Below are positions 1 through 64,000 of a DNA stretch of 64,000 bases, in pieces. The stretch is from Stigmatella aurantiaca (lineage in GTDB: Bacteria > Myxococcota > Myxococcia > Myxococcales > Myxococcaceae). Each line of letters starts with the position of its first letter. The first letter of the stretch is position 1. Both the position numbers and the translations under genes were made by a program. The stretch is taken from contig NZ_FOAP01000016.1 of the NCBI RefSeq assembly GCF_900109545.1, positions 1 through 64,000 on the forward strand. Reading direction: 5' to 3'. The notes beneath the pieces are model-generated. The model was given only the letters and a program-made list of their open reading frames with translations. It searched no databases and had not been told where the DNA came from.

Positions 1-198
1 TCGCTCACCGCGGCGCAGATCGCCGCCTCGGCCAACCAGCAGGCCACGGGCATTGGGCAGATCCGCCAGGCGATGCGGGACGTGAACCAGTCGGCGCAGC
101 AGGCCCTCTCCTCCACCCGGCAGACCGAGCGCGCGGTGCAGGACCTCAACACCATGGGGCTCAAGCTCAAGGGCCTGCTGAGCGAGTTCGGACGCTAG
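1..198 (+). CDS. Methyl-accepting chemotaxis protein, C-terminal fragment
   Basis: The window opens inside this gene; 65 codons remain before the TAG at 196-198. The visible residues include ITGIGQI-like heptads (NQQATGIGQIRQAM) and a Q/S/T-rich helix ending LLSEFG, typical of the C-terminal arm of the receptor coiled-coil hairpin that pairs with CheA and CheW. The next gene, a CheA-CheY hybrid, starts at base 199 directly after the stop, so the two are almost certainly co-transcribed and translationally coupled. Sensor domain and membrane topology lie outside the window. Confidence 0.85.
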   Translation, partial: SLTAAQIAASANQQATGIGQIRQAMRDVNQSAQQALSSTRQTERAVQDLNTMGLKLKGLLSEFGR

Positions 199-2340
199 AT
201 GGACAGGGACCAGCTGGCACAGGCGCTGATGGCCACGTTCCTCGAGGAGCTCGAGGGGCATATCGCCGCGCTCAACCGCGACCTGCTCGCGTGGGAGAAG
301 GCCTCCAGCCCCGCGCGGGCCGGGGAGCTCATCGCCTCGCTGCTGCGCACGGTGCACAGCGTGAAGGGCGCCTCGCGCGCGGTGAGCCTGACGCTCGTGG
401 AGATGGCCTGCCACGGCCTGGAGGAGGTGGTGAGCACGGTCCGGCGCGACCAGCCCACCCCGCCCGAGGTGTACGAGCTGGGCTTCGCCCTGGCCGACGC
501 GCTGGACGATGCGCGGCAGCGGCTGGCCCTCAAGCAGGACCTGAGCGGCTCGCCCCTGGAGGCGCTGCTGCCCCAGCTCAACGCGGCGGCCCACCCCGCC
601 ACGGCCCGCCCCCCCCCCAAGACCCCGGCCCCCGTCCCGCCCCCCGCCGCCAAGCCCGCCGTGCCCCTGGAGCCGCCGCCCCCGGAGGTTCCCGCCGTGG
701 CGGAGGCCCTGCCCGTGCGGGTGTCCGCGCAGAAGCTCGACGCGCTGCTGGCCCGGAGCGGGGAGCTGCGCGTGGCGAGCCTCCGGCTGGAGGGCCGCGC
801 GGAGATGCTGGAGGCGCTGCGCGAGGAGATGACCCTGCTGCGGCCCCAGCTCCAGGGCCCGGCGGAGGCCACCGCGCGCCGCATGGAGACGCGCCTGGGG
901 CAGCTCGCCCGGGAGCTCGCCGGGGACCGGCTCGCGCTGAGCCATGCCGTGGGAGGGCTGGATGAGGAGGTCCGCCGCTCGCGCACCCTGCCGTTCGCGG
1001 AGGCGTGCGCGGGCCTGGAGCGCGCCGTGCGGGACGTGGCGCGGGGGGCGGGCAAGCAGGTGCGGCTCGAGGTGGATGGCGGGGCGCTGGAGCTGGACCG
1101 CTCCCTGCTCCAGGGGCTGCGCGAGCCGCTGCTGCACCTGGTGCGCAACGCCGTGGCGCACGGGCTGGAGAGCCCCGAGGAGCGGCGCCGCGCGGGCAAG
1201 CCCGAGGAGGGCCGCGTCACGCTCGCCGCCCGGCTGTCGGGAGGGCGCGTGCAGGTGTCCGTGGAGGACGATGGGCGGGGGTTGGACCTCGAGGCCATCC
1301 GCGCCCAGGCGCGCGCCCGGGGCTGGGACGTGTCCGACGACACCACCGCGGCCCGGCTCATCTTCCAGCCAGGCCTGTCCACCGCCACGCAGGTGACGGC
1401 CGTGTCCGGGCGCGGCGTGGGGCTGGACGTGGTGCGCTCCCAGGTGGAGTCGCTCCGGGGCAGCGTGGACGTCGTGTTCCGTCCGGCCGAGGGCACGCGC
1501 TTCGTGCTGGATGTGCCGCTCACCCTGAGCACCCTGCGCGTGCTGCTGGTGAGCGCTGGCGGCCAGCGCTTCGCCCTCCCGGCCGAGAGCGTGGAGCGGC
1601 TCTTGCGGCTGGCCCCCAGCGAGGTGCGCGAGGTGGAGGGCCGGCAGATGTGGCCCGCCGAGGATGCCCTGGTGCCCATCGCCTCGCTGGCCGCGGTGCT
1701 GGGGCTCACCGCGGGGGCCCCGCGCGCCCGGCTCGCCGCGGTGGTGCTCACCGCGGGCCACCTGCGCGCCGCGCTGGGCGTGGAGGAGGTCCTCGCCGAG
1801 CAGGAGGTGCTCGTGCGCGGCCTGGGGCCCCGCGTGCGCCGCGCCCGCCATGTCTCCGGCACCGCGGTGCTGCCGGATGGGCGCATGGCGCTCCTGCTCC
1901 ACCCCGCCTCGCTGACGCGCGCCGCCGAGGGGCGCCCCATCGCCCCGCTCTTCCCCACGCTCTCCTTGCGCAAGGCCCGCCAGCGCATCCTGCTCGCGGA
2001 CGACTCGCCCACCACGCGCGCGCTGGAGCAGAGCCTGCTGGAGGCGGCCGGCTACGAGGTGGTGGCGTGCGCCGACGGCGCCGAGGCGTGGGAGCGGCTG
2101 CAGTTGCTAGGCGCCGACGCGCTCGTCTCCGACGTGGAGATGCCGCGCATGGATGGCTTCGCCCTCACCGAGACGGTGCGCACCTCGCCGCGCTTCTCCC
2201 GCCTGCCCGTGGTGCTCGTCACCGCGCGCGACCGGCCCGAGGACAAGGCCCGGGGCCTGGAGGTGGGCGCCAGCGCCTACCTGGTGAAGAGTACCTTTGA
2301 TCAGACCCACTTGCTGGAAACGCTGAGACGCCTGCTATGA
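199..2340 (+). CDS. CheA-CheY hybrid chemotaxis histidine kinase
   Basis: Cytoplasmic kinase that autophosphorylates on its Hpt histidine and passes phosphate to response regulators. Order in the 713 residues: Hpt domain (about 1-105, with the TVHSVKGASR box giving His53), a long Pro/Ala linker (about 135-175), dimerisation and HATPase region (about 280-420; LVRNAVAHGLE N-box, EDDGRGL, GRGVGLDVV), CheW-like domain (about 425-565), and a C-terminal receiver (about 595-713; acceptor Asp645 in SDVEMPRMDG, conserved Lys in YLVKS). The built-in receiver recalls M. xanthus FrzE. It begins right after the receptor stop and its own stop overlaps the cheB start (ATGA at 2337-2340). A fused receiver may act as output or as phosphate sink. 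Confidence 0.93.
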   Translation: MDRDQLAQALMATFLEELEGHIAALNRDLLAWEKASSPARAGELIASLLRTVHSVKGASRAVSLTLVEMACHGLEEVVSTVRRDQPTPPEVYELGFALADALDDARQRLALKQDLSGSPLEALLPQLNAAAHPATARPPPKTPAPVPPPAAKPAVPLEPPPPEVPAVAEALPVRVSAQKLDALLARSGELRVASLRLEGRAEMLEALREEMTLLRPQLQGPAEATARRMETRLGQLARELAGDRLALSHAVGGLDEEVRRSRTLPFAEACAGLERAVRDVARGAGKQVRLEVDGGALELDRSLLQGLREPLLHLVRNAVAHGLESPEERRRAGKPEEGRVTLAARLSGGRVQVSVEDDGRGLDLEAIRAQARARGWDVSDDTTAARLIFQPGLSTATQVTAVSGRGVGLDVVRSQVESLRGSVDVVFRPAEGTRFVLDVPLTLSTLRVLLVSAGGQRFALPAESVERLLRLAPSEVREVEGRQMWPAEDALVPIASLAAVLGLTAGAPRARLAAVVLTAGHLRAALGVEEVLAEQEVLVRGLGPRVRRARHVSGTAVLPDGRMALLLHPASLTRAAEGRPIAPLFPTLSLRKARQRILLADDSPTTRALEQSLLEAAGYEVVACADGAEAWERLQLLGADALVSDVEMPRMDGFALTETVRTSPRFSRLPVVLVTARDRPEDKARGLEVGASAYLVKSTFDQTHLLETLRRLL

Positions 2341-3398
2341 CCGTCCCCTCCTCATCCAATCCCCTGCGCGTCGTGGTGGCCGAGGACTCGCCCACGGCCC
2401 GAAGGCTCCTGGTGGAAATCCTCCGCGCGGACCCTGGCCTCGAGGTGGTGGGCGAGGCCCGGGACGGCCTGGAGGCGGTGGAGCTCGTGCACCGGCTGCG
2501 CCCGCAGCTGGTCACCATGGACATCCAGATGCCGCACATGGATGGCCTGGAGGCCACCCGGCGCATCATGACGGAGGTGCCCACCCCCGTGGTGGTCGTC
2601 TCCACGCTGGTGGAGCGCGACATCCAGACGTCCATGTCCGCGCTGCGCGCAGGCGCGCTCGCGGTGCTCCAGAAGCTGGTGGGCCCCGAGTCCCCCGACT
2701 TCGAGCGCGAGAGCCGCCACCTGCGCGACACCCTGCGCGCCATGTCCGCGGTGAAGGTGGTGCGGCACTGGCCTCAGCGCGCCAGCGTGCCCCCGCCGCG
2801 CCCCGCCGTGGCGCCGGGCCCCCGCTCCCGGCCCGCCGTGGTCGCCATCGCCACCTCCACCGGAGGCCCCGCGGCCCTGCACCGCATCTTCTCGGAGCTG
2901 CCCGCGGACTTCCCCCTGCCCATCCTGGTGGTGCAGCACATCGCCCTGGGCTTCGCCGAGGGCATGGCCCGGTGGCTGGACTCCGTCACCCCCTTGAAGG
3001 TGAAGGTGGCCGAGGATGGCGAGCCCCTCAAGCCGGGCACGGTCTATGTGGCCGCGGATGACCGGCACCTCGGGGTAACGACCGACGGCCGGGTCCAGGT
3101 GTCCAACGCGGCGCCGGTGGGCGGCTTCCGCCCCTCGGGCACCTTCCTCTTCCGGGCCACCGCGCGCGCCTACGGCGCCGCCTCCGTGGCGCTCATCCTC
3201 ACCGGCATGGGGCAGGACGGGCTGGATGGGCTGCGCGAGCTGCGCCAGGGCGGCGGCCGGGTGCTCGCCCAGGACGAGGCCACCTCCGTCGTCTTCGGCA
3301 TGCCCGGCGTGGTGGTCGCCGCGGGGCTCGCCGAGGCCGTGCTCCCGCTGGACGCCATCGCCGCCCACCTGAAGGAGCTGGCCGCCCCCCCGGGGTGA
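2337..3398 (+). CDS. cheB: CheB protein-glutamate methylesterase (chemotaxis adaptation)
   Basis: Removes methyl groups (and deamidates Gln) on receptors when phosphorylated by CheA. The 353 residues hold a receiver (1-125; acceptor Asp62 in TMDIQMPHMDG) and a methylesterase domain (about 165-350) with the catalytic serine in ATSTGGPAAL (Ser174), histidine in VVQHIALGF and aspartate in LTGMGQDGLDG. The start overlaps the upstream kinase stop by four bases. No cheR or cheW follows; those partners presumably lie upstream of the window. A second, different cheB is at 8758-9795. Confidence 0.95.
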   Translation: MTVPSSSNPLRVVVAEDSPTARRLLVEILRADPGLEVVGEARDGLEAVELVHRLRPQLVTMDIQMPHMDGLEATRRIMTEVPTPVVVVSTLVERDIQTSMSALRAGALAVLQKLVGPESPDFERESRHLRDTLRAMSAVKVVRHWPQRASVPPPRPAVAPGPRSRPAVVAIATSTGGPAALHRIFSELPADFPLPILVVQHIALGFAEGMARWLDSVTPLKVKVAEDGEPLKPGTVYVAADDRHLGVTTDGRVQVSNAAPVGGFRPSGTFLFRATARAYGAASVALILTGMGQDGLDGLRELRQGGGRVLAQDEATSVVFGMPGVVVAAGLAEAVLPLDAIAAHLKELAAPPG

Positions 3399-3550
3399 CC
3401 GGGCCTCGTCTCCAGGAGATGATCCGTCCAGCGGGCGACATCCCCCCACCCCGCGGGGCTGGACAGGCTGGCGGACGGGCCACAAAAAGCTATGTTCTGG
3501 AACAAAACAGGCCCGCCTTTCTTCTTGTGTGGGTGACTTCGAGCACGGCA

Positions 3551-5227
3551 ATGACTGAGCAGAGCACTGGGTGGGCGGACGTCTTCAAGGCCCTGCCGAC
3601 ACCTGCCTACCTGCTCGATGATGCAGGGAAAATCCAGGCGTGCAGCGCCTCGGGCGCCCAGGTGCTCGGCCTGGCCCCCAGGGCCCTCACCGGGCAGCGC
3701 TGGGGCGAGCTCCAGGTGGACCGGGAGACGCTGGCCCGGCTGGAGGCGGAGCGTGCCCGCCTGCTGGTGACGGGCAAGCCCTGCACCTTGCAGCTGCCCT
3801 GGCCCTCACCCGAGGGCCTGCGCCTGCACACCTTTCAACTGGCCCCCGTGACGGGCCCCGGCGGCGCCCTGCGCGTGCTGGTGACCGCGCAGCCCCTGTC
3901 CGAGGCGGAGATGGTGTATGCGCGCGCCCTGGAGCTGGAGCAGGCCGCCCGCGCCGAGGTGGAGACCGCCGAGCGCCGCCGCTCCTTCCTGTACCAGGCG
4001 ATGACGACGCTGTTCGCCCACCCGCCGGATCCGCAGGGCATGTACACGCTGCTGGCGCACCTGGCCGTGCCGGACCTGGCCGACTGGTGCCTGGTGGACG
4101 CGCTGGAGCAGGGCACCTCGGTGTGCCGCAGGGCGGTGGCGTGCCTGGACCCGACGCTGGAGGAGCGCGCCCGCGCCCTGCCCCAGCGCATGGAGCTGCG
4201 GCACGACGCGCCCGTGGGGCTGCTGCGCGTGCTGCGCACCGGCGAGTCCGAGCTGGTGCCCGCGGTGACGGACTCGCTCCTGCGCGCCGCGGCCGCCGAG
4301 CCGCACCACCCCGCGCTCCTCACCCAGCTCCAGGCCGGCTCCTACATGATTGTCCCGCTGAGGGCGCGGGGCAACTCGCTGGGGGCCGTCACCTTCGTCT
4401 CCTCGGGCTCGGGGCGCCGCTATGGCCCGGAGGACCTGGCCCTGGCGGAGGACCTGTGCCAGCGCGCCAGCCTCGCCATCGACAACGCGCGCCTGTTCGG
4501 CGAGTCCCGCCGCGCCACGCGCGCCCGCGAGGACCTGCTGGCCGTCGTGTCCCATGACTTGAAGAACCCGCTGGGCGTGGTGCAGCTGGGCTCGGCGCTG
4601 CTCCTGCGCGAGCGGCCCAACGTGGCCCGGGACGAGCACGTGCACAAGCACGCCACCCGCATCCGGGACGCCTCGGACCGGGCGCTGCGGCTCATCTCGG
4701 ACCTGCTCGACTGGGGGCGCCTGGAGGAAGGGCAGCTGCCGCTGGACACGCGCGAGGTGGACACCTCGGCGCTGGTGATGGAGGCGGTGGACAGCATCCG
4801 CCCGCTCGCGGAAGCCCATGGGCTCCAGGTGGTGGTGGAGCTGCCCCCCGGGCTGCCGCGCGTGCTGTGTGACCGGGGCCGCGTGCTCCAGGTGCTGGGC
4901 AACCTGCTGGGCAACGCGGTGAAGTTCACCGAGGCCGGGGGCCGCGTCACCGTGGGCGCCCGGGAGCAGGGCGAAGAGGCCCGGCTCTACGTGCGCGACA
5001 CCGGCAAGGGCATTCCCCCGGAGCAGCTCGCCTACGTCTTCGACCGCTACTGGCAGGCCAAGGACTCCGTCAGCCGGGGCACCGGGCTGGGGCTGGCCAT
5101 CGCCAAGGGGCTCGTCCAGGCCCACGGTGGCCGCATCGAGGCGCAGAGCACCCTGGGCGAGGGCAGCACCTTCTCCTTCACCCTGCACACCGTCCCCGCC
5201 ACCGACGAGCGCGTTCTCCACTCCTGA
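3551..5227 (+). CDS. PAS-GAF sensor histidine kinase
   Basis: Orphan kinase of about 558 residues. A PAS domain (about 10-115, starting ALPTPAYLLDDAGKI) is followed by a helix, a GAF domain (about 150-310), HisKA with the phospho-accepting His335 in VVSHDLKNPLGVV, and HATPase (N-box NLLGNAVKF, VRDTGKGIPPEQ, GTGLGLAIAKGLVQAHGG). No membrane segment is visible, so it is probably soluble. The frame is open back to 3395, but the first PAS residues follow the ATG at 3551 closely, so that start is preferred; no strong ribosome site is visible. It lies 150 bases after cheB on the same strand and could be the last gene of that operon or separately expressed. Confidence 0.88.
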   Translation: MTEQSTGWADVFKALPTPAYLLDDAGKIQACSASGAQVLGLAPRALTGQRWGELQVDRETLARLEAERARLLVTGKPCTLQLPWPSPEGLRLHTFQLAPVTGPGGALRVLVTAQPLSEAEMVYARALELEQAARAEVETAERRRSFLYQAMTTLFAHPPDPQGMYTLLAHLAVPDLADWCLVDALEQGTSVCRRAVACLDPTLEERARALPQRMELRHDAPVGLLRVLRTGESELVPAVTDSLLRAAAAEPHHPALLTQLQAGSYMIVPLRARGNSLGAVTFVSSGSGRRYGPEDLALAEDLCQRASLAIDNARLFGESRRATRAREDLLAVVSHDLKNPLGVVQLGSALLLRERPNVARDEHVHKHATRIRDASDRALRLISDLLDWGRLEEGQLPLDTREVDTSALVMEAVDSIRPLAEAHGLQVVVELPPGLPRVLCDRGRVLQVLGNLLGNAVKFTEAGGRVTVGAREQGEEARLYVRDTGKGIPPEQLAYVFDRYWQAKDSVSRGTGLGLAIAKGLVQAHGGRIEAQSTLGEGSTFSFTLHTVPATDERVLHS

Positions 5228-5228
5228 G

Positions 5229-5248
5229 CGGCCCCCCGCACCGGGCCG
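5229..5248 (+). terminator. Possible stem-loop after the PAS-GAF kinase
   Basis: A 6-base-pair GC stem (CGGCCC with GGGCCG) begins directly after the kinase stop and closes a 7-8 base loop. No T-run follows, so it is only a weak candidate terminator. Confidence 0.28.
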
Positions 5249-5301
5249 TGACGTCACCGGAGGCGCAACCGGGCCCAAGCAGGCTATCGTGGGGGTTCCC
5301 C

Positions 5302-5976
5302 ATGCGTCCCCTGCCCCTGGCCCTCCTCCTCAGCGCGAGCCTGACCGCCCAGGCCAGCCCCAGGGGCGCAGGCCCCACGGCGTACGCGCCTCCTCCCCGC
5401 GCCCTGGTGAACGAGCTGCACGCCGAGACGGGCCTGCTCACCGGCGGCTACACCTTCGAGGGGGGGGGGTGGAACGACGTGTACCTGGCCAGCGGCGGCG
5501 GCGGCCACTACCTCTTCGGCGGCCTCACCGTGGAGGGCAGCGTGCTGTCACTGCTGCCCCTGGAGCGCAACGGCCCCGGTCCCAGCCTCTCCCTGGCCGT
5601 GCGCGTGGGCTACACCGGCGAGCGCTGGAGCGTGGTGGCGGGCCCCGTCCTCCAGGGCGCCCACCGCGCCGAGCCCCTCCTCCAGGTGCTGCCCTCCGTC
5701 CGGGGCCTCTATGACGTGGGGCCGGTGCGGCTGGATGCGGGCGTGCTGGACGGCAACGGCATGGTGCCCGCGCACGTGGGCGTCTCCTACGGGCCGGTGG
5801 GCCTTGGCTACGTGCTGCCCCTGGGCGTCCGGGCCCAGGCGCGCATTCCCCTCACCGCCCGCGCGGGCCTCCTGGTGAGCGGCCACGCCTTCCGCCTCTT
5901 CGGCGCCCACAGCGCCCTGCTCACCGTGGGACTGGTGGGCAATCCTCCCTCCTCCCGCCCGGGAGTCTCCCCATGA
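5302..5976 (+). CDS. Exported protein of unknown function, probably beta-rich
   Basis: The ATG at 5302 gives a clear signal peptide (MRPLPLALLLSASLTAQA); the frame is open 18 codons further upstream but that would bury the signal. The mature part (about 205 residues) is rich in Gly, Val, Leu and Tyr in alternating patterns (GGHYLFGGLTVEGSVLSLL, YGPVGLGYVLPLGV), as in small outer-membrane barrels or other periplasmic beta proteins. I do not recognise the family. Its stop overlaps the start of the GH1 gene by four bases (ATGA at 5973-5976), so the two are made together. Confidence 0.72.
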   Translation: MRPLPLALLLSASLTAQASPRGAGPTAYAPPPRALVNELHAETGLLTGGYTFEGGGWNDVYLASGGGGHYLFGGLTVEGSVLSLLPLERNGPGPSLSLAVRVGYTGERWSVVAGPVLQGAHRAEPLLQVLPSVRGLYDVGPVRLDAGVLDGNGMVPAHVGVSYGPVGLGYVLPLGVRAQARIPLTARAGLLVSGHAFRLFGAHSALLTVGLVGNPPSSRPGVSP

Positions 5977-7382
5977 GCCACCGCCCCCTGCTGCTCTTGA
6001 GCCTCCTTGTGGCCGCGTGCTCGGACAGCGCCCGCTTCGAGCCGGACGCGGCGCGCACCGCCCTCATTGGCACCCAGCTGCCCCGGGGCTTCCTGCTGGG
6101 CACCTCCACCTCCTCGCACCAGGTGGAGGGCGGCAACACGAACGACTGGACGCGCTGGGAGCGGGAGCGCTTCCCGGACGGCAGCCCGCATATCAAGGAT
6201 GAGCGGCCGTCCGGCGAGGCCGCGGACTCGTGGAACCGCTTCGATGCGGATGTGCGCTCCATGCAGGTGCTGGGCGCGAACGCCTACCGCTTCGGGCTGG
6301 AGTGGAGCCGGCTGGAGCCCGCCCCGGGCGTGTGGAACGCGGAGGCCGCGGAGCGCTACCGGCAGTGGGCCCGCACGCTGCGCCTGCAGGGCATCACCCC
6401 CCTGGTGACGCTCTACCACTTCACCCTGCCGCTCTGGGTGTCGGACATGGGCGGGTGGGAGAACCCCGCCACGCTGGAGGCCTTCGAGGCGTACGCGGCC
6501 CGGGTGGCCGAGGCGCTCGGCGGCGAGGTGGACCTGTGGTGCACGGTGAACGAGCCCAACGTGTACGCCGTGCAGGGCTACCTGGATGGCATCTGGCCCC
6601 CGGGCAAGAAGGACACCAAGGCCATGGCCGCGGTGCTCGACCGCCTCATCGAGGCGCACGCCCGCGCCGCGCGCCAGCTCCGCGCCCTGGACACCGTGGA
6701 CGCGGACGGGGATGGCCATGCCACGCGCATTGGCCTGGCCCACCACGCGCGCCTGTTCCAGGCGGCCTCCGGCTCCATGGCGGACACCGCCGCCACGGCC
6801 CTCACCGACGCCTTCTTCAACAACAGCGTCCCCGAGGCGCTGCGCACCGGCCGCATCCGCCTGTCCGTGCCGGGCTCCACCTCCATTGACCGCGAGGTGG
6901 AGGGCCTCAAGGACTCCATCGACTACTTCGGCCTCAACTACTACACGCGCGACTACATCCGGCAGGACCTGGGCGATGCCGCCCTGGCCCGCCAGTACAC
7001 CCCGAAGGGCAAGGGGGTGAACGACCTGGGCTGGGAGCTGTACCCCGAGGGGCTCTTCCTCTTCCTCCAGCGCTACGCCACGCTGGGCGTCCCCATCCTC
7101 ATTACCGAGAACGGCATGCCGGACCGCTCCGGCGAGCGCCGGCCCCGGTTCCTGCAGACCCACCTGTACGCCGTGGAGGAGGCCCTCGCGGAGGGAGTGA
7201 ACGTCGGGGGATACTTCCACTGGAGTCTGATCGATAATTTCGAATGGGCGGAAGGGTACGAAGCCAAATTCGGTCTTTTTGCGGTGGACCTGGACAGTCC
7301 GGACAAGCGCCGTACGGAAACACCCGCGGTAAGCGCATTCCAGGACATCGCGCGCAATCTCGGCCTCACGCCGAGCCCCTAG
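5973..7382 (+). CDS. GH1-family beta-glycosidase lipoprotein
   Basis: Retaining beta-glycosidase (beta-glucosidase type) anchored in the envelope. The N-terminus MSHRPLLLLSLLVAAC ends in a lipobox (VAAC). The catalytic acid/base is Glu194 in TVNEPN and the nucleophile Glu379 in ITENGM; other GH1 marks are TSSHQVEG, YRFGLEWSRLEP, FGLNYYTRDYI and the C-terminal YFHWSLIDNFEW. The length of 469 residues is usual for the family. Most GH1 enzymes are cytoplasmic, so a lipoprotein form suggests use on extracellular or prey- and plant-derived glycans. It overlaps the preceding exported protein gene, possibly a helper or porin-like partner. Confidence 0.93.
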   Translation: MSHRPLLLLSLLVAACSDSARFEPDAARTALIGTQLPRGFLLGTSTSSHQVEGGNTNDWTRWERERFPDGSPHIKDERPSGEAADSWNRFDADVRSMQVLGANAYRFGLEWSRLEPAPGVWNAEAAERYRQWARTLRLQGITPLVTLYHFTLPLWVSDMGGWENPATLEAFEAYAARVAEALGGEVDLWCTVNEPNVYAVQGYLDGIWPPGKKDTKAMAAVLDRLIEAHARAARQLRALDTVDADGDGHATRIGLAHHARLFQAASGSMADTAATALTDAFFNNSVPEALRTGRIRLSVPGSTSIDREVEGLKDSIDYFGLNYYTRDYIRQDLGDAALARQYTPKGKGVNDLGWELYPEGLFLFLQRYATLGVPILITENGMPDRSGERRPRFLQTHLYAVEEALAEGVNVGGYFHWSLIDNFEWAEGYEAKFGLFAVDLDSPDKRRTETPAVSAFQDIARNLGLTPSP

Positions 7383-7437
7383 CCTCGCCCTTCGAACCCG
7401 CGGTGGTGTATGCCGCACACACGTTGACCTGCCGATA

Positions 7438-8730
7438 ATGTCCGAGCCCCCCACCAAGAAGCGCACCCGGCGCCCCGCCGCCCCGGGGAAAACCGCTGAC
7501 GGCCCAGCGGACTCCCCGTTGTCCTCCTCCCGGGCAGCCGAGGAGCGCGCCACGGCGTCCCCTCCGGCCGTGGCTGGGGATTTGGGCCCGGCGGACCCGG
7601 CGCTGGACAGCGAGCGGCTGCGGCTGTGCATGGAGGCCGCGCGGCTGGGCACGTGGGAGTGGCTGCTGCCCGAGGGCCGCATCCGCTGGTCCGACAACAT
7701 CGCCTCGCTCCTGGGCGGGGTGCCCGGCGGGCCTGGGGACACCTACGAGGCCTTCCTTCAGCGGGTGCTCGCCGAGGACCGCTCGCGCTTCGCCCAGCAG
7801 GTGGCCGCCGCGCTGGAGACGCCCTCGGCGTTCAATGCCGAGTTCCGCGTGTACGTGCCCGAGGGGGCCCCCCGGTGGATGCGCGCCCGGGCGCGGGTGT
7901 TCGCCGAGCAGGGCCGGGCGGTGCGGATGCTGGGGGTGCTCCAGGACATCAGCCTGGAGAAGAAGGCGGAGGAGGAGTCCCGCCGCGCCACGGACTTCCA
8001 GGAGCAGCTGCTGGGCATCGTCAGCCACGACATCCGCAGCCCCCTGGGCGCCATCATCTCCTGGGCGCGCATCATGGCCGCCGGCGGCCCCCCGCCCGAG
8101 GAGCAGCAGCGCACCTTCCGGCGCATCACCTCCGCGGCGCTGCGCATCGAGCGGCTCACCCGGCTGCTCCTGGACTTCGCCCGGGCCCAGCTGGGCGGCG
8201 GCATCATCCTGGAGCCCCGGCGGGCGGACATGCACGAGCTGCTCCAGCAGGTGTCCCACCAGTTCCGGGTGGCGTACGCGGACCGCTCGCTGGTGTGCGA
8301 GAAGGAGGGCGAGGACACCGCGGGCATGTGGGACCCGGACCGGCTGGCGCAGGTGGTCTCCAACCTCTTGGAGAACGCGCTCAAGTACAGCCCGCCGGAC
8401 ACGCCCGTGCGGCTGGCGGCCCGGGCGCGCAAGGAGCACGTGGTGCTGGAGGTCCACAACCAGGGCAAGCCCGTGCCCCCCGAGCTGATGCCCCAGCTCT
8501 TCGAGCCGTTCCGCAGCGGCCCGCAGGCCTCGCGCACGGCGAAGACGAGCTACGGCCTGGGGCTCTACATCGTCCGGGAAATCGTCCGGGCCCACGGGGG
8601 CACCATCGAGGTGCGCTCGGACATCGAGGAGGGCACCACCTTCACCGTGAGCCTGCCCCGCCTGCCCCCCGTGGCCGCGGAGCTGATGCGCAGGCCCGCG
8701 CCCGTGGGCCCCGGCTCGAAGAAGGGCTGA
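7438..8730 (+). CDS. PAS sensor histidine kinase
   Basis: 430 residues with no membrane segment. A low-complexity N-terminus (about 1-60) leads into one PAS/PAC domain (about 62-180; LGTWEWLLPEG, ending LGVLQDISLEKKAEEE), then HisKA with His197 in IVSHDIRSPLGAI and HATPase (NLLENALKYSPPDTP, GLGLYIVREIVRAHGG). After the H-box it carries LLDFARAQLGGGI, a motif shared in similar form with the kinases at 30612, 36613 and 43348, so these are paralogues. No Shine-Dalgarno is visible ahead of the ATG at 7438. It ends in a hairpin shared with the convergent cheB. Confidence 0.9.
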   Translation: MSEPPTKKRTRRPAAPGKTADGPADSPLSSSRAAEERATASPPAVAGDLGPADPALDSERLRLCMEAARLGTWEWLLPEGRIRWSDNIASLLGGVPGGPGDTYEAFLQRVLAEDRSRFAQQVAAALETPSAFNAEFRVYVPEGAPRWMRARARVFAEQGRAVRMLGVLQDISLEKKAEEESRRATDFQEQLLGIVSHDIRSPLGAIISWARIMAAGGPPPEEQQRTFRRITSAALRIERLTRLLLDFARAQLGGGIILEPRRADMHELLQQVSHQFRVAYADRSLVCEKEGEDTAGMWDPDRLAQVVSNLLENALKYSPPDTPVRLAARARKEHVVLEVHNQGKPVPPELMPQLFEPFRSGPQASRTAKTSYGLGLYIVREIVRAHGGTIEVRSDIEEGTTFTVSLPRLPPVAAELMRRPAPVGPGSKKG

Positions 8731-8760
8731 GGCGCGCGGGGCCCCCCGCCGGGCGCCTCA
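8728..8760. terminator. Bidirectional stem-loop between convergent genes
   Basis: TGAGGCGC (8728-8735) pairs with GCGCCTCA (8753-8760), and inside it GCGGGG pairs with CCCCGC around a 2-base loop, with a 3-base bulge. The stem base is made of the stop codon of the PAS kinase and that of the facing cheB gene. No T-run is present. Confidence 0.65.
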
Positions 8761-9795
8761 GCGCACGGAGCGCGCCAGCAGCGCCGCCATGCCCTCCAGC
8801 GGGGCGCTGGCGTGGGACAGGCCCGCCTCCACCACCACGCGGGGCATGCCGTACACCACGCAGGACTCGGGGGACTCGGTGAGCACCCGGCCCCCCGCGG
8901 CGTGGATGGCGCGCGCGCCGGCCAGCCCATCATCGCCCATGCCGGTGAGCACCACGCCCACCACGTCCCTGCCCCAGCTGGCCACCGCGCTCTGGAAGAG
9001 CACGTCCACCGAGGGGTGGTGCGGGGTGCCCGCGGGCTCGCGCGACAGCTTCGCCCAGGTGCTGCCGTCCCGGCGGGTGAGCGACAGGTGCATGCCCGCC
9101 TGGGCGAGCACCGCCCGCCCTGGCTTCAGCTCCACGCCCTCGGCCGCCTCCAGCACCTCCAGCGCGCTCTGCTTGTCGAGCCGCCGCGCCAGCGCCTCCG
9201 TGTAGCCCGCGGGAATGTGCAGCGCGAGCGCCAGCGGCACGGGAAAGTCCCCCGGCAGCGCCGCCAGGAGCCGCCCCAGCGCCGCGGGGCCCCCCGTGGA
9301 GGTGCCCACCACCACCAGCTTGTTGGGGGTGCTGGGCGAGGGCTGCACCCGGGGCTTCACCACCGGGCGCTCCTCCACGCCCGGGCGCACCTGGGCGCTC
9401 GCCGCGGTGAGCACCTTGGCCACCAGCTCCTCGCCCATCTCGTAGAGGCGCTCGGTGGCGAGCGCCGTGGGCTTGTGCACCAGCTCCACCGCGCCCTCCT
9501 GGAGCGCGCACACCGCCAGCTCGCTGTCCTCCTCCGCGGTGCTCACCACCACCACGCGCGGCGCAGAGGGCAGGGAGGCCAGGGCCTTGAGCACCCCCAG
9601 TCCGTCCAGGTGCGGCATCATCAAGTCCAGGGTGATGACGTCCGGGCGCAGCTCGGAAATCTTCTCCAGCGCATCCAACCCATCCCGCGCGGTGTCCAGC
9701 ACCTGTATGCCCCGCGCGGCGGAGAGCACTTGCCGCAACACCTTGCGCGCGAACGCCGAGTCATCCACCACCAGCACCCGAACCGGCGACTGCAT
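8758..9795 (-). CDS. cheB: CheB methylesterase, last gene of the second che operon
   Basis: 345 residues: receiver (1-125; VLVVDDSAFARKVL, acceptor Asp in DLMMPHLDG, Lys in LVHKPT) and methylesterase domain with serine in GTSTGGPAALG, histidine in LALHIPAGYTEAL and aspartate in LTGMGDDGLAG. The ATG at 9795 shares one base with the cheR stop (TGATG), so translation is coupled. The frame is open much further upstream, but that is only the shadow of cheR. Together with CheR it sets the methylation level of the operon's receptor. Confidence 0.95.
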   Translation of the reverse strand: MQSPVRVLVVDDSAFARKVLRQVLSAARGIQVLDTARDGLDALEKISELRPDVITLDLMMPHLDGLGVLKALASLPSAPRVVVVSTAEEDSELAVCALQEGAVELVHKPTALATERLYEMGEELVAKVLTAASAQVRPGVEERPVVKPRVQPSPSTPNKLVVVGTSTGGPAALGRLLAALPGDFPVPLALALHIPAGYTEALARRLDKQSALEVLEAAEGVELKPGRAVLAQAGMHLSLTRRDGSTWAKLSREPAGTPHHPSVDVLFQSAVASWGRDVVGVVLTGMGDDGLAGARAIHAAGGRVLTESPESCVVYGMPRVVVEAGLSHASAPLEGMAALLARSVR

Positions 9796-10622
9796 CAAGG
9801 GCTCTCCTTCGGCCGCACGTAGAAAAAGGCCCCCCGCCGCTCCTCGCACAGCAGCGCGGTACCAAAGCGCATCAGGGACTCGGAGGTGCCCACCAGCAGG
9901 GGCCCTCCGGGGACGAGCACCCGGGTGAGGGCGTCCACCACCCGGCGCGCCACCTCGTCCTGGAAGTAGATGAGCACGTTGCGGCAGAGGACGGCGTCGA
10001 AGGGACCCATGGCCGAGATGGTCTCCGCGTCCACCAGGTTCACCCGGCGCCACTCCACCGCGGCGACCAGCTCCTGGCGCACGCGCGGCCGCCCTTCCAC
10101 GATGTCCAGGTAGCGCCCCTCGATGCCCGGGGGCAGCGCCCGCATCGAGCGCAGGTTGTACTCGCCGCGCCGGGCCCGGTCGAGCACCCGCTGGCTCAGG
10201 TCGCTCGCCACCAGGCGCACGTCCTTCAGCACCCCCCGGTCCGCCAGCATCATCGCCAGCGTCAGCGGCTCCTCGCCCGTGGAGCACGCCGCGCACCACA
10301 CCCGGGGCTTCTGCCCCTCGCGCACCGCGGGCACCAGCACCTCCTCCACCAGCGCCTCCAGCGGCAGCGCGTCCCGGAAGAAGTACGTCTCGTGCACCAG
10401 CAGCGCGTCCACGAGCGAATCCAGCGCCGCGGGGCCGCCCGGGTCGTAGCGGAGGAAGTAATAGTAGTCGAGCAGCGACTCGAAGCCCGCCTCGAGCGCG
10501 CGGGAGGACACCTTGTCCGCCAGCAGCTCCCGGTCCTCCGGCCCATAGTGAAGCCCCGCCCGCTGCTCGATGAGCGCGGAGAGAATGGCGAAGACGGGGG
10601 GCGTGAGTGCCAGCGAGGCCAT
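9795..10622 (-). CDS. cheR: CheR chemotaxis protein methyltransferase
   Basis: S-adenosylmethionine-dependent methylation of receptor glutamates. The 275-residue protein (start at 10622, [10 protein letters not shown]) has the N-terminal helical domain, the SAM-binding motif CAACSTGEEPLTLAM, ASDLSQRVLDRARRGEY, and AVLCRNVLIYF near the active site. The beta-subdomain that binds receptor C-terminal pentapeptides is not obvious, consistent with a receptor that lacks an NWETF-like tail. It overlaps the HEAT gene stop and the cheB start by one base each. Confidence 0.94.
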   Translation of the reverse strand: MASLALTPPVFAILSALIEQRAGLHYGPEDRELLADKVSSRALEAGFESLLDYYYFLRYDPGGPAALDSLVDALLVHETYFFRDALPLEALVEEVLVPAVREGQKPRVWCAACSTGEEPLTLAMMLADRGVLKDVRLVASDLSQRVLDRARRGEYNLRSMRALPPGIEGRYLDIVEGRPRVRQELVAAVEWRRVNLVDAETISAMGPFDAVLCRNVLIYFQDEVARRVVDALTRVLVPGGPLLVGTSESLMRFGTALLCEERRGAFFYVRPKESP

Positions 10623-12976
10623 CAGCGGCTCAGTGCCTGCAAGCACGCCTGGCGGACCTCGGGGTCCGGATCATGGGCGGAGGCCTCCTGGAGCGCATCG
10701 CGCGCCTCCACCGTGCTCATGGCCCCCACGGCCGCGGCCGCCGCGCGGCGCCCCGCCGGGCTGCTCGCGGTGAGCGCGCTCAGCAGGGCCGCGCGTGCGT
10801 CCGCGCGCTGCATGCGGGCCAGGGCCGCCACCAGCAGCGGGGCCTGGTGCTCATCGGCGCTCTCCAGCGCCGCGAGCAGCCCCGGAATGCGCCCCTCGGT
10901 CATCAGAGACAGGGCGTTCACCACCCGCTCGCGCAGGGAGACCTCCCCCAGCAGGGAGACGAGGGCCTGGGTGGCGGGCATGCCCGGACGGGTGGCCAGG
11001 AAGCCCACCGCCGCGCTGCGCACGCTCTCGTCCGTGTCCGTCGCCGCCCGCATCAGCACGGACACCGTCTCCTGCGTGTCGTACTCGGCCACGGCGGACA
11101 GGGCCACCAGGCGCGTGGCGGGATCCTCCGCCTGGACGGCATCCCTCAGCACCGGCAGCGCATCGGGGCGCTTGGACACGCCCAACCCCAGGAGCGCCGC
11201 CCGGCGCACATCCGAGTCCCCCGAGACGGCCGCGCGCTGCAGGGCCTTCAGGGCGCTCTCGGTGTGCAGGTGGGCCAGCGCGTCCACCACCGCCACGCGC
11301 ACCTGGCCCGCCTCGTCGTCCGCCAGCGCGACGATGGCGTCCGCGGCGGCCTCCTCGTTGAGCTTCCCGAGCGACTGGCACGCGTAGTAGCGCACCCAGG
11401 GGTCCTTGTCGCCGAGCCCTCCCAGCAGGCAGGACGTCACCCGGACTTCCTTCTCCGTCTGCCCCAGGGCGCGCATGGCCGCCGCGCGCGTGCGCTCCGA
11501 ATCGTGGCGCGCCGCCTCCAGCAGCGCATCCACCGCGCGCGGATCATCGATGAAGGGCAGGCCGTAGATGGCCGCGTCCCGCAGCCGCTCGTCCGTCTCG
11601 CGCATGGCGTGCAGGAGCACGTCCAGGCCGCTCGAGTAGCCGAAGTAGGAGATGATGCGCAGCGAGGCGCGGCGCTTGCGCATGTCCGAGGAGCGCGCCG
11701 CCTCGAGCGCCAGCGTCTCGGTCTCCTCGCTGCCCAGGGACTGGATGGCGCCCACCGCCGCCTGCATCACCCGGGGGTCCTCGTCCGCCAGGCGCTCGAA
11801 GAGGTAGCGCACGGCGCCCGGCTCGCCCAGGCGCGAGAGGGTGTCGGCCGCGAGCACGCGCACCGAGGCGTCCTCGTCCTCCAGGCACAGCACCACGTCG
11901 GGCACCGCCGACGAGCGCCGGTGCACCAGGGGCAACAGGAGCAGGCGCCGGGCGCTGTCCCCGGTGCGCAGGGCCTGGAGCAGCGGGGCATCCGCCTCGG
12001 GGCCCATCTCCTGGAGGGCGCTGGCCGCGGCGCGGGCCACAGAGGGCTCCGCATCCAGCATGGCCAGCAGGCCCGTGGCGGCTTCCGAGCCGCCCGCCCA
12101 CCCCATCAGCCGCGACAGCGCCGCCTTCTCCGTCGCGTCCGCGCCCGTGAGGCACCGGGAGAGCTTGCGCCCCAGCTCCCCCAGCTCCGGCCGCGCGCGC
12201 AGCGCCGAGCGCACCAGCCGCACGCCGCCAAAGCGCTGCACCTGCGCATCGTGAATCTCCACCAGCGCCACCGCCGCCACGCGCGTCACCGAGTCCGTGC
12301 CCCGCTGCAGCAGCCCCACCAGCGAGGGCACCGCGGCCTCCTGGCCCGTGCGGCCCAGGGCCCGGGCCGCCTCGGCCATGTAGAAGGGGTCCGCCAGGAG
12401 CCCCAGCAGCGCGGGCACCACGGACGGGTCCCCCGAGCGGCCCAGCACGTCGATGGCGGGGAAGATGCGGAAGAAGTTGCCGCTCTCCAGCGCCGCGAGC
12501 AGCGCATCCACCGCCTCTCCGCCGCCAATGCGGCCCAGCGCCTCGATGGCGGCCACCGCCACGTTGTCGTCCGGGTGCACCGTCAGCTTCGCCAGCAGGG
12601 GCACCGCGCGCCGGCTGCGGCGCCGGCCCAGCACCTGGGCGGCATCACAGATGACGGCGGGGCTGGGGTCCTCGCCCAGCGCGATGACGGGCTCGTCCAC
12701 CTCGCCGGTGGAGGCCACCAGCGCGTCCACGGCGGCGGCCAGCTGGGCCTCGCTACCGCGCGCCTCGCTCAAGAGCCGGCACAGGGGCTCCACCGCGGGG
12801 GTGCCCAGCCGCGCCAGCGCGCCCACGATGGCCCGGCGCACCGCCCAGCTCGAGGTGTCCAGGTCTCTGAGGAGCACCTCCAGGCTGGCGGCGCCCCGGC
12901 GCGCGAGCGCCTCGACCGCCTCCACCCGGGCGCGGTCCTCACTCGACAGGGACAGGGGATGACCGGCGGACCTCAC
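10622..12976 (-). CDS. HEAT-repeat protein inside the che operon
   Basis: 784 residues made almost entirely of HEAT/PBS-lyase-type helical repeats of about 31 residues (for example [64 protein letters not shown]), roughly twenty in all, with no catalytic signature, signal peptide or membrane segment. Such arrays are protein-binding superhelices. GTG start at 12974-12976 overlaps the receptor stop (GTGA). The place between the receptor and CheR suggests a cytoplasmic scaffold or adaptor for the signalling array; that is inference. CpcE-like HEAT proteins are known in some myxobacterial che clusters. Confidence 0.9.
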
Positions 12977-15522
12977 GGCTGCGGCTCCGTCGCGCGCGCG
13001 GGCTTCCCGTCAGAAGGCCTCGAGCTGCCGAGCATCCCGCTCAGCTGGGAGAGCTGCTCGGCCTGCTGCCCGTGCAGCTTCGAGAGCGCGGTGAGCCGGC
13101 CCGTCACCTCCTTCACCTCGGCCGCGGTGGTGGCCGTGCTCCGGGCCTGCTGCGCCGAGGTGGTGGCGATCTCCCGCGCCCGGATGCGCATCTCCTCCAC
13201 CGCCCGGGAGATCTGCTCGCTCATGACCGCCTGCTCCGCCGTGGCGCGCGCCACCGCCGCCACCCCGGTGGCCTGCTGGGTGGTGGACTGCGTGAGGGCC
13301 ACCAGCGCCTCGCCCTGCTCATCCAGCGCGCGCGCGGTCTGCCGGGCCACCCGGCGGACCTCCTCCCCGTTGCGCGTCAGGGAGTTCAGCGCCGCGGTCT
13401 GCTCGTCCGCGGCGCGCGTCAGCTCCGCGGCCAGCTTCGCCACGTGGCGCGCCGCCGTCTCGCTCTGCTTCACCGCGCGGCCCTGCTCGGTCACGGCCTT
13501 GGTGGACTGCGACACCTGCTTGCGCGTGTCGTCCATGGCCTTGGCCACCTCGGAGGCCCCCTTGGACTGCTCCGCGAGCGCCGCCAGGGTGCGCTGGATG
13601 GAGGAGGACACCTCCTGGGCCAGTGCGCCCACCCCGGACACCTCCTTGCCCTGCCCCACCACCGCGGTGCTCACCTGCTGCACCAGCGAGCGCATCTGGG
13701 TGGCCGTCTTCGCCAGCTCCCCGGCCGCGGCGGACTGCTCCTGCACCGCGCGGGCGACCTGGGCGGCGGACTCGGCGAGCTGGCCATTGGTGCGCACCGC
13801 ATCGCGCAGCGCGCGCGCCTGCTCGCCCGTGGCCTGGGTGGTCTGCTTGGCCATGCGCCGCATCTCCGCGGCCCCCTTGGCCAGGGCCTGCGCCGCGTCG
13901 GCCTGCTCCGCGGCCGAGGCGGCGATGAGCCGGCCCTGCTCGCTCACCCGGGCGGTGGCCTGCGCGAGCGCCTGCACCGCCTGGGACTGCTCGGAGGTGT
14001 CCCGGGCCACCTCGCGCACCGCCCCGCCCAGCTCGTCCACGCCCTTGAGGATGGTGGAGAGCGCCCGCTCGGCGTCCGCCGCCAGCGAGGCGCCCTCGTC
14101 CGCCGCGCGCACGCCCTCGCCGGTGGCCACCACCGCCTCGCGGGCGCTGTTCTGCAGGCCCCGGACAATCTTGGCCACGTCCGAGCTGGCCGCCGCCGCC
14201 CGGTCCGCCAGGGCGCGGATCTCCTCGGCCACCACCGCGAAGCCGCGCCCGTGCTCCCCGGCGCGCGCCGCCTCGATGCTGGCGTTGAGCGACAGCAGGT
14301 TGGTGCGGTCGGCGATGAGGTTGATGGTCTGGACGATGTCGCCAATCTCCTCGGCGCGCCGGCCCATCTCCTTCATCACCCCGGCCGACTCGGTGATGGA
14401 CTGCCGGATGCGGCCAAAGCCCGCGATGGAGCGGGCCACGGTGGCGCCGCCCTCCCGCGCGGTGGCGCTCACCCGGTCCCCGTGGGCCCGCGCCTCCTCC
14501 GAGCGCTGGGCGATGCGCCGCATGGACGTCTCCAGCTGCATGGAGGAGGCGGCGCTGGTGGCCGCCAGGGTGTTGATCTGCTCAGCGCTGCGGGCCACCA
14601 CCTGGGACGAGCGGGCCATCTGCTCGATGGTGGCGGCGTTGGCGTCCACGGTGGCCGCGTTCTTCTCGGCCGTCGCGGCCACCTCCTCCACGCTGGCGGC
14701 CACCTCGGTCACCGTCGAGGCGGTGGTGGAGGAGGCCGTCTCCAGCGTGCGGGCGCTCTCGGCCACCGCGCGCACGGAGCGCGCCAGCTCCTCAGTGGTG
14801 GAGGCCGTCTCCTCCACGCTGGAGGCCATGCTGGTGGCATCCCGCGCGAGGTTGCCCAGCGTCTGGCCAATGCCCGTCACGGCCTTGGACACCGTGGTGA
14901 TGCGCTCGCCCACCCCTTGCGCGTCCGAGGACAGCCGGGCGAGCCCCTTGGACATCTCCTCCACGGTGGCGGCCACCTCATCGGTGGCCGCGGCGCTCGA
15001 CTGGTTGCGCCCCACCAGGTCCGACACCGTGGCGCTCATCTCCGTCATGGACGCCAGCAGCTCCTCGCTGGAGGCGGCGAGTTCCTCCGCGTTGGCGCCC
15101 ACCCCCTTCACCGAGCGGGCCGTCTCCTCCAGGGTGGCCGCCGTGGTCTCCGCGGACGAGGCCAGCGCGGAGGCCTCCTTGCGCACCCCGCCGATGGAGG
15201 CCGTCAGCTCCTGCATCGCCCCGGCGGTCTGCTCGGCCTCCTGCTGCACGCTCTTGGCGGAGTCGCTGACGACGCGCTGCGAGCGCAGCAGCTCCTGGAG
15301 GGAAGCGCCCGTCTGCTCCACGCTGCTGGCCACCGCCTCGATGGCGATGCGCACCTGGTCGCTGGCGGCGGCCTGCTCGTTGCCGCTGGACGCCAGACGC
15401 GAGGCGAAGTGCTCCACCTCTTGGAGGGCCCCAGTGCCCTCGCGCACGGCGCCCGCCACCGTCTCGGCGAGCGCCCGAGCGGCCTCCAGCACAGGCACTC
15501 CGTTCACACCCTTGGCCTTCAT
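12973..15522 (-). CDS. Cytoplasmic methyl-accepting chemotaxis protein with very long coiled coil
   Basis: 849 residues with no membrane segment and no recognisable ligand domain; almost the whole chain is Ala/Ser/Glu/Gln heptads. The highly conserved signalling tip ([21 protein letters not shown], followed by [16 protein letters not shown]) sits at about residues 400-440, leaving arms of about 400 residues on each side. Ordinary bacterial receptors have signalling arms of roughly 120-180 residues. Glu/Gln pairs suited to methylation occur on both arms ([16 protein letters not shown]). The start ([15 protein letters not shown]) at 15522 overlaps the cheW stop; the frame is open further upstream only as a shadow of cheW and cheA. 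FrzCD of M. xanthus is another soluble receptor, but shorter. CheW and CheA of the same operon are its likely partners. Confidence 0.92.
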
Positions 15523-15950
15523 TGAGACGTCTCCTCCCCGATGACCCGGGGGAAATCGATGAGCATCACCAGCCGCTGCCCCACCTGGGCCACGGCCTTG
15601 ACGTAGCCCTTGGCCTGCTCGGCGACCATGGGGGGCGGCGGCTGAAGCTGGCTGGGCTCCAGCTTCACCACCTCGCGCGCGCTGTCCACCAGCAGCCCCA
15701 CGACCCGCGTGCCGAGCTGGCCCACCACCACGCGCGAATCCAACGTCCGCTCCGCCGGCGGCATGCCGAAGCGCGACCGCGCGTCCACCACCGGTACCAC
15801 CCTGCCCCGTACCTGCACCAGCCCCGCCACGTGCGGGGGAGCCCCTGGCACGGGGGTGGCCCCGGTGTAGGACTCCATCTGCAGCACCTCGGAGGCGGAG
15901 ATGATGTACTCCGCCCCTGCGACCTTGAACACCACGTGCAGCGCGCTCAT
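15519..15950 (-). CDS. cheW: CheW chemotaxis coupling protein
   Basis: 143 residues, a single CheW domain ([55 protein letters not shown]). It links the receptor hairpin to the CheA P5 domain in the array. The start overlaps the cheA stop and its own stop overlaps the receptor start (ATGA both times), so a 1:1 supply with both partners is likely. Confidence 0.95.
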
Positions 15951-18016
15951 GCCAGGGCCTCCCGGGCCAGCCGGTCCGAGCGGGGGCCACTGCCAAGCTT
16001 CGTTGCGCCCAGGGCGGGCAAGTCCAGCACCAGCGTGGGCTGTCCGTCTCCCAGGTCCGTGGCACCCGCCACGCCGGGCACCCGCACCAGCGGGTCCTCC
16101 AGGGGCCGCAGGACAATCTCCTGCTGCCCCAGCAGCCGGTCCACGGCGAAGGCCACGGGCAGGCCGCGCTGCTGGACGATGAAGGCCTTGGGCGCGAACC
16201 CGTCCCGCCCGCCCTCCCGGCGCAGCAGCTGCGCCAGGTGAACCAGCGGCACGGCCACGCCCCGGCGGTCCACCAGGGCAGCGCCCCCTTGCGCCTCACC
16301 CGGGGGGTGGACGATGCGGGTGGGATCCACCTCGATGATTTCCTCCACCGTGCTCACGGCCACCGCGTAGCGCAGGGTGGCGCACTCGAAGATGAAGGCC
16401 TCCACGATGGTGATGGTGAGGGGCACGGACAGGGTGAACGTGGTGCCCTGGCCCGGCCGCGTCTCCAGATGCAGCGCGCCGCCGAGCTGCTCGACGACGA
16501 TGCGCTTGACGATGTCCATGCCCATGCCCCGGCCGCTCGTGGCGTCCGCGGCCTGCCGGGTCGAGAGGCCCGGGCGGCACAGCAGATCCAGCAGCTCCGT
16601 CCCGGCGCCGGGCACCGGCACCCCGGCGCGCGCGGCCACGGCGGCGGCATCCACCCCGCGGCCATCGTCGCTCAAGGACAGCTCCAGCCGCCCGCTGACA
16701 CGCGTGTGGCAGCCCAGGCGCAGCACGCCCTCCTCGGGCTTGCCGGCGGCGAGGCGCTCCGCGGGGGCCTCGATGGCGTGGTCCACGGCGTTGCGCACCA
16801 GGTGGACGAGCGCGGGGAGGATGCGGTCGGCCACCGCCTTGTCCAGCTCCGCCTCACCCACGTCCAGCTCCAGCCGGACCTGCTTGCCGGTGCTGCGGCG
16901 CAGGCCGCGCACCAGCAGCGGCAGGCGCTCCAGCACGTCGCGCAAGCGCACCATGCGCAGGTGGAGAATCGAGGCGCGCAAGTCCCGCAGCAGCCGCGCG
17001 TTCTCCTGAAGCACCTGCTGCAGCTCCCGGGTGGACGCCCCCGCCGCCGTGAGGTCCGCCACCGCCCGCGTCAGCTTGGAGCGGTTGACGACGAGCGCGG
17101 CCACCCGCTCCAGCGCATCGTCCAGGCGCGGCACCTCCACGCGAAGGATGCCGCTGCCCCGGCGAGGCTCCTCGAAGGACAGGTCCTCCTCGAGCGGCAA
17201 CCCCGGAGCGGCTGGCACCGGGGCCAGGACCGGCGCCGGGGTGGGTACCGGCTGCGCGGCCGCGGGCGCCGTCAGCGGGCGCAGCGTCGCGGGGGGCCCT
17301 CCGAGGGCCTCGAGCAGCGCCGCGTCCTCCGCGTCCGTGAGCACGAGCAGCACGAAGGTGAGGTTGCCGCCCCCGGGCGTGGGGCCCGACACGGGCATCA
17401 CCTTGACGAGCTCCGCGAGGCGGCTCGCCCGCTCGCGCACGGAGTTGATGGTGAGGCCCTGGGAGGAGCGCTCCGCGGAAGGGATGTAGTCCAGCCGGAG
17501 CGCCCGGCGGCCCGCGGCCACGCCGGCGGCGAGCTGGGCCTGCTCGGCGGTGGAGAGCTTCCGGGACAGGGCGGGCTCCAGCGCCAAGGTGGCCTTCTGC
17601 GGCTGGGCCTGACGCTCGGCGGCGGACTCCAGCCCCTGCAGCCGCTCCAGGAGCTCCGGGGGCGCCACCTGCACGGTCTTGCGGTCCGAGAGCTGGCGCA
17701 CCCGCTGCTCGATGGCGCTCAGCCCCTCCATCAGCAGCTCCAGGCTGGGCTCGGACAGCTCGCCCCCGGACTGGTCCGCATGGCGCAGGGCGGCCTCCAT
17801 CCAGTGGGAGATGGAGACGATGGGCTCCACGTCGATCATCGCCGACAGGCCCTTGATGGTGTGCAGGGCCCGGAACAGGTCTCGCACGATGCGGGGCCGG
17901 GAGGAGCCCTGCCGGGCCGCCGCCTCCAGCGCGAGCAAGTGGGCGCGGGCGGCGCTCATCAGCTCTTCGACTTCGGACAGATAGGCAGGCAGGAAGTCTG
18001 CCAGGTCCACACTCAC
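15947..18016 (-). CDS. cheA: CheA chemotaxis histidine kinase
   Basis: 689 residues: Hpt domain with His52 in [14 protein letters not shown], a second region (about 125-290) that may bind the response regulator, P3 dimerisation helices, HATPase ([31 protein letters not shown]) and a C-terminal CheW-like P5 domain (from about 545, [24 protein letters not shown]). Unlike the first CheA of the window it has no fused receiver; the separate CheY upstream is the expected target. GTG start at 18016 overlaps the cheY stop (GTGA). Confidence 0.95.
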
Positions 18017-18390
18017 CCGCGTCCTCCGGTGAGCAGTCCTTGGACCTCGGCCAGGATGGCCGCCGGAGTGAAAGGTTTGGTCATGAAACGGTCGGCCCCC
18101 GCGGCGAGCGCCTTGGTGCGCGACTCCTCGTCGCCGCGGGTGGTGACCATGACGATGGGCAGGTGGCGCAGCGTGTCCTGGCCCCGCACGAACTCGACGA
18201 CTTCGATGCCGCCGATGTCCGGCATGTTCAGGTCCAGGACGATGAGATCGTACGGCTTGAGCGTCAGCCGCTCGATGGCCTCGAGCCCGCTGGAGGCATG
18301 GGTGAACCCGAGCCCGGGCATCGGACGCAGACAGGCCACCACCATGTCCCTCATCACCTTGCTGTCATCAACGACGAGCACCTCAGGCAT
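18013..18390 (-). CDS. cheY: CheY single-domain response regulator, first gene of the che operon
   Basis: 125 residues, a lone receiver: VLVVDDSKVMRDMV acid pocket, acceptor Asp in IVLDLNMPDIGG, Thr in VMVTTRG, Lys in FMTKPFTP. AGGA lies about six bases before the ATG. It opens a seven-gene, fully overlapping operon running to 8758. Its output target is not in the window; in myxobacteria such CheY proteins may act on motility or on gene expression. Confidence 0.93.
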   Translation of the reverse strand: MPEVLVVDDSKVMRDMVVACLRPMPGLGFTHASSGLEAIERLTLKPYDLIVLDLNMPDIGGIEVVEFVRGQDTLRHLPIVMVTTRGDEESRTKALAAGADRFMTKPFTPAAILAEVQGLLTGGRG

Positions 18391-18533
18391 GGACGTCCTC
18401 TGGAAACGGCCCAGGACCCTAGAGGGATTCCCTTAGACGAATGGGGCCGAATTCGTTCCTCCTTGTAACACCGCACAGTGGCCGACAGTTGGGTTCCCCA
18501 CGCCTGCCTGCAGGCCGGGCACTGTTGTGAAAT

Positions 18534-18548
18534 TGATAATCAGTATCA
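18534..18548 (+). promoter_or_regulatory. Fur-box-like operator
   Basis: TGATAATCAGTATCA matches the 7-1-7 Fur consensus (TGATAAT-N-ATTATCA) at all but one position, in an AT-rich island of an otherwise GC-rich intergenic region, 10 bases before the lipoprotein start. This predicts iron repression of the RCC1 lipoprotein and di-heme oxidoreductase genes. Confidence 0.75.
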
Positions 18549-18557
18549 TGTTCGGAT

Positions 18558-20123
18558 ATGAAGCCTTGCCTCCTGACAAGGTCTTCGCCCCCCATGGCCC
18601 CTTCCCGTCTTTCCCTGCCCGCGGCCTGGCGCCGCCGGGCGCTGCGGTGCGCGCTGTCCCCCCTGTGGCTCCTGCTGGCGTGTGGGGAGGACAGCAGCCC
18701 CCGGCCCGAGCCGCTCCCGGTGGACACCACCGCGCCCCAGCTCCAGGTGCACTCGCCCACGGCGGGTTGGAACTACACCTCGCGGCGGGTCCGCGTGGCG
18801 TTCACCGCCACGGATGACACGCACCTGGCCACCCTGAGCTGGTCCCTCAACGGCGCCGGGTTCCTGCCGCTGCCGGCGAAGGCGCCCACCGGGGACACCT
18901 TCCTGCTCGAGGTGGCCCCCCGGCCCGGGAGCAACACGCTCACGCTGTGGGCCACGGATGAGGCGGGCCACAGTACCGGGCAGACCGTGGCCTTCCACTT
19001 CGGCAGCCTCAGCGGCAGCGGGGCGGCGCACACCGGCGTGGTGCGCCAGGGCCGGGTCTACCTGTGGGGCCGCAACAACCTGGGCCAGCTCGGCCTGGGC
19101 GAGGACGTGGTGACGGATCAGCGGGCGCCCCGGCAGGTGCCGAGCCTGGAGGGCGTGGCCGCGCTGGCGCTCAACCAGAACCACACCCTGGCGCTGCGGG
19201 AGGACGGCACCGTGTGGGCCTGGGGCGAGAACGCACAGGGGCAGCTCGGCCTGGGCCCGGCGCCCGTGCCTGGCGCGCCCCGGACCCCGGACCTCACGCC
19301 GCGCCGGAGCCCCACGCGGGTGGAGGGGCTGCAGGGCGCGGTGGCCCTGGCGCTGGGGTACCGCCACAGCCTGGCGCTGATGGAGGACGGCACGGTGCGC
19401 GCCTTCGGGGACAACTCGGCGGGCCAGCTCGGTGACGGGACGGCGGAGAGCCTCCGGGACTTCCCCGTGCGGGTGAGCGAGCTCACCCAGGTGGTGAAGG
19501 TGGTGGCCGGCTCCATGCACTCGGTGGCGCTCAAGCAGGACGGCACCGTGTGGGTCTGGGGCCGCAACACCTATGGCAACCTGGGCCAGGGCGGCCAGGG
19601 CGGCCAGGACGGCCAGCCCCACCCCACCCCCGTGCAGGTGCCGGGGGTGACGGACGTGGTGGACATCGCCTCGGGGCGCGACCACATCCTGGCCCTGCAT
19701 GCCGGGGGAACCGTCTCCGCGTGGGGGCTGGACGCCAGCGGCCAGCTGGGCTTCGGCGAGGCGTTCCCGGACAAGCAGAGCCACAGGCCCGTCCCGGTGA
19801 AGGCGCTGGAGGACGCCCGCTTCGTCTTCGCCAACGGCAACATGAGCTACGCGCAGCGGGCCGGCGGCGCGCTCGTCTCGTGGGGGCAGAACTTCAACGG
19901 CCAGCTCGGCAACGGGGGCACGAAGGACACGAACGTGCCGGTGGCCGCGGCCGAGGGGCTCACCGGGCTGTGGAGCCTGTCGCCGGGGGCCACGCACGCC
20001 GTCGCCCTCCGCGAGGACGGGACCCTCTTCACCTGGGGCTGGAGCTTCAGCGGCTCGCTCGGGCGGGAGGACCTGCTGGACCGGTGGACCTATCCCGAGC
20101 CCATCCAGGTGACGCTGCCGTGA
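18558..20123 (+). CDS. RCC1-repeat beta-propeller lipoprotein, predicted iron-regulated
   Basis: 521 residues. The N-terminus ends in a lipobox (LWLLLACG); ATG at 18558 or 18594 are both possible. An Ig-like domain (about 45-150; TTAPQLQVHSP, DEAGHSTG) is followed by seven RCC1-type repeats with the pattern G-x-V-x-x-W-G-x-N-x-x-G-Q-L-G, for example VYLWGRNNLGQLGLG, VWAWGENAQGQLGLG, VRAFGDNSAGQLGDG and LVSWGQNFNGQLGNG: enough for one closed propeller. It is probably a cell-surface binding protein. A Fur-like box lies just upstream, and its stop overlaps the start of a di-heme oxidoreductase gene (GTGA), which ties it to iron acquisition or handling. Confidence 0.88.
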   Translation: MKPCLLTRSSPPMAPSRLSLPAAWRRRALRCALSPLWLLLACGEDSSPRPEPLPVDTTAPQLQVHSPTAGWNYTSRRVRVAFTATDDTHLATLSWSLNGAGFLPLPAKAPTGDTFLLEVAPRPGSNTLTLWATDEAGHSTGQTVAFHFGSLSGSGAAHTGVVRQGRVYLWGRNNLGQLGLGEDVVTDQRAPRQVPSLEGVAALALNQNHTLALREDGTVWAWGENAQGQLGLGPAPVPGAPRTPDLTPRRSPTRVEGLQGAVALALGYRHSLALMEDGTVRAFGDNSAGQLGDGTAESLRDFPVRVSELTQVVKVVAGSMHSVALKQDGTVWVWGRNTYGNLGQGGQGGQDGQPHPTPVQVPGVTDVVDIASGRDHILALHAGGTVSAWGLDASGQLGFGEAFPDKQSHRPVPVKALEDARFVFANGNMSYAQRAGGALVSWGQNFNGQLGNGGTKDTNVPVAAAEGLTGLWSLSPGATHAVALREDGTLFTWGWSFSGSLGREDLLDRWTYPEPIQVTLP

Positions 20124-21544
20124 GGGCGGGGGCACTGCTCGGCCTGTGGCTGATGGGCATGGCCTGCCAGCCAAGTCCTGGCGCCAGCGCCCCTCCCGGG
20201 CTCCCTCCCCTTCCGGAGCCGCCCCCGGACGTGACCGAGCCGGGAGAGGAGGCCCCCGGCGGCGCCACGAGCGTGAACGTGACGGGCCCCGAGTCCTTCA
20301 CCCGCCCGGCGGCAAACCTCTCGCTCGGCCGGCGCTCGGATTTCCTCGTGGGCGAGGCCTTCTTCGAGACGGACTGGTTCGCCGCCCCCCACGCGCGAGC
20401 GGACCGGGATGGGCTGGGGCCGCTCTTCCACGCCGTCTCCTGTCTGGCGTGCCACCCGCGCGGGGGCCGGGGAGCCCCTCCCGGGCCGGGCGAGCCCGCC
20501 GTGTCGCTGCTGGTGCGGCTGAGCCTGCCCGGCACCACCCCGGAGGGCGCGCCCGTGCCCGAGCCCACCTATGGAGATCAACTCCAGCCGCTGGCGGTGG
20601 CGGGCGTGGCGCCCGAGGGGCGCGTGGAGGTGCGCACCACGGAGCGGCCCGGCACCTTCGCGGACGGCACGCCCTACACGCTGCTCGTCCCGGAGCTCGT
20701 CCTCTCGGCGCTGGGCTACGGGCCGCTGCATCCGGACACCCGCGTGTCCCCCCGGGTGGCGCAGCCCATGGTGGGCCTGGGCCTGCTGGCCGCGGTGCCG
20801 GAGGAGACGGTGCGCGCGTGGGAGGATCCGGACGACGCGGACGGGGATGGCATCTCCGGGCGGGCCAACACCGTCTGGAGTGCCCGGCGGGGCCAGGCAG
20901 TGCTGGGCCGCTTCGGCTGGAAGGCGAACCAGCCGGACCTGGAGCACCAGAACGCGGGCGCGCTTCTGGGAGACCTGGGCATCACCTCGCCGCAGTCGCC
21001 CGCGGAGCCGTGCACCGCGGCCCAGGCCGGGTGCCGCGCGGCGCCCAGCGGGGGCGCACCGGAGCTGGACGCGCGCAAGCTGGAGGCCCTCACCTTTTAT
21101 ACGCACCTGGTGGGGGTGCCCCTGCGCCAGGCGGTGGACCGGCCCGAGGTGCTGCGGGGCAAGGCGCTCTTCCACCAGACGGGGTGCGCGCGCTGCCACC
21201 GCCCCTCGCTGGAGACGGGCGAGGTGGAGGGCTACCCGGAGCTGTCCGGGCAACGCCTCTGGCCCTACACGGACCTGCTGCTGCACGACCTGGGCGAGGC
21301 GCTGGCGGACGGCCGCGAGGACTTCCTCGCCACGGGCCGGGAGTGGCGCACGCCGCCGCTGTGGGGCTTGAGCCGGACGCACGAGGTGAGCGGCCACATG
21401 CGGCTCTTGCACGATGGGCGGGCGCGCTCGGTGATGGAGGCCATCCTCTGGCACGGCGGCGAGGCCGAGGGCTCGCGCGAGCGGGTGCGGCACCTGTCCG
21501 CGGAGGACCGGGCGGCGCTGGAGGCCTTCCTGGGCTCGCTGTGA
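20120..21544 (+). CDS. Di-heme oxidoreductase family lipoprotein (COG3488, DUF1111)
   Basis: 474 residues from a GTG overlapping the RCC1 stop. Lipobox in LMGMACQ. Two c-type heme motifs are present, C108LACH and C356ARCH, with the family context (RSDFLVGEAFFETDWF, DGLGPLFHAVSCLACH, DADGDGISGRAN, GRFGWKANQPDLEHQ, WRTPPLWGL, LHDGRA). Members resemble MauG/CcpA di-heme peroxidases and in Pseudomonas and Vibrio occur with imelysin in iron-regulated operons. Here the imelysin is replaced by an RCC1 lipoprotein. A periplasmic redox role on iron or its carrier is inferred. Confidence 0.9.
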   Translation: MRAGALLGLWLMGMACQPSPGASAPPGLPPLPEPPPDVTEPGEEAPGGATSVNVTGPESFTRPAANLSLGRRSDFLVGEAFFETDWFAAPHARADRDGLGPLFHAVSCLACHPRGGRGAPPGPGEPAVSLLVRLSLPGTTPEGAPVPEPTYGDQLQPLAVAGVAPEGRVEVRTTERPGTFADGTPYTLLVPELVLSALGYGPLHPDTRVSPRVAQPMVGLGLLAAVPEETVRAWEDPDDADGDGISGRANTVWSARRGQAVLGRFGWKANQPDLEHQNAGALLGDLGITSPQSPAEPCTAAQAGCRAAPSGGAPELDARKLEALTFYTHLVGVPLRQAVDRPEVLRGKALFHQTGCARCHRPSLETGEVEGYPELSGQRLWPYTDLLLHDLGEALADGREDFLATGREWRTPPLWGLSRTHEVSGHMRLLHDGRARSVMEAILWHGGEAEGSRERVRHLSAEDRAALEAFLGSL

Positions 21545-21549
21545 GCGCG

Positions 21550-23499
21550 TCAGAGCCGGGTGTTGGAGACGGACGGGCCCTCGAAGGGCAGGCGCACGTG
21601 GAAGGTGGCGCCCTCGCCGAGCACGCTGTCCACCGTCACCGCGCCGCCGTGGGCCTCGACGATGCGGCGCACCCGGTACAGCCCCAGCCCCAGGCCGCCG
21701 TAGTGGCGCACGGGCACCGCGCGCTCGAAGCGCTGGAAGAGCGCATCCAGGCGCTCCGGCTCGATGCCGATGCCGTGGTCGCGCACCTTGAGCACCGCCG
21801 CGTCGGGCCGGGCCTCCAGCGTCACCTCCACCGGCTTGCCGGGGCCGAACTTCATGGCGTTGGCCAGCAGGTGCCGCACCACCTGCGCCAGCCGCACGGG
21901 GTCCCACCGGCCCAGGGTGCTGGGCATCGGGCTCATCACCAGCCGGCACCCGGCGCGCGAGGCCTCCTGCTCGGAGCGGGCCACCGCCTCGCGCACCACC
22001 GCGGCCAGGTCCACCTGCTCCAGCTGGAGCAGGGGCGCGTGGCTCTGGAGCTGGGAGACATCCAGCAGCGTGTCCACCAGGCCGGTGAGCCGCTGCACCT
22101 GCCGGTCCGCGGACACCAGCGCCTGGGAGATGCGGTCCGGCGAGGTGGGCGTGTCCGCCTGCATCGCGGCGTTGACGCCCTGCAGCCGCAGCCGCAGCGC
22201 CGTCAGCGGGGTGCGCAGCTCGTGGGCCGCCACGCTGAGGAACTCATCGCGCGTGCGCACCGCCTCCTGCGTCTCCCGGAAGAGCCGCAGCTGCTCGGTC
22301 ACGTCGTTGATGATGCCCGCCATGCGCACGGGGCGGCCCTGCGCGTCGCGCATCGCCTGCGCGCGGCTCACGCACGCGTGGTAGCTGCCGTCGGCGTGGC
22401 GCAGCCGCAGGGAGACGTCATAGGGCACGCCCGTCTCCAGGTGCGCGGCCAGGGACTGCTCCACCCGGCGCCGGTCCTCGGGGTGCGTCAAATCCAGGAA
22501 CGCGTCATAGGTGCCCGGAAACTCCTCGGGCCTGCGCCCGAGCAGCTCCAGCAGCCGGGGGCTGCACCAGAGCGTCTGCTGGCGCAAATCCCAGTCCCAG
22601 ACGCCGTCATAGGAGCCGGCGACCACGAGCCGGTAGCGCTCCTCGCTCTCGCGCGCGGAGCGCTCGGCCTGGGCCAGCAGCCCCACCTGGCGCTCCAGGC
22701 GCCGCACCATGCCGTACAGGTGATCGTCGCACGACAGGCCGTGATCCAGCGGCGCGGCGGCGGCCCCTCCGCTGCGCAGCTCCCGCAGGAGCGCGTGGAG
22801 GACTTCCTCCCCCTCCTGCGTGCGGCGCACGAAGCCGTTGGCGCCCACGTTCTGCGCCATGCGCAGATCCAGCTCGTCGGGGGCGCCCACGTGCGTCAGC
22901 AGGATGGGCACGTTCGACAGCCGCGGATCCTTGCGCAGCGCCAGGCACAGGCGGAAGCCATCGAGCCCCGGCATCAGCACATCCGCGATGATCAACGTGG
23001 GCTGCTGCCGCCGGGCCAGCTCCAGCGCGGTCTTCCCATCCGCGGCGCTCAGCACCTCGAAGTGGAAGGGCGCCAGGTGCAGTTGGAGGAGCTTGCGGGA
23101 GATCGGATCATCGTCCGCGATGAGCAGGGTGATGCTGGGGGCGCTGTCACTGGCCTCCCGCGCCCCGGGCGGCAGCGCGGCGCGGACCCCCTCCACCAGC
23201 TCGCCCAGGGAGGGCGGCCAGCTCTGGAGGAAGGTGGCCTGAAGCCCCCGCTGCGCGAGCCGCTCCCGGTCCAGGGCGGAGGCGAGCACCACCGTGGGGA
23301 CCGCCTGGGTCTCCAGCTTCACCCCTTCGAGCGGCAAGCTCCCGTCGAGAACCACCACGGTGGGCCGCTCCACCGGCCCGGCCAGGGCCGCCACGGAGTC
23401 CACCTCCTGTACCCGCCACCCCTGGCTCTCGAGGGCGAGCGCCTGGAGGGTCCGGCCCGGAGAAGGAGTGGCTGCGAGGAGAACGAGGGGTGGGGTCAC
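21550..23499 (-). CDS. Hybrid sensor kinase: pseudo-receiver, receiver, PAS, HisKA, HATPase
   Basis: 649 residues. Residues 1-110 fold like a receiver but lack the usual acidic pocket (LLAATPSPGR start, VVLDGSLPLEG), then a complete receiver (about 122-245; LLIADDDPISRKLL, acceptor in IIADVLMPGLDG), a PAS domain (about 290-405), HisKA with His426 in VAAHELRTPLTAL and HATPase (HLLANAMKFGPG, GLGLGLYRVRRIVEAHGG). No membrane segment. It converges with the di-heme gene, only five bases apart. N-terminal receivers make the kinase respond to another phosphorelay; the cognate partner is not adjacent. Confidence 0.9.
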   Translation of the reverse strand: MTPPLVLLAATPSPGRTLQALALESQGWRVQEVDSVAALAGPVERPTVVVLDGSLPLEGVKLETQAVPTVVLASALDRERLAQRGLQATFLQSWPPSLGELVEGVRAALPPGAREASDSAPSITLLIADDDPISRKLLQLHLAPFHFEVLSAADGKTALELARRQQPTLIIADVLMPGLDGFRLCLALRKDPRLSNVPILLTHVGAPDELDLRMAQNVGANGFVRRTQEGEEVLHALLRELRSGGAAAAPLDHGLSCDDHLYGMVRRLERQVGLLAQAERSARESEERYRLVVAGSYDGVWDWDLRQQTLWCSPRLLELLGRRPEEFPGTYDAFLDLTHPEDRRRVEQSLAAHLETGVPYDVSLRLRHADGSYHACVSRAQAMRDAQGRPVRMAGIINDVTEQLRLFRETQEAVRTRDEFLSVAAHELRTPLTALRLRLQGVNAAMQADTPTSPDRISQALVSADRQVQRLTGLVDTLLDVSQLQSHAPLLQLEQVDLAAVVREAVARSEQEASRAGCRLVMSPMPSTLGRWDPVRLAQVVRHLLANAMKFGPGKPVEVTLEARPDAAVLKVRDHGIGIEPERLDALFQRFERAVPVRHYGGLGLGLYRVRRIVEAHGGAVTVDSVLGEGATFHVRLPFEGPSVSNTRL

Positions 23500-23596
23500 G
23501 GCAGGACTGGCTGTGCGGGCAGAGGGTAAGCCGTCGTCAGGATAGCGGCAGGCCGCAGTCTCGGCATCGGTGGACCCGAGTCAAGTAGCCATTCCG

Positions 23597-23629
23597 CCAG
23601 ATGTTGACAGCTTCAACACAGGTATCTGG
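23597..23629. promoter_or_regulatory. Nested palindrome upstream of the hybrid kinase
   Basis: TGTTGA (23602-23607) and TCAACA (23613-23618) form a perfect inverted repeat around five bases, flanked by CCAGA (23597-23601) and TCTGG (23625-23629), also complementary but with unequal spacing. It lies about 100 bases before the kinase start and just beyond the end of the GTPase pseudogene. Operator for a dimeric regulator or an RNA hairpin are both possible. Confidence 0.4.
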
Positions 23630-23702
23630 CAGGCACCCCTTCGCACCGCAGCCCTGCCTGCCCGAAATCCTTGGCAGGGCAGCAGCCGCTCCCTCTGTCA
23701 CC

Positions 23703-24121
23703 TCACCTGGGAGGTTCTGAGCTGGCGTCCGACCCCCCCGCCTGTTCGTTGGAGCTCAGCAGACATGCCTCGAGCTGAGCGGCGATCGCCTCGTGGTCCG
23801 CCTGCTGGATGATGAAGACGACCTCCTGGCGCCTGTCCCCATGAGGGCCCTCCCTCACCTCGCGCTCCAGCTCGGCGCGCACCTCGGCCTCCTCGGGCCA
23901 CTCGGAGCGGGGCAGCGCGGCCCACCACACGAGCACGTCCGCGAACTCCACCTGCTCCACGTCTCGGCCACCGGCAGGGGCTCTGAAATCCCCGTGGACT
24001 CGATGAGCAGGTAGTCGAAGCGGTCCTCCTGGGCCAGCCGGAGGGTCTCCTGGAGCAGGTCCTCCCGGAGCGTGCAGCAGATGCAGCCGTTGGACAGCTC
24101 CACGCTCATGTCATTGACGAT
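23703..24121 (-). pseudogene. Decayed COG0523 (CobW/ZigA-type) GTPase gene
   Basis: Three conserved pieces of this metallochaperone GTPase family survive, joined by deletions. Piece 1 (24121-23960) reads IVNDMS, then directly VELSNGCICCTLREDLL and LLIESTGISEPLPVAET; CICC is the metal-binding CXCC motif. A frameshift at about 23960 leads into piece 2, EQVEFADVLV, followed at once by piece 3, WWAALPRSEWPEE to GDRRQEVVFI and EACLLS, the C-terminal domain. The P-loop (GFLGAGKT) and the NKxD region are missing. The neighbour at 24219 is a Fur/Zur-family regulator, the usual controller of such zinc-starvation GTPases. Confidence 0.85.
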
Positions 24122-24179
24122 GGGAGCACTCCTCGCGCGCGGGGAGGCGCACGGTTCGAGAGGAAATTTTCTGTAACTG

Positions 24180-24192
24180 TGTTGCAAAAACA
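24180..24192. promoter_or_regulatory. Weak TGTT-N5-AACA inverted repeat
   Basis: A short imperfect dyad in an AT-rich patch between the GTPase pseudogene and the Fur/Zur-family gene, about 27 bases before the regulator's first ATG. It could be an autoregulatory site, but the match to any known Zur or Fur box is poor. Confidence 0.25.
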
Positions 24193-24218
24193 AATCAAGG
24201 GCAGCAGCACAAGGTCAG

Positions 24219-24704
24219 ATGAAAGTGGACCGCAGATGGGTTATTCGAGGGGCCATGGGCGCAAAGAAGAGTTCTCCCCAACCCACGCTCGCCGAGCTCC
24301 AGCAGAAGATCCGTGCCGTGGGGCTGCGGAGCACCTCGCCTCGCGTGGCCGTGCTGCGCGAGCTGGAGGCGGCCTCCGCTCCCCTGAGCCACGCGGATCT
24401 CGTGGATGCCCTGTGCGACGAGGGCTTCGACCGGGTCACCCTGTACCGCAACCTGACGGACCTCACCGAGGCGGGGCTCGTGCTGCGCTCCGACCTGGGG
24501 GACCACGTGTGGCGCTTCGAGCTGCGCCGCGCGGGCAAGGAGCACCAGGGCTTCCACGCGCACTTCACCTGCTCGGACTGCGGCACGGTGGCGTGCCTGC
24601 CCGAGGGCGCCATCGCCTTGACGCCCGTCAAGGGCGCGCCCCGGGCGGTCGCCAACCGCGCGGTGGAAGTCCAGCTGCGCGGCCTCTGCGACCGCTGCGA
24701 CTGA
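24219..24704 (+). CDS. Fur-family metalloregulator, probably Zur
   Basis: Winged-helix repressor of up to 161 residues (149 from the alternative ATG at 24255). The DNA-binding region reads LRSTSPRVAVLRELEAA and FDRVTLYRNLTDLTEAGLV (recognition helix TLYRNL). Metal ligands visible: H-x-H in GFHAHFTCSDCG, the structural CXXC pair CSDC, and a C-terminal CDRC. Divergent linkage to a (broken) COG0523 GTPase argues for zinc sensing; sequence alone cannot exclude Fur or PerR. An AT-rich spacer lies upstream. Confidence 0.85.
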   Translation: MKVDRRWVIRGAMGAKKSSPQPTLAELQQKIRAVGLRSTSPRVAVLRELEAASAPLSHADLVDALCDEGFDRVTLYRNLTDLTEAGLVLRSDLGDHVWRFELRRAGKEHQGFHAHFTCSDCGTVACLPEGAIALTPVKGAPRAVANRAVEVQLRGLCDRCD

Positions 24705-24763
24705 GGGTGTGCCCCGGGGGCCCCTGGGTTGAGCCCCGGCCCCCGCTCTGAAAGACTGGGGCC

Positions 24764-25978
24764 ATGCGGCGCTCGCCCCTGGGGAAGGCCGCGCTCGCCT
24801 CCCTGCTCCTCCATGCGGTGTTCCTCGCCCTGCTCTGGCAAGGGGAGCCCGCCGTGCCCAAGGGACGTCCCGCCTCGGCGGCCCTCCCCCTGGAGGTGGA
24901 CCTCGTCTTCGCGGCGGCCCCGGACCCGCCTCCCACGCCCCCTCCGCCCCCGGCGGCCCCTCCCTCCCGGCCGCGTCCCAAGTCCCGGCCTGCGGCCCCC
25001 CTTCCCCCTCCGCCCGCCCCGGCCACCCCGCTCCCGGAGCCTCCTCGGCCGCCCACCGGGGGGCCGTCCTTGGACGCGCCGGTCGCGGAGCGTTCGGAGC
25101 GGGCCCCCGTGCTCCTTCCGCGCTCGCTCGGCGTGGAGGGCACGGTCCCGGTCTCCCCGGAGCCCTCCCGGGGGCGGACGCTCCGGCCGGGAGACCCCAG
25201 CCTGTCCCCCGAGGTGCTCGCCGCCGAGGAGAAGGCCCGGGTGGGCGCCCGGGTGCAGGCCTTCGCCGAGAACGAGCTGGCCACGCTCCGGGTGCAGAAC
25301 GGCCTGGTGGACGCCTACTTCGGCCGCATCGACACCGCGCTGGAGAAGCAGATGGAGGACGCGCCGCTCTTCGGCGGGCAGAAGGGCCGCCTGACGCGCC
25401 TGGCCCAGGCGTACCAGGACGAGGCCGCCCGCTACGGCGCGGGACGGGCAGCAGACGCCCCCGTGCATGAGCGCGCGGCCCCCAGCGCCAGCCAACGGTT
25501 CGAAGCCCTCTCCCGGGGCAATCCCCAGGACAACGGGATGCGGGCCTTCATGCAGGCGGGCGAATCCATGCAGCGCCTCGCCGAGCCTCCCGGCGGGCTC
25601 GTCGTCATCCTGGAGCTTCAGCAAGCCCCGGATGGCCAGCTCCGCTCGGTCCAGGTGGTGGAGTCCAGCGGCAACCCGGCCTTCGACGCCTATGTGGTGG
25701 ACGCGGTGCCCCCGGCGCTCGCGGGCCTGGAGCCGCCCGCAGGCAAGCCCCTGGGCGTGCGCGAGGACGGCATCCGCTCGCGCTGGGCCGTCGAGGGCCG
25801 CGTCGTCTACCTCCGGAAGCTCAAGGACATGAAAGGCCAGGACACGTGGTACCTGGCCACCATGGCCGGGCTGGGCGTGCTCTCCGGCCGCTTCGAGGAG
25901 ACCACGGGAGACCTCGAGGCCGTGGACCTGCTCCACCCGCGCTTCGTCTGCCGCTCGCGCCTGCTCCAGGTGTGGTGA
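24764..25978 (+). CDS. TonB-like energy-transducer-type protein
   Basis: 404 residues. A single N-terminal membrane segment (AALASLLLHAVFLALLW) follows a short basic cytoplasmic tail, then a long Pro-rich spacer (about 48-110), a helical region (about 150-230), and a TonB-C-like domain (about 270-330; GLVVILELQQAPDGQLRSVQVVESSGNPAFDAYVVDAV). This is the layout of TonB: inner-membrane anchor, periplasm-spanning spacer, receptor-contact domain. The last 50 residues go beyond the usual end. No exbB/exbD are adjacent. It may energise the TonB-dependent receptor at 37974, but nothing here proves the pairing. Confidence 0.8.
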   Translation: MRRSPLGKAALASLLLHAVFLALLWQGEPAVPKGRPASAALPLEVDLVFAAAPDPPPTPPPPPAAPPSRPRPKSRPAAPLPPPPAPATPLPEPPRPPTGGPSLDAPVAERSERAPVLLPRSLGVEGTVPVSPEPSRGRTLRPGDPSLSPEVLAAEEKARVGARVQAFAENELATLRVQNGLVDAYFGRIDTALEKQMEDAPLFGGQKGRLTRLAQAYQDEAARYGAGRAADAPVHERAAPSASQRFEALSRGNPQDNGMRAFMQAGESMQRLAEPPGGLVVILELQQAPDGQLRSVQVVESSGNPAFDAYVVDAVPPALAGLEPPAGKPLGVREDGIRSRWAVEGRVVYLRKLKDMKGQDTWYLATMAGLGVLSGRFEETTGDLEAVDLLHPRFVCRSRLLQVW

Positions 25979-26107
25979 GCCGCCTGCCCGGCCGCTCTCC
26001 GGACGGCGGAGCCCTGGAGGGCGGGGGACTTGCTTGGCACAGCGCGCCGTGAGCCCCACCGTTGGGCGCAGACAGAAGCATCCATTCCTTTCTCAGGAGA
26101 TTCGCGA

Positions 26108-26620
26108 ATGAAGAAGCTCATCGCGGCATTGGTCGTTTGCGTGGGAACCACGGCATTCGCGGCGCAGGAGGGCCAGTCGGACAAGCCCCATCCTGGCACG
26201 GGCCTGAATGCCACCGAGGTGCTCCCCCAGAAGCCGGGCAGCTCCATCGAGAAGGCCGAGCGGGACGCGGACAAGGGCATTGACGCCACCGAGGTGGGCC
26301 CGCGCATCAGCAAGGGCGCCAAGGAGCTGACCGGCCAGGACTCGGACAAGACCGTCAAGGCGGACAAGACCCTGAAGGCCACCGGCGCCTTCGACATCAA
26401 GGGCACGATCGCCAGCCGCTCGGACGATGGCATCACCCTGGAGCGCCCGGGCCTGCCGGCCGCGGAGCTCGACGTGCGGGATGAGACGGCGGTGTGGCTG
26501 AACGGCAAGAAGGTGAAGGCCGACGCGCTGCCCGAGGGGGCGCAAGTGCGGGCGAAGTTCCAGATCGACGGCGATGACATCGTCGCCGTGGAGCTGCGCG
26601 CCACCAGCACCGTGAAGTAA
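26108..26620 (+). CDS. Small exported protein of unknown function
   Basis: 170 residues from the ATG at 26108, preceded by AGGAG at eight bases. Signal peptide MKKLIAALVVCVGTTAFA. The mature protein is hydrophilic, Lys/Asp-rich, with an apparent internal duplication (GLNATEVLPQKPGS and GIDATEVGPRISKG), then a compact C-terminal beta region (FDIKGTIASRSDDGITLERPG to VRAKFQIDGDDIVAVEL) of OB-fold character. Family not recognised. A strong stem-loop follows. Confidence 0.78.
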   Translation: MKKLIAALVVCVGTTAFAAQEGQSDKPHPGTGLNATEVLPQKPGSSIEKAERDADKGIDATEVGPRISKGAKELTGQDSDKTVKADKTLKATGAFDIKGTIASRSDDGITLERPGLPAAELDVRDETAVWLNGKKVKADALPEGAQVRAKFQIDGDDIVAVELRATSTVK

Positions 26621-26639
26621 CCCTCCCTGCCGCACCCAT

Positions 26640-26674
26640 CCGGGCCCGTTTCCCTCACTGGGGAGCGGGCCCGG
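26640..26674 (+). terminator. Stem-loop terminator after the small exported protein
   Basis: CCGGGCCCG (26640-26648) and CGGGCCCGG (26666-26674) form a perfect 9-base-pair stem with partial further pairing of CCC and GGG inside the loop; a short T-rich patch follows. Confidence 0.65.
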
Positions 26675-26788
26675 CCGTTTCTGGGAAAAAACCTTCCCAC
26701 CCCCTGTACGCCTGCCCACAGATCCCCCGGCTCCCAGGCCGGTACGACACTTGCTCTGGTTCCTCTCCGTTCGAGGGAGGCAACAACG

Positions 26789-28285
26789 GTGATGCGGAGA
26801 TTGGTGGGCGCGTGCGCGGTGGTGGCGGTGGTGATGGCGTGGGCATGTGGCTCGGAGTCGGAGCCCCCTGTTCAGAACAACGTGAATGAGGAGCCCCAGA
26901 AGCCGGGAGCGCCGGACTCGGGAACCCCGGGGACGCCGGGCGCTCCGGACTCGGGCACCCCGCAGCTTCCGGATTCGGGCACGCCCGAAACGCCGGACTC
27001 GGGGACGCCGGACCTCCCGGACTCGGGGACGCCCGACGTTCCGCCTCCTCCGCCCCAGGGGGGGCCGGGCCCCTGGCCCACCGACACGGTGGTCAACTAC
27101 ACGCAGCGCTACAACCTGGGGCGCGTGCAGTCGGTGAGCGTGGACGACGCCCAGAACATCTGGCTGCTCAACGGCGAGAGCATCGGCGTGCTGCGCCCGG
27201 GCGACACCCAGCCCCGGTGGGTGAGCCACATCGGCCAGGCCAGCCAGGGCTTCGGCCCGGACCGGCTGGCCACGGGCTCCACCGTCATCTGCGGCGGCAC
27301 GGCGGGCCGGGCCTACGTGGGCTACACCGCCGAGGACGTGCCGGGCGGCGCCTTCATCTTCAGCCCCGACGGGCGCTCGCATCCCCACTACAACGATCCG
27401 GACCCCACCCGGTATGACCCCGTGCGCTACGGCGAGTACCTGAAGGGCGACATGGACGTGGTGCGCCTGACCGCCGACGGCTCCATCGCGCTGGAAGAGC
27501 ACCTGCAGAAGTCCGCCACGCCCAACGGGCCGCAGAACATCGGCATCCGCAACACCAACGACCACCACTTCGACGAGGACCGCTCGGTGCTCACCTGCGC
27601 CAAGGTGATGAAGGGCTCGCAGCGCGGGGACATCTACATCGGCACCAACCACGGCGTCACCCGCATCAAGGGCCTGCAGTACAACAGCCACCGGCACCCG
27701 GTGTGGTTCGAGGAGAAGCGGGACGAGAACGGCAACGTCACCGGCGAGACGCAGCGCGCCGGCTACACCTACGCGCTGGGCATCTCCCAGGAAGGCGACG
27801 TGCTCATCGGCAACGACTGGAACGTGGGCGTGGTGCCGCCGACCCCGAACCTGGTGGACTGGGACCGGACCGAGCAGTCCATCATGCCCGAGAAGCTCAA
27901 CAGCTACGTGCGCGCCGTGAACAGCCTGCCGGAGAAGGACTACTGGCGCGGCTTCCAGCAGACCACCGACGGCAGCTACTACCTGGCCAGCCGCGACTTC
28001 GGGCTGTGGAAGATGACCATCCTGCGCCGCTCGGAGGAGAGCTCCGTGAAGGTGGCGGGGCTGCCCACCGACTCGCTCACCGCGCTGGCGGCCACCGATG
28101 ACGGCTCGCTCTTCATCGGCACCAAGACGCACGGCCTGTGGCGCATGGATGCCCAGAAGCAGCTCTCCCAGGTGACGGGCGTGGACGGCACCCAGGTGCG
28201 CGAGCTCTTCTATGATCCGTCGGTGAAGCCCGCCTCGCTCTACGTCCTCACGAGCAGCGGCCTCACGGTGATTCGCGGCCACTAA
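26789..28285 (+). CDS. Beta-propeller lipoprotein with SGTP-repeat spacer
   Basis: About 498 residues. Translation can start at GTG 26789 or the adjoining ATG 26792; GGGAGG precedes by 8-11 bases. Lipobox in VVMAWACG. A spacer built of PDSGTP repeats (about residues 42-85) ends in a Pro run and leads into a domain with propeller-like strands (VQSVSVDDAQNIWLLNGESIG, VVRLTADGSIAL, YALGISQEGDVLIGNDWNVG, LTALAATDDGSLFIGTKTHGLW), as in two-component-regulator-type propellers. It is presumably displayed on the outer membrane, the spacer holding the domain off the surface. Ligand unknown. Stands alone between two terminators. Confidence 0.85.
   Translation: MMRRLVGACAVVAVVMAWACGSESEPPVQNNVNEEPQKPGAPDSGTPGTPGAPDSGTPQLPDSGTPETPDSGTPDLPDSGTPDVPPPPPQGGPGPWPTDTVVNYTQRYNLGRVQSVSVDDAQNIWLLNGESIGVLRPGDTQPRWVSHIGQASQGFGPDRLATGSTVICGGTAGRAYVGYTAEDVPGGAFIFSPDGRSHPHYNDPDPTRYDPVRYGEYLKGDMDVVRLTADGSIALEEHLQKSATPNGPQNIGIRNTNDHHFDEDRSVLTCAKVMKGSQRGDIYIGTNHGVTRIKGLQYNSHRHPVWFEEKRDENGNVTGETQRAGYTYALGISQEGDVLIGNDWNVGVVPPTPNLVDWDRTEQSIMPEKLNSYVRAVNSLPEKDYWRGFQQTTDGSYYLASRDFGLWKMTILRRSEESSVKVAGLPTDSLTALAATDDGSLFIGTKTHGLWRMDAQKQLSQVTGVDGTQVRELFYDPSVKPASLYVLTSSGLTVIRGH
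26912..27043 (+). repeat. Short tandem repeat encoding PDSGTP units
   Basis: Five copies of a CCGGACTCGGGNACNCC-type unit inside the lipoprotein gene, the last four spaced by 24 bases. Such coding repeats can change copy number by slippage and so alter spacer length. Confidence 0.75.
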
Positions 28286-28317
28286 CCGCCGTCACTGAAC
28301 CAGCACCGCCTCACACG

Positions 28318-28357
28318 AGGGCCGGTGGGGGAGCCGAGAGGCCCTCCCGCCGGCCCT
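28318..28357 (+). terminator. Stem-loop after the propeller lipoprotein
   Basis: AGGGCCGG (28318-28325) pairs with CCGGCCCT (28350-28357), with additional GGGAG/CTCCC pairing inside. No long T-run. The remaining bases up to 28584 show no further gene. Confidence 0.55.
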
Positions 28358-28584
28358 TCGCATTGGGCCCTACCTTGGACGACACGCCGGGGCCGCTCTG
28401 CGAGCAACTGGACGCGGCCCCTGCCCTGGGGATGGGAATATCCCAGGCCCCTGATCGCCTTCTGAGGAGGCCAAAAGTTTCACGGGACACGGAGGGCAAG
28501 CAGGCAGCGCCCCCCGGCTTCATTCCCGTGGGCCTTCTTCTCTAGAATCGTCCGCCCGCCGGATGACGTTTTGGAAGGACACGC

Positions 28585-29487
28585 ATGCGCTTGAGACTCT
28601 CCCGCCGCCTCGAAGCCCGCGCCACCCTGAACGTGGCCGCCAACGCCCTGGCCCCCAACAGGCTGCGCCCGGCGCGGAACGAGCTCGTGCTCCGGGATGA
28701 GCCCGAGGCGCTGCGGCTGCGCTGGCGGGACTACTTCGCGCTCAACGAGCACCTGCTGCACGTGCCGGGGCTGAGCCCGGAGCATGACGGGCTGCGCGTG
28801 GCGCAGCTGTCGGACGTGCACGTGGGCCAGGCCACCTCCGCGGTGCGCATCCGCCGCGCGGTGGAGGCGGTGAACGCCTCGGCGCCGGACCTGGTGTTCC
28901 TCACGGGCGACTACGTCACCCACAGCCCCAAGCCGCTGCCGCGCGTGCGCGAGCTGCTGGCGGGGCTCCGGGGCCCCGTCTTCGTGGTGATGGGCAACCA
29001 TGACCACTGGGTGAACGCGCCCTACCTGCGCGAGGGCTTCGAGCAGCTGGGCTACACGGTGCTCCAGAACGAGCACCGGGTGGTGCACGTGCGCGGGGCG
29101 CCCGCCACGGTGCTCGGCGTGGACGATGGGCGCACGGGCCGCGACGACGTGGAGGCCACCTTCCGGGGCGCGCCCACGAGCGGCACGCGGCTGGTGCTGG
29201 CCCACACCCCTCCCACCATCGAGAAGCTGCCGCCGCACCAGGGGCTGGTGCAGTTCTCCGGACACACGCACGGCGGCCAGTTCGTGGTGCGCGGCCTCAC
29301 CGAGGCCGTCTTCCGCCGCGCGGGCCAGCCCTACATCCGCGGCCACTACACCGTGCGCGGCAACCAGCTCTACGTGAACCAGGGGCTGGGCTTCGGCTTC
29401 GGCGGGCCCTACCTGCGGCGCGGCACCCAGCCCGAGGTGGCCTTCTTCACGCTGCGCGCCGCCCCCGCCCTCCAGCCGGCCCTGTAG
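28585..29487 (+). CDS. Calcineurin-type metallophosphoesterase
   Basis: 300 residues with the full set of dimetal ligands: DVHVG, GDYVT, GNHDHW, and GHTHGGQ near the C-terminus, plus LAHTPP. The layout resembles the YaeI/YkoE-type phosphodiesterases that act at or near membranes, though no clear membrane anchor is seen here; the basic N-terminus (MRLRLSRRLEARATL) might lie at the membrane. GGAAGGA sits seven bases before the ATG. Monocistronic in this view; the substrate cannot be told from sequence. Confidence 0.87.
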   Translation: MRLRLSRRLEARATLNVAANALAPNRLRPARNELVLRDEPEALRLRWRDYFALNEHLLHVPGLSPEHDGLRVAQLSDVHVGQATSAVRIRRAVEAVNASAPDLVFLTGDYVTHSPKPLPRVRELLAGLRGPVFVVMGNHDHWVNAPYLREGFEQLGYTVLQNEHRVVHVRGAPATVLGVDDGRTGRDDVEATFRGAPTSGTRLVLAHTPPTIEKLPPHQGLVQFSGHTHGGQFVVRGLTEAVFRRAGQPYIRGHYTVRGNQLYVNQGLGFGFGGPYLRRGTQPEVAFFTLRAAPALQPAL

Positions 29488-29564
29488 CCCCTTGCCGCGC
29501 GGGCCCGGCCTTCTTGTCCGGGCCCTCCCGGACGCCTACACTGTGCGCAGCAGGAGCAATGGCG

Positions 29565-30194
29565 ATGGGTAAGAGAGGTCCGCCCCCGAGCTTCGATCGT
29601 GCCGAGGCGCTGCGCCAGGCGATGAACGTCTTCTGGGAGCACGGCTACGAGGGGGCGACCATCTCCCAGCTCAAGGAGGCGATGGGCGGGCTGTGTGCCC
29701 CCAGCATCTACGCCGCGTTCGGCTCGAAGGAGGCGCTGTTCCGCGAGGCGGTGGAGCTCTACCGCACGGACAGCCGGCCCTTCTGGGGCGACGAGCAGCC
29801 CACGGCGCGCGGCGCCCTCGAGACGCTGCTGCGCAACGCCGCCATCCGCTACTCCACGCCGGGCCAGCCGCGCGGCTGCATGGTGGATCTCGGCACGACG
29901 CTCAGCTCGCCCAGCAACCGCGGCATCCAGGACTACCTACGGGCCTGCCGGCACGAGGCGGCCGCGAAGATTCGCGCGCGGCTCCAGCGCGGCATCGCCG
30001 AGGGCGACCTGGATGCCCGGACGGACGTGGAGGCACTCACGGCCTTCTACACCACGGTGCTCCAGGGGCTCTCGACGCAGGCCAGCGACGGCGCCTCCCG
30101 GCAGACGATGATGGCGGCCGTCGGCTGCGCGATGGCGGCCTGGGACACGCTGTCGGGCGCGGCCCAGGCCCCCACCGTTCCTAGCCGTTCCTAA
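29565..30194 (+). CDS. TetR/AcrR-family transcriptional regulator
   Basis: 209 residues from ATG 29565, eight bases after AGGAG (the ATG at 29559 is too close to it). The N-terminal helix-turn-helix is clear: FDRAEALRQAMNVFWEHGYEGATISQL, with PSIYAAFGSKEALFREAV as recognition helix and following helix. The C-terminal ligand domain contains RGCMVDLGTT and a helix ending QGLSTQASDGASRQTMMA, as in the group with a TetR_C-type domain. No divergent target gene is adjacent. Its last four bases overlap the stop of the facing mini-lipoprotein. Confidence 0.88.
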   Translation: MGKRGPPPSFDRAEALRQAMNVFWEHGYEGATISQLKEAMGGLCAPSIYAAFGSKEALFREAVELYRTDSRPFWGDEQPTARGALETLLRNAAIRYSTPGQPRGCMVDLGTTLSSPSNRGIQDYLRACRHEAAAKIRARLQRGIAEGDLDARTDVEALTAFYTTVLQGLSTQASDGASRQTMMAAVGCAMAAWDTLSGAAQAPTVPSRS

Positions 30195-30442
30195 TTGTCA
30201 CACATCACGTCGAGACATCCGCCGCCCACCGGGGCGCAGACGCCACAGGCCGAGTTGCAGCAGAACGTGCCCTTGTTGCAGTAGTTCGTGCCACAAGGAC
30301 CGCCGCCCGCGATGGACTCCTCGTCCGGGGCCTGCTGGACAAGCGCCGGGCTCTGCTCGCCCAGGGCCTCCTCCTCCTGCACCGCACCACCACAGGCCGC
30401 CGCCAGCGCCAGCCACATCATCCCCATCAGCTTCGTCTTCAT
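30191..30442 (-). CDS. Cys-rich mini-lipoprotein
   Basis: 83 residues. Signal and lipobox: LMGMMWLALAAACGG. The mature part starts Glu/Gln-rich and ends in a knot of eight cysteines (CGTNYCNKGTFCCNSACGVC, then CLDVMC). This kind of short secreted Cys-rich lipoprotein is common in myxobacteria; function unknown. Convergent with and overlapping the TetR gene by four bases. Confidence 0.78.
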   Translation of the reverse strand: MKTKLMGMMWLALAAACGGAVQEEEALGEQSPALVQQAPDEESIAGGGPCGTNYCNKGTFCCNSACGVCAPVGGGCLDVMCDN

Positions 30443-30611
30443 GACGGATCCGCTCCTCTTCGCAGGGAGCGGCGCATCCTAGTAAGGGCAGCAAAAGCCG
30501 ACAATGTTGGACCCCCTCGTGGCGTATCCTGCCCTGGCGGTCCATTGACCCGGACAAAAGCCCGCTGGTAGACAGCAAGGCCCCTCTCCCCTCTTGATTC
30601 CCGTGTGCCCA

Positions 30612-31790
30612 GTGGCTTTCACCCCAACGGTCTGGCTCCTGGATGACAGCCCCACGGAAACAGACTTCATCCGGACGGCGTTGGCGTCTACCTGCCGCGT
30701 CTCCAGCTTCACGGACGGCGCGGCCTTTCTGGAGGCACTCGGCCACTCGGAGTTCCCCGATGTGGCGGTGATGGACTGGGAGATGCCGGGCCTCTCCGGC
30801 ATCGAGGTGTGCGAGTACCTTCGGAGCAACCGGGCCACGGAGTTCCTGCCGGTGCTCTTGCTGACCTCGCACCAGACGGCGGAAGACGTGGTGCGGGGCA
30901 TGGAGGCGGGCGCCAACGACTACGTCTTCAAGCCGTTCCGGCCCCAGGAACTCGTGGCGCGCGTGCAGGCACAGGCGCGGCGGGACCTTCAGCGGAAGCG
31001 GACGCTCGCGCAGGAGCAGGCCCAGCGGGTGAGGGCGGAGAACGCGCTCGCGGAGGTGCGGGCCGCCGAGGAGCGGGCCCGGGCCGCGGAGGCCGGCACC
31101 CGTCAGCGTGCCGAGTTCGAGCGCCGGCTGATCGGCATTGTCAGTCACGACCTGCGCAACCCCCTGAGCGCAATCTCCCTGACGGCTTCAGCCATGGCAC
31201 GCCAGGGGATCAGCGAGCGGCACCAACGCGGCCTCCAGCGCATCCTGCTGTCGGCCGAGCGTGCCACGCGGATGATCCACGACCTGCTGGACTTCACCCG
31301 GGCCCAGAAGGGCAGTGGCATGGCCATCCAGCGGACGGCCTCGGACCTGCACGTGGTGGTGGGCGCGATCGTGGACGAGGTGAGAGATGCCCACCCGAGC
31401 CGGTCCATCGAAGTCACCCAGAGCGGCAATGGCGTGGGCGACTGGGATCCGGACCGGCTGGAGCAGGTCGCCTCGAACCTGCTGAGCAACGCGCTTCAGT
31501 ACAGCCCGGCGGACACGCCGGTGCGGGTAGAGACGCGGGGGGAAGACGGCACGCTGGTGCTGCAGATCCAGAACGCCGGGCCCCCGATTCCCGAGGAGCT
31601 GCTGCCCCGCATTTTCGAGCCCATGGAGCGGGGCAGTGCCCAGACGGGAAGCAACATCGGCCTGGGCCTCTATATCGTGCGGAACCTGGTGCTCGCGCAC
31701 GGAGGGACCGTCAGCGTCCATTCCACGGAGGCCGAGGGCACCACCTTCACGGTGCGGCTGCCGCGTCAGGCCCCCTCGGAGCAGGACTAA
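30612..31790 (+). CDS. Receiver-histidine kinase (orphan)
   Basis: About 392 residues from GTG 30612 (GTG 30603 or TTG 30594 are alternatives; none has a clear ribosome site). N-terminal receiver (about 5-125; WLLDDSPTETDFI, acceptor Asp55 in VMDWEMPGLSG, Lys in FKPFRPQEL), an Ala/Glu/Arg coiled coil, HisKA with His179 in IVSHDLRNPLSAI and HATPase (NLLSNALQYSPADTP, GLGLYIVRNLVLAHGG). Soluble. The post-H-box motif LLDFTRAQKGSGM links it to the kinases at 7438, 36613 and 43348. The receiver-first layout fits a middle step in a phosphorelay. Confidence 0.88.
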   Translation: MAFTPTVWLLDDSPTETDFIRTALASTCRVSSFTDGAAFLEALGHSEFPDVAVMDWEMPGLSGIEVCEYLRSNRATEFLPVLLLTSHQTAEDVVRGMEAGANDYVFKPFRPQELVARVQAQARRDLQRKRTLAQEQAQRVRAENALAEVRAAEERARAAEAGTRQRAEFERRLIGIVSHDLRNPLSAISLTASAMARQGISERHQRGLQRILLSAERATRMIHDLLDFTRAQKGSGMAIQRTASDLHVVVGAIVDEVRDAHPSRSIEVTQSGNGVGDWDPDRLEQVASNLLSNALQYSPADTPVRVETRGEDGTLVLQIQNAGPPIPEELLPRIFEPMERGSAQTGSNIGLGLYIVRNLVLAHGGTVSVHSTEAEGTTFTVRLPRQAPSEQD

Positions 31791-31798
31791 GGCCCCCG

Positions 31799-32641
<843 letters not shown>

Positions 32642-32666
32642 CTAGGGTCCCCTCCCCGCTCCCGGA

Positions 32667-34094
32667 ATGCTCTTCACCAGCGCCACGTTCCTCTTGTTTC
32701 ACCTCGCGGTGGTGGCCCTGCGGTGGGTCCTGCCCCGGTGGCTGGTGTCCCCGCTGCTGCTGGTGAGCAGCTACGTCTTCTACCTGTCCTGGGGGCCCGT
32801 GTACGGCCTGCTCATGGGAGGGATGACGCTGGTAGGCTGGGCGGTGGCGCTCGGGATGGAGCGCGGCTGGCACCGGCGGATGTTGCTGGGCGGCAGCGTG
32901 GTGGCCCTCCTGGGAGTGCTCGCCTGGTTCAAGTATGCCGGCTTCCTGGCGGCGCAGGGCGCGGCCGTGCTGCGGCTCCTGGGTCACGAAGCGGGCACAG
33001 GCAAGGTGGACATCGTCCTGCCGCTGGCCATCTCCTTCTATACGTTCGAGCTCATCAGCTACCTGGTGGACGTGTACCGGGGCACCCCGGCGGAGCGCTC
33101 GCTGTGGCGCTTTGCCCTATACGTGGCCTACTACCCGCACCTCATCGCGGGCCCCATCGTCCGCGCGGGCGAGCTGCTGCCCCAGCTGCGCACGCCTTCC
33201 GCCTTCGACGGGCAGCGCTTCAGCGAGGGGGTGTTCCTGTGCCTCATCGGCTTCACCAAGAAGCTCGTCTTCGCCGACCGCCTCTCCTTTTGGGCGGACG
33301 AGGTGTTCGCCCGCCCGGGCGCGCACGCGAGCTTCGGCGTGTGGATGGGCGTCATCGCTTACACGGGGCAGATCTACTGTGACTTCTCCGGGTACACGGA
33401 CATCGCCCGGGGCGCGTCGAAGATGCTGGGGCTGGAACTGCCGGAGAACTTCCGGCTGCCCTACCTCTCCACCTCGCTCACCGAGTTCTGGCGGCGCTGG
33501 CACATGACGCTGTCGCGCTGGCTGCGCGACTACCTCTACATCTCCCTGGGCGGAAACCGACACGGCGCCTGGGCGCAGTACCGCAACCTCTTCCTCACCA
33601 TGGTGCTGGGCGGGCTGTGGCACGGGGCGAACTGGACATTCCTCTTCTGGGGCGCGCTGCACGGGGCGGGGCTCGCGGTGCACAAGTTGTGGGATGGCTT
33701 CGCGCGGGCCCGGTCCTGGGGCGCGCTGCGCGAACGGCTGCCGTACCGCATGGCCGCCTGGGCGGGGACGCTGGTGTTCGTGATGGTGGGCTGGGTGTAC
33801 TTCCGCGCGCCTACCTTCACGCTCGCGCACGAGGTGCTCGGACGCATGTTCCTGCCCGCCATGGGGCCAGACACGCTCCAGACAGCGTGGACCGCGTTCC
33901 CGGTGGGGCTGCGCACGGCACTGATGCTCACCGGCGCGCTGGCGGGGGCGCACGTGCTGGGGCGCTTCGAGGTGGGCACCAGGCTGCACGGATGGCTGCC
34001 AGCGCCAGCGCGGGGAGTGGTGTGGCTGGCGCTGGTGCTCGGCTGCTACCTGCTGGCCGAGCCCCGGGAGCAGTTCATCTATTTCCAGTTCTGA
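32667..34094 (+). CDS. MBOAT-family O-acyltransferase (AlgI-like)
   Basis: 475 residues with about ten membrane segments. MBOAT marks: VLPLAISFYTFELISYLVDVYRG, TGQIYCDFSGYTDIARG, EFWRRWHMTLSRWLRDYLY (His279) and the catalytic His319 in GGLWHGANW. It moves acyl groups, usually acetyl, across the inner membrane to a periplasmic SGNH partner that O-acetylates polysaccharide. The next gene, three bases downstream, encodes just such an SGNH protein, so the pair likely modifies an exopolysaccharide or O-antigen. No glycosyltransferases are in view. Confidence 0.93.
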   Translation: MLFTSATFLLFHLAVVALRWVLPRWLVSPLLLVSSYVFYLSWGPVYGLLMGGMTLVGWAVALGMERGWHRRMLLGGSVVALLGVLAWFKYAGFLAAQGAAVLRLLGHEAGTGKVDIVLPLAISFYTFELISYLVDVYRGTPAERSLWRFALYVAYYPHLIAGPIVRAGELLPQLRTPSAFDGQRFSEGVFLCLIGFTKKLVFADRLSFWADEVFARPGAHASFGVWMGVIAYTGQIYCDFSGYTDIARGASKMLGLELPENFRLPYLSTSLTEFWRRWHMTLSRWLRDYLYISLGGNRHGAWAQYRNLFLTMVLGGLWHGANWTFLFWGALHGAGLAVHKLWDGFARARSWGALRERLPYRMAAWAGTLVFVMVGWVYFRAPTFTLAHEVLGRMFLPAMGPDTLQTAWTAFPVGLRTALMLTGALAGAHVLGRFEVGTRLHGWLPAPARGVVWLALVLGCYLLAEPREQFIYFQF

Positions 34095-34097
34095 GCC

Positions 34098-35654
34098 ATG
34101 AACACCGCCCGGCCTTCCCCCGCTCCAGAGCCGCTGCCCTCCGGACCCTCCGTCCCGCCCGAGCTTCCTTCGGCAGGACCCGCGCGCCACCGCTGGGCCG
34201 CGGGGGTAGCGGTGGCGGTGCTGGTACTGGGCGTGGTGGGACTGGATGCGGGCTTCCGCCGCTCGCGGCTGGCGAAGGCCCTGGCGGCCGAGAGCCTCTA
34301 CATCCACAAGGGGCGCACCTTCGATGCGTCCCCGGGCGCGGACATCGGCATGACGGGGGACTCGCGCATCCTCCACGGCTTCTTCCCGGCGGTGGCGGCC
34401 GATCTCCTGGAGGAGGAGCGGGGCGAGCGGCTGCGCGTGTACAACGCGGGCCTGTCCGGCGCGCCGCCCATGGCGCAGCTGGCCTGGGTGCGGCGCTTCC
34501 TGTCCCATCCGGAGCGGCGGGCGAAGCTCGTGGTGATGGGCATCTCGCCGTACATGTTCTCATCGCGGATCGCCTGGCATCCTTCGCGCGAGTCGCTCAC
34601 CACGCTGTGGCGGCTCCAGGACCTGGTCGCGGCGGTGCGGGCGGGGGCGGGGTTCGAGGAGCTGAGCACCATCACCGTGTCGAACCTTTTCGAGGCGGTG
34701 CGGCTCCGGCCCCAGGTGGTGCAGGGGGTCTTCCACGGGCGCATGCCGGGCAGCGCGGCGGACCCGGGCGAGGACGGCTACGTGCGCATCGCGAGCGTGG
34801 ACCCGTACACGCAAGCAGCGCGTGCCCAGCATCGGGGCATGGGGTACCGCACGGAGATGTGGAAGCCCGAGGCCCACTTCGGCAACGAGCAGATGGGCTA
34901 CTTCGAGGAGGCCCTGCGCGAGCTGCGCGAGGAGGGCATCCCTACGTTGATCATCAACACCCCCTCGGCCAGCCAGGTGGAGGTGGCCTATGGCCCCAAC
35001 AGTCTCTATGACGAGCACCTCGCCTGGGTGAAGGCGAAGGCGGAGCAGTACGGAGCCAAGTTCGCGGACCTGAAGCGGGTGCCAGGCCTCCAGGACGCGG
35101 ACTTCGTGGACGGCGACCACCTGAGCGTCGCGGGCGCGGTGAAGTTCACGGAGTACCTGACGCGCGAGCACCTCCTGCCCATGCTTGGAGGCCCTGGGGC
35201 GGCGAGCGCCGGATGCCGCCCACTGTTCTCCTTCGACACGCCGGGGCTGCCCGGCTGGACACTCCAGGGCGAAGCGATGGCGGACGCGGTGCAGACAGGC
35301 CCCGTGCCCGGCCAGCAGCCCATCACCGGCCAGCGCGGAAGCGGGTTCTTCAACACGTTCACCGCCCAGGGAGACACGCCGGTGGGCGAAGCCCTCTCGC
35401 CGCCGTTCCTGATGGAGGGCTCCCGCCTGCGCCTGCGCGTGGGAGGGGGCGGCGCGGGACGCGAGGTGGGCGTGGCACTGCTTGTGGAAGGACGCGAGGT
35501 GGCGCGGGGACACGGCCAGGACGCGGAGCACCTGGGACAGGTGGCCTGGGACGTGGCAGGACTGCGGGGACAGACGGCACATCTGCGCATCTGGGACGCG
35601 GCCAGCGGCGGGTGGGGCCACATCCTCGTGGACGACGTGCGGATCTGCCCGTGA
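34098..35654 (+). CDS. Membrane-anchored SGNH O-acetyltransferase with C-terminal lectin-like domain
   Basis: 518 residues. One N-terminal membrane segment (AAGVAVAVLVLGVVGLDAGF) after a Pro-rich tail. SGNH fold: GDSR with Ser89 as likely nucleophile (block I), VYNAGLSGAP (block II-like), and D338GDH341 as the Asp-His pair. From about residue 370 a separate beta-sandwich follows (FDTPGLPGWTLQGEAM, GFFNTF, LRLRVGGGGAG, GGWGHILVDDVRI), resembling the non-catalytic domain of GH32 enzymes. Together with the MBOAT protein encoded three bases upstream it should transfer acetyl groups to a periplasmic glycan, as AlgJ/AlgX do; the extra domain may hold the polysaccharide. Confidence 0.85.
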   Translation: MNTARPSPAPEPLPSGPSVPPELPSAGPARHRWAAGVAVAVLVLGVVGLDAGFRRSRLAKALAAESLYIHKGRTFDASPGADIGMTGDSRILHGFFPAVAADLLEEERGERLRVYNAGLSGAPPMAQLAWVRRFLSHPERRAKLVVMGISPYMFSSRIAWHPSRESLTTLWRLQDLVAAVRAGAGFEELSTITVSNLFEAVRLRPQVVQGVFHGRMPGSAADPGEDGYVRIASVDPYTQAARAQHRGMGYRTEMWKPEAHFGNEQMGYFEEALRELREEGIPTLIINTPSASQVEVAYGPNSLYDEHLAWVKAKAEQYGAKFADLKRVPGLQDADFVDGDHLSVAGAVKFTEYLTREHLLPMLGGPGAASAGCRPLFSFDTPGLPGWTLQGEAMADAVQTGPVPGQQPITGQRGSGFFNTFTAQGDTPVGEALSPPFLMEGSRLRLRVGGGGAGREVGVALLVEGREVARGHGQDAEHLGQVAWDVAGLRGQTAHLRIWDAASGGWGHILVDDVRICP

Positions 35655-35729
35655 AAAGCAGAGACTCCTCCAAAGCGGAGCCTCTAGCACGCTAATCAGA
35701 AGGGCGGCTCACCGTGCCAAGGAGCACCA

Positions 35730-36188
35730 ATGAAAGTCTTTTCCCTCTTCCTGTCTTTGGCGGTGGCTAGCCTCGGTTGCAGCCATGCTCAACCCAAGGT
35801 GAATCACCAGATTTATGTGATTTCGGACGAGGCTCCCGGCATTGGCGGCTCAAGCGAGCATGATTGCGGCCAAGAGCAAGTTGATTGTTTCGAAAGATGC
35901 TGGAATGCCGACGACCGGCCATACCCTCATGTCAAACGCGACGAATGGTATTACAAATACTGCACGAAGAAGTGCCGCGAGGAGTACTTGGAATGCATCA
36001 AGGAGAGGGAAAAAACGGTCCAGCAAGCCCCCAAGCTGACCTTCACGCGCATGGACTCTGCGCTGGATTGGCTCAGGGAGCACAAGACCGAACTCATCAT
36101 TGGCACGGTGGTGCTCATCGCCGGCGTAGCATTCCTTATTGTGATAGGGGGAACTGGGGCGCTACTTCTTGTACCCGCCGCGATCTAG
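35730..36188 (+). CDS. Cys-rich lipoprotein resembling the N-terminal part of a polymorphic toxin
   Basis: 152 residues. Lipobox in LAVASLGC (Cys17). The mature part has paired cysteines (HDCGQEQVDCFERCW, KYCTKKCREEYLECIK), a linker ending MDSALDWLREHKTE, and a hydrophobic segment (LIIGTVVLIAGVAFLIVIGG) right at the C-terminus. From memory, myxobacterial toxin lipoproteins have this arrangement followed by a variable toxin domain; here the chain stops after the hydrophobic segment. Base composition drops markedly against the neighbours, a sign of transfer. It may be a headless toxin stub or a small structural relative. The next gene could be its partner. Confidence 0.7.
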   Translation: MKVFSLFLSLAVASLGCSHAQPKVNHQIYVISDEAPGIGGSSEHDCGQEQVDCFERCWNADDRPYPHVKRDEWYYKYCTKKCREEYLECIKEREKTVQQAPKLTFTRMDSALDWLREHKTELIIGTVVLIAGVAFLIVIGGTGALLLVPAAI

Positions 36189-36201
36189 CCTGGGAACAGT
36201 C

Positions 36202-36573
36202 ATGAATTATGACCCTCACTTCGATGTGGACGTAGCCCTGCGCACCATCGAATCCATCAGCCATGGTTTTCAAGACGGGTCCCCGGAAGAAGCCTCACTC
36301 CGGGCCGCAGCCACTGCTTTGCTTTACGTGCGAGAACTCGGCAAACTTGATGAGTACCGCGAGTTCTTCCGGCAGATCACGACACCAGCGATTGAGAGCG
36401 TGAAGGCTTCCCATGCATTCGCGACGCGCGAGGAAGCCGAGGAGTGGCTAAAGGGAACTCATGTCCCTGACGGGGAGCTCGTCAGCATTGCCAACCAGGG
36501 CTACCAGGTCGTGAACCTACCCCAAGGTGCTCGTTTCCTCAGGAACCCACTCCCGCAGGAGTTGGAGAAATAG
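36202..36573 (+). CDS. Small protein of unknown function, possible immunity partner
   Basis: 123 residues from ATG 36202, 13 bases after the lipoprotein stop. No signal peptide or membrane segment. Mostly helical (FDVDVALRTIESISHGF, ASLRAAATALLYVREL) with a C-terminal part (ATREEAEEWLKGTHVPDGELV, IANQGYQVVNL) that looks like a compact alpha-beta cap. Like its upstream neighbour it is less GC-rich than the surroundings. Family not recognised; the pairing with a toxin-like lipoprotein makes an immunity or regulatory role conceivable. Confidence 0.65.
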   Translation: MNYDPHFDVDVALRTIESISHGFQDGSPEEASLRAAATALLYVRELGKLDEYREFFRQITTPAIESVKASHAFATREEAEEWLKGTHVPDGELVSIANQGYQVVNLPQGARFLRNPLPQELEK

Positions 36574-36612
36574 CGGCCCACTGTCGCTTGACGGGTTCCT
36601 CTTTCCCGAAGC

Positions 36613-37809
36613 TCAGCGGACAGCAGTCTCTTCCTCCTCCATGCCCAACAGCTTCTCCTGCTGGGCATGATTGACGGCCAGGGCCTGCCGGGAGTCCCGG
36701 GGCAGCAGCACGGTGAAGGTGGTGCCCTCCTCGGTGGAGTGGACGCTCACCTGGCCGCCGTGGGCCTGAACCAGCTCCTTCACGATGTAGAGCCCCAGCC
36801 CCAGCCCGCGGCGCTTCCGTCCGTCTCCCGCCCGGGTGCAGCCCTGCTGGAAGGGCTCGAACAGCGTGGCCAGCCGGTCCCCGGGAATGGGCGAGCCAGG
36901 GTTGTGCACCTCCAGCGCCTGCATGTCCCCGTGTGGGTAGCTGCGGACGATGACGGGCACCTCCTCGCCGCCGTGCTCCAGCGCGTTGGACACCAGGTTG
37001 CTCAGCACCTGCGCCAGCCGCTCGGAGTCCCACACCCCATCGCTGGAGCCCTGCTCGTCATAGAGGATGCACCGCTCCGGGGCCGCCGCGGACAGCTCCC
37101 CCACCACCTGCTGGCACAGCGTACTCAGCTGCATGGGCATCACGAACAGGGGAATCCCCCCGGACTGCCGGGCCCGCGTGAGGTCCAGGATGTCGGAGAT
37201 CATCTTCGACATGCGCCCGGCGCTCGACTCGATGCGCTGCCCCAGCTCCTGCTGGAATCGCGTCAGCGAGTCCTGGCGGCACAGCGCCTTCGCCGACACC
37301 ATCACGGCGCTCAGCGGGTTGCGCAGGTCATGCCCCAGCACGCCGATGAAGCGCTCCCGGAACTCGGCCTCCGCCACCATGCGTTCCTCGCGCTCCAGGG
37401 CCCGCTCCAGCGCCTCGCGGACCTTGGAGTCCTTGCGCCGCGCCTCCGTCACATCCTTCAGCCACAGCGCGAAGCCCTCGCCCCGGGGCACGGCCGTGGC
37501 CTGCCACCAGGACTCCGTTCCGCCCAACTGGCAGTGCAGCTCCGTGAGGGAGGGCTCGCCGGACTCCACCACGTGGGAGCAGGCGGCCACGTCGAGCAGA
37601 CGCTCCACCCACTTCACCCACCGGTCCATCCCGCCGTGGGCCTCATGCGCGAGCACTCCGCGCTCCGCGCTCGGATTCCAGCTCACACACCGCCAGGATT
37701 TCGTGGCGCCCTCCCGGCCTCGGACAGCCTCGAAGAGCAGACACGGCGTCCCGCCCTCAACGAGCTGGCTCCCTACCCGGAGTTTCCCGGACACAGAAGA
37801 CTTGTGCAT
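36613..37809 (-). CDS. Orphan sensor histidine kinase
   Basis: 398 residues from ATG 37809 (MHKSSVSGKL); the frame is open 39 codons further but those are Arg/Gly-rich and unlikely. The N-terminal 130 residues form an unrecognised PAS-like sensor (LVEGGTPCLLFEAVRGREG, GFALWLKDVTEARRKD), then a coiled coil, HisKA with His160 in VLGHDLRNPLSAV and HATPase (NLVSNALEHGGEEVP, GLGLGLYIVKELVQAHGG). ILDLTRARQSGGIP marks it as a paralogue of the kinases at 7438, 30612 and 43348. Soluble; partner unknown. Confidence 0.87.
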   Translation of the reverse strand: MHKSSVSGKLRVGSQLVEGGTPCLLFEAVRGREGATKSWRCVSWNPSAERGVLAHEAHGGMDRWVKWVERLLDVAACSHVVESGEPSLTELHCQLGGTESWWQATAVPRGEGFALWLKDVTEARRKDSKVREALERALEREERMVAEAEFRERFIGVLGHDLRNPLSAVMVSAKALCRQDSLTRFQQELGQRIESSAGRMSKMISDILDLTRARQSGGIPLFVMPMQLSTLCQQVVGELSAAAPERCILYDEQGSSDGVWDSERLAQVLSNLVSNALEHGGEEVPVIVRSYPHGDMQALEVHNPGSPIPGDRLATLFEPFQQGCTRAGDGRKRRGLGLGLYIVKELVQAHGGQVSVHSTEEGTTFTVLLPRDSRQALAVNHAQQEKLLGMEEEETAVR

Positions 37810-37973
37810 GCGCCCCCCTGTGCGCCCCCGTGCCGCCCGGAGATTTCCCCCCCGGCGGCGCGTACGGCGCGCGGCGGAGCGAGCCTGACATGAACCGCGC
37901 GAAGGAAGGCAGGGACTCCGGTCCAAGGTGCTGGCCAGTCAACACAGGCCGCCCGCCCCGGGGGCGCATCCGC

Positions 37974-40808
37974 TCAATAGCGGCCTTTCACCCCCAGGAT
38001 GGGCAACACCACGGGGACGCCAATCGACTCCTTCACCAGCGGCCGGCCGAAGCCCCCCAGGTAGTCGAAGCCCACCACCTCCTTGCGGATGGCCACGTTC
38101 AGCATGTCCAGGTACGCCTCGAGCGTGAACGTCTCGTAGGCCCAGGAGCGCGACACCCGGATGTCGAACCGGAAGAAGGCCGGGAGCCGGTCCACCTGGT
38201 CCCGGTCCACCTCCACCCAGCCCGGCCGGCCATCGACGATGCCCTCGCGCTGCGTCTGGCTGCCCAGCTGGCCCGCCTCGGGCCGCCCGGTGTTGAAGTG
38301 CAGCACCCCGCCCAGCGTCCAGTTGCTGCCGAACTTGCGGCTCACCACCAGGTTGAGGATGTGCGTCTGGTCGAAGACGAAGGGCAGGTTCTTCTCCACC
38401 TGCCCCAGCTCGTTGCCCCGGGCATCGTGGCGCGTGAAGCGCGTGTAGCGCGTGCTGCGCTGCAAGGTGTACGAGAGCCAGCCGAACCACGCGCCCCCCA
38501 GGGGCCGGCGGATGAGCAGCTCCAGCCCGTAGGCCAGGCCGTGGCGCGTGAGGTCCGGCAGCGTGGGCCGGCCGACATCATCGTCATCATCCACGGGATC
38601 GCCAATGTCGTCCTCGTCGAACGAGTCCCCCGAGAAGGGCGTCAGCTCCACGGTGCGCAGCATCGGGTTGAGGTAGACGTCCAGCCCCACCTCGAACGCC
38701 TTCCACCCGCGCCACTCCGCGCCCAGGGAGAACTGGAGCCCCTGCTGCAGGCCGTACTCCAGCCCCGCCACGTCCACCACGGGCAGGCTGATGAGCGTGG
38801 TGGGCGCCTGGTGGAACAGCCCCGCCCCGGCCTTGAGCGTCAAATCCTCCCGCAGGGCGTGCCGGACGCTCAGCCGCGGCTCCACGGCGAAGCGGTTGAT
38901 GCCGGGCGACAGGTGGTAGTTGTCCACCCGCAGGCCGGGCACCACCGTCCACCGCGCCTCCGGCTGCCACACCAGCTCGGCATAGGCCCCGGTGAAGAGC
39001 CCCAGGGAGACCGGCGCGTTGATGACCCGGTCGCGCGTGGAGCCATCCTCCTCCTCGTCGGGGAAGAAGGCCTGCACGTTCGCGCGGGTGTGGTCCAGGT
39101 CCGCGCCGGCGCGCAGCGACAGCCGCTCGGACACCTTCATGTCGTAGCGGGTCCGGGCCGAGAACGTCAGGTTGTCGATGTGGAACTCCGTGCGCTCGTC
39201 CGGATCCCGGCTGACCAGGCCCAGCCGGTCCAGCCCCCACGTCACCCCGGCCTCCAGCTGGCCGGGCCCCACCGGGTGCTGGTGCCGCAGGTCCACGCGG
39301 TGAAAGAGAATGGTCTGGAGCGAGGTGGAGCCCAGCGCATCCTGCGCCTCCTCACCGAACGTGTCCGAGGAGCCGAACGCGAACAGGCGCGTCTGCCCGC
39401 GGCCCACCTTCTGCTCCACGCGCGCCTGGTAGTCCCAGAAGTCCAGCACCAGCTTGTCGTTCTTCCGCCCGGGAGGGGGCGGCTCCTGGATGGCATTGGC
39501 CGCGATGGCGACAATCCAGGGCGTGTACGAGTAGCGCCCGGCCACCGAGACGTTGGTGCCCGTGGACTGGAACGGGTACTCGATGAAGAAGCCCGCGTTG
39601 ATGAAGTCCGCGTAGACGCTGCCGTGGACGCGGTCATCCCGGGGGCGGCTCAGCCGGCCGTTGATGGCCCCGCCCATCAGCCGCCCGTACTGGGGCGGGG
39701 GCGTGCCCGGGTAGAAGTCGATGGTGTCGATGAAGTCCGGGTGGAGGACGGCGGGGCCCAGGAAGAGGTGGAAGAGGATGGGCACCCGCACGCCGTCCAG
39801 GAAGTAGCCCGTGGAGGACGGCTGGCTGCCGCGCACCACCGGGTACGCCACCCCGGAGAGCATGCTGCCCACGCCCGGCAGCAGCATCACCACGCGGAAG
39901 GGGTCTCCCAGCGTGCCCGGCACCTCGCGCAGTTCCGCGTCGTGCAGCGTGACGCGGGACACCTCGGTGCGCTCCCGGTCCCCGCGCACCACCGTCTCGT
40001 ACGGGTTGAGCACCAGCGGCTCCAGCCCGTACACCACCTCCAGCGTCTCGCCGGGGCGCACGTTCTCCCGGAAGCTGAGCGGCTTGTGCCCCGGGCTCGT
40101 CACCCGCACCCACTGCGTGCCCGGCGGCCACCGCGCCTCGAAGCGCCCCGCCGCATCCGTCTCCACGGGCGCGTCCGGCGCGGCCTCGGACACCAGCACC
40201 GCGCCGGGCAGGGGCCGCCGGTTGCCCTTGGCGCGCACCAGCCCCTTGAGGGTGACGGGGCCCAGCGCCACGCCCCCATCCCCCGGGGGCCCCTCCTCCA
40301 GCCGGGGCGCCTCGAAGCGGTACTCGAAGCCGATGCGCACGGGCACCGGGCCTCCGTCCAGCGTGGCCGGGACGAAGCGCAGGCCCGGCGCGGCGTGCAG
40401 CGCGGCCTCGTTCAGCAGCGGGTGGCTGCCCTCCACCAGCGTGGCGGACTCCACCTCGCCCGCCTCGTCCACCAGCAGCTCCAGCCGGACCGTGCCCGTC
40501 ACCTGCTCCGCGGCAAGCTCCGGCGGGTACTGGGCGGGCGAGTCCGCGAGCAGCGAGGGGGGCAGGAAGACTGGCTCCGTGCCCGCGTCCCCAGCCTCCA
40601 GCGCGAAGCCCGCCTCGGTGCGGCGCACCTCCACCTCGGTGGGGGCGCCCGCGTCCGGGGAACCGCCGTCCAGGCCCTGGGCGAAGGCGGTCCCGGCCTG
40701 GAGCACCAGCAGCACCGCACACAGGCGGGCCCAGGCGCCCGGGACGGCCCGGCCCCCCCGCCTTCCGCGTTCTGGCAGGGCCCCGCGAGGTCTGGGCGGC
40801 ACGCACAT
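37974..40808 (-). CDS. TonB-dependent outer-membrane receptor with N-terminal TonB-C-like domain
   Basis: 944 residues. After a basic N-terminus and signal peptide (LCAVLLVLQAGTAFA) comes a TonB-C-like domain (about 90-165; YPPELAAEQVTGTVRLELLV, GSHPLLNEAALHAAPGLRFVPA), a carboxypeptidase-regulatory-like beta domain (about 185-265; GRFEARWPPGTQWVRVTSPGH), the plug (about 270-400; VVRGSQPSSTGYFLDGV) and a 22-strand-type barrel to the C-terminus. It imports or exports a ligand at the outer membrane using TonB energy. A receptor carrying its own TonB-C-like fold is unusual outside Myxococcota. Start ATG 40808 lacks a good ribosome site; a later start is possible. Confidence 0.88.
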   Translation of the reverse strand: MCVPPRPRGALPERGRRGGRAVPGAWARLCAVLLVLQAGTAFAQGLDGGSPDAGAPTEVEVRRTEAGFALEAGDAGTEPVFLPPSLLADSPAQYPPELAAEQVTGTVRLELLVDEAGEVESATLVEGSHPLLNEAALHAAPGLRFVPATLDGGPVPVRIGFEYRFEAPRLEEGPPGDGGVALGPVTLKGLVRAKGNRRPLPGAVLVSEAAPDAPVETDAAGRFEARWPPGTQWVRVTSPGHKPLSFRENVRPGETLEVVYGLEPLVLNPYETVVRGDRERTEVSRVTLHDAELREVPGTLGDPFRVVMLLPGVGSMLSGVAYPVVRGSQPSSTGYFLDGVRVPILFHLFLGPAVLHPDFIDTIDFYPGTPPPQYGRLMGGAINGRLSRPRDDRVHGSVYADFINAGFFIEYPFQSTGTNVSVAGRYSYTPWIVAIAANAIQEPPPPGRKNDKLVLDFWDYQARVEQKVGRGQTRLFAFGSSDTFGEEAQDALGSTSLQTILFHRVDLRHQHPVGPGQLEAGVTWGLDRLGLVSRDPDERTEFHIDNLTFSARTRYDMKVSERLSLRAGADLDHTRANVQAFFPDEEEDGSTRDRVINAPVSLGLFTGAYAELVWQPEARWTVVPGLRVDNYHLSPGINRFAVEPRLSVRHALREDLTLKAGAGLFHQAPTTLISLPVVDVAGLEYGLQQGLQFSLGAEWRGWKAFEVGLDVYLNPMLRTVELTPFSGDSFDEDDIGDPVDDDDDVGRPTLPDLTRHGLAYGLELLIRRPLGGAWFGWLSYTLQRSTRYTRFTRHDARGNELGQVEKNLPFVFDQTHILNLVVSRKFGSNWTLGGVLHFNTGRPEAGQLGSQTQREGIVDGRPGWVEVDRDQVDRLPAFFRFDIRVSRSWAYETFTLEAYLDMLNVAIRKEVVGFDYLGGFGRPLVKESIGVPVVLPILGVKGRY

Positions 40809-40870
40809 GGGGCGGATAACGCCAGGGTTGGCGGCTCAATTCAATGTGCCCGGCGGGGAGGGCCCAAGTC

Positions 40871-41362
40871 TCAGGGGCGCGTGAGGATGGCGGTGGCCAC
40901 CAGGTACATCAGCTTGAGCTGGGGCCGCTTCATCCGCCGCAGGGTGCGCAGCACCCGGCGCATCTCCGGCGTGTCGTCGAGCCCTGCGGGCACCTCGCTG
41001 GCCCAGGGCGAGCGCTCCGGGGCGCCGTGGATGGGCGCCATCCCCATCAGCTCGTCCGGCCCGCTGCGCAGCACCACACACAGCCGCAGCAGCGTCGAGA
41101 TGCTGGGCAACATCTTCCCGCGCTCCATCCGCCCATACACCTCGGTGGCCACGCCAATGCGCTCGGCCACGTCCGCCTGCGTCAACCCCGCGCGCATGCG
41201 CGCCAGGCGCGAGGCCTCGCCCACCGTCGTGGCCAGGCGCTTCTCCATCCGCCGCACGGATTGGGGCAGCAAGGGGCCCTTGCGGCGGGGCCCCCGGTGC
41301 TTCCGGGAGGCCGGGGCCGGAGAACCTTTCAGGTTGGGTCGCACCCCTCGAAGTTTGCGCAC
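40871..41362 (-). CDS. XRE-family helix-turn-helix regulator
   Basis: Up to 163 residues from GTG 41362; an ATG at 41248 (MEKRLATTVG) would remove a basic 38-residue leader. The helix-turn-helix reads LARMRAGLTQADVAERIGVATEVYGRMERGKMLPSISTLLRLC. The C-terminal third is basic and helical (MRRVLRTLRRMKRPQLKLMY). It is transcribed away from a 331-base spacer with a tandem repeat that could be its own operator. Confidence 0.82.
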   Translation of the reverse strand: MRKLRGVRPNLKGSPAPASRKHRGPRRKGPLLPQSVRRMEKRLATTVGEASRLARMRAGLTQADVAERIGVATEVYGRMERGKMLPSISTLLRLCVVLRSGPDELMGMAPIHGAPERSPWASEVPAGLDDTPEMRRVLRTLRRMKRPQLKLMYLVATAILTRP

Positions 41363-41693
41363 GTGGTCGGGCTGAAAAGAGTCTCGGTGACTGGCCCACG
41401 GCCAGGTGGGTCAGTGCGAGGCGTTATAACCTGTCACGTCGGGAGCACCTACCCCTATTTGCCAGGTTGGCCCTATTTGGTGGGTTGGGTTTTCGCGCCC
41501 TTCTGGAGCGTAAGCCCTGGATTTTCGGCTTATACGGGGCCCCTGCCCGCTTCAGGACATTTCCCTCCCTGACAGGTTGGATGCGGGAGGTTCGACCTGG
41601 GGTCCCCGGGCCACCCGGGTGGACCTGACAGGTGACGGCGGGGCCCGGACCGGACCATACTCCCCAGGTCCTCCCCCACCGCAGGAGCCGCCC
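41363..41693. other. Divergent intergenic region, 331 bases
   Basis: No gene is visible. The region separates the XRE regulator from the kinase at 41694 and must hold both promoters. It contains an AT-rich GCGTTATAAC patch near 41421-41430, an 18-base tandem repeat at 41453-41488, several CAGGTTGG/CAGGTGGG words, and the AGGAG ribosome site of the kinase at 41683-41687. Confidence 0.6.
41453..41488. repeat. 18-base imperfect tandem repeat in the divergent promoter region
   Basis: CCCTATTTG occurs at 41453-41461 and 41471-41479; each copy is followed by a 9-base G/T-rich part ending GGTTGG or GGGTTGG. Exact 18-base spacing puts both copies nearly on one helix face, as for a regulator bound in tandem. 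Confidence 0.6.
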
Positions 41694-42842
41694 ATGTCTT
41701 CCCCGCCCCCCGAGCCCCACCCGCCCCAGGTGCTGCTGAGGGCCGGGCACACCTCGTATGAGTTCGTCCAGTGGCTGGGGCCCGCCCGCCATGGCGAGCT
41801 CATCCTCGTGCGCCGCCGGTATGGCGCGGCCTTCGGAGGCTACGCGGTCATCAAGCGCCCCTGCCCCGCGGGCAGCGAGGAGGCCCGGCGCCGGCTGGTG
41901 GAGGAGGCGCGCGTCACCTCCCAGCTCAGCCACCCCAACATCCTGGCCGTCCACCCGCTCAAGGGCCCCGGGGATGCGCCCCACCTGGTGCTGGAGCACG
42001 TCCCGAAGCACCGGCTGGAGGCGGTGCTGGCCGCCGCCGAGCGCAGCCAGCAGCCCCTGTCGGAGGCCTTCGCCTGCTACCTGGTGGCGGAGGTGGCCGA
42101 CGCGCTTCACCACGCCCACACGCTCACCGACGAGCACGGGCGCGCGCTGGGCATCGTCCACCGCGACGTGACGCCCCACAACATCCTCCTCAGCGAGCAC
42201 GGGGCGGTGAAGCTGCTGGAGTTCGGCGTGGCCTGGTCCCGGCTGTCCGGGCGCCTGGGCAGCGAGGGCTCCGAGTCGCAGGGCAGCCTGGCCTATGCCG
42301 CGCCCGAGCTGGCGCAGGGCGTCTCGCTGGAGGCCCGCGCGGATCAATTCTCCCTGGGCATCGTCCTGCTCCAGCTGCTCACCGGCCGGCACCTCTTCGA
42401 GGGGGCGGAGGCCTTCGACGCGCGGCAGCGGCAGGCCCTCCCGCCGGACGCCACCCTGCGCCAGTGCGCCCAGGAGCTGCGGGAGCGCATCCGCCGCTAC
42501 TCGGTGGCGGACCGGGACGCGGCCACGCGCGCGGTGCCCGAGGCCTTGCGCGCCACCGTCCACCGGGCGCTCGCGCCCGAGCCCGGGGATCGCTTCCTGT
42601 CCTGCGCCCACCTGGCGGGGGCCCTGCGCGAGCACCTGCGCCTCACCGGGCAGCACTTCGGCCGGCAGGAGGCCCTGGCGGAGCTGGTGGCGCTCCACTA
42701 CGTCGCCCTGCGCGTGGAGGCCGGGGAGGACCCGGGCGACGCGGTCGAGGAGCGCCTGCTTCCCGAACCCTCCCGGCAGGCGACGCGGCCCCTGGTCAGC
42801 CCGCGGGCCGCCCGGCCCCGCAGCCTCCCGCGCCGGCGCTGA
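41694..42842 (+). CDS. Ser/Thr kinase-like protein with altered DFG motif
   Basis: 382 residues; AGGAG six bases before ATG 41694. Kinase fold about 22-320. Present: Lys54 in AVIKRP, Glu in LVEEARVTSQLSHPNIL, HRDVTPHN (Asp158, Asn163), YAAPEL and ADQFSLGIVLLQLLTG. Changed: the metal-binding DFG reads EFG (Glu176), and the Gly-rich loop is poor (LGPARHGEL). This is a cytoplasmic protein with no membrane segment; the tail is basic. It may be a weak kinase or a pseudokinase adaptor. A single receiver protein is encoded 104 bases downstream on the same strand. Confidence 0.87.
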   Translation: MSSPPPEPHPPQVLLRAGHTSYEFVQWLGPARHGELILVRRRYGAAFGGYAVIKRPCPAGSEEARRRLVEEARVTSQLSHPNILAVHPLKGPGDAPHLVLEHVPKHRLEAVLAAAERSQQPLSEAFACYLVAEVADALHHAHTLTDEHGRALGIVHRDVTPHNILLSEHGAVKLLEFGVAWSRLSGRLGSEGSESQGSLAYAAPELAQGVSLEARADQFSLGIVLLQLLTGRHLFEGAEAFDARQRQALPPDATLRQCAQELRERIRRYSVADRDAATRAVPEALRATVHRALAPEPGDRFLSCAHLAGALREHLRLTGQHFGRQEALAELVALHYVALRVEAGEDPGDAVEERLLPEPSRQATRPLVSPRAARPRSLPRRR

Positions 42843-42945
42843 TCATCCGATAGCCAACACCCCCTGGGAGGGCCCCTTTTACGGGGGCGGACTTCGGTGG
42901 ACGCTTCGGCCCCTGACGGGTGTTCAGCCCGTTGAGGATGAGCCC

Positions 42946-43338
42946 ATGCCGGAGCCCCGCCGCGTTCTTCTCGTCGAGGACCATGTCGACAGCCGTGAGA
43001 TGCTCGAAGAGTTCCTGAGTGAGCAGGGCTACACGGTGGAGACCGCCGTCAACGGCCTCGAGGCGCTGGAGCGGCTGCGGCGCGAGCCGCCCCCCGGGGT
43101 GATGCTGCTGGATCTGATGATGCCGGTGATGACGGGCTGGGAGCTGATGGAGCGCCTGGAAGAGGAGCCCACCCTCCACCGCATCCCGGTCATCGTCGTC
43201 TCGGGCGCGGGGGCCACGCGGCCGGTGCCCTCCGGCATCCTCGCCTCCATCCCCAAGCCCCTGGACTTGCAGCTCTTGATGGAGACGCTCGCCCAGGTGT
43301 GGCCCCGCCCCCGGCGGACCGCCTCCACCGGGCGCTGA
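42946..43338 (+). CDS. Single-domain response regulator
   Basis: 130 residues, a lone receiver: VLLVEDHVDSREML, acceptor Asp in MLLDLMMPVMTGW, VIVVSGAG, Lys in IPKPLDL. GAGG lies about nine bases before the ATG. It faces the large hybrid kinase at 43348, with the two stop codons forming a stem-loop, and is a reasonable phosphorelay partner for it. Confidence 0.88.
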   Translation: MPEPRRVLLVEDHVDSREMLEEFLSEQGYTVETAVNGLEALERLRREPPPGVMLLDLMMPVMTGWELMERLEEEPTLHRIPVIVVSGAGATRPVPSGILASIPKPLDLQLLMETLAQVWPRPRRTASTGR

Positions 43339-43350
43339 GCCCGCGGCTCA
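43336..43350. terminator. Compact stem-loop built from two facing stop codons
   Basis: TGAGCC and GGCTCA pair perfectly around a 3-base loop; TGA of the receiver gene and TGA of the opposite kinase form the outer ends. No T-run. Confidence 0.5.
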
Positions 43351-45798
43351 CCGGGGCCCCGCGGCCTCCGGGCCCGGCGGCCCCGCCCCCTCCCGGGGCA
43401 CGGAGAGCCGGAAGGTGGTGCCCTCCGGGGCCGTGGAGGTGACGGACAGCCCCCCCTGGTGCCCCTTCACCACCTGCTCGACGATGTAGAGCCCCAGCCC
43501 CAGGCCTCCCCCCTCGGAGGCCGCGCGGCGGAACGGATCGAACAGGTGCGGCAGGGCCTCGGGGGGAATGGGCAGCCCCAGGTTGTGGACCTCCAGCACC
43601 ACCGCGGCGCCCTCGTCCTTCAGCCGGAAGGTGACGGGGGAGCCGGGCGGGCTGTACTGGAGCGCGTTGCTCCCCAGGTTGCTCACCACCTGCACGAACC
43701 GCCCCGCGTCCCACTCGCCCTCGTAGCGCCCGGGCTCCACGTGCAGGAGCACCTGGCGGTCCGGCCAGGCCGCCTCCAGCTCCTCCACGCCCTGGCGCAC
43801 CACGGCGCGCAGGTCTCCCGGCTTGCGATGGATGGGGATGCCTCCGCCCAGGCGCCCCCGGGTGAAGTCCAGCAGCTCTTCGATCATCCGCTTCATCCGG
43901 TCCCCGGCCTTGGAGATGCGGGCCGCGGCGCGCTGCTCCCGGGGCGGCAGCTGCTCGCTGTGCAAGAGCTGCGTGACGGACAGGTGGATGGCGTTGAGGG
44001 GGTTGCGCAGATCGTGGCTGACGATGCCGATGAGCTTCTCGCCGAACTCGGCGGCCTGGCGCGCGGCGGCCTCCGCGCGGCGCAGCGGCGTCACGTCCAC
44101 GAGCGTCAGCACGCCCGCGAGGATGGTGCCCTCCCGGCCCCGGATGGGCGCGCTGGAGGCCAGGACGCTGGCGCGGGCGCCCTCCTCGCGCTGGATGTCC
44201 AGCTCCTCCCCCTCCACCACCTCGCCCCTCAGCAGCGAGCGGGCCAGGGGCCACTCCCCGTCCAGGTAGGGACGCCCGTCCAGGTGGTAGCCCACGGAGG
44301 CACCGTACGCGCGCAGATCCTCTTCCGGCGTGAACACGGTGCCCAGGAGCCGCTCCATGTGCCGGTTGCTCAGCATCAACCGGCCCGAGGAGGCCTCGGC
44401 GAGCAGGACGCCCACGGGCAGCTGCTCCAGCACCGCGGCCAGCCGGGCCCGCTCGGCCTCGATGCCGGACAGCAGCCGCTGGCGCTCGGCCTCCGCGACG
44501 CGGCGCTGGGTGATGTCCATGAAGGCGCCGGCGCGCTGCACCACCTGGCCGCTCTCATCCCGGAAGGACGTCACGTGGGTGAGCACGGGAAAGCGGGTGC
44601 CGTCCTTGCGCAGGTGCATGGACTCGTACTCGTGATGGGTCTTCGAGTCCGCCACGCCCATGTGCCGGCTCAGCGTGCCACGCGACTCGGGGGCGAAGGT
44701 GTCCTGCAGGGGCCGCCCCACCAGCTCCTCGCGGGTAAAGCCGTGCATGCGCGCGAAGGCGGGGTTCACATCCTCCAGCACGCCGTCCTGAACCCGGGTG
44801 AGCACCACGCCCACCCCCAGGTGCGTGAAGATTTCCTCCCAGCGCTTGCGCCGCTCTTCACTCGCCCGCAGCCGGGCCAGCGACTGCTCAGCCTCGGCGC
44901 GGGCCTGCTGCTCGCGCGCATGGGCCTGGGCCCGGGCCAGCATGGAGGTGGTGCGCGCCGCCATGGTGCGGAAGAGCAGCAGATCCTCGCTGGAGAACTC
45001 CTGGCTGGTGCGGCTGCCCATGAGGGCCACCCCCAGCAGCGCCCCATCGAGCAGCAGGGGCACCCCATAGGCGGCCCGCAGGCCCTGGGCCTGGAGCAAC
45101 GGGGAGATCCGCCGGGCGTCCGTGGCCTGCTCGTGCACGAGCACGGGTTGCCGGGTGGCGGCGACCGCCCCCGACAGCCCCTCGCCCACCCGCCCCCGCC
45201 AGTCCTTCTTCACCTCTACCCCGACCGCGCTCTCCACCCGGAGCAGGTCCCCCTCGCACACCAGCACGGCCACCACGTCCACCACCGGCACCGTCTCCTG
45301 CAACACCTGGAGGAGCTGGGGCAGGAAGCTGGAGACGTCCGGGCTGCCAATGGCCGCGGCGGAGATGCTGTCCAGGGCCTGGAAGGTGCGGTCCCGGGCG
45401 CGCATGTAGCGCGTGACGGAGGCCGTCACCGCCTCGTCAACGGCGTCGTGGAACACGGCCGTGGCCTCCGGGGAGCCCTCCAGCCCCCGGGCGGCCCACA
45501 GCCGCAGCACACACCGGCGCAGCAGCCGGTACTCCGTCACCACCTGCCGCAAGTCGAAGCCCTCGCCCAGCCGCTCCAGGGCGTGGACGTCCGGCACGCT
45601 GCCGAGGGCATCCTCCGCCGGGGGGGGGGCGGACTGGACCATCATGTCCGCGATGGCTTCCAGCAGCAGGGGAAGGTGATCCCTCAGCGCCACCTGGGAC
45701 AGCACGCGGGCCGCGGGAAGCTCCCGCACTTCCGCCTCCCACGCTTCGAGGATCGCGTCGCGGTGGGTGCGGAGAAAGTCTGCCAGTTGATGTGACAC
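43348..45798 (-). CDS. RsbRD-GAF-PAS-PAS sensor histidine kinase
   Basis: 816 residues from GTG 45798 (VSHQLADFLRTHRDAIL). Order: RsbRD-type N-terminal helical sensor (about 1-140), GAF (about 165-305), a coiled coil, PAS with PAC (about 325-440; THLGVGVVLTRVQDGVLEDVN to GAFMDITQRRVAEAE), second PAS (about 455-570), HisKA with His595 in IVSHDLRNPLNAI and HATPase (NLGSNALQYSPPGSP, GLGLGLYIVEQVVKGHQGG). The motif LLDFTRGRLGGGIPI places it with the paralogues at 7438, 30612 and 36613. A small gene lies 43 bases upstream on the same strand. The frame remains open upstream but without homology. Confidence 0.88.
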   Translation of the reverse strand: MSHQLADFLRTHRDAILEAWEAEVRELPAARVLSQVALRDHLPLLLEAIADMMVQSAPPPAEDALGSVPDVHALERLGEGFDLRQVVTEYRLLRRCVLRLWAARGLEGSPEATAVFHDAVDEAVTASVTRYMRARDRTFQALDSISAAAIGSPDVSSFLPQLLQVLQETVPVVDVVAVLVCEGDLLRVESAVGVEVKKDWRGRVGEGLSGAVAATRQPVLVHEQATDARRISPLLQAQGLRAAYGVPLLLDGALLGVALMGSRTSQEFSSEDLLLFRTMAARTTSMLARAQAHAREQQARAEAEQSLARLRASEERRKRWEEIFTHLGVGVVLTRVQDGVLEDVNPAFARMHGFTREELVGRPLQDTFAPESRGTLSRHMGVADSKTHHEYESMHLRKDGTRFPVLTHVTSFRDESGQVVQRAGAFMDITQRRVAEAERQRLLSGIEAERARLAAVLEQLPVGVLLAEASSGRLMLSNRHMERLLGTVFTPEEDLRAYGASVGYHLDGRPYLDGEWPLARSLLRGEVVEGEELDIQREEGARASVLASSAPIRGREGTILAGVLTLVDVTPLRRAEAAARQAAEFGEKLIGIVSHDLRNPLNAIHLSVTQLLHSEQLPPREQRAAARISKAGDRMKRMIEELLDFTRGRLGGGIPIHRKPGDLRAVVRQGVEELEAAWPDRQVLLHVEPGRYEGEWDAGRFVQVVSNLGSNALQYSPPGSPVTFRLKDEGAAVVLEVHNLGLPIPPEALPHLFDPFRRAASEGGGLGLGLYIVEQVVKGHQGGLSVTSTAPEGTTFRLSVPREGAGPPGPEAAGPR

Positions 45799-45841
45799 GC
45801 GGGATTCTAGAACAAACGGAACAACCCGTGAGGGCGGGGGC

Positions 45842-46117
45842 TCAGAGCGCCTGAGGGCTCGCAGTGTCGTCCCCGGGGGCACGGAGTTCCAGCAGGTGCA
45901 GCAGGCCGTGGCCCCGGTCCAGCGCGTACCGCACATGGAAACCAGAAGGCAGGGTGAAGTCCCCGCCCGTGGTGCTTTCCGACACCGGCTTCCCGGCGCG
46001 CAGCAGGGGTCCCGAGAACACTTCTCCCAGCTCGCTGAGGACGCGCTCGCGCACCGTCGCCTGGCAGTTGGACAGAAGACCCACGGTCTGGGGGGCAAGC
46101 TGAAGTCGGAAAGCCAT
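45842..46117 (-). CDS. Small protein, possibly ParE/RelE-like fold
   Basis: 91 residues. Predicted pattern: first strand (FRLQLAPQTVGLL), two helices (SNCQATVRERVLSELGEVF), then strands (FHVRYALDRGHGLLHLLEL), as in RelE/ParE-superfamily proteins, but catalytic residues cannot be assigned and no antitoxin gene is next to it. It lies 43 bases upstream of the RsbRD kinase, likely co-transcribed. The C-terminal part of the divergent receiver protein at 46276 has the same pattern. No Shine-Dalgarno is obvious. Function unknown. Confidence 0.62.
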   Translation of the reverse strand: MAFRLQLAPQTVGLLSNCQATVRERVLSELGEVFSGPLLRAGKPVSESTTGGDFTLPSGFHVRYALDRGHGLLHLLELRAPGDDTASPQAL

Positions 46118-46275
46118 GATAGGTCCAAACTGGACACTCCCTGCCGCCGCAGCAAGCCACCAAGCAGGGCCCCTGGAAACGAGCCCTTGCGTTCAGGCCA
46201 GGTCAGACCCGGTGCCTGCCCGCCCGGGGTAGGTTGCTTGGACTGCCGGGAACTGGTTGGATTCGCGCCACCCCC

Positions 46276-46953
46276 ATGCCCGTGCACCGCTTACTCGTCG
46301 TCGAGGACGATCCGTCCTGGCAGAAAAGCCTGGAAGACGTGGCGCGCGCCGAGGGGTGTGACGTCACCGTCGTGTCCGATGGAGAAGCGGCGCTGAGCAC
46401 CCTGAGCGGCGATCCGCGGACCCGGCCGAACCTCGTGGTGCTGGATCTGCTGTTGCCCCGGATGGATGGGTGGGAGGTGTACGGGCGGATGCGGGTGGAC
46501 CACGACCTGCGCACCATCCCCGTGCTGATGCTCTCGGCGGCGGCGGCCCAGGAGCCCAAGCTGGGGGGCATCGTGGGCATGCTGCAGAAGACGTCCTCGC
46601 CCGAGCCCGTCATCCACCAGTTCCGGGAGCGGCTGCGCGGCTTCACGGTCCCCTCTCCGGCGGCGCCGGAGGAGAGCCTCTACACGGTGCGGCTCACGGA
46701 GGACACGTCGCTGCTGCTGCACTCACTGCCCCCCGCGCTGCGCCATGCCTTGCGCCTGCACCTGTTCCGCGCGGCGGACCTGCTGCGGACGGGCCTGCCG
46801 ATGATGTCCACCTGGCTCATGGCGCTGCCCGGAGAGCCCCCGTCGCTGCTGGTGACGGTGGAGGGTGTGCGGGCCGTGATGGAGATCAACGAGGCGGAGC
46901 GGACGCTCACCGTCACCTCGCTGATCATCCCCACCTACCTGCCGCGCATGTAG
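46276..46953 (+). CDS. Response regulator with ParE/RelE-like C-terminal domain
   Basis: 225 residues. Receiver (1-125; LLVVEDDPSWQKSL, acceptor Asp in VLDLLLPRMDGW, VLMLSAAA); the conserved Lys region is altered (MLQKTSSPEPV). The C-terminal 90 residues start SLYTVRLTEDTSLLLHSL, continue with a helix (PPALRHALRLHLFRAADLL) and end in strands (LLVTVEGVRAVMEINEAER, LTVTSLI). The spacing of hydrophobic positions matches the 91-residue protein encoded divergently at 45842. No DNA-binding domain is seen, so the output is probably protein or RNA contact. Confidence 0.8.
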   Translation: MPVHRLLVVEDDPSWQKSLEDVARAEGCDVTVVSDGEAALSTLSGDPRTRPNLVVLDLLLPRMDGWEVYGRMRVDHDLRTIPVLMLSAAAAQEPKLGGIVGMLQKTSSPEPVIHQFRERLRGFTVPSPAAPEESLYTVRLTEDTSLLLHSLPPALRHALRLHLFRAADLLRTGLPMMSTWLMALPGEPPSLLVTVEGVRAVMEINEAERTLTVTSLIIPTYLPRM

Positions 46954-46963
46954 GCGGGGCCCC

Positions 46964-46985
46964 CGGCTGCGGCTAGTCGCAGCCG
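46964..46985. terminator. Stem-loop between convergent genes
   Basis: CGGCTGCG (46964-46971) and CGCAGCCG (46978-46985) form a perfect 8-base-pair stem with a 6-base loop that contains the stop codon of the Cys-rich lipoprotein. Serves both directions; no T-run. Confidence 0.6.
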
Positions 46986-48517
46986 CCGCAGCACTTATTG
47001 TTGGGAGGCCCACTACAGTCGAGCCCTCTCAAACAATCCATATTGGTCTTGCACCTCGTTCCCTTCGAGCAATTTTTCCCAACCCCACCAGACATCCCCA
47101 TTACATCGAATACGGCCGGAAAGAACTGCCCGTCCTCGACCCCAATGGCTTGATTGCCTGCCGTGCCAGGCTCCTGGCTCTCAAGCTCAATGAAGTCAGT
47201 CGCATCATCCACAGACACTACAGTCGCATTGACCCCAGTCTCTCCCGCCTTGCCCTGCAATACGCTGCCAATCTCATGAACGATTTCGTCGGGAGAATAA
47301 TCATCCTCTAGTTCGATCTCCACACTATCCTGCCTGACAGTCTGCCCCGTATTAATCTCAAACACTACCGGAATCCTCTTCCCCACACCAATCACAAACC
47401 TCCATCCATCAATAATATTGAGAAACGCCCCACGGAACTTGATATGTCCTTTGGATTTCCCTCCGTTATTTTCCGCGAGCAAATCCTCAGAGCACGAGGC
47501 ATTACAAGTGCCACAGGAAAGCGCATTGCCGTCGTCGCACTTCTCTCCATCTTCAACAATGCCGTTCCCACACACACTTCTCTTACAAGCGGCAGAGCAC
47601 TCCTTGCCTCCCGAGGGCCCCTCATCACAGTCTTCGCCTGGATCGACTCTTCTGTCGCCGCAAAAAGACACGATGCACCCCCTGCAAGCAACGGACGGCA
47701 CTCCACCCACGTCGCATTGCTCCCCCGCGTGGTGATTGACTATCCCGTCACCACATTGTGGCCGCGTACAATCAAGATCGCACTCACTGGTCTCCGCGCC
47801 ATCATCGCATTCCTCAGCGAGATTCTTGATCCCATCACCACATCGCGGAGCATGGCAATCGTTCGAGCAGAGATCTGAATTCTCCAGATTGCCATCGTCA
47901 CACTCTTCGTTGGCTTCTTGGACGCCATTGCCGCAAACGCCGCCCGCCTTGCAGTCAGCAGTGCAATCGTCTCCGTTGAGATTATTGCCGTCGTCGCATA
48001 CCTCATCTGCCGCAACATCCCAGACGCCGTTCCCACAAGTCTCATTCGACTTGCAGTCCGCACTGCACTTATCGCCACTCTCCGTGTTCCCGTCGTCGCA
48101 GACCTCCCCCTTCACCGCGTCCACGATTGCGTTCCCACAGATCTCCGCCGATTGACAGTTCTCACTGCACCCGTCACCAGCGAGGGTGTTTTTGTCGTCA
48201 CAAACCTCACCAATGGCCTTGTCCGTCACGCCATCGCCACACTTCTCTAGCGATAAGCAACTGGCACTACAGCCATCTCCGCCCTTGACGTTGCCGTCAT
48301 CACAGAGCTCGTCTTTCTGGATGACGCCGTCTCCGCACGTATCGGTCAGGCATGAATTCCCGTCCGCGGAGCACGTCGCCGCGCTGGGGCACACCAGCCC
48401 CGAGGAACAGGTATGACTCTTGGATTCGTAGCAAGAAGCCAGCAACGAGACCACGAAGGCCAGGGCTGCCCAACGCACGCACTCCCAGCGCCTTGGGCCG
48501 AGGGAATTACTTTTCAT
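46973..48517 (-). CDS. Cys-rich repeat surface lipoprotein (Myxococcus Cys-rich repeat, DUF4215 type)
   Basis: 514 residues from ATG 48517, with GAGG six bases ahead. Lipobox in FVVSLLASCY. About ten repeats of the type CGDGVxxxxExCDDGNxxxGDxCSxxC (for example CGNGVWDVAADEVCDDGNN, CGDGIKNLAEECDDG) fill residues 60-335, each with paired cysteines and acidic loops that probably bind calcium. A beta-rich domain follows (GHIKFRGAFLNIIDGWRFVIG) and a Cys-rich tail (CKTNMDCLRGLDC, CCGGC). Likely exposed on the cell surface. The gene is much poorer in GC and has less third-position bias than its operon partners upstream, a sign of transfer. Last gene of the kinase-TPR operon. Confidence 0.88.
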   Translation of the reverse strand: MKSNSLGPRRWECVRWAALAFVVSLLASCYESKSHTCSSGLVCPSAATCSADGNSCLTDTCGDGVIQKDELCDDGNVKGGDGCSASCLSLEKCGDGVTDKAIGEVCDDKNTLAGDGCSENCQSAEICGNAIVDAVKGEVCDDGNTESGDKCSADCKSNETCGNGVWDVAADEVCDDGNNLNGDDCTADCKAGGVCGNGVQEANEECDDGNLENSDLCSNDCHAPRCGDGIKNLAEECDDGAETSECDLDCTRPQCGDGIVNHHAGEQCDVGGVPSVACRGCIVSFCGDRRVDPGEDCDEGPSGGKECSAACKRSVCGNGIVEDGEKCDDGNALSCGTCNASCSEDLLAENNGGKSKGHIKFRGAFLNIIDGWRFVIGVGKRIPVVFEINTGQTVRQDSVEIELEDDYSPDEIVHEIGSVLQGKAGETGVNATVVSVDDATDFIELESQEPGTAGNQAIGVEDGQFFPAVFDVMGMSGGVGKNCSKGTRCKTNMDCLRGLDCSGPPNNKCCGGCD

Positions 48518-48525
48518 GGGAAACC

Positions 48526-49520
48526 TCAAAACCGGTAGGACGCGAGGAGACCGCTTTCACCCGCCGCAGCCACAGGCACCACCGTCAACGCATTCCCCTG
48601 CAGCGGGATGAGCTGCATTTGGGGCTGAAGCCGGTTGACATACAGCAGGACCATTCCTGTGGCGAACGCGGCTCCGCCCACTGCGTAAGTTCCCATCGAG
48701 ACGGCCTGCAAGGTGCGCGCGCGTGTACGGATACCGGACAGCTCCGAGCCCGGTACGCATCCACCGCATGCATCGACTCCCGAATCGAAAGCCTGGAACT
48801 CGTCACGGGCCTTCATGTGGATGAGCCGCCCACCCACCGCCACCGCCACGCCCGAGCCCAGGACCGCCCAAGGCATCCAGGCCGCCCACCGGCGCCGGGA
48901 CTCGATGCCGAGCCGGTAGCGGATGTGCTCCCCCGGCGCCAGGACGAGGGCCGTATCGGGAACCGGGGTGCCATTTTGGGTAGCAATGAGGGTGTAGCTT
49001 CCAGGCCGAAGCAGCCGCTCGAAACGCTCACAATGGATGGGCAGGAGCTGATCCTCCCGCTTCAGCGTCACGCGAGTGCCATTCGTACACGAGAGGCTAA
49101 CCCGCGCGTTCTCCTTCTCCACCCGCTCGATGTACTTCAACGCATGCTTGAAGCGCTCCTCCCCTAGGGGCCCCTCCGCGTACCGGGTGGAAGCCACCAT
49201 GTACTCATACACCTCCGACGGCCGGTCCAGGTTGAGCAAGGCCAGCGCGAGGTTGTAATAGATGGCAGGGTGCTTCCAGTACTTGAGTGCCTCCACATAC
49301 TTCTTCTCGGCCTCCGTGAAGATGGAGTCCTTCAACAACCTATTTCCTTGCTCCAGCAACTCGGCCGCAGCCTTCCGTTGCTCCGGGGAGACCCCCTGCG
49401 CCCAAGCCGCCTGTTCCCGGAGGGCGGGCGCGGGCTGCTGAGCGAACGCCGTCACAGCCCAGAACATCATGAAAGCCCACGGCACCACGCGCCCAAGCAT
49501 GCTTCCAGATAGCGTTCGCC

Positions 49521-49524
<4 letters not shown>
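48526..49524 (-). CDS. TPR-containing exported protein
   Basis: 332 residues from ATG 49524, overlapping the kinase stop by four bases. Signal peptide (VVPWAFMMFWAVTAFAQ), TPR-like helices (about 45-125; AELLEQGNRLLKDSIFTEAEKKYVEALKYW split over two repeats), a PEGA-like beta domain (about 140-205; GSYTLIATQNGTPVPDT), and two membrane segments in the C-terminal half (WMPWAVLGSGVAVAVGG and MGTYAVGGAAFATGMVLLYV). The last residue is Phe. It is probably envelope-bound and links the kinase with the surface lipoprotein encoded next. Confidence 0.84.
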
Positions 49525-52493
<2,969 letters not shown>

Positions 52494-52754
52494 TCAACAG
52501 ACAATTGCGGCTCATAGCATACACAAGCATCTTCCCACCCCGGAATCGCATCGCACTTTCCACCTTCGAACGAATGCCCGGACGCCTGCACGGTTGAGTG
52601 ACTGGATGAATCCACTCTGTCCAGACGCCTCGAAGAGCAAGGAGGCAGGCAGGCCGCCGCGTTGCCTCTTCTTGCGTCGCGCACAGCATGGCTCCGCCGA
52701 GCCCAGGAGACACTCGCCTGTGGCACAGCAGAGGAATCGGCACCAGACGCCCGT

Positions 52755-52982
52755 TCAGGGCGACGCGGAACCGGAGGGGGGCGCCGCCCCGGAGGACGTA
52801 GACGTCCGCTTGCGGGGCAGGCGCGAGCGGCGCGTCCCCCGGAGCGCGAAGTTCAGCAGGAAGACTCCAGGCAGGAGCATCCCGAGCCCCTGGGCGAAGT
52901 TGGCCGGCGGACGGGCCACGACTCCAAGCACCAGGGCCACGAAGAGCAGCCCACAGACCAAGCGAATGATGAGGGAACTCAC
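52755..52982 (-). CDS. Small two-helix membrane protein
   Basis: 75 residues from GTG 52982, six bases after AGGAG. Two membrane segments (IIRLVCGLLFVALVLGVVA and FAQGLGMLLPGVFLLNFAL) followed by a basic Arg/Lys tail and a Ser/Ala/Pro end. It resembles lone small inner-membrane proteins; family unknown. Divergent from the L,D-transpeptidase gene by 111 bases. Confidence 0.68.
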   Translation of the reverse strand: MSSLIIRLVCGLLFVALVLGVVARPPANFAQGLGMLLPGVFLLNFALRGTRRSRLPRKRTSTSSGAAPPSGSASP

Positions 52983-53093
52983 GGCGGTCTCCTGTCCACG
53001 AGGATACAGGTGCTCTCCCCTGGGCTCCAGGAATCCCTCGCGCAGCCCCGGCCTGTGCTGGGATGCCAGGCCTCTTCCCGCGCGAGGCACCGC

Positions 53094-53927
53094 ATGTCCC
53101 CTGACCCTTCTGCTCCTGCCCCCGCCGCCCTGGCCCTTCGCAACAAGCGCTTCGTGGGACAGACCGCCCTGGTGGACGTGCTCTCGGGCAAGGGGTCCAT
53201 GGGCCCAGGGGCCCGGGGGACCGCGGTGCGCGTCCTGCAAGAGGCCCTGCTGGCCATGGGCTTCAGCCTACCGGGCGGCGCGGATGGGGCCTTCGGGAAA
53301 CAGTCCGCCAAGGCGGTGCGCAACTTCCAGGTGCACGCCCAATCCGCCTATCCCCACGTGAAGGCCACCGGTGTGGTGGATGCCGCCACGCTCCAGGCCC
53401 TGGACGCGCTCGCCCCCGCCCCCCAGCAGACGGGACAGACCCAGAACCTTCCGGTTCCCCGTTACGATGGCATTCCGGTGCGCGTGGTGGTGGTGAAGCA
53501 CGAGCACCGCACCTTCCTCTTCGATGCCCAGGGCCAGTTGCAGGGCATCTTCGGCAATGCCGTGGGCGCGGGCGCCTCCCCCACGGACAAGGGGCTGAAG
53601 CGGGTCAGCGGCAAGCTGGGCCGGGCGGAGGCATATGCCCTGGGCCAGAAGCTGTGGGGTGGGCCCGTCTACGGTCCCCGCCTCATCGACCTGTCGTGGA
53701 TGGATGGCTCCCGTTCGGGAGAGGAGCTCCACGGCACCAACGCCCCCGACAAGCTGGGCGAGGACGTCTCGCACGGGTGCATCCGCCATGGAAACACAGA
53801 CATCGTCACCCTGTATGACGCACTCCAGTTGAAGGACGCGGTCGCCGTCGTCGACACCGTGAAGGATCCGCGCCTGGGCACCCCGGGAGCGCCGCCACCC
53901 GGGAACACCTCCTCGAGCGTGGCGTGA
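53094..53927 (+). CDS. L,D-transpeptidase (YkuD) with peptidoglycan-binding domain
   Basis: 277 residues from ATG 53094, seven bases after GAGG. An N-terminal PG-binding_1 domain (about 40-105; GTAVRVLQEALLAMGF, ADGAFGKQSAKAVRNFQ, VDAATLQALD) is followed by a YkuD domain (about 125-260) with the catalytic signature HGTNAPDKLG (His213) and SHGCIRHG (His227, Cys229). Forms 3-3 crosslinks or anchors proteins to peptidoglycan. No signal peptide is visible at this start, so export would need a non-standard route or an unseen leader. Confidence 0.9.
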   Translation: MSPDPSAPAPAALALRNKRFVGQTALVDVLSGKGSMGPGARGTAVRVLQEALLAMGFSLPGGADGAFGKQSAKAVRNFQVHAQSAYPHVKATGVVDAATLQALDALAPAPQQTGQTQNLPVPRYDGIPVRVVVVKHEHRTFLFDAQGQLQGIFGNAVGAGASPTDKGLKRVSGKLGRAEAYALGQKLWGGPVYGPRLIDLSWMDGSRSGEELHGTNAPDKLGEDVSHGCIRHGNTDIVTLYDALQLKDAVAVVDTVKDPRLGTPGAPPPGNTSSSVA

Positions 53928-53928
53928 G

Positions 53929-55011
53929 TCAATCCCTCAGGGCCTTGGAGATGAAATCCGCACGTCCCTCTACATCCAGCTTGTCGTAGATGGCCTGCAG
54001 GTGTTTTTTCACCGTTCCCGGAGCACATCGGAGCGCTTGGGCAATCTCCTTGTCTTCACTTCCCTGCAGGAGACAGCTCGCAACCTCGGCTTGCCGGGCG
54101 GTCAGCCGCCTGCGCCACGACTCCTTCAACACGGCTTGATTCGGCCGCTCCCGGATTCGTAACTCCCACAACGGGCCCCCCTGGCTGATGGGCAGCGGCG
54201 TGAAGACCGCCTCCAAAGACTGCTCAGGGGAGACCTTGCGCCACAGAAACTGTTCAGGATCTCCACGGCCTCCTCCCTTGATCAACGTGGCAAGCTGCGT
54301 TTCCCATTCCCGTGGAATCCCGGCAGGGCTGCGGGAAGACCGTGGAAACCACCGCTCCAGAATCGCGGTGACGGCCCTTGTCCGCAGGACTTCCTTGCCC
54401 CGTGCGTTCAACACGAGCGAGGCGGCCGGCTGAGCCGAGATCTCCTCCAGAATCAGATTCTTGAAGGCCAGAGAGGAGAACCGGATGATGCTTTGGAAGC
54501 TCCCCGCCAGGGCTGGCACGAATCTCTGAAGGACGTACCGGCTCTTCGCGGAGAAGGGCTTCGACTGCTCACGGTATAGCGTGATGCCCCCTTGGGCCAA
54601 GCTTCCCCTGGGCTCCACGTAAACAGCCACGGTGTGCCGTAGCAGGATACCCGACTGCTGGCTGCGCTGATAGGTCTTCGTCTGTTCCAGTTTCTGGCCT
54701 GAGAGCATCTCCGCGTCACTCAGCACTTGGTTGGGATGCCGCATGACAGCACGGCCAACGAAGTCATCTTGAGCCCACTGCCCGTAATCCTTGAGGAGCC
54801 GGCCCAGGGTGTGCGTCTTCCACTCAAACCCAACACCCTCTCCTTCTGGCTGAATCAGGCACAAAGCAACGTGTTGCGCGCCGCACAATTCCGCGAGCGC
54901 CTTTTCCGTGGCGGCATGCATCTCCGCGAAGTCCGTGGCGCTAGCGAGCCCCGCCGCCACATCGAACACGAGTGACTGCTCACGCCGAGTGAGTTCCGGG
55001 ATCCGAGCCAT
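53929..55011 (-). CDS. LuxR-type transcriptional regulator with GAF-like sensor
   Basis: 360 residues. C-terminal LuxR helix-turn-helix: LTARQAEVASCLLQGSEDKEIAQALRCAPGTVKKHLQAIY (split here by position, about 300-345) with the TVKKHL recognition helix. Residues 1-170 look GAF-like (VFDVAAGLASATDFAEM, EKALAELCGAQHVALCLIQ) and a middle domain is undefined. The gene is somewhat lower in GC than its neighbours. No receiver domain, so a ligand rather than phosphate is the likely input. It faces the L,D-transpeptidase gene with one base between stops. Confidence 0.85.
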   Translation of the reverse strand: MARIPELTRREQSLVFDVAAGLASATDFAEMHAATEKALAELCGAQHVALCLIQPEGEGVGFEWKTHTLGRLLKDYGQWAQDDFVGRAVMRHPNQVLSDAEMLSGQKLEQTKTYQRSQQSGILLRHTVAVYVEPRGSLAQGGITLYREQSKPFSAKSRYVLQRFVPALAGSFQSIIRFSSLAFKNLILEEISAQPAASLVLNARGKEVLRTRAVTAILERWFPRSSRSPAGIPREWETQLATLIKGGGRGDPEQFLWRKVSPEQSLEAVFTPLPISQGGPLWELRIRERPNQAVLKESWRRRLTARQAEVASCLLQGSEDKEIAQALRCAPGTVKKHLQAIYDKLDVEGRADFISKALRD

Positions 55012-55171
55012 GGCACATATTCTTTCTGGGTCTCTGGCAGATCAAGCCCCCCTCCGGCGCGAAGCAGCCCTTGGAGCCGGCCGGAGCGTTACCCCCCAAA
55101 GGGGTATATCCAGTGCAAGCGTCAGCCCTTAATTCTCCTGGGAGGACACTCCCAATCACAGGGGATCAGAC

Positions 55172-55699
55172 ATGTTCGACTGGCCCGATCTGGATGCACG
55201 GACACGGCAGCTGATGCTGGAGGAAATCGACGCGGACATCCGTGCGGGGAAGCTCTACATCGGCAAACGCTTGTCTTCCGCAGGCGCGCTCGCGTACCCC
55301 GAGCTGCTCCTCCAAGCTGCACGCACCGGCACGGAGGCCAGCCTCGCGGCGGCCCTGCGGCAGCCGGGATTCTGGAACAGCCGCGACACCCCACGCATGA
55401 AGGGGCGGTCCCTTTCGGTCCCGAAGACGCCAAGCGACGCGGCGGAAATCCTCGCGGAGGGAGAATTCAATCGGTTTTACATGCGTGCGCTGTGCCAGCG
55501 CGCCATGGAAGATCACTTGGACAGCGTCATCGTGCATCGGGCCAAGGTCGTGGAGACGCCCAGACTTGAAAGCGAGCAGAGGCTTGGGGAGGCCATCGAC
55601 GCCCGTGCGCTTCTGGAGGATCTCCGCCAGAGCATCGGTGGGAAGCCCCGGCACGGGCTCCCTGAGCCGGGCAGCGGCTTGAGCATCCGGCTCCCATGA
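55172..55699 (+). CDS. Conserved-looking protein of unknown function
   Basis: 175 residues starting MFDWPDLDARTRQLMLEE; AGGGGA lies nine bases upstream. Mostly helical, no signal or membrane segment. Features: DIRAGKLYIGKRLS, AAALRQPGFWN, the acidic-aromatic block AEGEFNRFYMRALCQRA and a C-terminal ARALLEDLRQSIG. I have no family name for it; the FNRFYMRALC block looks like a conserved core. Monocistronic or with the DUF3616 gene 126 bases downstream. Confidence 0.72.
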   Translation: MFDWPDLDARTRQLMLEEIDADIRAGKLYIGKRLSSAGALAYPELLLQAARTGTEASLAAALRQPGFWNSRDTPRMKGRSLSVPKTPSDAAEILAEGEFNRFYMRALCQRAMEDHLDSVIVHRAKVVETPRLESEQRLGEAIDARALLEDLRQSIGGKPRHGLPEPGSGLSIRLP

Positions 55700-55825
55700 G
55701 CCTCGTGCGCCTGGGCCAGTTTGGATGATTCGGCGCCCAACACATGGGGCCAGTCCGCTGGCTCCTCGTGGCGAAGCGCCCCATTGTTCCGACGCGTGCC
55801 AGGCGGCACCGAAAAGGAAACACTC

Positions 55826-57004
55826 ATGCAAGCAGGCCAGCTCCTGGGGCGGCTGTTGCTCCAGTTCGATTCGAATGCGGCCGAGGTCCCCGAGGACCTG
55901 TCGGCGGCCGTGCGCAGCACGGACGGCAACCTCTGGGTGGCCGCGGACGAGGCGGGCGTGGTGGAGCGGCTCACGCCCTCCGAGGCCCGCGTCTACGGCC
56001 ACCACACGCGCTTCCACGTGGCGGACTTCCTCGGCACCAGGGACCGGAACGCGGAGATCGACATCGAGGCGCTGGATGCCCACGCGGACTACCTCTGGCT
56101 GGTGGGCAGCCACAGCGCCAAGCGCAAGAAGCCCAAGGGCAAGGGCGTAGCGGAGGACATCGACCGGCTGGCCACCGTGGAGCATGCCCCCGAGCGCTTC
56201 ATGCTCGCCCGGATCCCCTTCGTGACCGGAGAGCTCGCCGCGGAGCTGAAGACCCGGGGCACCGCGAAGCGCTCGCACGCCGCCGCCCAGGTGAAGCCCG
56301 CCCGGGGACAGAAGCAGGCCCCGGCGAAGAAGGGCGCATCGCGGAAGCCTCCGGCCCCGCGCGCCCCTCCGTCCCTGCCAGGGGAGAACTTGTTGATGGA
56401 GCTGCTCCGGGACGATCCCCACTTCGGCCCCTTCCTGGCCCGCCCCGGCCCCAAGGGCGGCACGCTCGCCATTCCCAGCAAGGACAACGGCCTGGACATC
56501 GAGGGGCTGGTGGTCACGGACACGGACCGGGTGTTCCTTGGCCTGCGCGGGCCCGTGCTGCGCGGGTACTCGGCGATACTGGACATGCGCCTGGCGGATG
56601 CCGGCAACGGCCTCCTGGAGCCCAAGCCGGGCCGCCACGGCGCGCGCTTCGCCAAGCACTTCCTCGACCTGGATGGGCTGGGCATCCGGGAGCTGTGCGT
56701 ACACGGCGAGGACCTGCTCGTGCTCGCCGGACCCACGCTGCCGACGCAGGCCCCCATCCGCCTCTTCCGGCTTCACAAGTACCAGTCGCTCCAGGGCCAC
56801 AGCCTGCTGAAGCAGGAGAAGGGCGTCCTGGAGCCGGTCTTCGACATTCCCCAGTCCGGCAAGCGGGACCATGCGGAAGGGGTGGCCAACTTCAGCTACT
56901 TCGATGAGTCCGACAGCGTGCTCGTCGTCTACGACGACCCGGACCCCGCGCGCCGCTACGGTCCCTGTGGCGTCTTCGCGGACATCTTCCGGCTGGACTT
57001 CTAA
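55826..57004 (+). CDS. DUF3616-type beta-propeller-like protein
   Basis: 392 residues from ATG 55826 after AAAAGGAAA. Strand-rich: VPEDLSAAVRSTDGNLWVAADE, VERLTPSEARVYGHHTRF, IDIEALDAHADYLWLVGSHS, GLDIEGLVVTDTDRVFLGLRGP and ELCVHGEDLLVLAGPT. A basic linker (about 150-195) interrupts the propeller between the early and late blades. No signal peptide, so cytoplasmic. DUF3616 proteins have no known activity. Confidence 0.8.
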   Translation: MQAGQLLGRLLLQFDSNAAEVPEDLSAAVRSTDGNLWVAADEAGVVERLTPSEARVYGHHTRFHVADFLGTRDRNAEIDIEALDAHADYLWLVGSHSAKRKKPKGKGVAEDIDRLATVEHAPERFMLARIPFVTGELAAELKTRGTAKRSHAAAQVKPARGQKQAPAKKGASRKPPAPRAPPSLPGENLLMELLRDDPHFGPFLARPGPKGGTLAIPSKDNGLDIEGLVVTDTDRVFLGLRGPVLRGYSAILDMRLADAGNGLLEPKPGRHGARFAKHFLDLDGLGIRELCVHGEDLLVLAGPTLPTQAPIRLFRLHKYQSLQGHSLLKQEKGVLEPVFDIPQSGKRDHAEGVANFSYFDESDSVLVVYDDPDPARRYGPCGVFADIFRLDF

Positions 57005-57088
57005 GCCCATCACCGGGAGATGTGAGATATTGGAATAACCAGAAAAGCCTTTGACACCGGCTTTTGTCCATGTTGAGTGTCTTGTTTC

Positions 57089-58420
57089 ATGAAGACACTC
57101 CTCTCCGCTTCCCTCCGGCAGCGTCTTGCCGCTGCCAGCCTCACCGCGGCGGCCGTCTCGGTCACGGCCTTCGCCCTGCCCGCCTTCGCGGCGCCCAGCG
57201 CCACGGGCGCCATCACCGGCAACGGTGGCAAGTGCGTCGACGTGGACAACGCCGGGACGGCCAACGGCACCGCCATTCAGATTTACGACTGCAACAACAG
57301 CAACGCCCAGCGGTGGACCTTCGCCGCGGACGGCAGCATCCGGGCCCTGGGCAAGTGCCTGGATGTCTCAGGAGGCGGCACCACCAACGGCACCCCCGTG
57401 CAGCTCTGGGATTGCAACGGCAGCAAGGCCCAGCAGTGGATCTACACCTCGGGCAAGGACCTGGTGAACCCCCAGGCCAACAAGTGCCTGGACATCAGCG
57501 GCGGGGGCAGCACCAGCGGCACCCGGCTCCAGCTCTGGGACTGCGTGGGCGTCGTCCAGCAGAAGTGGTCCCCCCCCGCTCACCAGGTGACGCACAAGCG
57601 CGTCGTCGTCTACTACCAGACCCAGTACAACGGCACCCAGTACGTGTCGCCCCTGGCGATGACCACGAACAACACGCGCGTCAGTGACGTCATCGTGGGC
57701 GCGTTCCACCTCAACTCCAATCTGATCGTCCACCTGAATGACCACCCGCCCAGCCACAGCCGGTACACGCAGATGTGGTCGGAGCTGGCCACGATGCAGG
57801 GCCGGGGTGTCCGCGTCCTGGGGATGATTGGCGGCGCCGCGCAGGGAAGCTTCCAGCGGCTGGATACCCAGTTCGATACGTACTACCCGCTCCTGAAGAA
57901 CATCATCACCACCTACAGGCTGGACGGCGTGGACCTCGACGTCGAGGAGTACATGTCCCTGGCCGGCATCGAGCGGGTGATTCGCAGGTTGCGCGCGGAC
58001 TTCGGGCCCGACTTCGTCATCACGCTCGCCCCGGTGGCCACGGCGCTGTACGGCGGCGGAAACCTCTCGGGCTTCAACTACGACCAGCTCTACCGGAATG
58101 CCGGGGCCGACATCGCCTGGTTCAACGCCCAGTTCTACAATGGCTGGGGCTACATGGGGAACACCACCAACTACAACGCCATCGCCACGCGCGGTGTCAT
58201 TCCCGTGCAGAAGGTGGTGGCCGGCACGCTGAGCAACCCGGGCAACGGGGGCTCGGGCTTCGTCGACATCAACACCGTGAAGTCCACGGTGCAGAGCCTG
58301 ATCAGCCAGCGCCAGGAGTTCGGCGGCGTGGCGGGCTGGGAGTACTTCAACTCCCTGCCGGGCGGTACGGCGGCCCCCTGGCAGTGGGCGAATGAAATGG
58401 CCACCGCCCAGGGCCGGTAA
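57089..58420 (+). CDS. Secreted GH18 glycosidase with ricin-type lectin domain
   Basis: 443 residues from ATG 57089 (GTG 57077 possible). Signal peptide ends ALPAFAAP. Residues about 40-165 form a ricin B beta-trefoil with three repeats (KCVDVDNAGTANGTAIQIYDC, QRWTF, KCLDVSGGGTTNGTPVQLWDC, KCLDISGGG). The GH18 barrel follows with the D-x-x-D-x-D-x-E motif at 279-286 (Glu286 catalytic) and ending GVAGWEYFNS. It should cut chitin, chito-oligomers or N-glycan cores, the lectin holding the sugar. The GDSL lipase gene starts 20 bases after its stop, so prey or fungal wall attack is plausible. Confidence 0.92.
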   Translation: MKTLLSASLRQRLAAASLTAAAVSVTAFALPAFAAPSATGAITGNGGKCVDVDNAGTANGTAIQIYDCNNSNAQRWTFAADGSIRALGKCLDVSGGGTTNGTPVQLWDCNGSKAQQWIYTSGKDLVNPQANKCLDISGGGSTSGTRLQLWDCVGVVQQKWSPPAHQVTHKRVVVYYQTQYNGTQYVSPLAMTTNNTRVSDVIVGAFHLNSNLIVHLNDHPPSHSRYTQMWSELATMQGRGVRVLGMIGGAAQGSFQRLDTQFDTYYPLLKNIITTYRLDGVDLDVEEYMSLAGIERVIRRLRADFGPDFVITLAPVATALYGGGNLSGFNYDQLYRNAGADIAWFNAQFYNGWGYMGNTTNYNAIATRGVIPVQKVVAGTLSNPGNGGSGFVDINTVKSTVQSLISQRQEFGGVAGWEYFNSLPGGTAAPWQWANEMATAQGR

Positions 58421-58439
58421 CCTCCCGAGGAACCTCACC

Positions 58440-59336
58440 ATGAGACACTCCCTGCTCTGTCTTGCCCTCTGCCTGACGGCCCTTGGCCCCCTTCACGCCA
58501 GCGCTCAAACCAGCATCGTCGCCTTTGGCGACAGCTTGAGTGACAACGGAAACAATGGCACCGCCACCAGCGGTCCCACCACGAACCCCAGCAGCCAGAT
58601 CTCCGGCGTCTGGGTGAAGCAGCTCGCCACCCGGCTGGGCCTGCCCCTGGTGGCGTCCGACAACGGCGGGACGAACTACGCCCGGGGCGGCGCCGTCACC
58701 AGCGGGATGAGCACCCAGGTCAATCAATACCTGGCCGCCCACCCCTCGGCTTCCTCCACCGCGCTCTACACGCTGTGGGGCGGGGGCAATGACATCAATC
58801 ACAAGGCCCAGGCCAACCCCTTCGACTCCGCGGGCATCAAGGCGGCCGCCACCACCGCCGTGGCCAACATCGAGTCGCAGATCCGCAAGCTCGCCCGGGC
58901 GGGCGCCAAGCACATCCTCTGGGTCAACATGCCGCCGCTGGACAGGACCCCCGTGGCCCTCTCCATTCCGGCGGGCCTGGGCACCACCGTGCTGCGCCCT
59001 CCCACACTTCACTTCAACACCCTCTGGGCCCAGTCGCTCACGCGGCTGCGCAATGAGTTTCCGGGCATCACCCTCATCGGGATGGATGTCTACGCCTTCT
59101 TCAACGCCCTCATCGCCAGCCCTTCCACCTACGGCCTGGTCAACGTGACGGGCACCAGCAAGGGCAAGGCCGTCAACCCGGACACGTACCTCTTCTGGGA
59201 TGAGCTCCACCCCACGAGCTACAGCCACGGGCTGCTGTCCAACTTCGCCTACGGCCTGCTCGAGGACGCCTACGGCCTCCAGGCGGTGGAGCCCGGCTTC
59301 GGCGGGGACGTCCTCCTGGAGCAGGCCGCGCCCTGA
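58440..59336 (+). CDS. Secreted GDSL-family lipase/esterase
   Basis: 298 residues. Signal peptide MRHSLLCLALCLTALGPLHASA. SGNH marks: FGDSLSDNGNN (Ser32), GGTNYARGGAVT (block II), TLWGGGNDI (block III) and D254ELH257 (Asp-His). The group resembles the thermolabile-hemolysin/phospholipase-type SGNH esterases. GAGGA precedes the ATG by about nine bases. Co-transcribed with the GH18 gene, consistent with a small degradative unit. A perfect stem-loop ends the unit. Confidence 0.92.
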   Translation: MRHSLLCLALCLTALGPLHASAQTSIVAFGDSLSDNGNNGTATSGPTTNPSSQISGVWVKQLATRLGLPLVASDNGGTNYARGGAVTSGMSTQVNQYLAAHPSASSTALYTLWGGGNDINHKAQANPFDSAGIKAAATTAVANIESQIRKLARAGAKHILWVNMPPLDRTPVALSIPAGLGTTVLRPPTLHFNTLWAQSLTRLRNEFPGITLIGMDVYAFFNALIASPSTYGLVNVTGTSKGKAVNPDTYLFWDELHPTSYSHGLLSNFAYGLLEDAYGLQAVEPGFGGDVLLEQAAP

Positions 59337-59362
59337 GCGCCCAGCGCGCCCGGGCTCAGGGC
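59330..59362. terminator. Bidirectional stem-loop across two facing stop codons
   Basis: GCCCTGAGC (59330-59338) and GCTCAGGGC (59354-59362) form a perfect 9-base-pair stem with a 15-base loop; TGA of the lipase and TGA of the opposite epimerase pair with each other. No T-run. Confidence 0.65.
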
Positions 59363-60138
59363 AACCCCGGCAGCCGTTGCTTCAACGAGGCAACGGCCAC
59401 CCGGTCATCCCTCATGCGTTGATCCAACACGGGGTGCTCCGTGGCCACCACGTGCCACCGCCCTCCGTGCCGGGCATTCAGCGCGAGGGCGATGTCATGG
59501 AAGGACCACCGCTCGTTCGCATCGAGCATGAAGACTCCCGGCTCCGCCCAGGCGAGCGCCGGGAGCACCCGCACCGTGTCCTCCAGCATGACGCAGGCGG
59601 GGTACCAGCGCGTGCTGGCCTCGACGCGGCCCTCCTCGCGCATCCGCGCCTCCAGGAAGGCCACCATGTTGTTGCCGGTGGGCTGCTCGCCGATCTGCCA
59701 CCCCAGCCGCACCACCCGCGCCTGGGGGTTCTGGGAGAGGACGCGCTCCTCGGCCTGCCGCTTCGCGCCCCCGTAGCCCTCCGAGGCATCCGGCCGTGAG
59801 TCCCGCGTGAAGGGCCCTGGGGCCGCCCCCGAGAACACCATGGACGTGCTGGCGAACAGGAAGCGCACGCCCAGCGTCCGGGTGAGCCACGCCAGCTCGC
59901 TGGCCCACTCGTAGTTGCTTCCCCAGGCCGCGGGGGACCAGTCCGAGGGTTGGGAGACCGCGCCCAGGTGGAACAGCACGTCCGGCGCCACCTCGCGCAC
60001 GAACCGCTCCATGGCCCCGTAATCGTCGATGGGGACCTGGCGCCGGTCCCAGGGGACCACCGTGGCGCCCTGGTGCCGCAAGTGCTCGCACAGCCTGGAG
60101 CCGATCGTTCCAGTGGCCCCTGTCACGATGGCCCTCAT
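59356..60138 (-). CDS. NAD(P)-dependent epimerase/dehydratase, RmlD-like
   Basis: 260 residues of extended short-chain dehydrogenase type. The Rossmann signature GATGTIGSRLCEHL is at the N-terminus, the active-site Tyr-Lys pair is in EGYGGAKRQAE, and Ser/Thr lies in FASTSMVFSG. The short length and the VPIDDYGAMERFVREVAPDVLFHLGA segment resemble dTDP-4-dehydrorhamnose reductases, but sugar-nucleotide genes are not nearby, so the substrate is open. Six bases separate its start from the prolyl oligopeptidase stop, so the two are probably one operon. Confidence 0.87.
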   Translation of the reverse strand: MRAIVTGATGTIGSRLCEHLRHQGATVVPWDRRQVPIDDYGAMERFVREVAPDVLFHLGAVSQPSDWSPAAWGSNYEWASELAWLTRTLGVRFLFASTSMVFSGAAPGPFTRDSRPDASEGYGGAKRQAEERVLSQNPQARVVRLGWQIGEQPTGNNMVAFLEARMREEGRVEASTRWYPACVMLEDTVRVLPALAWAEPGVFMLDANERWSFHDIALALNARHGGRWHVVATEHPVLDQRMRDDRVAVASLKQRLPGLP

Positions 60139-60144
60139 CCGAAC

Positions 60145-62286
60145 CTACGGCGCCGCGGGAGCGCCGATGCCGCGCAGTTCCCGGTTGAGGTAGACCAGCA
60201 TCAACGCGGCCCGGTAGGCCTCCTCGTTGTGATTGGCCGAGCCGGCGTGCCCTCCGTCGATGTTCTCGTAATAGTAGAAGGGGTAGCCGAACTCGGCCAT
60301 GCGCGCGGCCATCTTCCGGGCATGCGCCGGGTGGACGCGGTCATCCTTCGTCGAGGTGTAGAACATCACCTTGGGGTACGGCGCGCCCTTCTTCAGGTTC
60401 TGGTAGGGCGAGTACTTCGAGAGGAACGCCCACTCCTCGGGCTTGTCCGGGTCGCCGTACTCGCCCATCCACGAGGCCCCGGCGAGCAGGTGGCTGTAGC
60501 GCTTCATGTCCGCCAGGGGCACCCCCATCAGCACTGCGGAGTAGAGTTCGGGCCGCTGCGTGTAGGCGACCCCCACGAGCAGGCCTCCGTTCGAACGGCC
60601 CGAGATGCCGAGTGCCCCCTTCTTCGCGATGCCCGCCTGGAGCAGATCCTCGGCGATGGCGTGGAAGTCGTCATAGGCGCGCTGGCGGTGGGCCTTGAGC
60701 GCGCCCTCATGCCACTTCGGGCCGAACTCCCCGCCCCCGCGGATGTTGGCGAGCACGAAGGCATTGCCCTCCTCGACCCAGAACTGCGCCAGGGGCCCCA
60801 GGCGCAGCGGGTTCTTCGACAGGTAGGTGGGGTGGGTCGCCACGCGGAAGCCGCCATAGGCATGCATCAGCGTGGGCACGGGGCCCTTCACGCCCTTGGG
60901 CCGGACGAGGAAGTACGGAACGCGCGTGCCATCCTTGGACTTCGCGAAGCGCTGGCTGACCTCCATCTGGGAGGCATCGAAGCGGGCCGGGAGCGCCGCC
61001 ACCTGCACCGGCTGGGCCCCCGGGGTGATGGCGAACAGGGACTCGGGCGCCGTCAGCCCCTCGACCGAGACGAAGGCCGTGTCGGAAGGGCCTCCCACGG
61101 AGATCAACTGGATGACGCTCCGGGGCGCGAGCGGCACCGGCTTCGGCGTCCAGCGCCCCTGGGCACTCCGGGTCACCGTGACGAGCTTGCCCGCGACATT
61201 GTCGAGCAGCTTCACGTAGAGCACCTGCTTGCCCAGCCCCACCTCTTCGACCGCCTCCCGGGCGGAGGGCTGGTAGACGGTCTCGATGCCGGGCGTCTTG
61301 CCCTCCAGCAGCGGCGCGATGGCGTACGCCACCAGCGAGCCCTCCTTGTAGGTCTTCCCACCCTGCTTCCAGGGGCCGAAGAGGCGCGCGATCACCCGGC
61401 CGTCGAGCACGCCCTCCACCTCGGCATGGTCGGGCAACGGCGAGCGCACCCGCTTTCCATCGGGCGCCAGGTGGTGGAACTGTGACGTCCAGGAGGAGAG
61501 GTCGCGCTGGATCAGCGGATAGGTGTTCCCCTCCTCGATGTCCGTCATGGACCAGACCGACACGTCGGTGGGCTCCCCCTCGAAAACGGCCGGGGCCTCG
61601 GAGAGCGGCGTGCCCCGCTTCCACCGCCGCACCTGCCGTCCGTAGCCTGCCTGGGTGAGCGTACCCGGGCCGTAGTCGGAGCGGATGAGCAGCGTGTCCC
61701 GGTCGAGCCAGCTCACGTTGTTCTTGGCCACCGGCGTCTCGAACCCCTGCGGGACGAACTGGCCGGACACCGTGTCGAACTCGCGCCAGAGGTGCGCGTC
61801 CTTGCCCCCTTCCGACAGGGCGATGAGGCAGCGCTCATAGGCAGGCCGCAGGCAGAGGGCGCCCTTCCACACCCAGTTCTTGCCCTCGCGCTTCGCCAGC
61901 GCGTCGAGATCGATCAGCGTGCGCCACTCGGGCTTGCCCGCGATGAAGCCGTCGAGGCCCGCCACGCGCCACAGGCCACGCACGTGGTCCGCGTCCTGCC
62001 AGAAGTTGGCGACGCGGTCATTCTGGACGGCGTCCGGAGAGGCGATCCGCGCCTGGTCGTTGAGCAGGGCCGCGCCGCGCGTCCGGTACGTCTCGAAATC
62101 CGGTGCCTTCTCGAGAATCGCGGCGGTGGCGGCGTTCCACTGGCGCACCTGGTCCAGGGCGCGCGGCCCCTCGACGTCCTCGAGCCAGAGATACGGGTCT
62201 TCGCCCGCGGCCACGGCCACCGGGCCAGCACCGAGCCATGCCGCGAGCGCGGCGGAGAGGATGGAATGACGCAAGAGAACTCCCAA
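60145..62286 (-). CDS. Prolyl oligopeptidase family serine peptidase (S9), exported
   Basis: 713 residues with a signal peptide ([22 protein letters not shown]). N-terminal propeller (about 75-425) begins after [18 protein letters not shown]. The alpha/beta hydrolase part carries the triad: Ser565 in [11 protein letters not shown], the DD pair 648-649 in [10 protein letters not shown], and His680 in DGGHAGS. It cleaves short peptides, often after Pro, in the periplasm or outside. Upstream of the epimerase gene on the same strand. Divergent from yebC by 96 bases. Confidence 0.93.
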
Positions 62287-62382
62287 GGTGGAGCGGCGAA
62301 CTTATGCCGAAACCCCGCGCTTGCGGAATGCAGGCCGGCCTGGCCATTCTTCGCGCCACACCCCTCCACCCCAGCACTGGTC

Positions 62383-63105
62383 ATGGGACGAATCTTCGAA
62401 ACACGCAAGACGACGATGTTCGCCCGCTGGAACAAGATGGCGAAGCTGTTCACGCGGATCAGCAAGGACATCGCCATCGCCGTCAAGTCGGGAGGCTCCA
62501 GCCCGGACCACAACCCGGCCCTCCGCCGCGCCCTGCAGAACGCCCGCGTCGGCAACATGCCGAAGGACAAGATCGAAGCGGCCATCAAGCGCGCCAGCGG
62601 CGAGGACACGAAGGACTACGAGGTCGTCCTCTACGAAGGCTACGGGCCCCACGGCATCGCGGTGCTCGTGGAGACCGCCACCGACAACGTCGTGCGCACC
62701 GTGGCCAACGTCCGCATGCACCTCAAGGACGGGGGCGGCAACCTGGGCACCACCGGCAGCGTGGGCTACCTCTTCCAGCGCATGGGCGTCTTCCGGCTGG
62801 CCCCCGAGGGGTTGGATCTCGACGCGCTGGAGCTGGACCTCATCGACCACGGGCTCCAGGAGATGGGCGAGGGCACCGGCGAGAAGGGCGAGAAGCAGAT
62901 CATCATCCGCTGCGCCTTCAATGACTTTGGCCAGCTCCAGACGGCCATCGAGGAGCGCGGCCTCAAGGTCATCTCCGCCGAGTCCGAGTACATCGCCCTG
63001 AACCCCGTGGAGCTGCCCGAGGACAAGGCCAACGACGTCCTCCAGGTGGTGGACGCGCTCGAACAGGACGAGGACGTGCAGAAGGTGTTCCACAACCTCG
63101 CGTGA
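62383..63105 (+). CDS. yebC: YebC/PmpR-family regulatory or translation-associated protein
   Basis: 240 residues. Family marks: [31 protein letters not shown] (shown in part by its N-terminal basic helix, about 8-40), [42 protein letters not shown] and the C-terminal acidic domain. YebC proteins bind DNA or help ribosomes through proline stretches. ATG 62383 fixes the usual MGR start, but no strong ribosome site is visible. Confidence 0.94.
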
Positions 63106-63188
63106 TGTCCGGAAGCCTCCGGGAGGCAGGCCAAGCGGGCCAGGATGTGGCATGACAGGCCCGCCTTGACGCTTCCCGGAGGACTTTC

Positions 63189-64000
63189 GTGAGACTCTCC
63201 CGTTTCGCCCTGTCGGCCACGCTGGCCGTGATGGGCTGCTCCACTGCCCGTGCCCCCGCCGCTCCCGCCTCGCAGGCGGCCTCCCAGGCCCCCCAGGCGC
63301 CCGAGGCGGCGAAGCAGCCCCTGCCTCCCCCGAATGGCTCGGAGCTGCTCACGGGCACCCCCGCCGCCTTCACCGCCGCCTGCACCGCGGACATCGAGCG
63401 GGCGCACGGCCAGGTGGCCTCGCTCAAGAAGCTCGACGTGAAGGCCCAGGGCGCCGCCGTGCTCGCCGCGTATGACGAGGCCACCGCCTCGCTCATCAAC
63501 GCCGCCAGCCGCTCCAGCCTCGCCCGCGAGGTGCACCCGGACGCGGCCATGCGGGACGCGGCGCGCGCGTGCGAGCAGCAGGTGGACGCCGCCAACGTGG
63601 AGATCTCCCAGGACCGCGGCGTCTATGACGCCCTGGCCGCGGTGGACCTGGCGCGCGAGGATGACGCCACGCGCTACTGGATGCAGCGCACGCTGCTCGA
63701 CTTCCGCCGCGCGGGCGTGGACCGGGACGAGGCCACCCGGACGAAGGTGAAGGCGCTCAACGAGGAGATCCTCAAGCTCGGCCAGGAGTTCGGAAAGAAC
63801 ATCTCCGAGGACGTGCGCACCGTCACGTTCACGCCCAAGGAGCTGGAGGGCATGCCGGCCGACTACCTACAGGCGCACGCGCCGGGCAAGGACGGCAAGG
63901 TGGTCATCACCACCAACTACCCGGACTACTTCCCGCTCATGACGTACGCCAAGAACGCCAAGACGCGCGAGAAGCTGTGGCGCACGTACCGGCAGCGGGC
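63189..64000 (+). CDS. M3-family metallopeptidase lipoprotein, N-terminal part
   Basis: The gene runs off the window after about 270 codons. GTG 63189 follows GGAGGA at six bases. Lipobox in LAVMGC (Cys17), a Pro/Ala/Gln spacer, then helices of the oligopeptidase type (DDATRYWMQRTLLDFRRAGV, LNEEILKLGQEFGKNI, NYPDYFPLMTYAKNAKTR). The HExxH zinc site of M3 peptidases would lie beyond 64000, so activity cannot be confirmed here. Confidence 0.85.
   Translation, partial: MRLSRFALSATLAVMGCSTARAPAAPASQAASQAPQAPEAAKQPLPPPNGSELLTGTPAAFTAACTADIERAHGQVASLKKLDVKAQGAAVLAAYDEATASLINAASRSSLAREVHPDAAMRDAARACEQQVDAANVEISQDRGVYDALAAVDLAREDDATRYWMQRTLLDFRRAGVDRDEATRTKVKALNEEILKLGQEFGKNISEDVRTVTFTPKELEGMPADYLQAHAPGKDGKVVITTNYPDYFPLMTYAKNAKTREKLWRTYRQR

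Follow-up and report, generated by a model that had tools for sequence, protein, structure and literature searches.

Results

An RCC1-DHOR operon behind a Fur-type box

Why would a secreted RCC1 propeller share an operon with a di-heme enzyme, and which signal turns the two genes on? The question arises at a locus in a 64,000-nucleotide stretch of Stigmatella aurantiaca DNA (the window), where a Fur-type box is followed by a gene for an RCC1 lipoprotein and a gene for a di-heme c-type lipoprotein of the DHOR family (Table 1). The box is of the TGA...TCA class. Its best register, TGATAATCAGTATCA (18534-18548), has one mismatch to the 7-1-7 consensus TGATAATNATTATCA, and a second register with three mismatches (18528-18542) overlaps it, the two making up the 21-bp site TGAAATTGATAATCAGTATCA. 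The chance expectation of such a site within the window is 0.00. Across this GC-rich genome (9.37 Mb), nine places carry at most two mismatches, compared with one for a reversed control; three sites, the present box among them, reach a single mismatch. From the end of the box it is 9 bases to the first ATG (18558) and 45 bases to an alternative ATG at 18594. The latter is as likely a start and may be the true one, because its methionine and signal peptide align with those of the orthologs.

Pfam assigned the first gene to RCC1 and WD40_RLD with E values down to 8e-105 (PF00415, 213.7 bits), and the AlphaFold model of its product (pLDDT 87.6) contains 28 propeller strands arranged as seven blades of four. 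Ahead of the propeller, at approximately residues 61-148, the model places an Ig-like domain of seven strands, a feature absent from the first-pass annotation. Among solved structures, UVR8, HERC, and RCC1 come closest in fold, and BLIP-II and Kti13 rank lower. By inspection, the RCC1 alignment offers no obvious metal site. Tryptophan residues are conserved in the propeller and belong mostly to the structural WG of the RCC1 repeat.

The second gene matches PF06537 with E = 2.6e-87 (293.8 bits; cut-off 22). Its two CXXCH c-heme motifs, SCLACH and GCARCH (residues 108-112 and 356-360), are invariant among DHOR orthologs and are kept, along with other invariant residues, in DHORs linked to imelysin. 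The GMAC lipobox is weak by itself, but a cysteine occupies that place in nearly all orthologs. The AlphaFold model, built on a shallow alignment, has a pLDDT of 42, too poor to draw on, and sequence searches against solved structures turned up nothing beyond fragments of cytochrome c and a weak match to a cytochrome c peroxidase (E 0.7). The GTG start overlaps the TGA stop of the RCC1 gene (20121-20123) in the tetranucleotide GTGA.

The first-pass annotation had described a near-perfect Fur box ahead of a seven-repeat RCC1 propeller lipoprotein and a COG3488 di-heme lipoprotein coupled by GTGA and ending at 21544; all of this is borne out, as is its proposal that both products are lipoproteins, each having a lipoprotein-type signal peptide. 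Its term "eukaryote-like" for the propeller misleads: this genome is rich in RCC1 proteins, and the repeat gave 150 scored hits spread over at least 17 reading frames.

The gene downstream of the DHOR gene encodes a histidine kinase on the opposite strand. Further on, 2.7 kb downstream of the operon, lies a divergent Fur-family regulator, the second of this genome, followed by a gene for a TonB/TolA-like protein; this block is kept in related genomes. Beside the regulator is a broken COG0523/CobW GTPase gene, whose nucleotide-binding and CobW C-terminal parts form separate, shortened frames.

Table 1. Coordinates of the box, the operon, and other features named in the text. Locations without a prefix are window positions.
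Feature	Location	Strand	Basis or description
Fur-type box, two overlapping 7-1-7 registers	18528-18548	.	TGAAATTGATAATCAGTATCA; best 15-mer 18534-18548
RCC1 lipoprotein gene	18558-20123	+	Signal peptide, lipobox LLAC, Ig-like domain, seven-bladed RCC1 propeller
DHOR (PF06537, COG3488) di-heme c-type lipoprotein gene	20120-21544	+	Start GTG; Pfam, CXXCH motifs
Broken COG0523/CobW GTPase gene	23703-24193	-	
Second Fur-family regulator	24219-24704	+	45 bits to PF01475
TonB/TolA-like protein	24764-25978	+	
TonB-dependent receptor-type protein	L031 9179-11752	-	TonB C-terminal-type domain (77-151) before plug (193-296)
Second ribosomal protein S4 gene	L024 6883-7593 (G000:C13:107538)	-	One-mismatch box at head
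RCC1-DHOR fusion lipoprotein, genome G161	L209 4000-7002	+	About 1001 aa, single reading frame

The pairing is conserved and reaches gene fusion

The first-pass annotation had, beforehand, let its proposal stand or fall with conservation of the pair outside this strain. The search for DHOR orthologs covered 58 genomes from the family and 195 from the phylum. In 35 of 37 informative family genomes, that is, those with a close ortholog and enough flanking sequence, the gene just before DHOR encodes an RCC1 protein. The pair spans at least seven genera, plus another family, so the proposal withstands this check. The flanking genes vary by genus and include chemotaxis genes, a CusA-like transporter, a gyrase-type gene, and a phosphoglycerate mutase-type gene; the conservation is therefore not merely large-scale synteny. 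Two RCC1 genes are present in at least three genomes of the g12 group, probably in a fourth, and in the g26 genomes checked. In four g12 genomes the RCC1-DHOR pair lies directly upstream of an imelysin-DHOR-imelysin operon, and in three of these a strong box also precedes the imelysin gene.

Beyond the family, a scan of 84,980 species was evaluated for its best 80 matches. Within these, the RCC1-adjacent DHORs were all from Myxococcota, and the DHORs of Vibrio, Pseudomonas, Polyangium, and others mostly had imelysin in that place. A plasmid search turned up no RCC1-linked DHOR with more than 60% identity; where annotated neighbours were seen, they were imelysin. The four DHOR paralogs of this genome have neither an adjacent RCC1 gene nor a strong box.

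In a phylogenetic tree, the RCC1-linked DHORs form one clade (SH-aLRT 100) among the imelysin-linked DHORs. The two exceptions to the pairing, Myxococcus-like genomes G138 and G151 (L190, L191), have a DHOR gene and no RCC1 gene between the genes that flank the operon in the window; these DHORs nest inside the RCC1 clade, which indicates that RCC1 was lost there. The RCC1 proteins linked to DHOR, in turn, stand apart from six further RCC1 proteins encoded by this genome (support 100). The tree also holds a DHOR group from Myxococcus- and Corallococcus-like genomes (L054-L060, L082) with no adjacent imelysin or RCC1 and no strong box.

Genome G161, from another family of the same order, encodes both parts as a single protein with a signal peptide, a lipobox, and a long proline-glutamate linker. 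In the tree, the DHOR part falls in with the RCC1 clade (97). The RCC1 part reaches 331-366 bits with full-length first-copy DHOR-linked RCC1 proteins, compared with 260 bits for the truncated L077 gene call, 216 for divergent second copies, and at most 184 for RCC1 paralogs. G161 additionally carries an imelysin-DHOR-imelysin operon with a box. Because the two proteins are fused in a distant relative, they very likely cooperate. Together, these data indicate that the RCC1-DHOR unit is real and conserved, and it is probably functional; there is good support for two cooperating proteins under a Fur-family box.

Distribution of the box

We built a matrix for the box from six other sites of this genome and scanned 495,550 bases around 35 operons, counting sites of at least 14 bits as strong. 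There were 34 such sites: 29 at the heads of RCC1-DHOR operons, three at the heads of imelysin-DHOR operons, and two elsewhere. Thus, 29 of the 35 RCC1-DHOR operons are headed by a box; five Archangium-like genomes (g8) and G014 have no recognisable one.

In the genome under study, the same motif heads a TonB receptor gene with HmuY, a second HmuY gene, and a TonB gene with PepSY. It also heads a pair of MFS and aminotransferase genes close to a TonB receptor, and a gene for a dihydroxybenzoate dehydrogenase-like protein beside a siderophore-interacting-type protein; the last of these assignments, and the name myxochelin, were made partly by reading the sequences. The TonB-dependent receptor-type protein near the MFS/aminotransferase pair has its TonB C-terminal-type domain ahead of the plug.

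A one-mismatch box heads a second gene for ribosomal protein S4, whose product lacks the four cysteines present in the main S4; this paralog points to a typical zinc-starvation (Zur) target. The motif alone therefore cannot separate Fur from Zur. The operon is apparently switched on by metal shortage, and the metal is probably iron: the majority of motif targets and the iron response of imelysin-DHOR operons elsewhere favour iron as the signal. The label "iron-handling module" of the first-pass annotation was in this respect overstated.

Discussion

Function of the pair

The account that we prefer, and to which we would give about an even chance, is that of a metal-starvation operon, probably repressed by Fur, which encodes one two-part envelope machine, with RCC1 docking or presenting to DHOR and iron redox as its likely chemistry. 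The pair would be made when iron is scarce. The RCC1 propeller would dock DHOR or present its substrate, as proposed for imelysin in the paralogous imelysin-DHOR operon. With its two c-hemes, DHOR may carry out one-electron redox chemistry, either in the periplasm or at the outer membrane. The most likely substrate would be iron, or a complex of it, that is being taken up.

The strongest rival is peroxide defence, which we regard as possible, though on balance improbable. In this version, DHOR would act like a di-heme cytochrome c peroxidase and destroy H2O2 at the envelope, RCC1 would dock an electron donor or target, and the enzyme would be made under iron shortage or peroxide stress. Pfam labels DHOR a putative peroxidase, and the only peroxidase among the solved structures is the weak match noted above. 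In Leptospira, lethal H2O2 raised an RCC1 gene by ~5 log2 units and the neighbouring di-heme gene by 2.2 (PMC7567364), and rcc1 LIC11467, which according to PMC7567364 is the same gene as LIMLP_07150, rose 7.8-fold in host chambers (PMC3953431). However, the Fur-type box stands mostly at iron loci in this genome, and the paralogous imelysin-DHOR operon answers iron limitation as well as peroxide.

Somewhat more doubtful is a distinct surface machine for iron acquisition that works without imelysin. Here, RCC1 at the outer membrane would bind an iron carrier, for which a protein, a heme protein, or a siderophore are candidates, and the di-heme partner would release or convert the iron by redox.

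We consider it unlikely that Zur or another Fur-family regulator, rather than Fur, controls the operon and that the operon serves zinc or general metal stress. The second Fur-family gene close downstream, beside the broken COG0523/CobW gene, and the motif ahead of the cysteine-less S4 paralog are consistent with such control. However, of the other sites of the motif that are linked to genes, most stand before iron loci (siderophore-type operons, HmuY, and the TonB receptor), and homologous imelysin-DHOR operons are regulated by iron or Fur in other bacteria. Moreover, the main Fur protein scores 103-121 bits against Fur models and 48 against Zur, values that lie below the NCBIfam cut-offs.

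Di-heme enzymes can oxidise residues of a partner protein, as MauG does. By analogy, DHOR might oxidise a tryptophan or tyrosine of its propeller partner to form a protein-derived cofactor. The dedicated pairing, the fusion, and the conserved propeller tryptophans would suit such a maturation, but those tryptophans are mostly structural, and we hold this version to be very improbable. Equally improbable is that RCC1 is a passenger, a chance neighbour of an iron-regulated DHOR without common function: although RCC1 proteins are abundant in this genome and two genomes kept DHOR and lost RCC1, the gene order is kept in nearly all informative genomes and the linked RCC1 proteins separate cleanly from the others, and we reject this reading as largely refuted because of the fusion and the conserved pairing.

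A DHOR clade that has taken a different dedicated partner, up to fusion, directly raises the question of what the partner slot does in the widespread Fur-regulated imelysin operons. The pair also suggests a testable role for one of the many RCC1 propellers that myxobacteria secrete, and the Leptospira RCC1/di-heme pair, induced in the host and by peroxide, may find its explanation here.

Comparison with known systems

RCC1-like propellers are known from UVR8, HERC, RCC1, BLIP-II, and Kti13, with which the window's RCC1 protein has its fold in common; BLIP-II and Kti13 were solved as binding partners of another protein. The window protein is set apart by being a bacterial lipoprotein that carries an Ig-like domain and has a di-heme partner.

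The pairing with a heme enzyme is likewise found in EfeUOB, in which the heme enzyme EfeB and the imelysin-domain protein EfeO take part in iron uptake. A Pfam scan of the two-gene operon found no Ftr1-type permease, DyP peroxidase, or imelysin; the heme enzyme here is DHOR. DUF1111 proteins have been termed EfeB homologs (PMC3143127). EfeB is a DyP-type peroxidase (PMC3577903), and we therefore do not adopt that equation.

The closest relative is the imelysin-DHOR-imelysin operon, represented by Pseudomonas PA4370-PA4372, Vibrio VC1264-VC1266, and the Leptospira lruB operon. As in the window, DHOR (COG3488) is the second gene, the proteins are extracytoplasmic, and in many cases a Fur-type box stands at the head. 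The Pseudomonas operon is regulated by Fur or iron (PMC3143127), and the Leptospira operon shows an iron response with dipyridyl and also responds to peroxide (PMC13066512). The window operon differs in that its first gene encodes an RCC1 propeller and no second imelysin follows in the window. No imelysin (PF09375) adjoins the window DHOR, its upstream neighbour being RCC1. Since the RCC1-linked DHORs nest among the imelysin-linked ones, RCC1 occupies the slot of imelysin. The claim of the first-pass annotation that RCC1 takes the place of imelysin therefore holds within the operon, on the DHOR tree and gene order, but not genome-wide: this genome and its relatives retain imelysin genes, and RCC1 as a genome-wide substitute is rejected. 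The one imelysin gene of this genome lies on another contig, beside another DHOR.

A second parallel comes from Leptospira, where LIMLP_07150 (five RCC1 domains) and LIMLP_07145 (two cytochrome c-like domains) form a probable bicistronic operon (PMC7567364). Compared by description only, the order is that of the window, an RCC1-repeat protein and then an oxidoreductase with two cytochrome c domains. Unlike our reading of the window operon, the report on the Leptospira pair describes induction by peroxide, not regulation by iron. Among the open-access papers searched, this single one links RCC1 with such an enzyme, and we found none that describes the pair as a system. The first-pass annotation had called the system undescribed; this stands insofar as no paper found treats the pair as a system, but a pair of the same description has been mentioned, and the pairing is therefore not wholly unreported. 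The unit is best read as a variant form of an established module, the Fur-regulated imelysin-DHOR operon; Leptospira offers a passing precedent for the variant.

Follow-up and report, generated by a model that had tools for sequence, protein, structure and literature searches.

A predicted RelE-type fold, fused to a receiver domain and free beside an RsbRD kinase, suggests a toxin fold turned signalling part in myxobacteria

Introduction

Response regulators are built with many different output domains. In Stigmatella aurantiaca, a receiver protein with a C-terminal tail of about 90 residues is transcribed away from a gene for a stand-alone protein of similar size (hereafter the small gene), next to a sensor histidine kinase, and an earlier note on this DNA had proposed that tail and small protein are two copies of one ParE/RelE-like domain. 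The locus thus raises the question of whether the two domains share fold and ancestry, and of what a fused and a free copy of a toxin-type fold might do beside a kinase. Here we combine structure prediction, profile comparison and comparative genomics to address both points.

Results

Layout of the locus

In the window (the whole 64,000-nt stretch of DNA analysed here), the genes run in the order RR2, kinase, small, receiver-tail (Table 1), and both divergent reading frames lie where the earlier note had placed them. The same note had described the two domains as flanking the kinase, which needs correction: both lie to one side of it, and RR2, a single-domain receiver, sits at its other end. 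The receiver-tail protein (225 residues) is read from an ATG (46276-46953, plus strand), and its Response_reg domain (PF00072) spans residues 7-110 (E 4.1e-15). Pfam places RsbRD_N, HisKA and HATPase_c all within the kinase, as in RsbRD_N sensor kinases; its start, which we infer to be the GTG at 45798, is separated by 43 nt from the stop of the small gene. Pfam, NCBIfam and PADLOC gave no family for the small protein, and nothing for the tail beyond the REC of the receiver protein. A PADLOC match of the receiver-tail protein falls inside REC and was rejected as an identity for the tail. By eye, the neighbouring gene at 46973-48529 (minus strand) codes for a protein rich in cysteine and in C-G-D/N-G repeats, of a kind typical among myxobacterial surface proteins.

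Table 1. Positions of the features of the locus within the window
Feature	Coordinates	Strand	Basis or remark
RR2, single-domain receiver	42946..43338	+	ORF; convergent with kinase
Sensor histidine kinase, RsbRD_N-GAF-PAS-PAS-HisKA-HATPase_c	43348..45798	-	Pfam domains
RsbRD_N domain of kinase	45502..45786	-	PF14361, E 1.1e-10
Stand-alone RelE-fold protein (small), 91 aa	45842..46117	-	Predicted fold, conservation
Divergent intergenic region, 158 nt	46118..46275	.	Between small and receiver-tail starts
Promoter-like TTGCTG-N17-CAGTTT	46155-46127	-	Ends 9 nt before small ATG
REC domain of divergent response regulator, Asp57 phospho-acceptor	46276..46650	+	PF00072
RelE-fold tail of receiver protein, last ~92 residues, with stop	46675..46953	+	Predicted fold

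A pattern modelled on the promoter-like sequence, TTGNNN-N17-CAGYYT about 9 nt ahead of the small ATG, fits 49 of 60 loci and occurs in most genera (46118-46170, minus strand, and 59 relatives); it was written after the alignment had been viewed, and its rate in shuffled sequence is 0.003. As the putative promoter ends about 9 nt before the ATG, the message of the small gene would be nearly leaderless.

Predicted folds of the small protein and the tail

AlphaFold models were built from the window sequence together with sequences of named relatives. The small model (E4-7 H9-17 H20-35 H37-40 E49-55 E61-67 E72-79) is of medium confidence, with pLDDT 72 and pTM 0.56, and the tail model (E5-8 H10-17 H21-40 E49-52 E58-63 E66-73 E78-85) reaches pLDDT 89 and pTM 0.78. 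Both predicted models show the arrangement expected of a RelE fold, beta-alpha-alpha followed by three to four strands, and the common layout described in the earlier note is recovered as E-H-H-(H)-E-E-E in small and E-H-H-E-E-E-E in the tail; the predicted folds agree, where a difference between them would have told against that proposal.

Searched against the PDB with Foldseek, both models rank RelE-family toxins first, and nearly all of the 50 matches listed per model are of RelE, YoeB, HigB or ParE type, including the CARF-RelE effector Cami1, so that the ParE/RelE-like assignment holds up. VIA-align superposes the tail on 4fxe_E with Z 10.7 (rmsd 2.4, 80 aligned) and small on 9g12_B with Z 8.9 (rmsd 2.6, 76 aligned). 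At the level of sequence profiles the link to RelE is fainter: the best PDB matches of the small profile are RelE, weakly (E 0.027), a mixed profile reaches RelE at E 0.0014, and neither the tail-only nor the B+C profile (see below) retrieved RelE from the PDB sequences. The top PDB matches of the B+C profile were short helical matches to unrelated chains, and were set aside.

Homology through bridging families

In a direct comparison the small and tail profiles align over their full length, but the score is not significant (E 0.18) and is equalled or exceeded in 8 of 60 column shuffles. Two further stand-alone families of about 85-110 residues, B (13 sequences) and C (12), emerged when the tail and small profiles were used as queries, and through them the two domains can be joined. 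With two odd members of B (L152 and L235) left out, the tail matches B at E 3.8e-9 and C at 2.1e-5, and small matches C at 1.9e-5 and B at 6.9e-4, none of 60 shuffles reaching the score in any of the four comparisons; B and C match each other at E 3.1e-11 (unshuffled). Omitting these two members shifts the small-B value from 5.3e-7 to 6.9e-4. Set against a combined profile of tail, B and C, small aligns over 80 columns at E 1.2e-6 (0/100 shuffles). These values call for some caution as to circularity, several members of B and C having come from a mixed profile of small, tail and bridging sequences (A5). When B is cut to three sequences found with the tail-only profile (L149-L151; a fourth such find, L152, was omitted), tail-B stands at E 2.3e-10 and small-B at 0.0074.

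The peptides FHVRYALDRGHGLLHLLEL and VEGVRAVMEINEAERTLTV, which the earlier note had set side by side, share register in the profile alignments. Its suggestion of homology stands through families B and C and fails in the direct comparison; judged from profiles, small and tail are homologous by way of these intermediates. Taken jointly, homology and a RelE-like fold for both domains appear to us very probable.

Catalytic residues, charge and antitoxin

Residues were placed by alignment to Escherichia coli RelE in 59 small and 43 tail sequences. The K52 position is Gly in 57/59 small proteins and Ser in 32/43 tails, and no sequence of either set has Lys at the K54 position; Arg is retained at R61 in 27/59 small proteins and 33/43 tails, R81 is replaced by Pro in 52/59 and 36/43, respectively, and Y87 has no counterpart. 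Neither domain thus carries the RelE catalytic set (K52, K54, R61, R81, Y87). RelE activity needs R61, R81 and Y87, and K52A or K54A has little effect singly (PMC2807027). Charge differs as well: against a pI of 9.7 for RelE, the tails have a median of 5.6 (range 4.7-7.2, 43 sequences), the small family has a median of 8.9, and the small protein of the window stands at 6.3. No antitoxin-sized gene lies between or adjoining small and receiver-tail in the window, where the neighbours are the kinase and the divergent receiver.

With the catalytic residues mostly gone and no antitoxin gene adjoining, the two domains are probably domesticated RelE-fold interaction modules rather than toxins. ParE toxins are not known to rely on the residues that RelE uses, so that the loss of these is compatible with a ParE-like target (gyrase).

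Receiver domain

All 43 receivers retain Asp57, Asp11 and Ser87, and Lys105 is present in 41, with Arg in the other two. By these residues the receiver is phosphorylation-competent, and the receiver-tail protein, with its phospho-acceptor Asp and switch residues, has the receiver features of a response regulator. The Arg105 receivers are apparently those of two Citreicoccus loci (L084, L085) which keep the tail and have no kinase beside the small gene.

Conservation and linkage

Among 96 genomes from the host's family, 61 hold the small gene (E <= 0.01), which answers the concern that it might not be conserved, and 43 hold the receiver-tail as a full protein (E <= 1e-25). All 43 receiver-tail genomes also carry the small gene, and 18 of the 61 small-gene genomes lack a full receiver-tail at E 1e-25, two of which hold a damaged one (an internal TAG stop in G076, a fragment in G065). 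Tail bearers among named relatives comprise Hyalangium, Myxococcus, Pyxidicoccus, Corallococcus and Citreicoccus (21 loci). The record of one locus of this type (L104, BNCN01000005.1) bears the name Comamonas sp. KCTC 72670, but seems to be a Myxococcus genome under a wrong label. In a phylum-wide set of 195 genomes, 49 were found with the tail profile and 64 with the small profile, and matches outside the family were few and weak (G124 and G125, by the small profile). These two genomes, from another family of the order, hold a distant stand-alone homologue of small (L184, L185), which adjoins a cold-shock-like gene and lies near a recA-like gene (names by eye). Some other weak profile matches (G015, G093) were chance frames, and were rejected as homologues.

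The dN/dS of the small gene, 0.08-0.38 against seven relatives, shows purifying selection. A plasmid origin was rejected, the small protein having no match among 72,556 plasmid records.

Linkage was counted over 62 rows, that is, the window and 61 further stretches; not every row is a locus of its own, as L059 and L098 come from two contigs of the same genome. The usual cassette runs receiver-tail, small, RsbRD kinase, RR2. After the small gene, the best-conserved neighbour is RR2, present in 51/62 rows. Of the 11 rows without it, nine are Myxococcus loci whose kinase is displaced by additional genes and whose stretch then breaks off, and two lie at contig ends or on split contigs. Ten small-gene loci have no RsbRD kinase within the stretch examined. 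In nine of these ten, small directly adjoins RR2, and in the tenth (L063) both lie close together in 4.5 kb of sequence. The receiver-tail is kept in two of these ten loci, those from Citreicoccus. An extra receiver protein sits between small gene and kinase in L059 and L060. Start to start, the divergent pair is separated by 145-223 nt in 34 of 41 loci and by 351-1561 nt in seven. Vertical inheritance of the whole syntenic block, and not interaction, may account for this co-occurrence.

Families B and C in context

In 10 of 13 loci the gene that follows family B, on the same strand, encodes a NarL-type response regulator. Both Response_reg and GerE were confirmed in three of these neighbours, and the Response_reg match in L152 falls under the Pfam cut-off. 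As these loci are partly orthologous, they do not amount to ten separate events. The core of a kinase lying close by in L236 and L230 is 53% and 55% identical, respectively, to that of the window kinase, with RsbRD_N confirmed in L236. When matches to the core of the window kinase (E <= 1e-40) are ranked, the kinase near family B stands 2nd of 21 in G056, behind the orthologue, and 7th of 31 in G008. Family C often lies beside a Ser/Thr kinase and not a response regulator. Its members (L219-L224, L226-L229, L238) are usually followed by a conserved protein of 97-98 residues without a Pfam match, and one family-C-type gene is borne by genome G000 at C3:377939-378169.

Discussion

The reading that we favour, at a probability of roughly 0.45, is that of a two-component system in which the output of a response regulator is a domesticated, non-catalytic RelE-fold domain, accompanied by a free paralogue of it. 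Under this proposal, the RsbRD-GAF-PAS kinase would phosphorylate Asp57 of the receiver, and phosphorylation would free or mask the RelE-fold tail, which might then bind the free copy, or compete with it for one common protein partner. The constant element would be the free copy, which persists in 18 genomes in which no intact receiver-tail was found, and the fused copy would be its optional, phospho-controlled regulator, with RR2 as a possible second phosphoryl target or sink. Counted against such a system are the non-significant direct comparison of small with tail, the medium confidence of the small model, the lack of RelE matches with the tail-only and B+C profiles, the kinase-less loci, the possibility of mere co-descent, and the position of family C beside a Ser/Thr kinase.

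The strongest competitor, unlikely in our estimation yet far from negligible, holds that the tail serves its own receiver only, in dimerisation or auto-inhibition, and that its kinship with small is a relic of duplication and fusion with no mutual action. The faintness of the direct small-tail similarity would fit such a relic, as would the 18 of 61 genomes in which small persists without the tail; less readily explained is the retention of small in every receiver-tail genome, mostly at the narrow divergent spacing. That both domains are instead active toxins of RelE/ParE type, the receiver-tail gated by phosphorylation and small a free toxin with an unseen antitoxin, would accord with the predicted RelE fold of both, and the lost RelE residues are compatible with a ParE-like target. 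A precedent for a sensor fused to RelE also exists in the CARF-RelE nuclease Cami1 (PMC11229360), among the structural matches of the tail. We nevertheless regard active toxins as improbable, given the loss of R81 and Y87 and the patchy retention of R61 (roles from PMC2807027), the acidity of the tail, and the lack of an antitoxin-sized gene between or beside the pair. The genes are, moreover, single-copy, syntenic, under purifying selection and absent from the plasmid records, unlike mobile toxin-antitoxin pairs. Similarly improbable is a role of both domains in translational control downstream of the kinase, in which they would bind the ribosome or RNA but leave it uncut. The natural target of RelE is the ribosomal A site (PMC2807027), and the partial retention of R61 and the mildly basic median of the small family would be in keeping with this role, against which stand the acidic tail, the pI of 6.3 of the window's small protein, and the very few lysines.

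Comparison with known systems helps to place the favoured two-component reading. The likeness to RelE mRNA interferases, ribosome-dependent toxins of type II toxin-antitoxin systems, extends in the predicted fold over the whole domain, and the buried Gly59 position is kept in 59/59 small proteins and 43/43 tails; the myxobacterial domains differ in their mostly replaced catalytic residues, missing antitoxin gene, two-component context and conserved chromosomal synteny. With Cami1 the receiver-tail protein shares an arrangement in which a domain that receives a signal precedes one of RelE fold (PMC11229360), but Cami1 is an active CRISPR effector nuclease driven by cyclic tetra-adenylate, whereas here a phospho-receiver precedes a domain without the catalytic set. 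As in two-component response regulators generally, the receiver is intact (Asp57, acidic pair, Ser87, Lys105) and a histidine kinase adjoins, yet known response regulators have DNA-binding, enzymatic or other known outputs, and the output here is of RelE fold. The kinase itself is ordinary, with an N-terminal PF14361 followed by GAF, PAS, HisKA and HATPase_c as in RsbRD_N sensor kinases, and it is its partners that are unusual. In searches of the open-licence literature, we found no published receiver-RelE fusion or RelE-fold response-regulator output.

More broadly, and more tentatively still, myxobacteria may have drawn from the RelE fold a set of signalling adaptors that no longer catalyse and that work with one group of RsbRD-type sensor kinases. 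In this set, receiver-fused members would be phospho-switched outputs of a new class, and free paralogues (small and family B) the constant partners on which the switched copy acts.

Conclusions

The predicted folds, bridging families and residue losses described here suggest a toxin fold turned into a signalling part. With two domains of about 90 residues and one kinase, the locus offers a compact system for the direct study of phospho-controlled pairing. If the favoured reading is true, the retention of a non-catalytic toxin fold in both fused and free form next to one kinase, across a family of multicellular bacteria, would show how toxin folds can be reused as regulatory parts.
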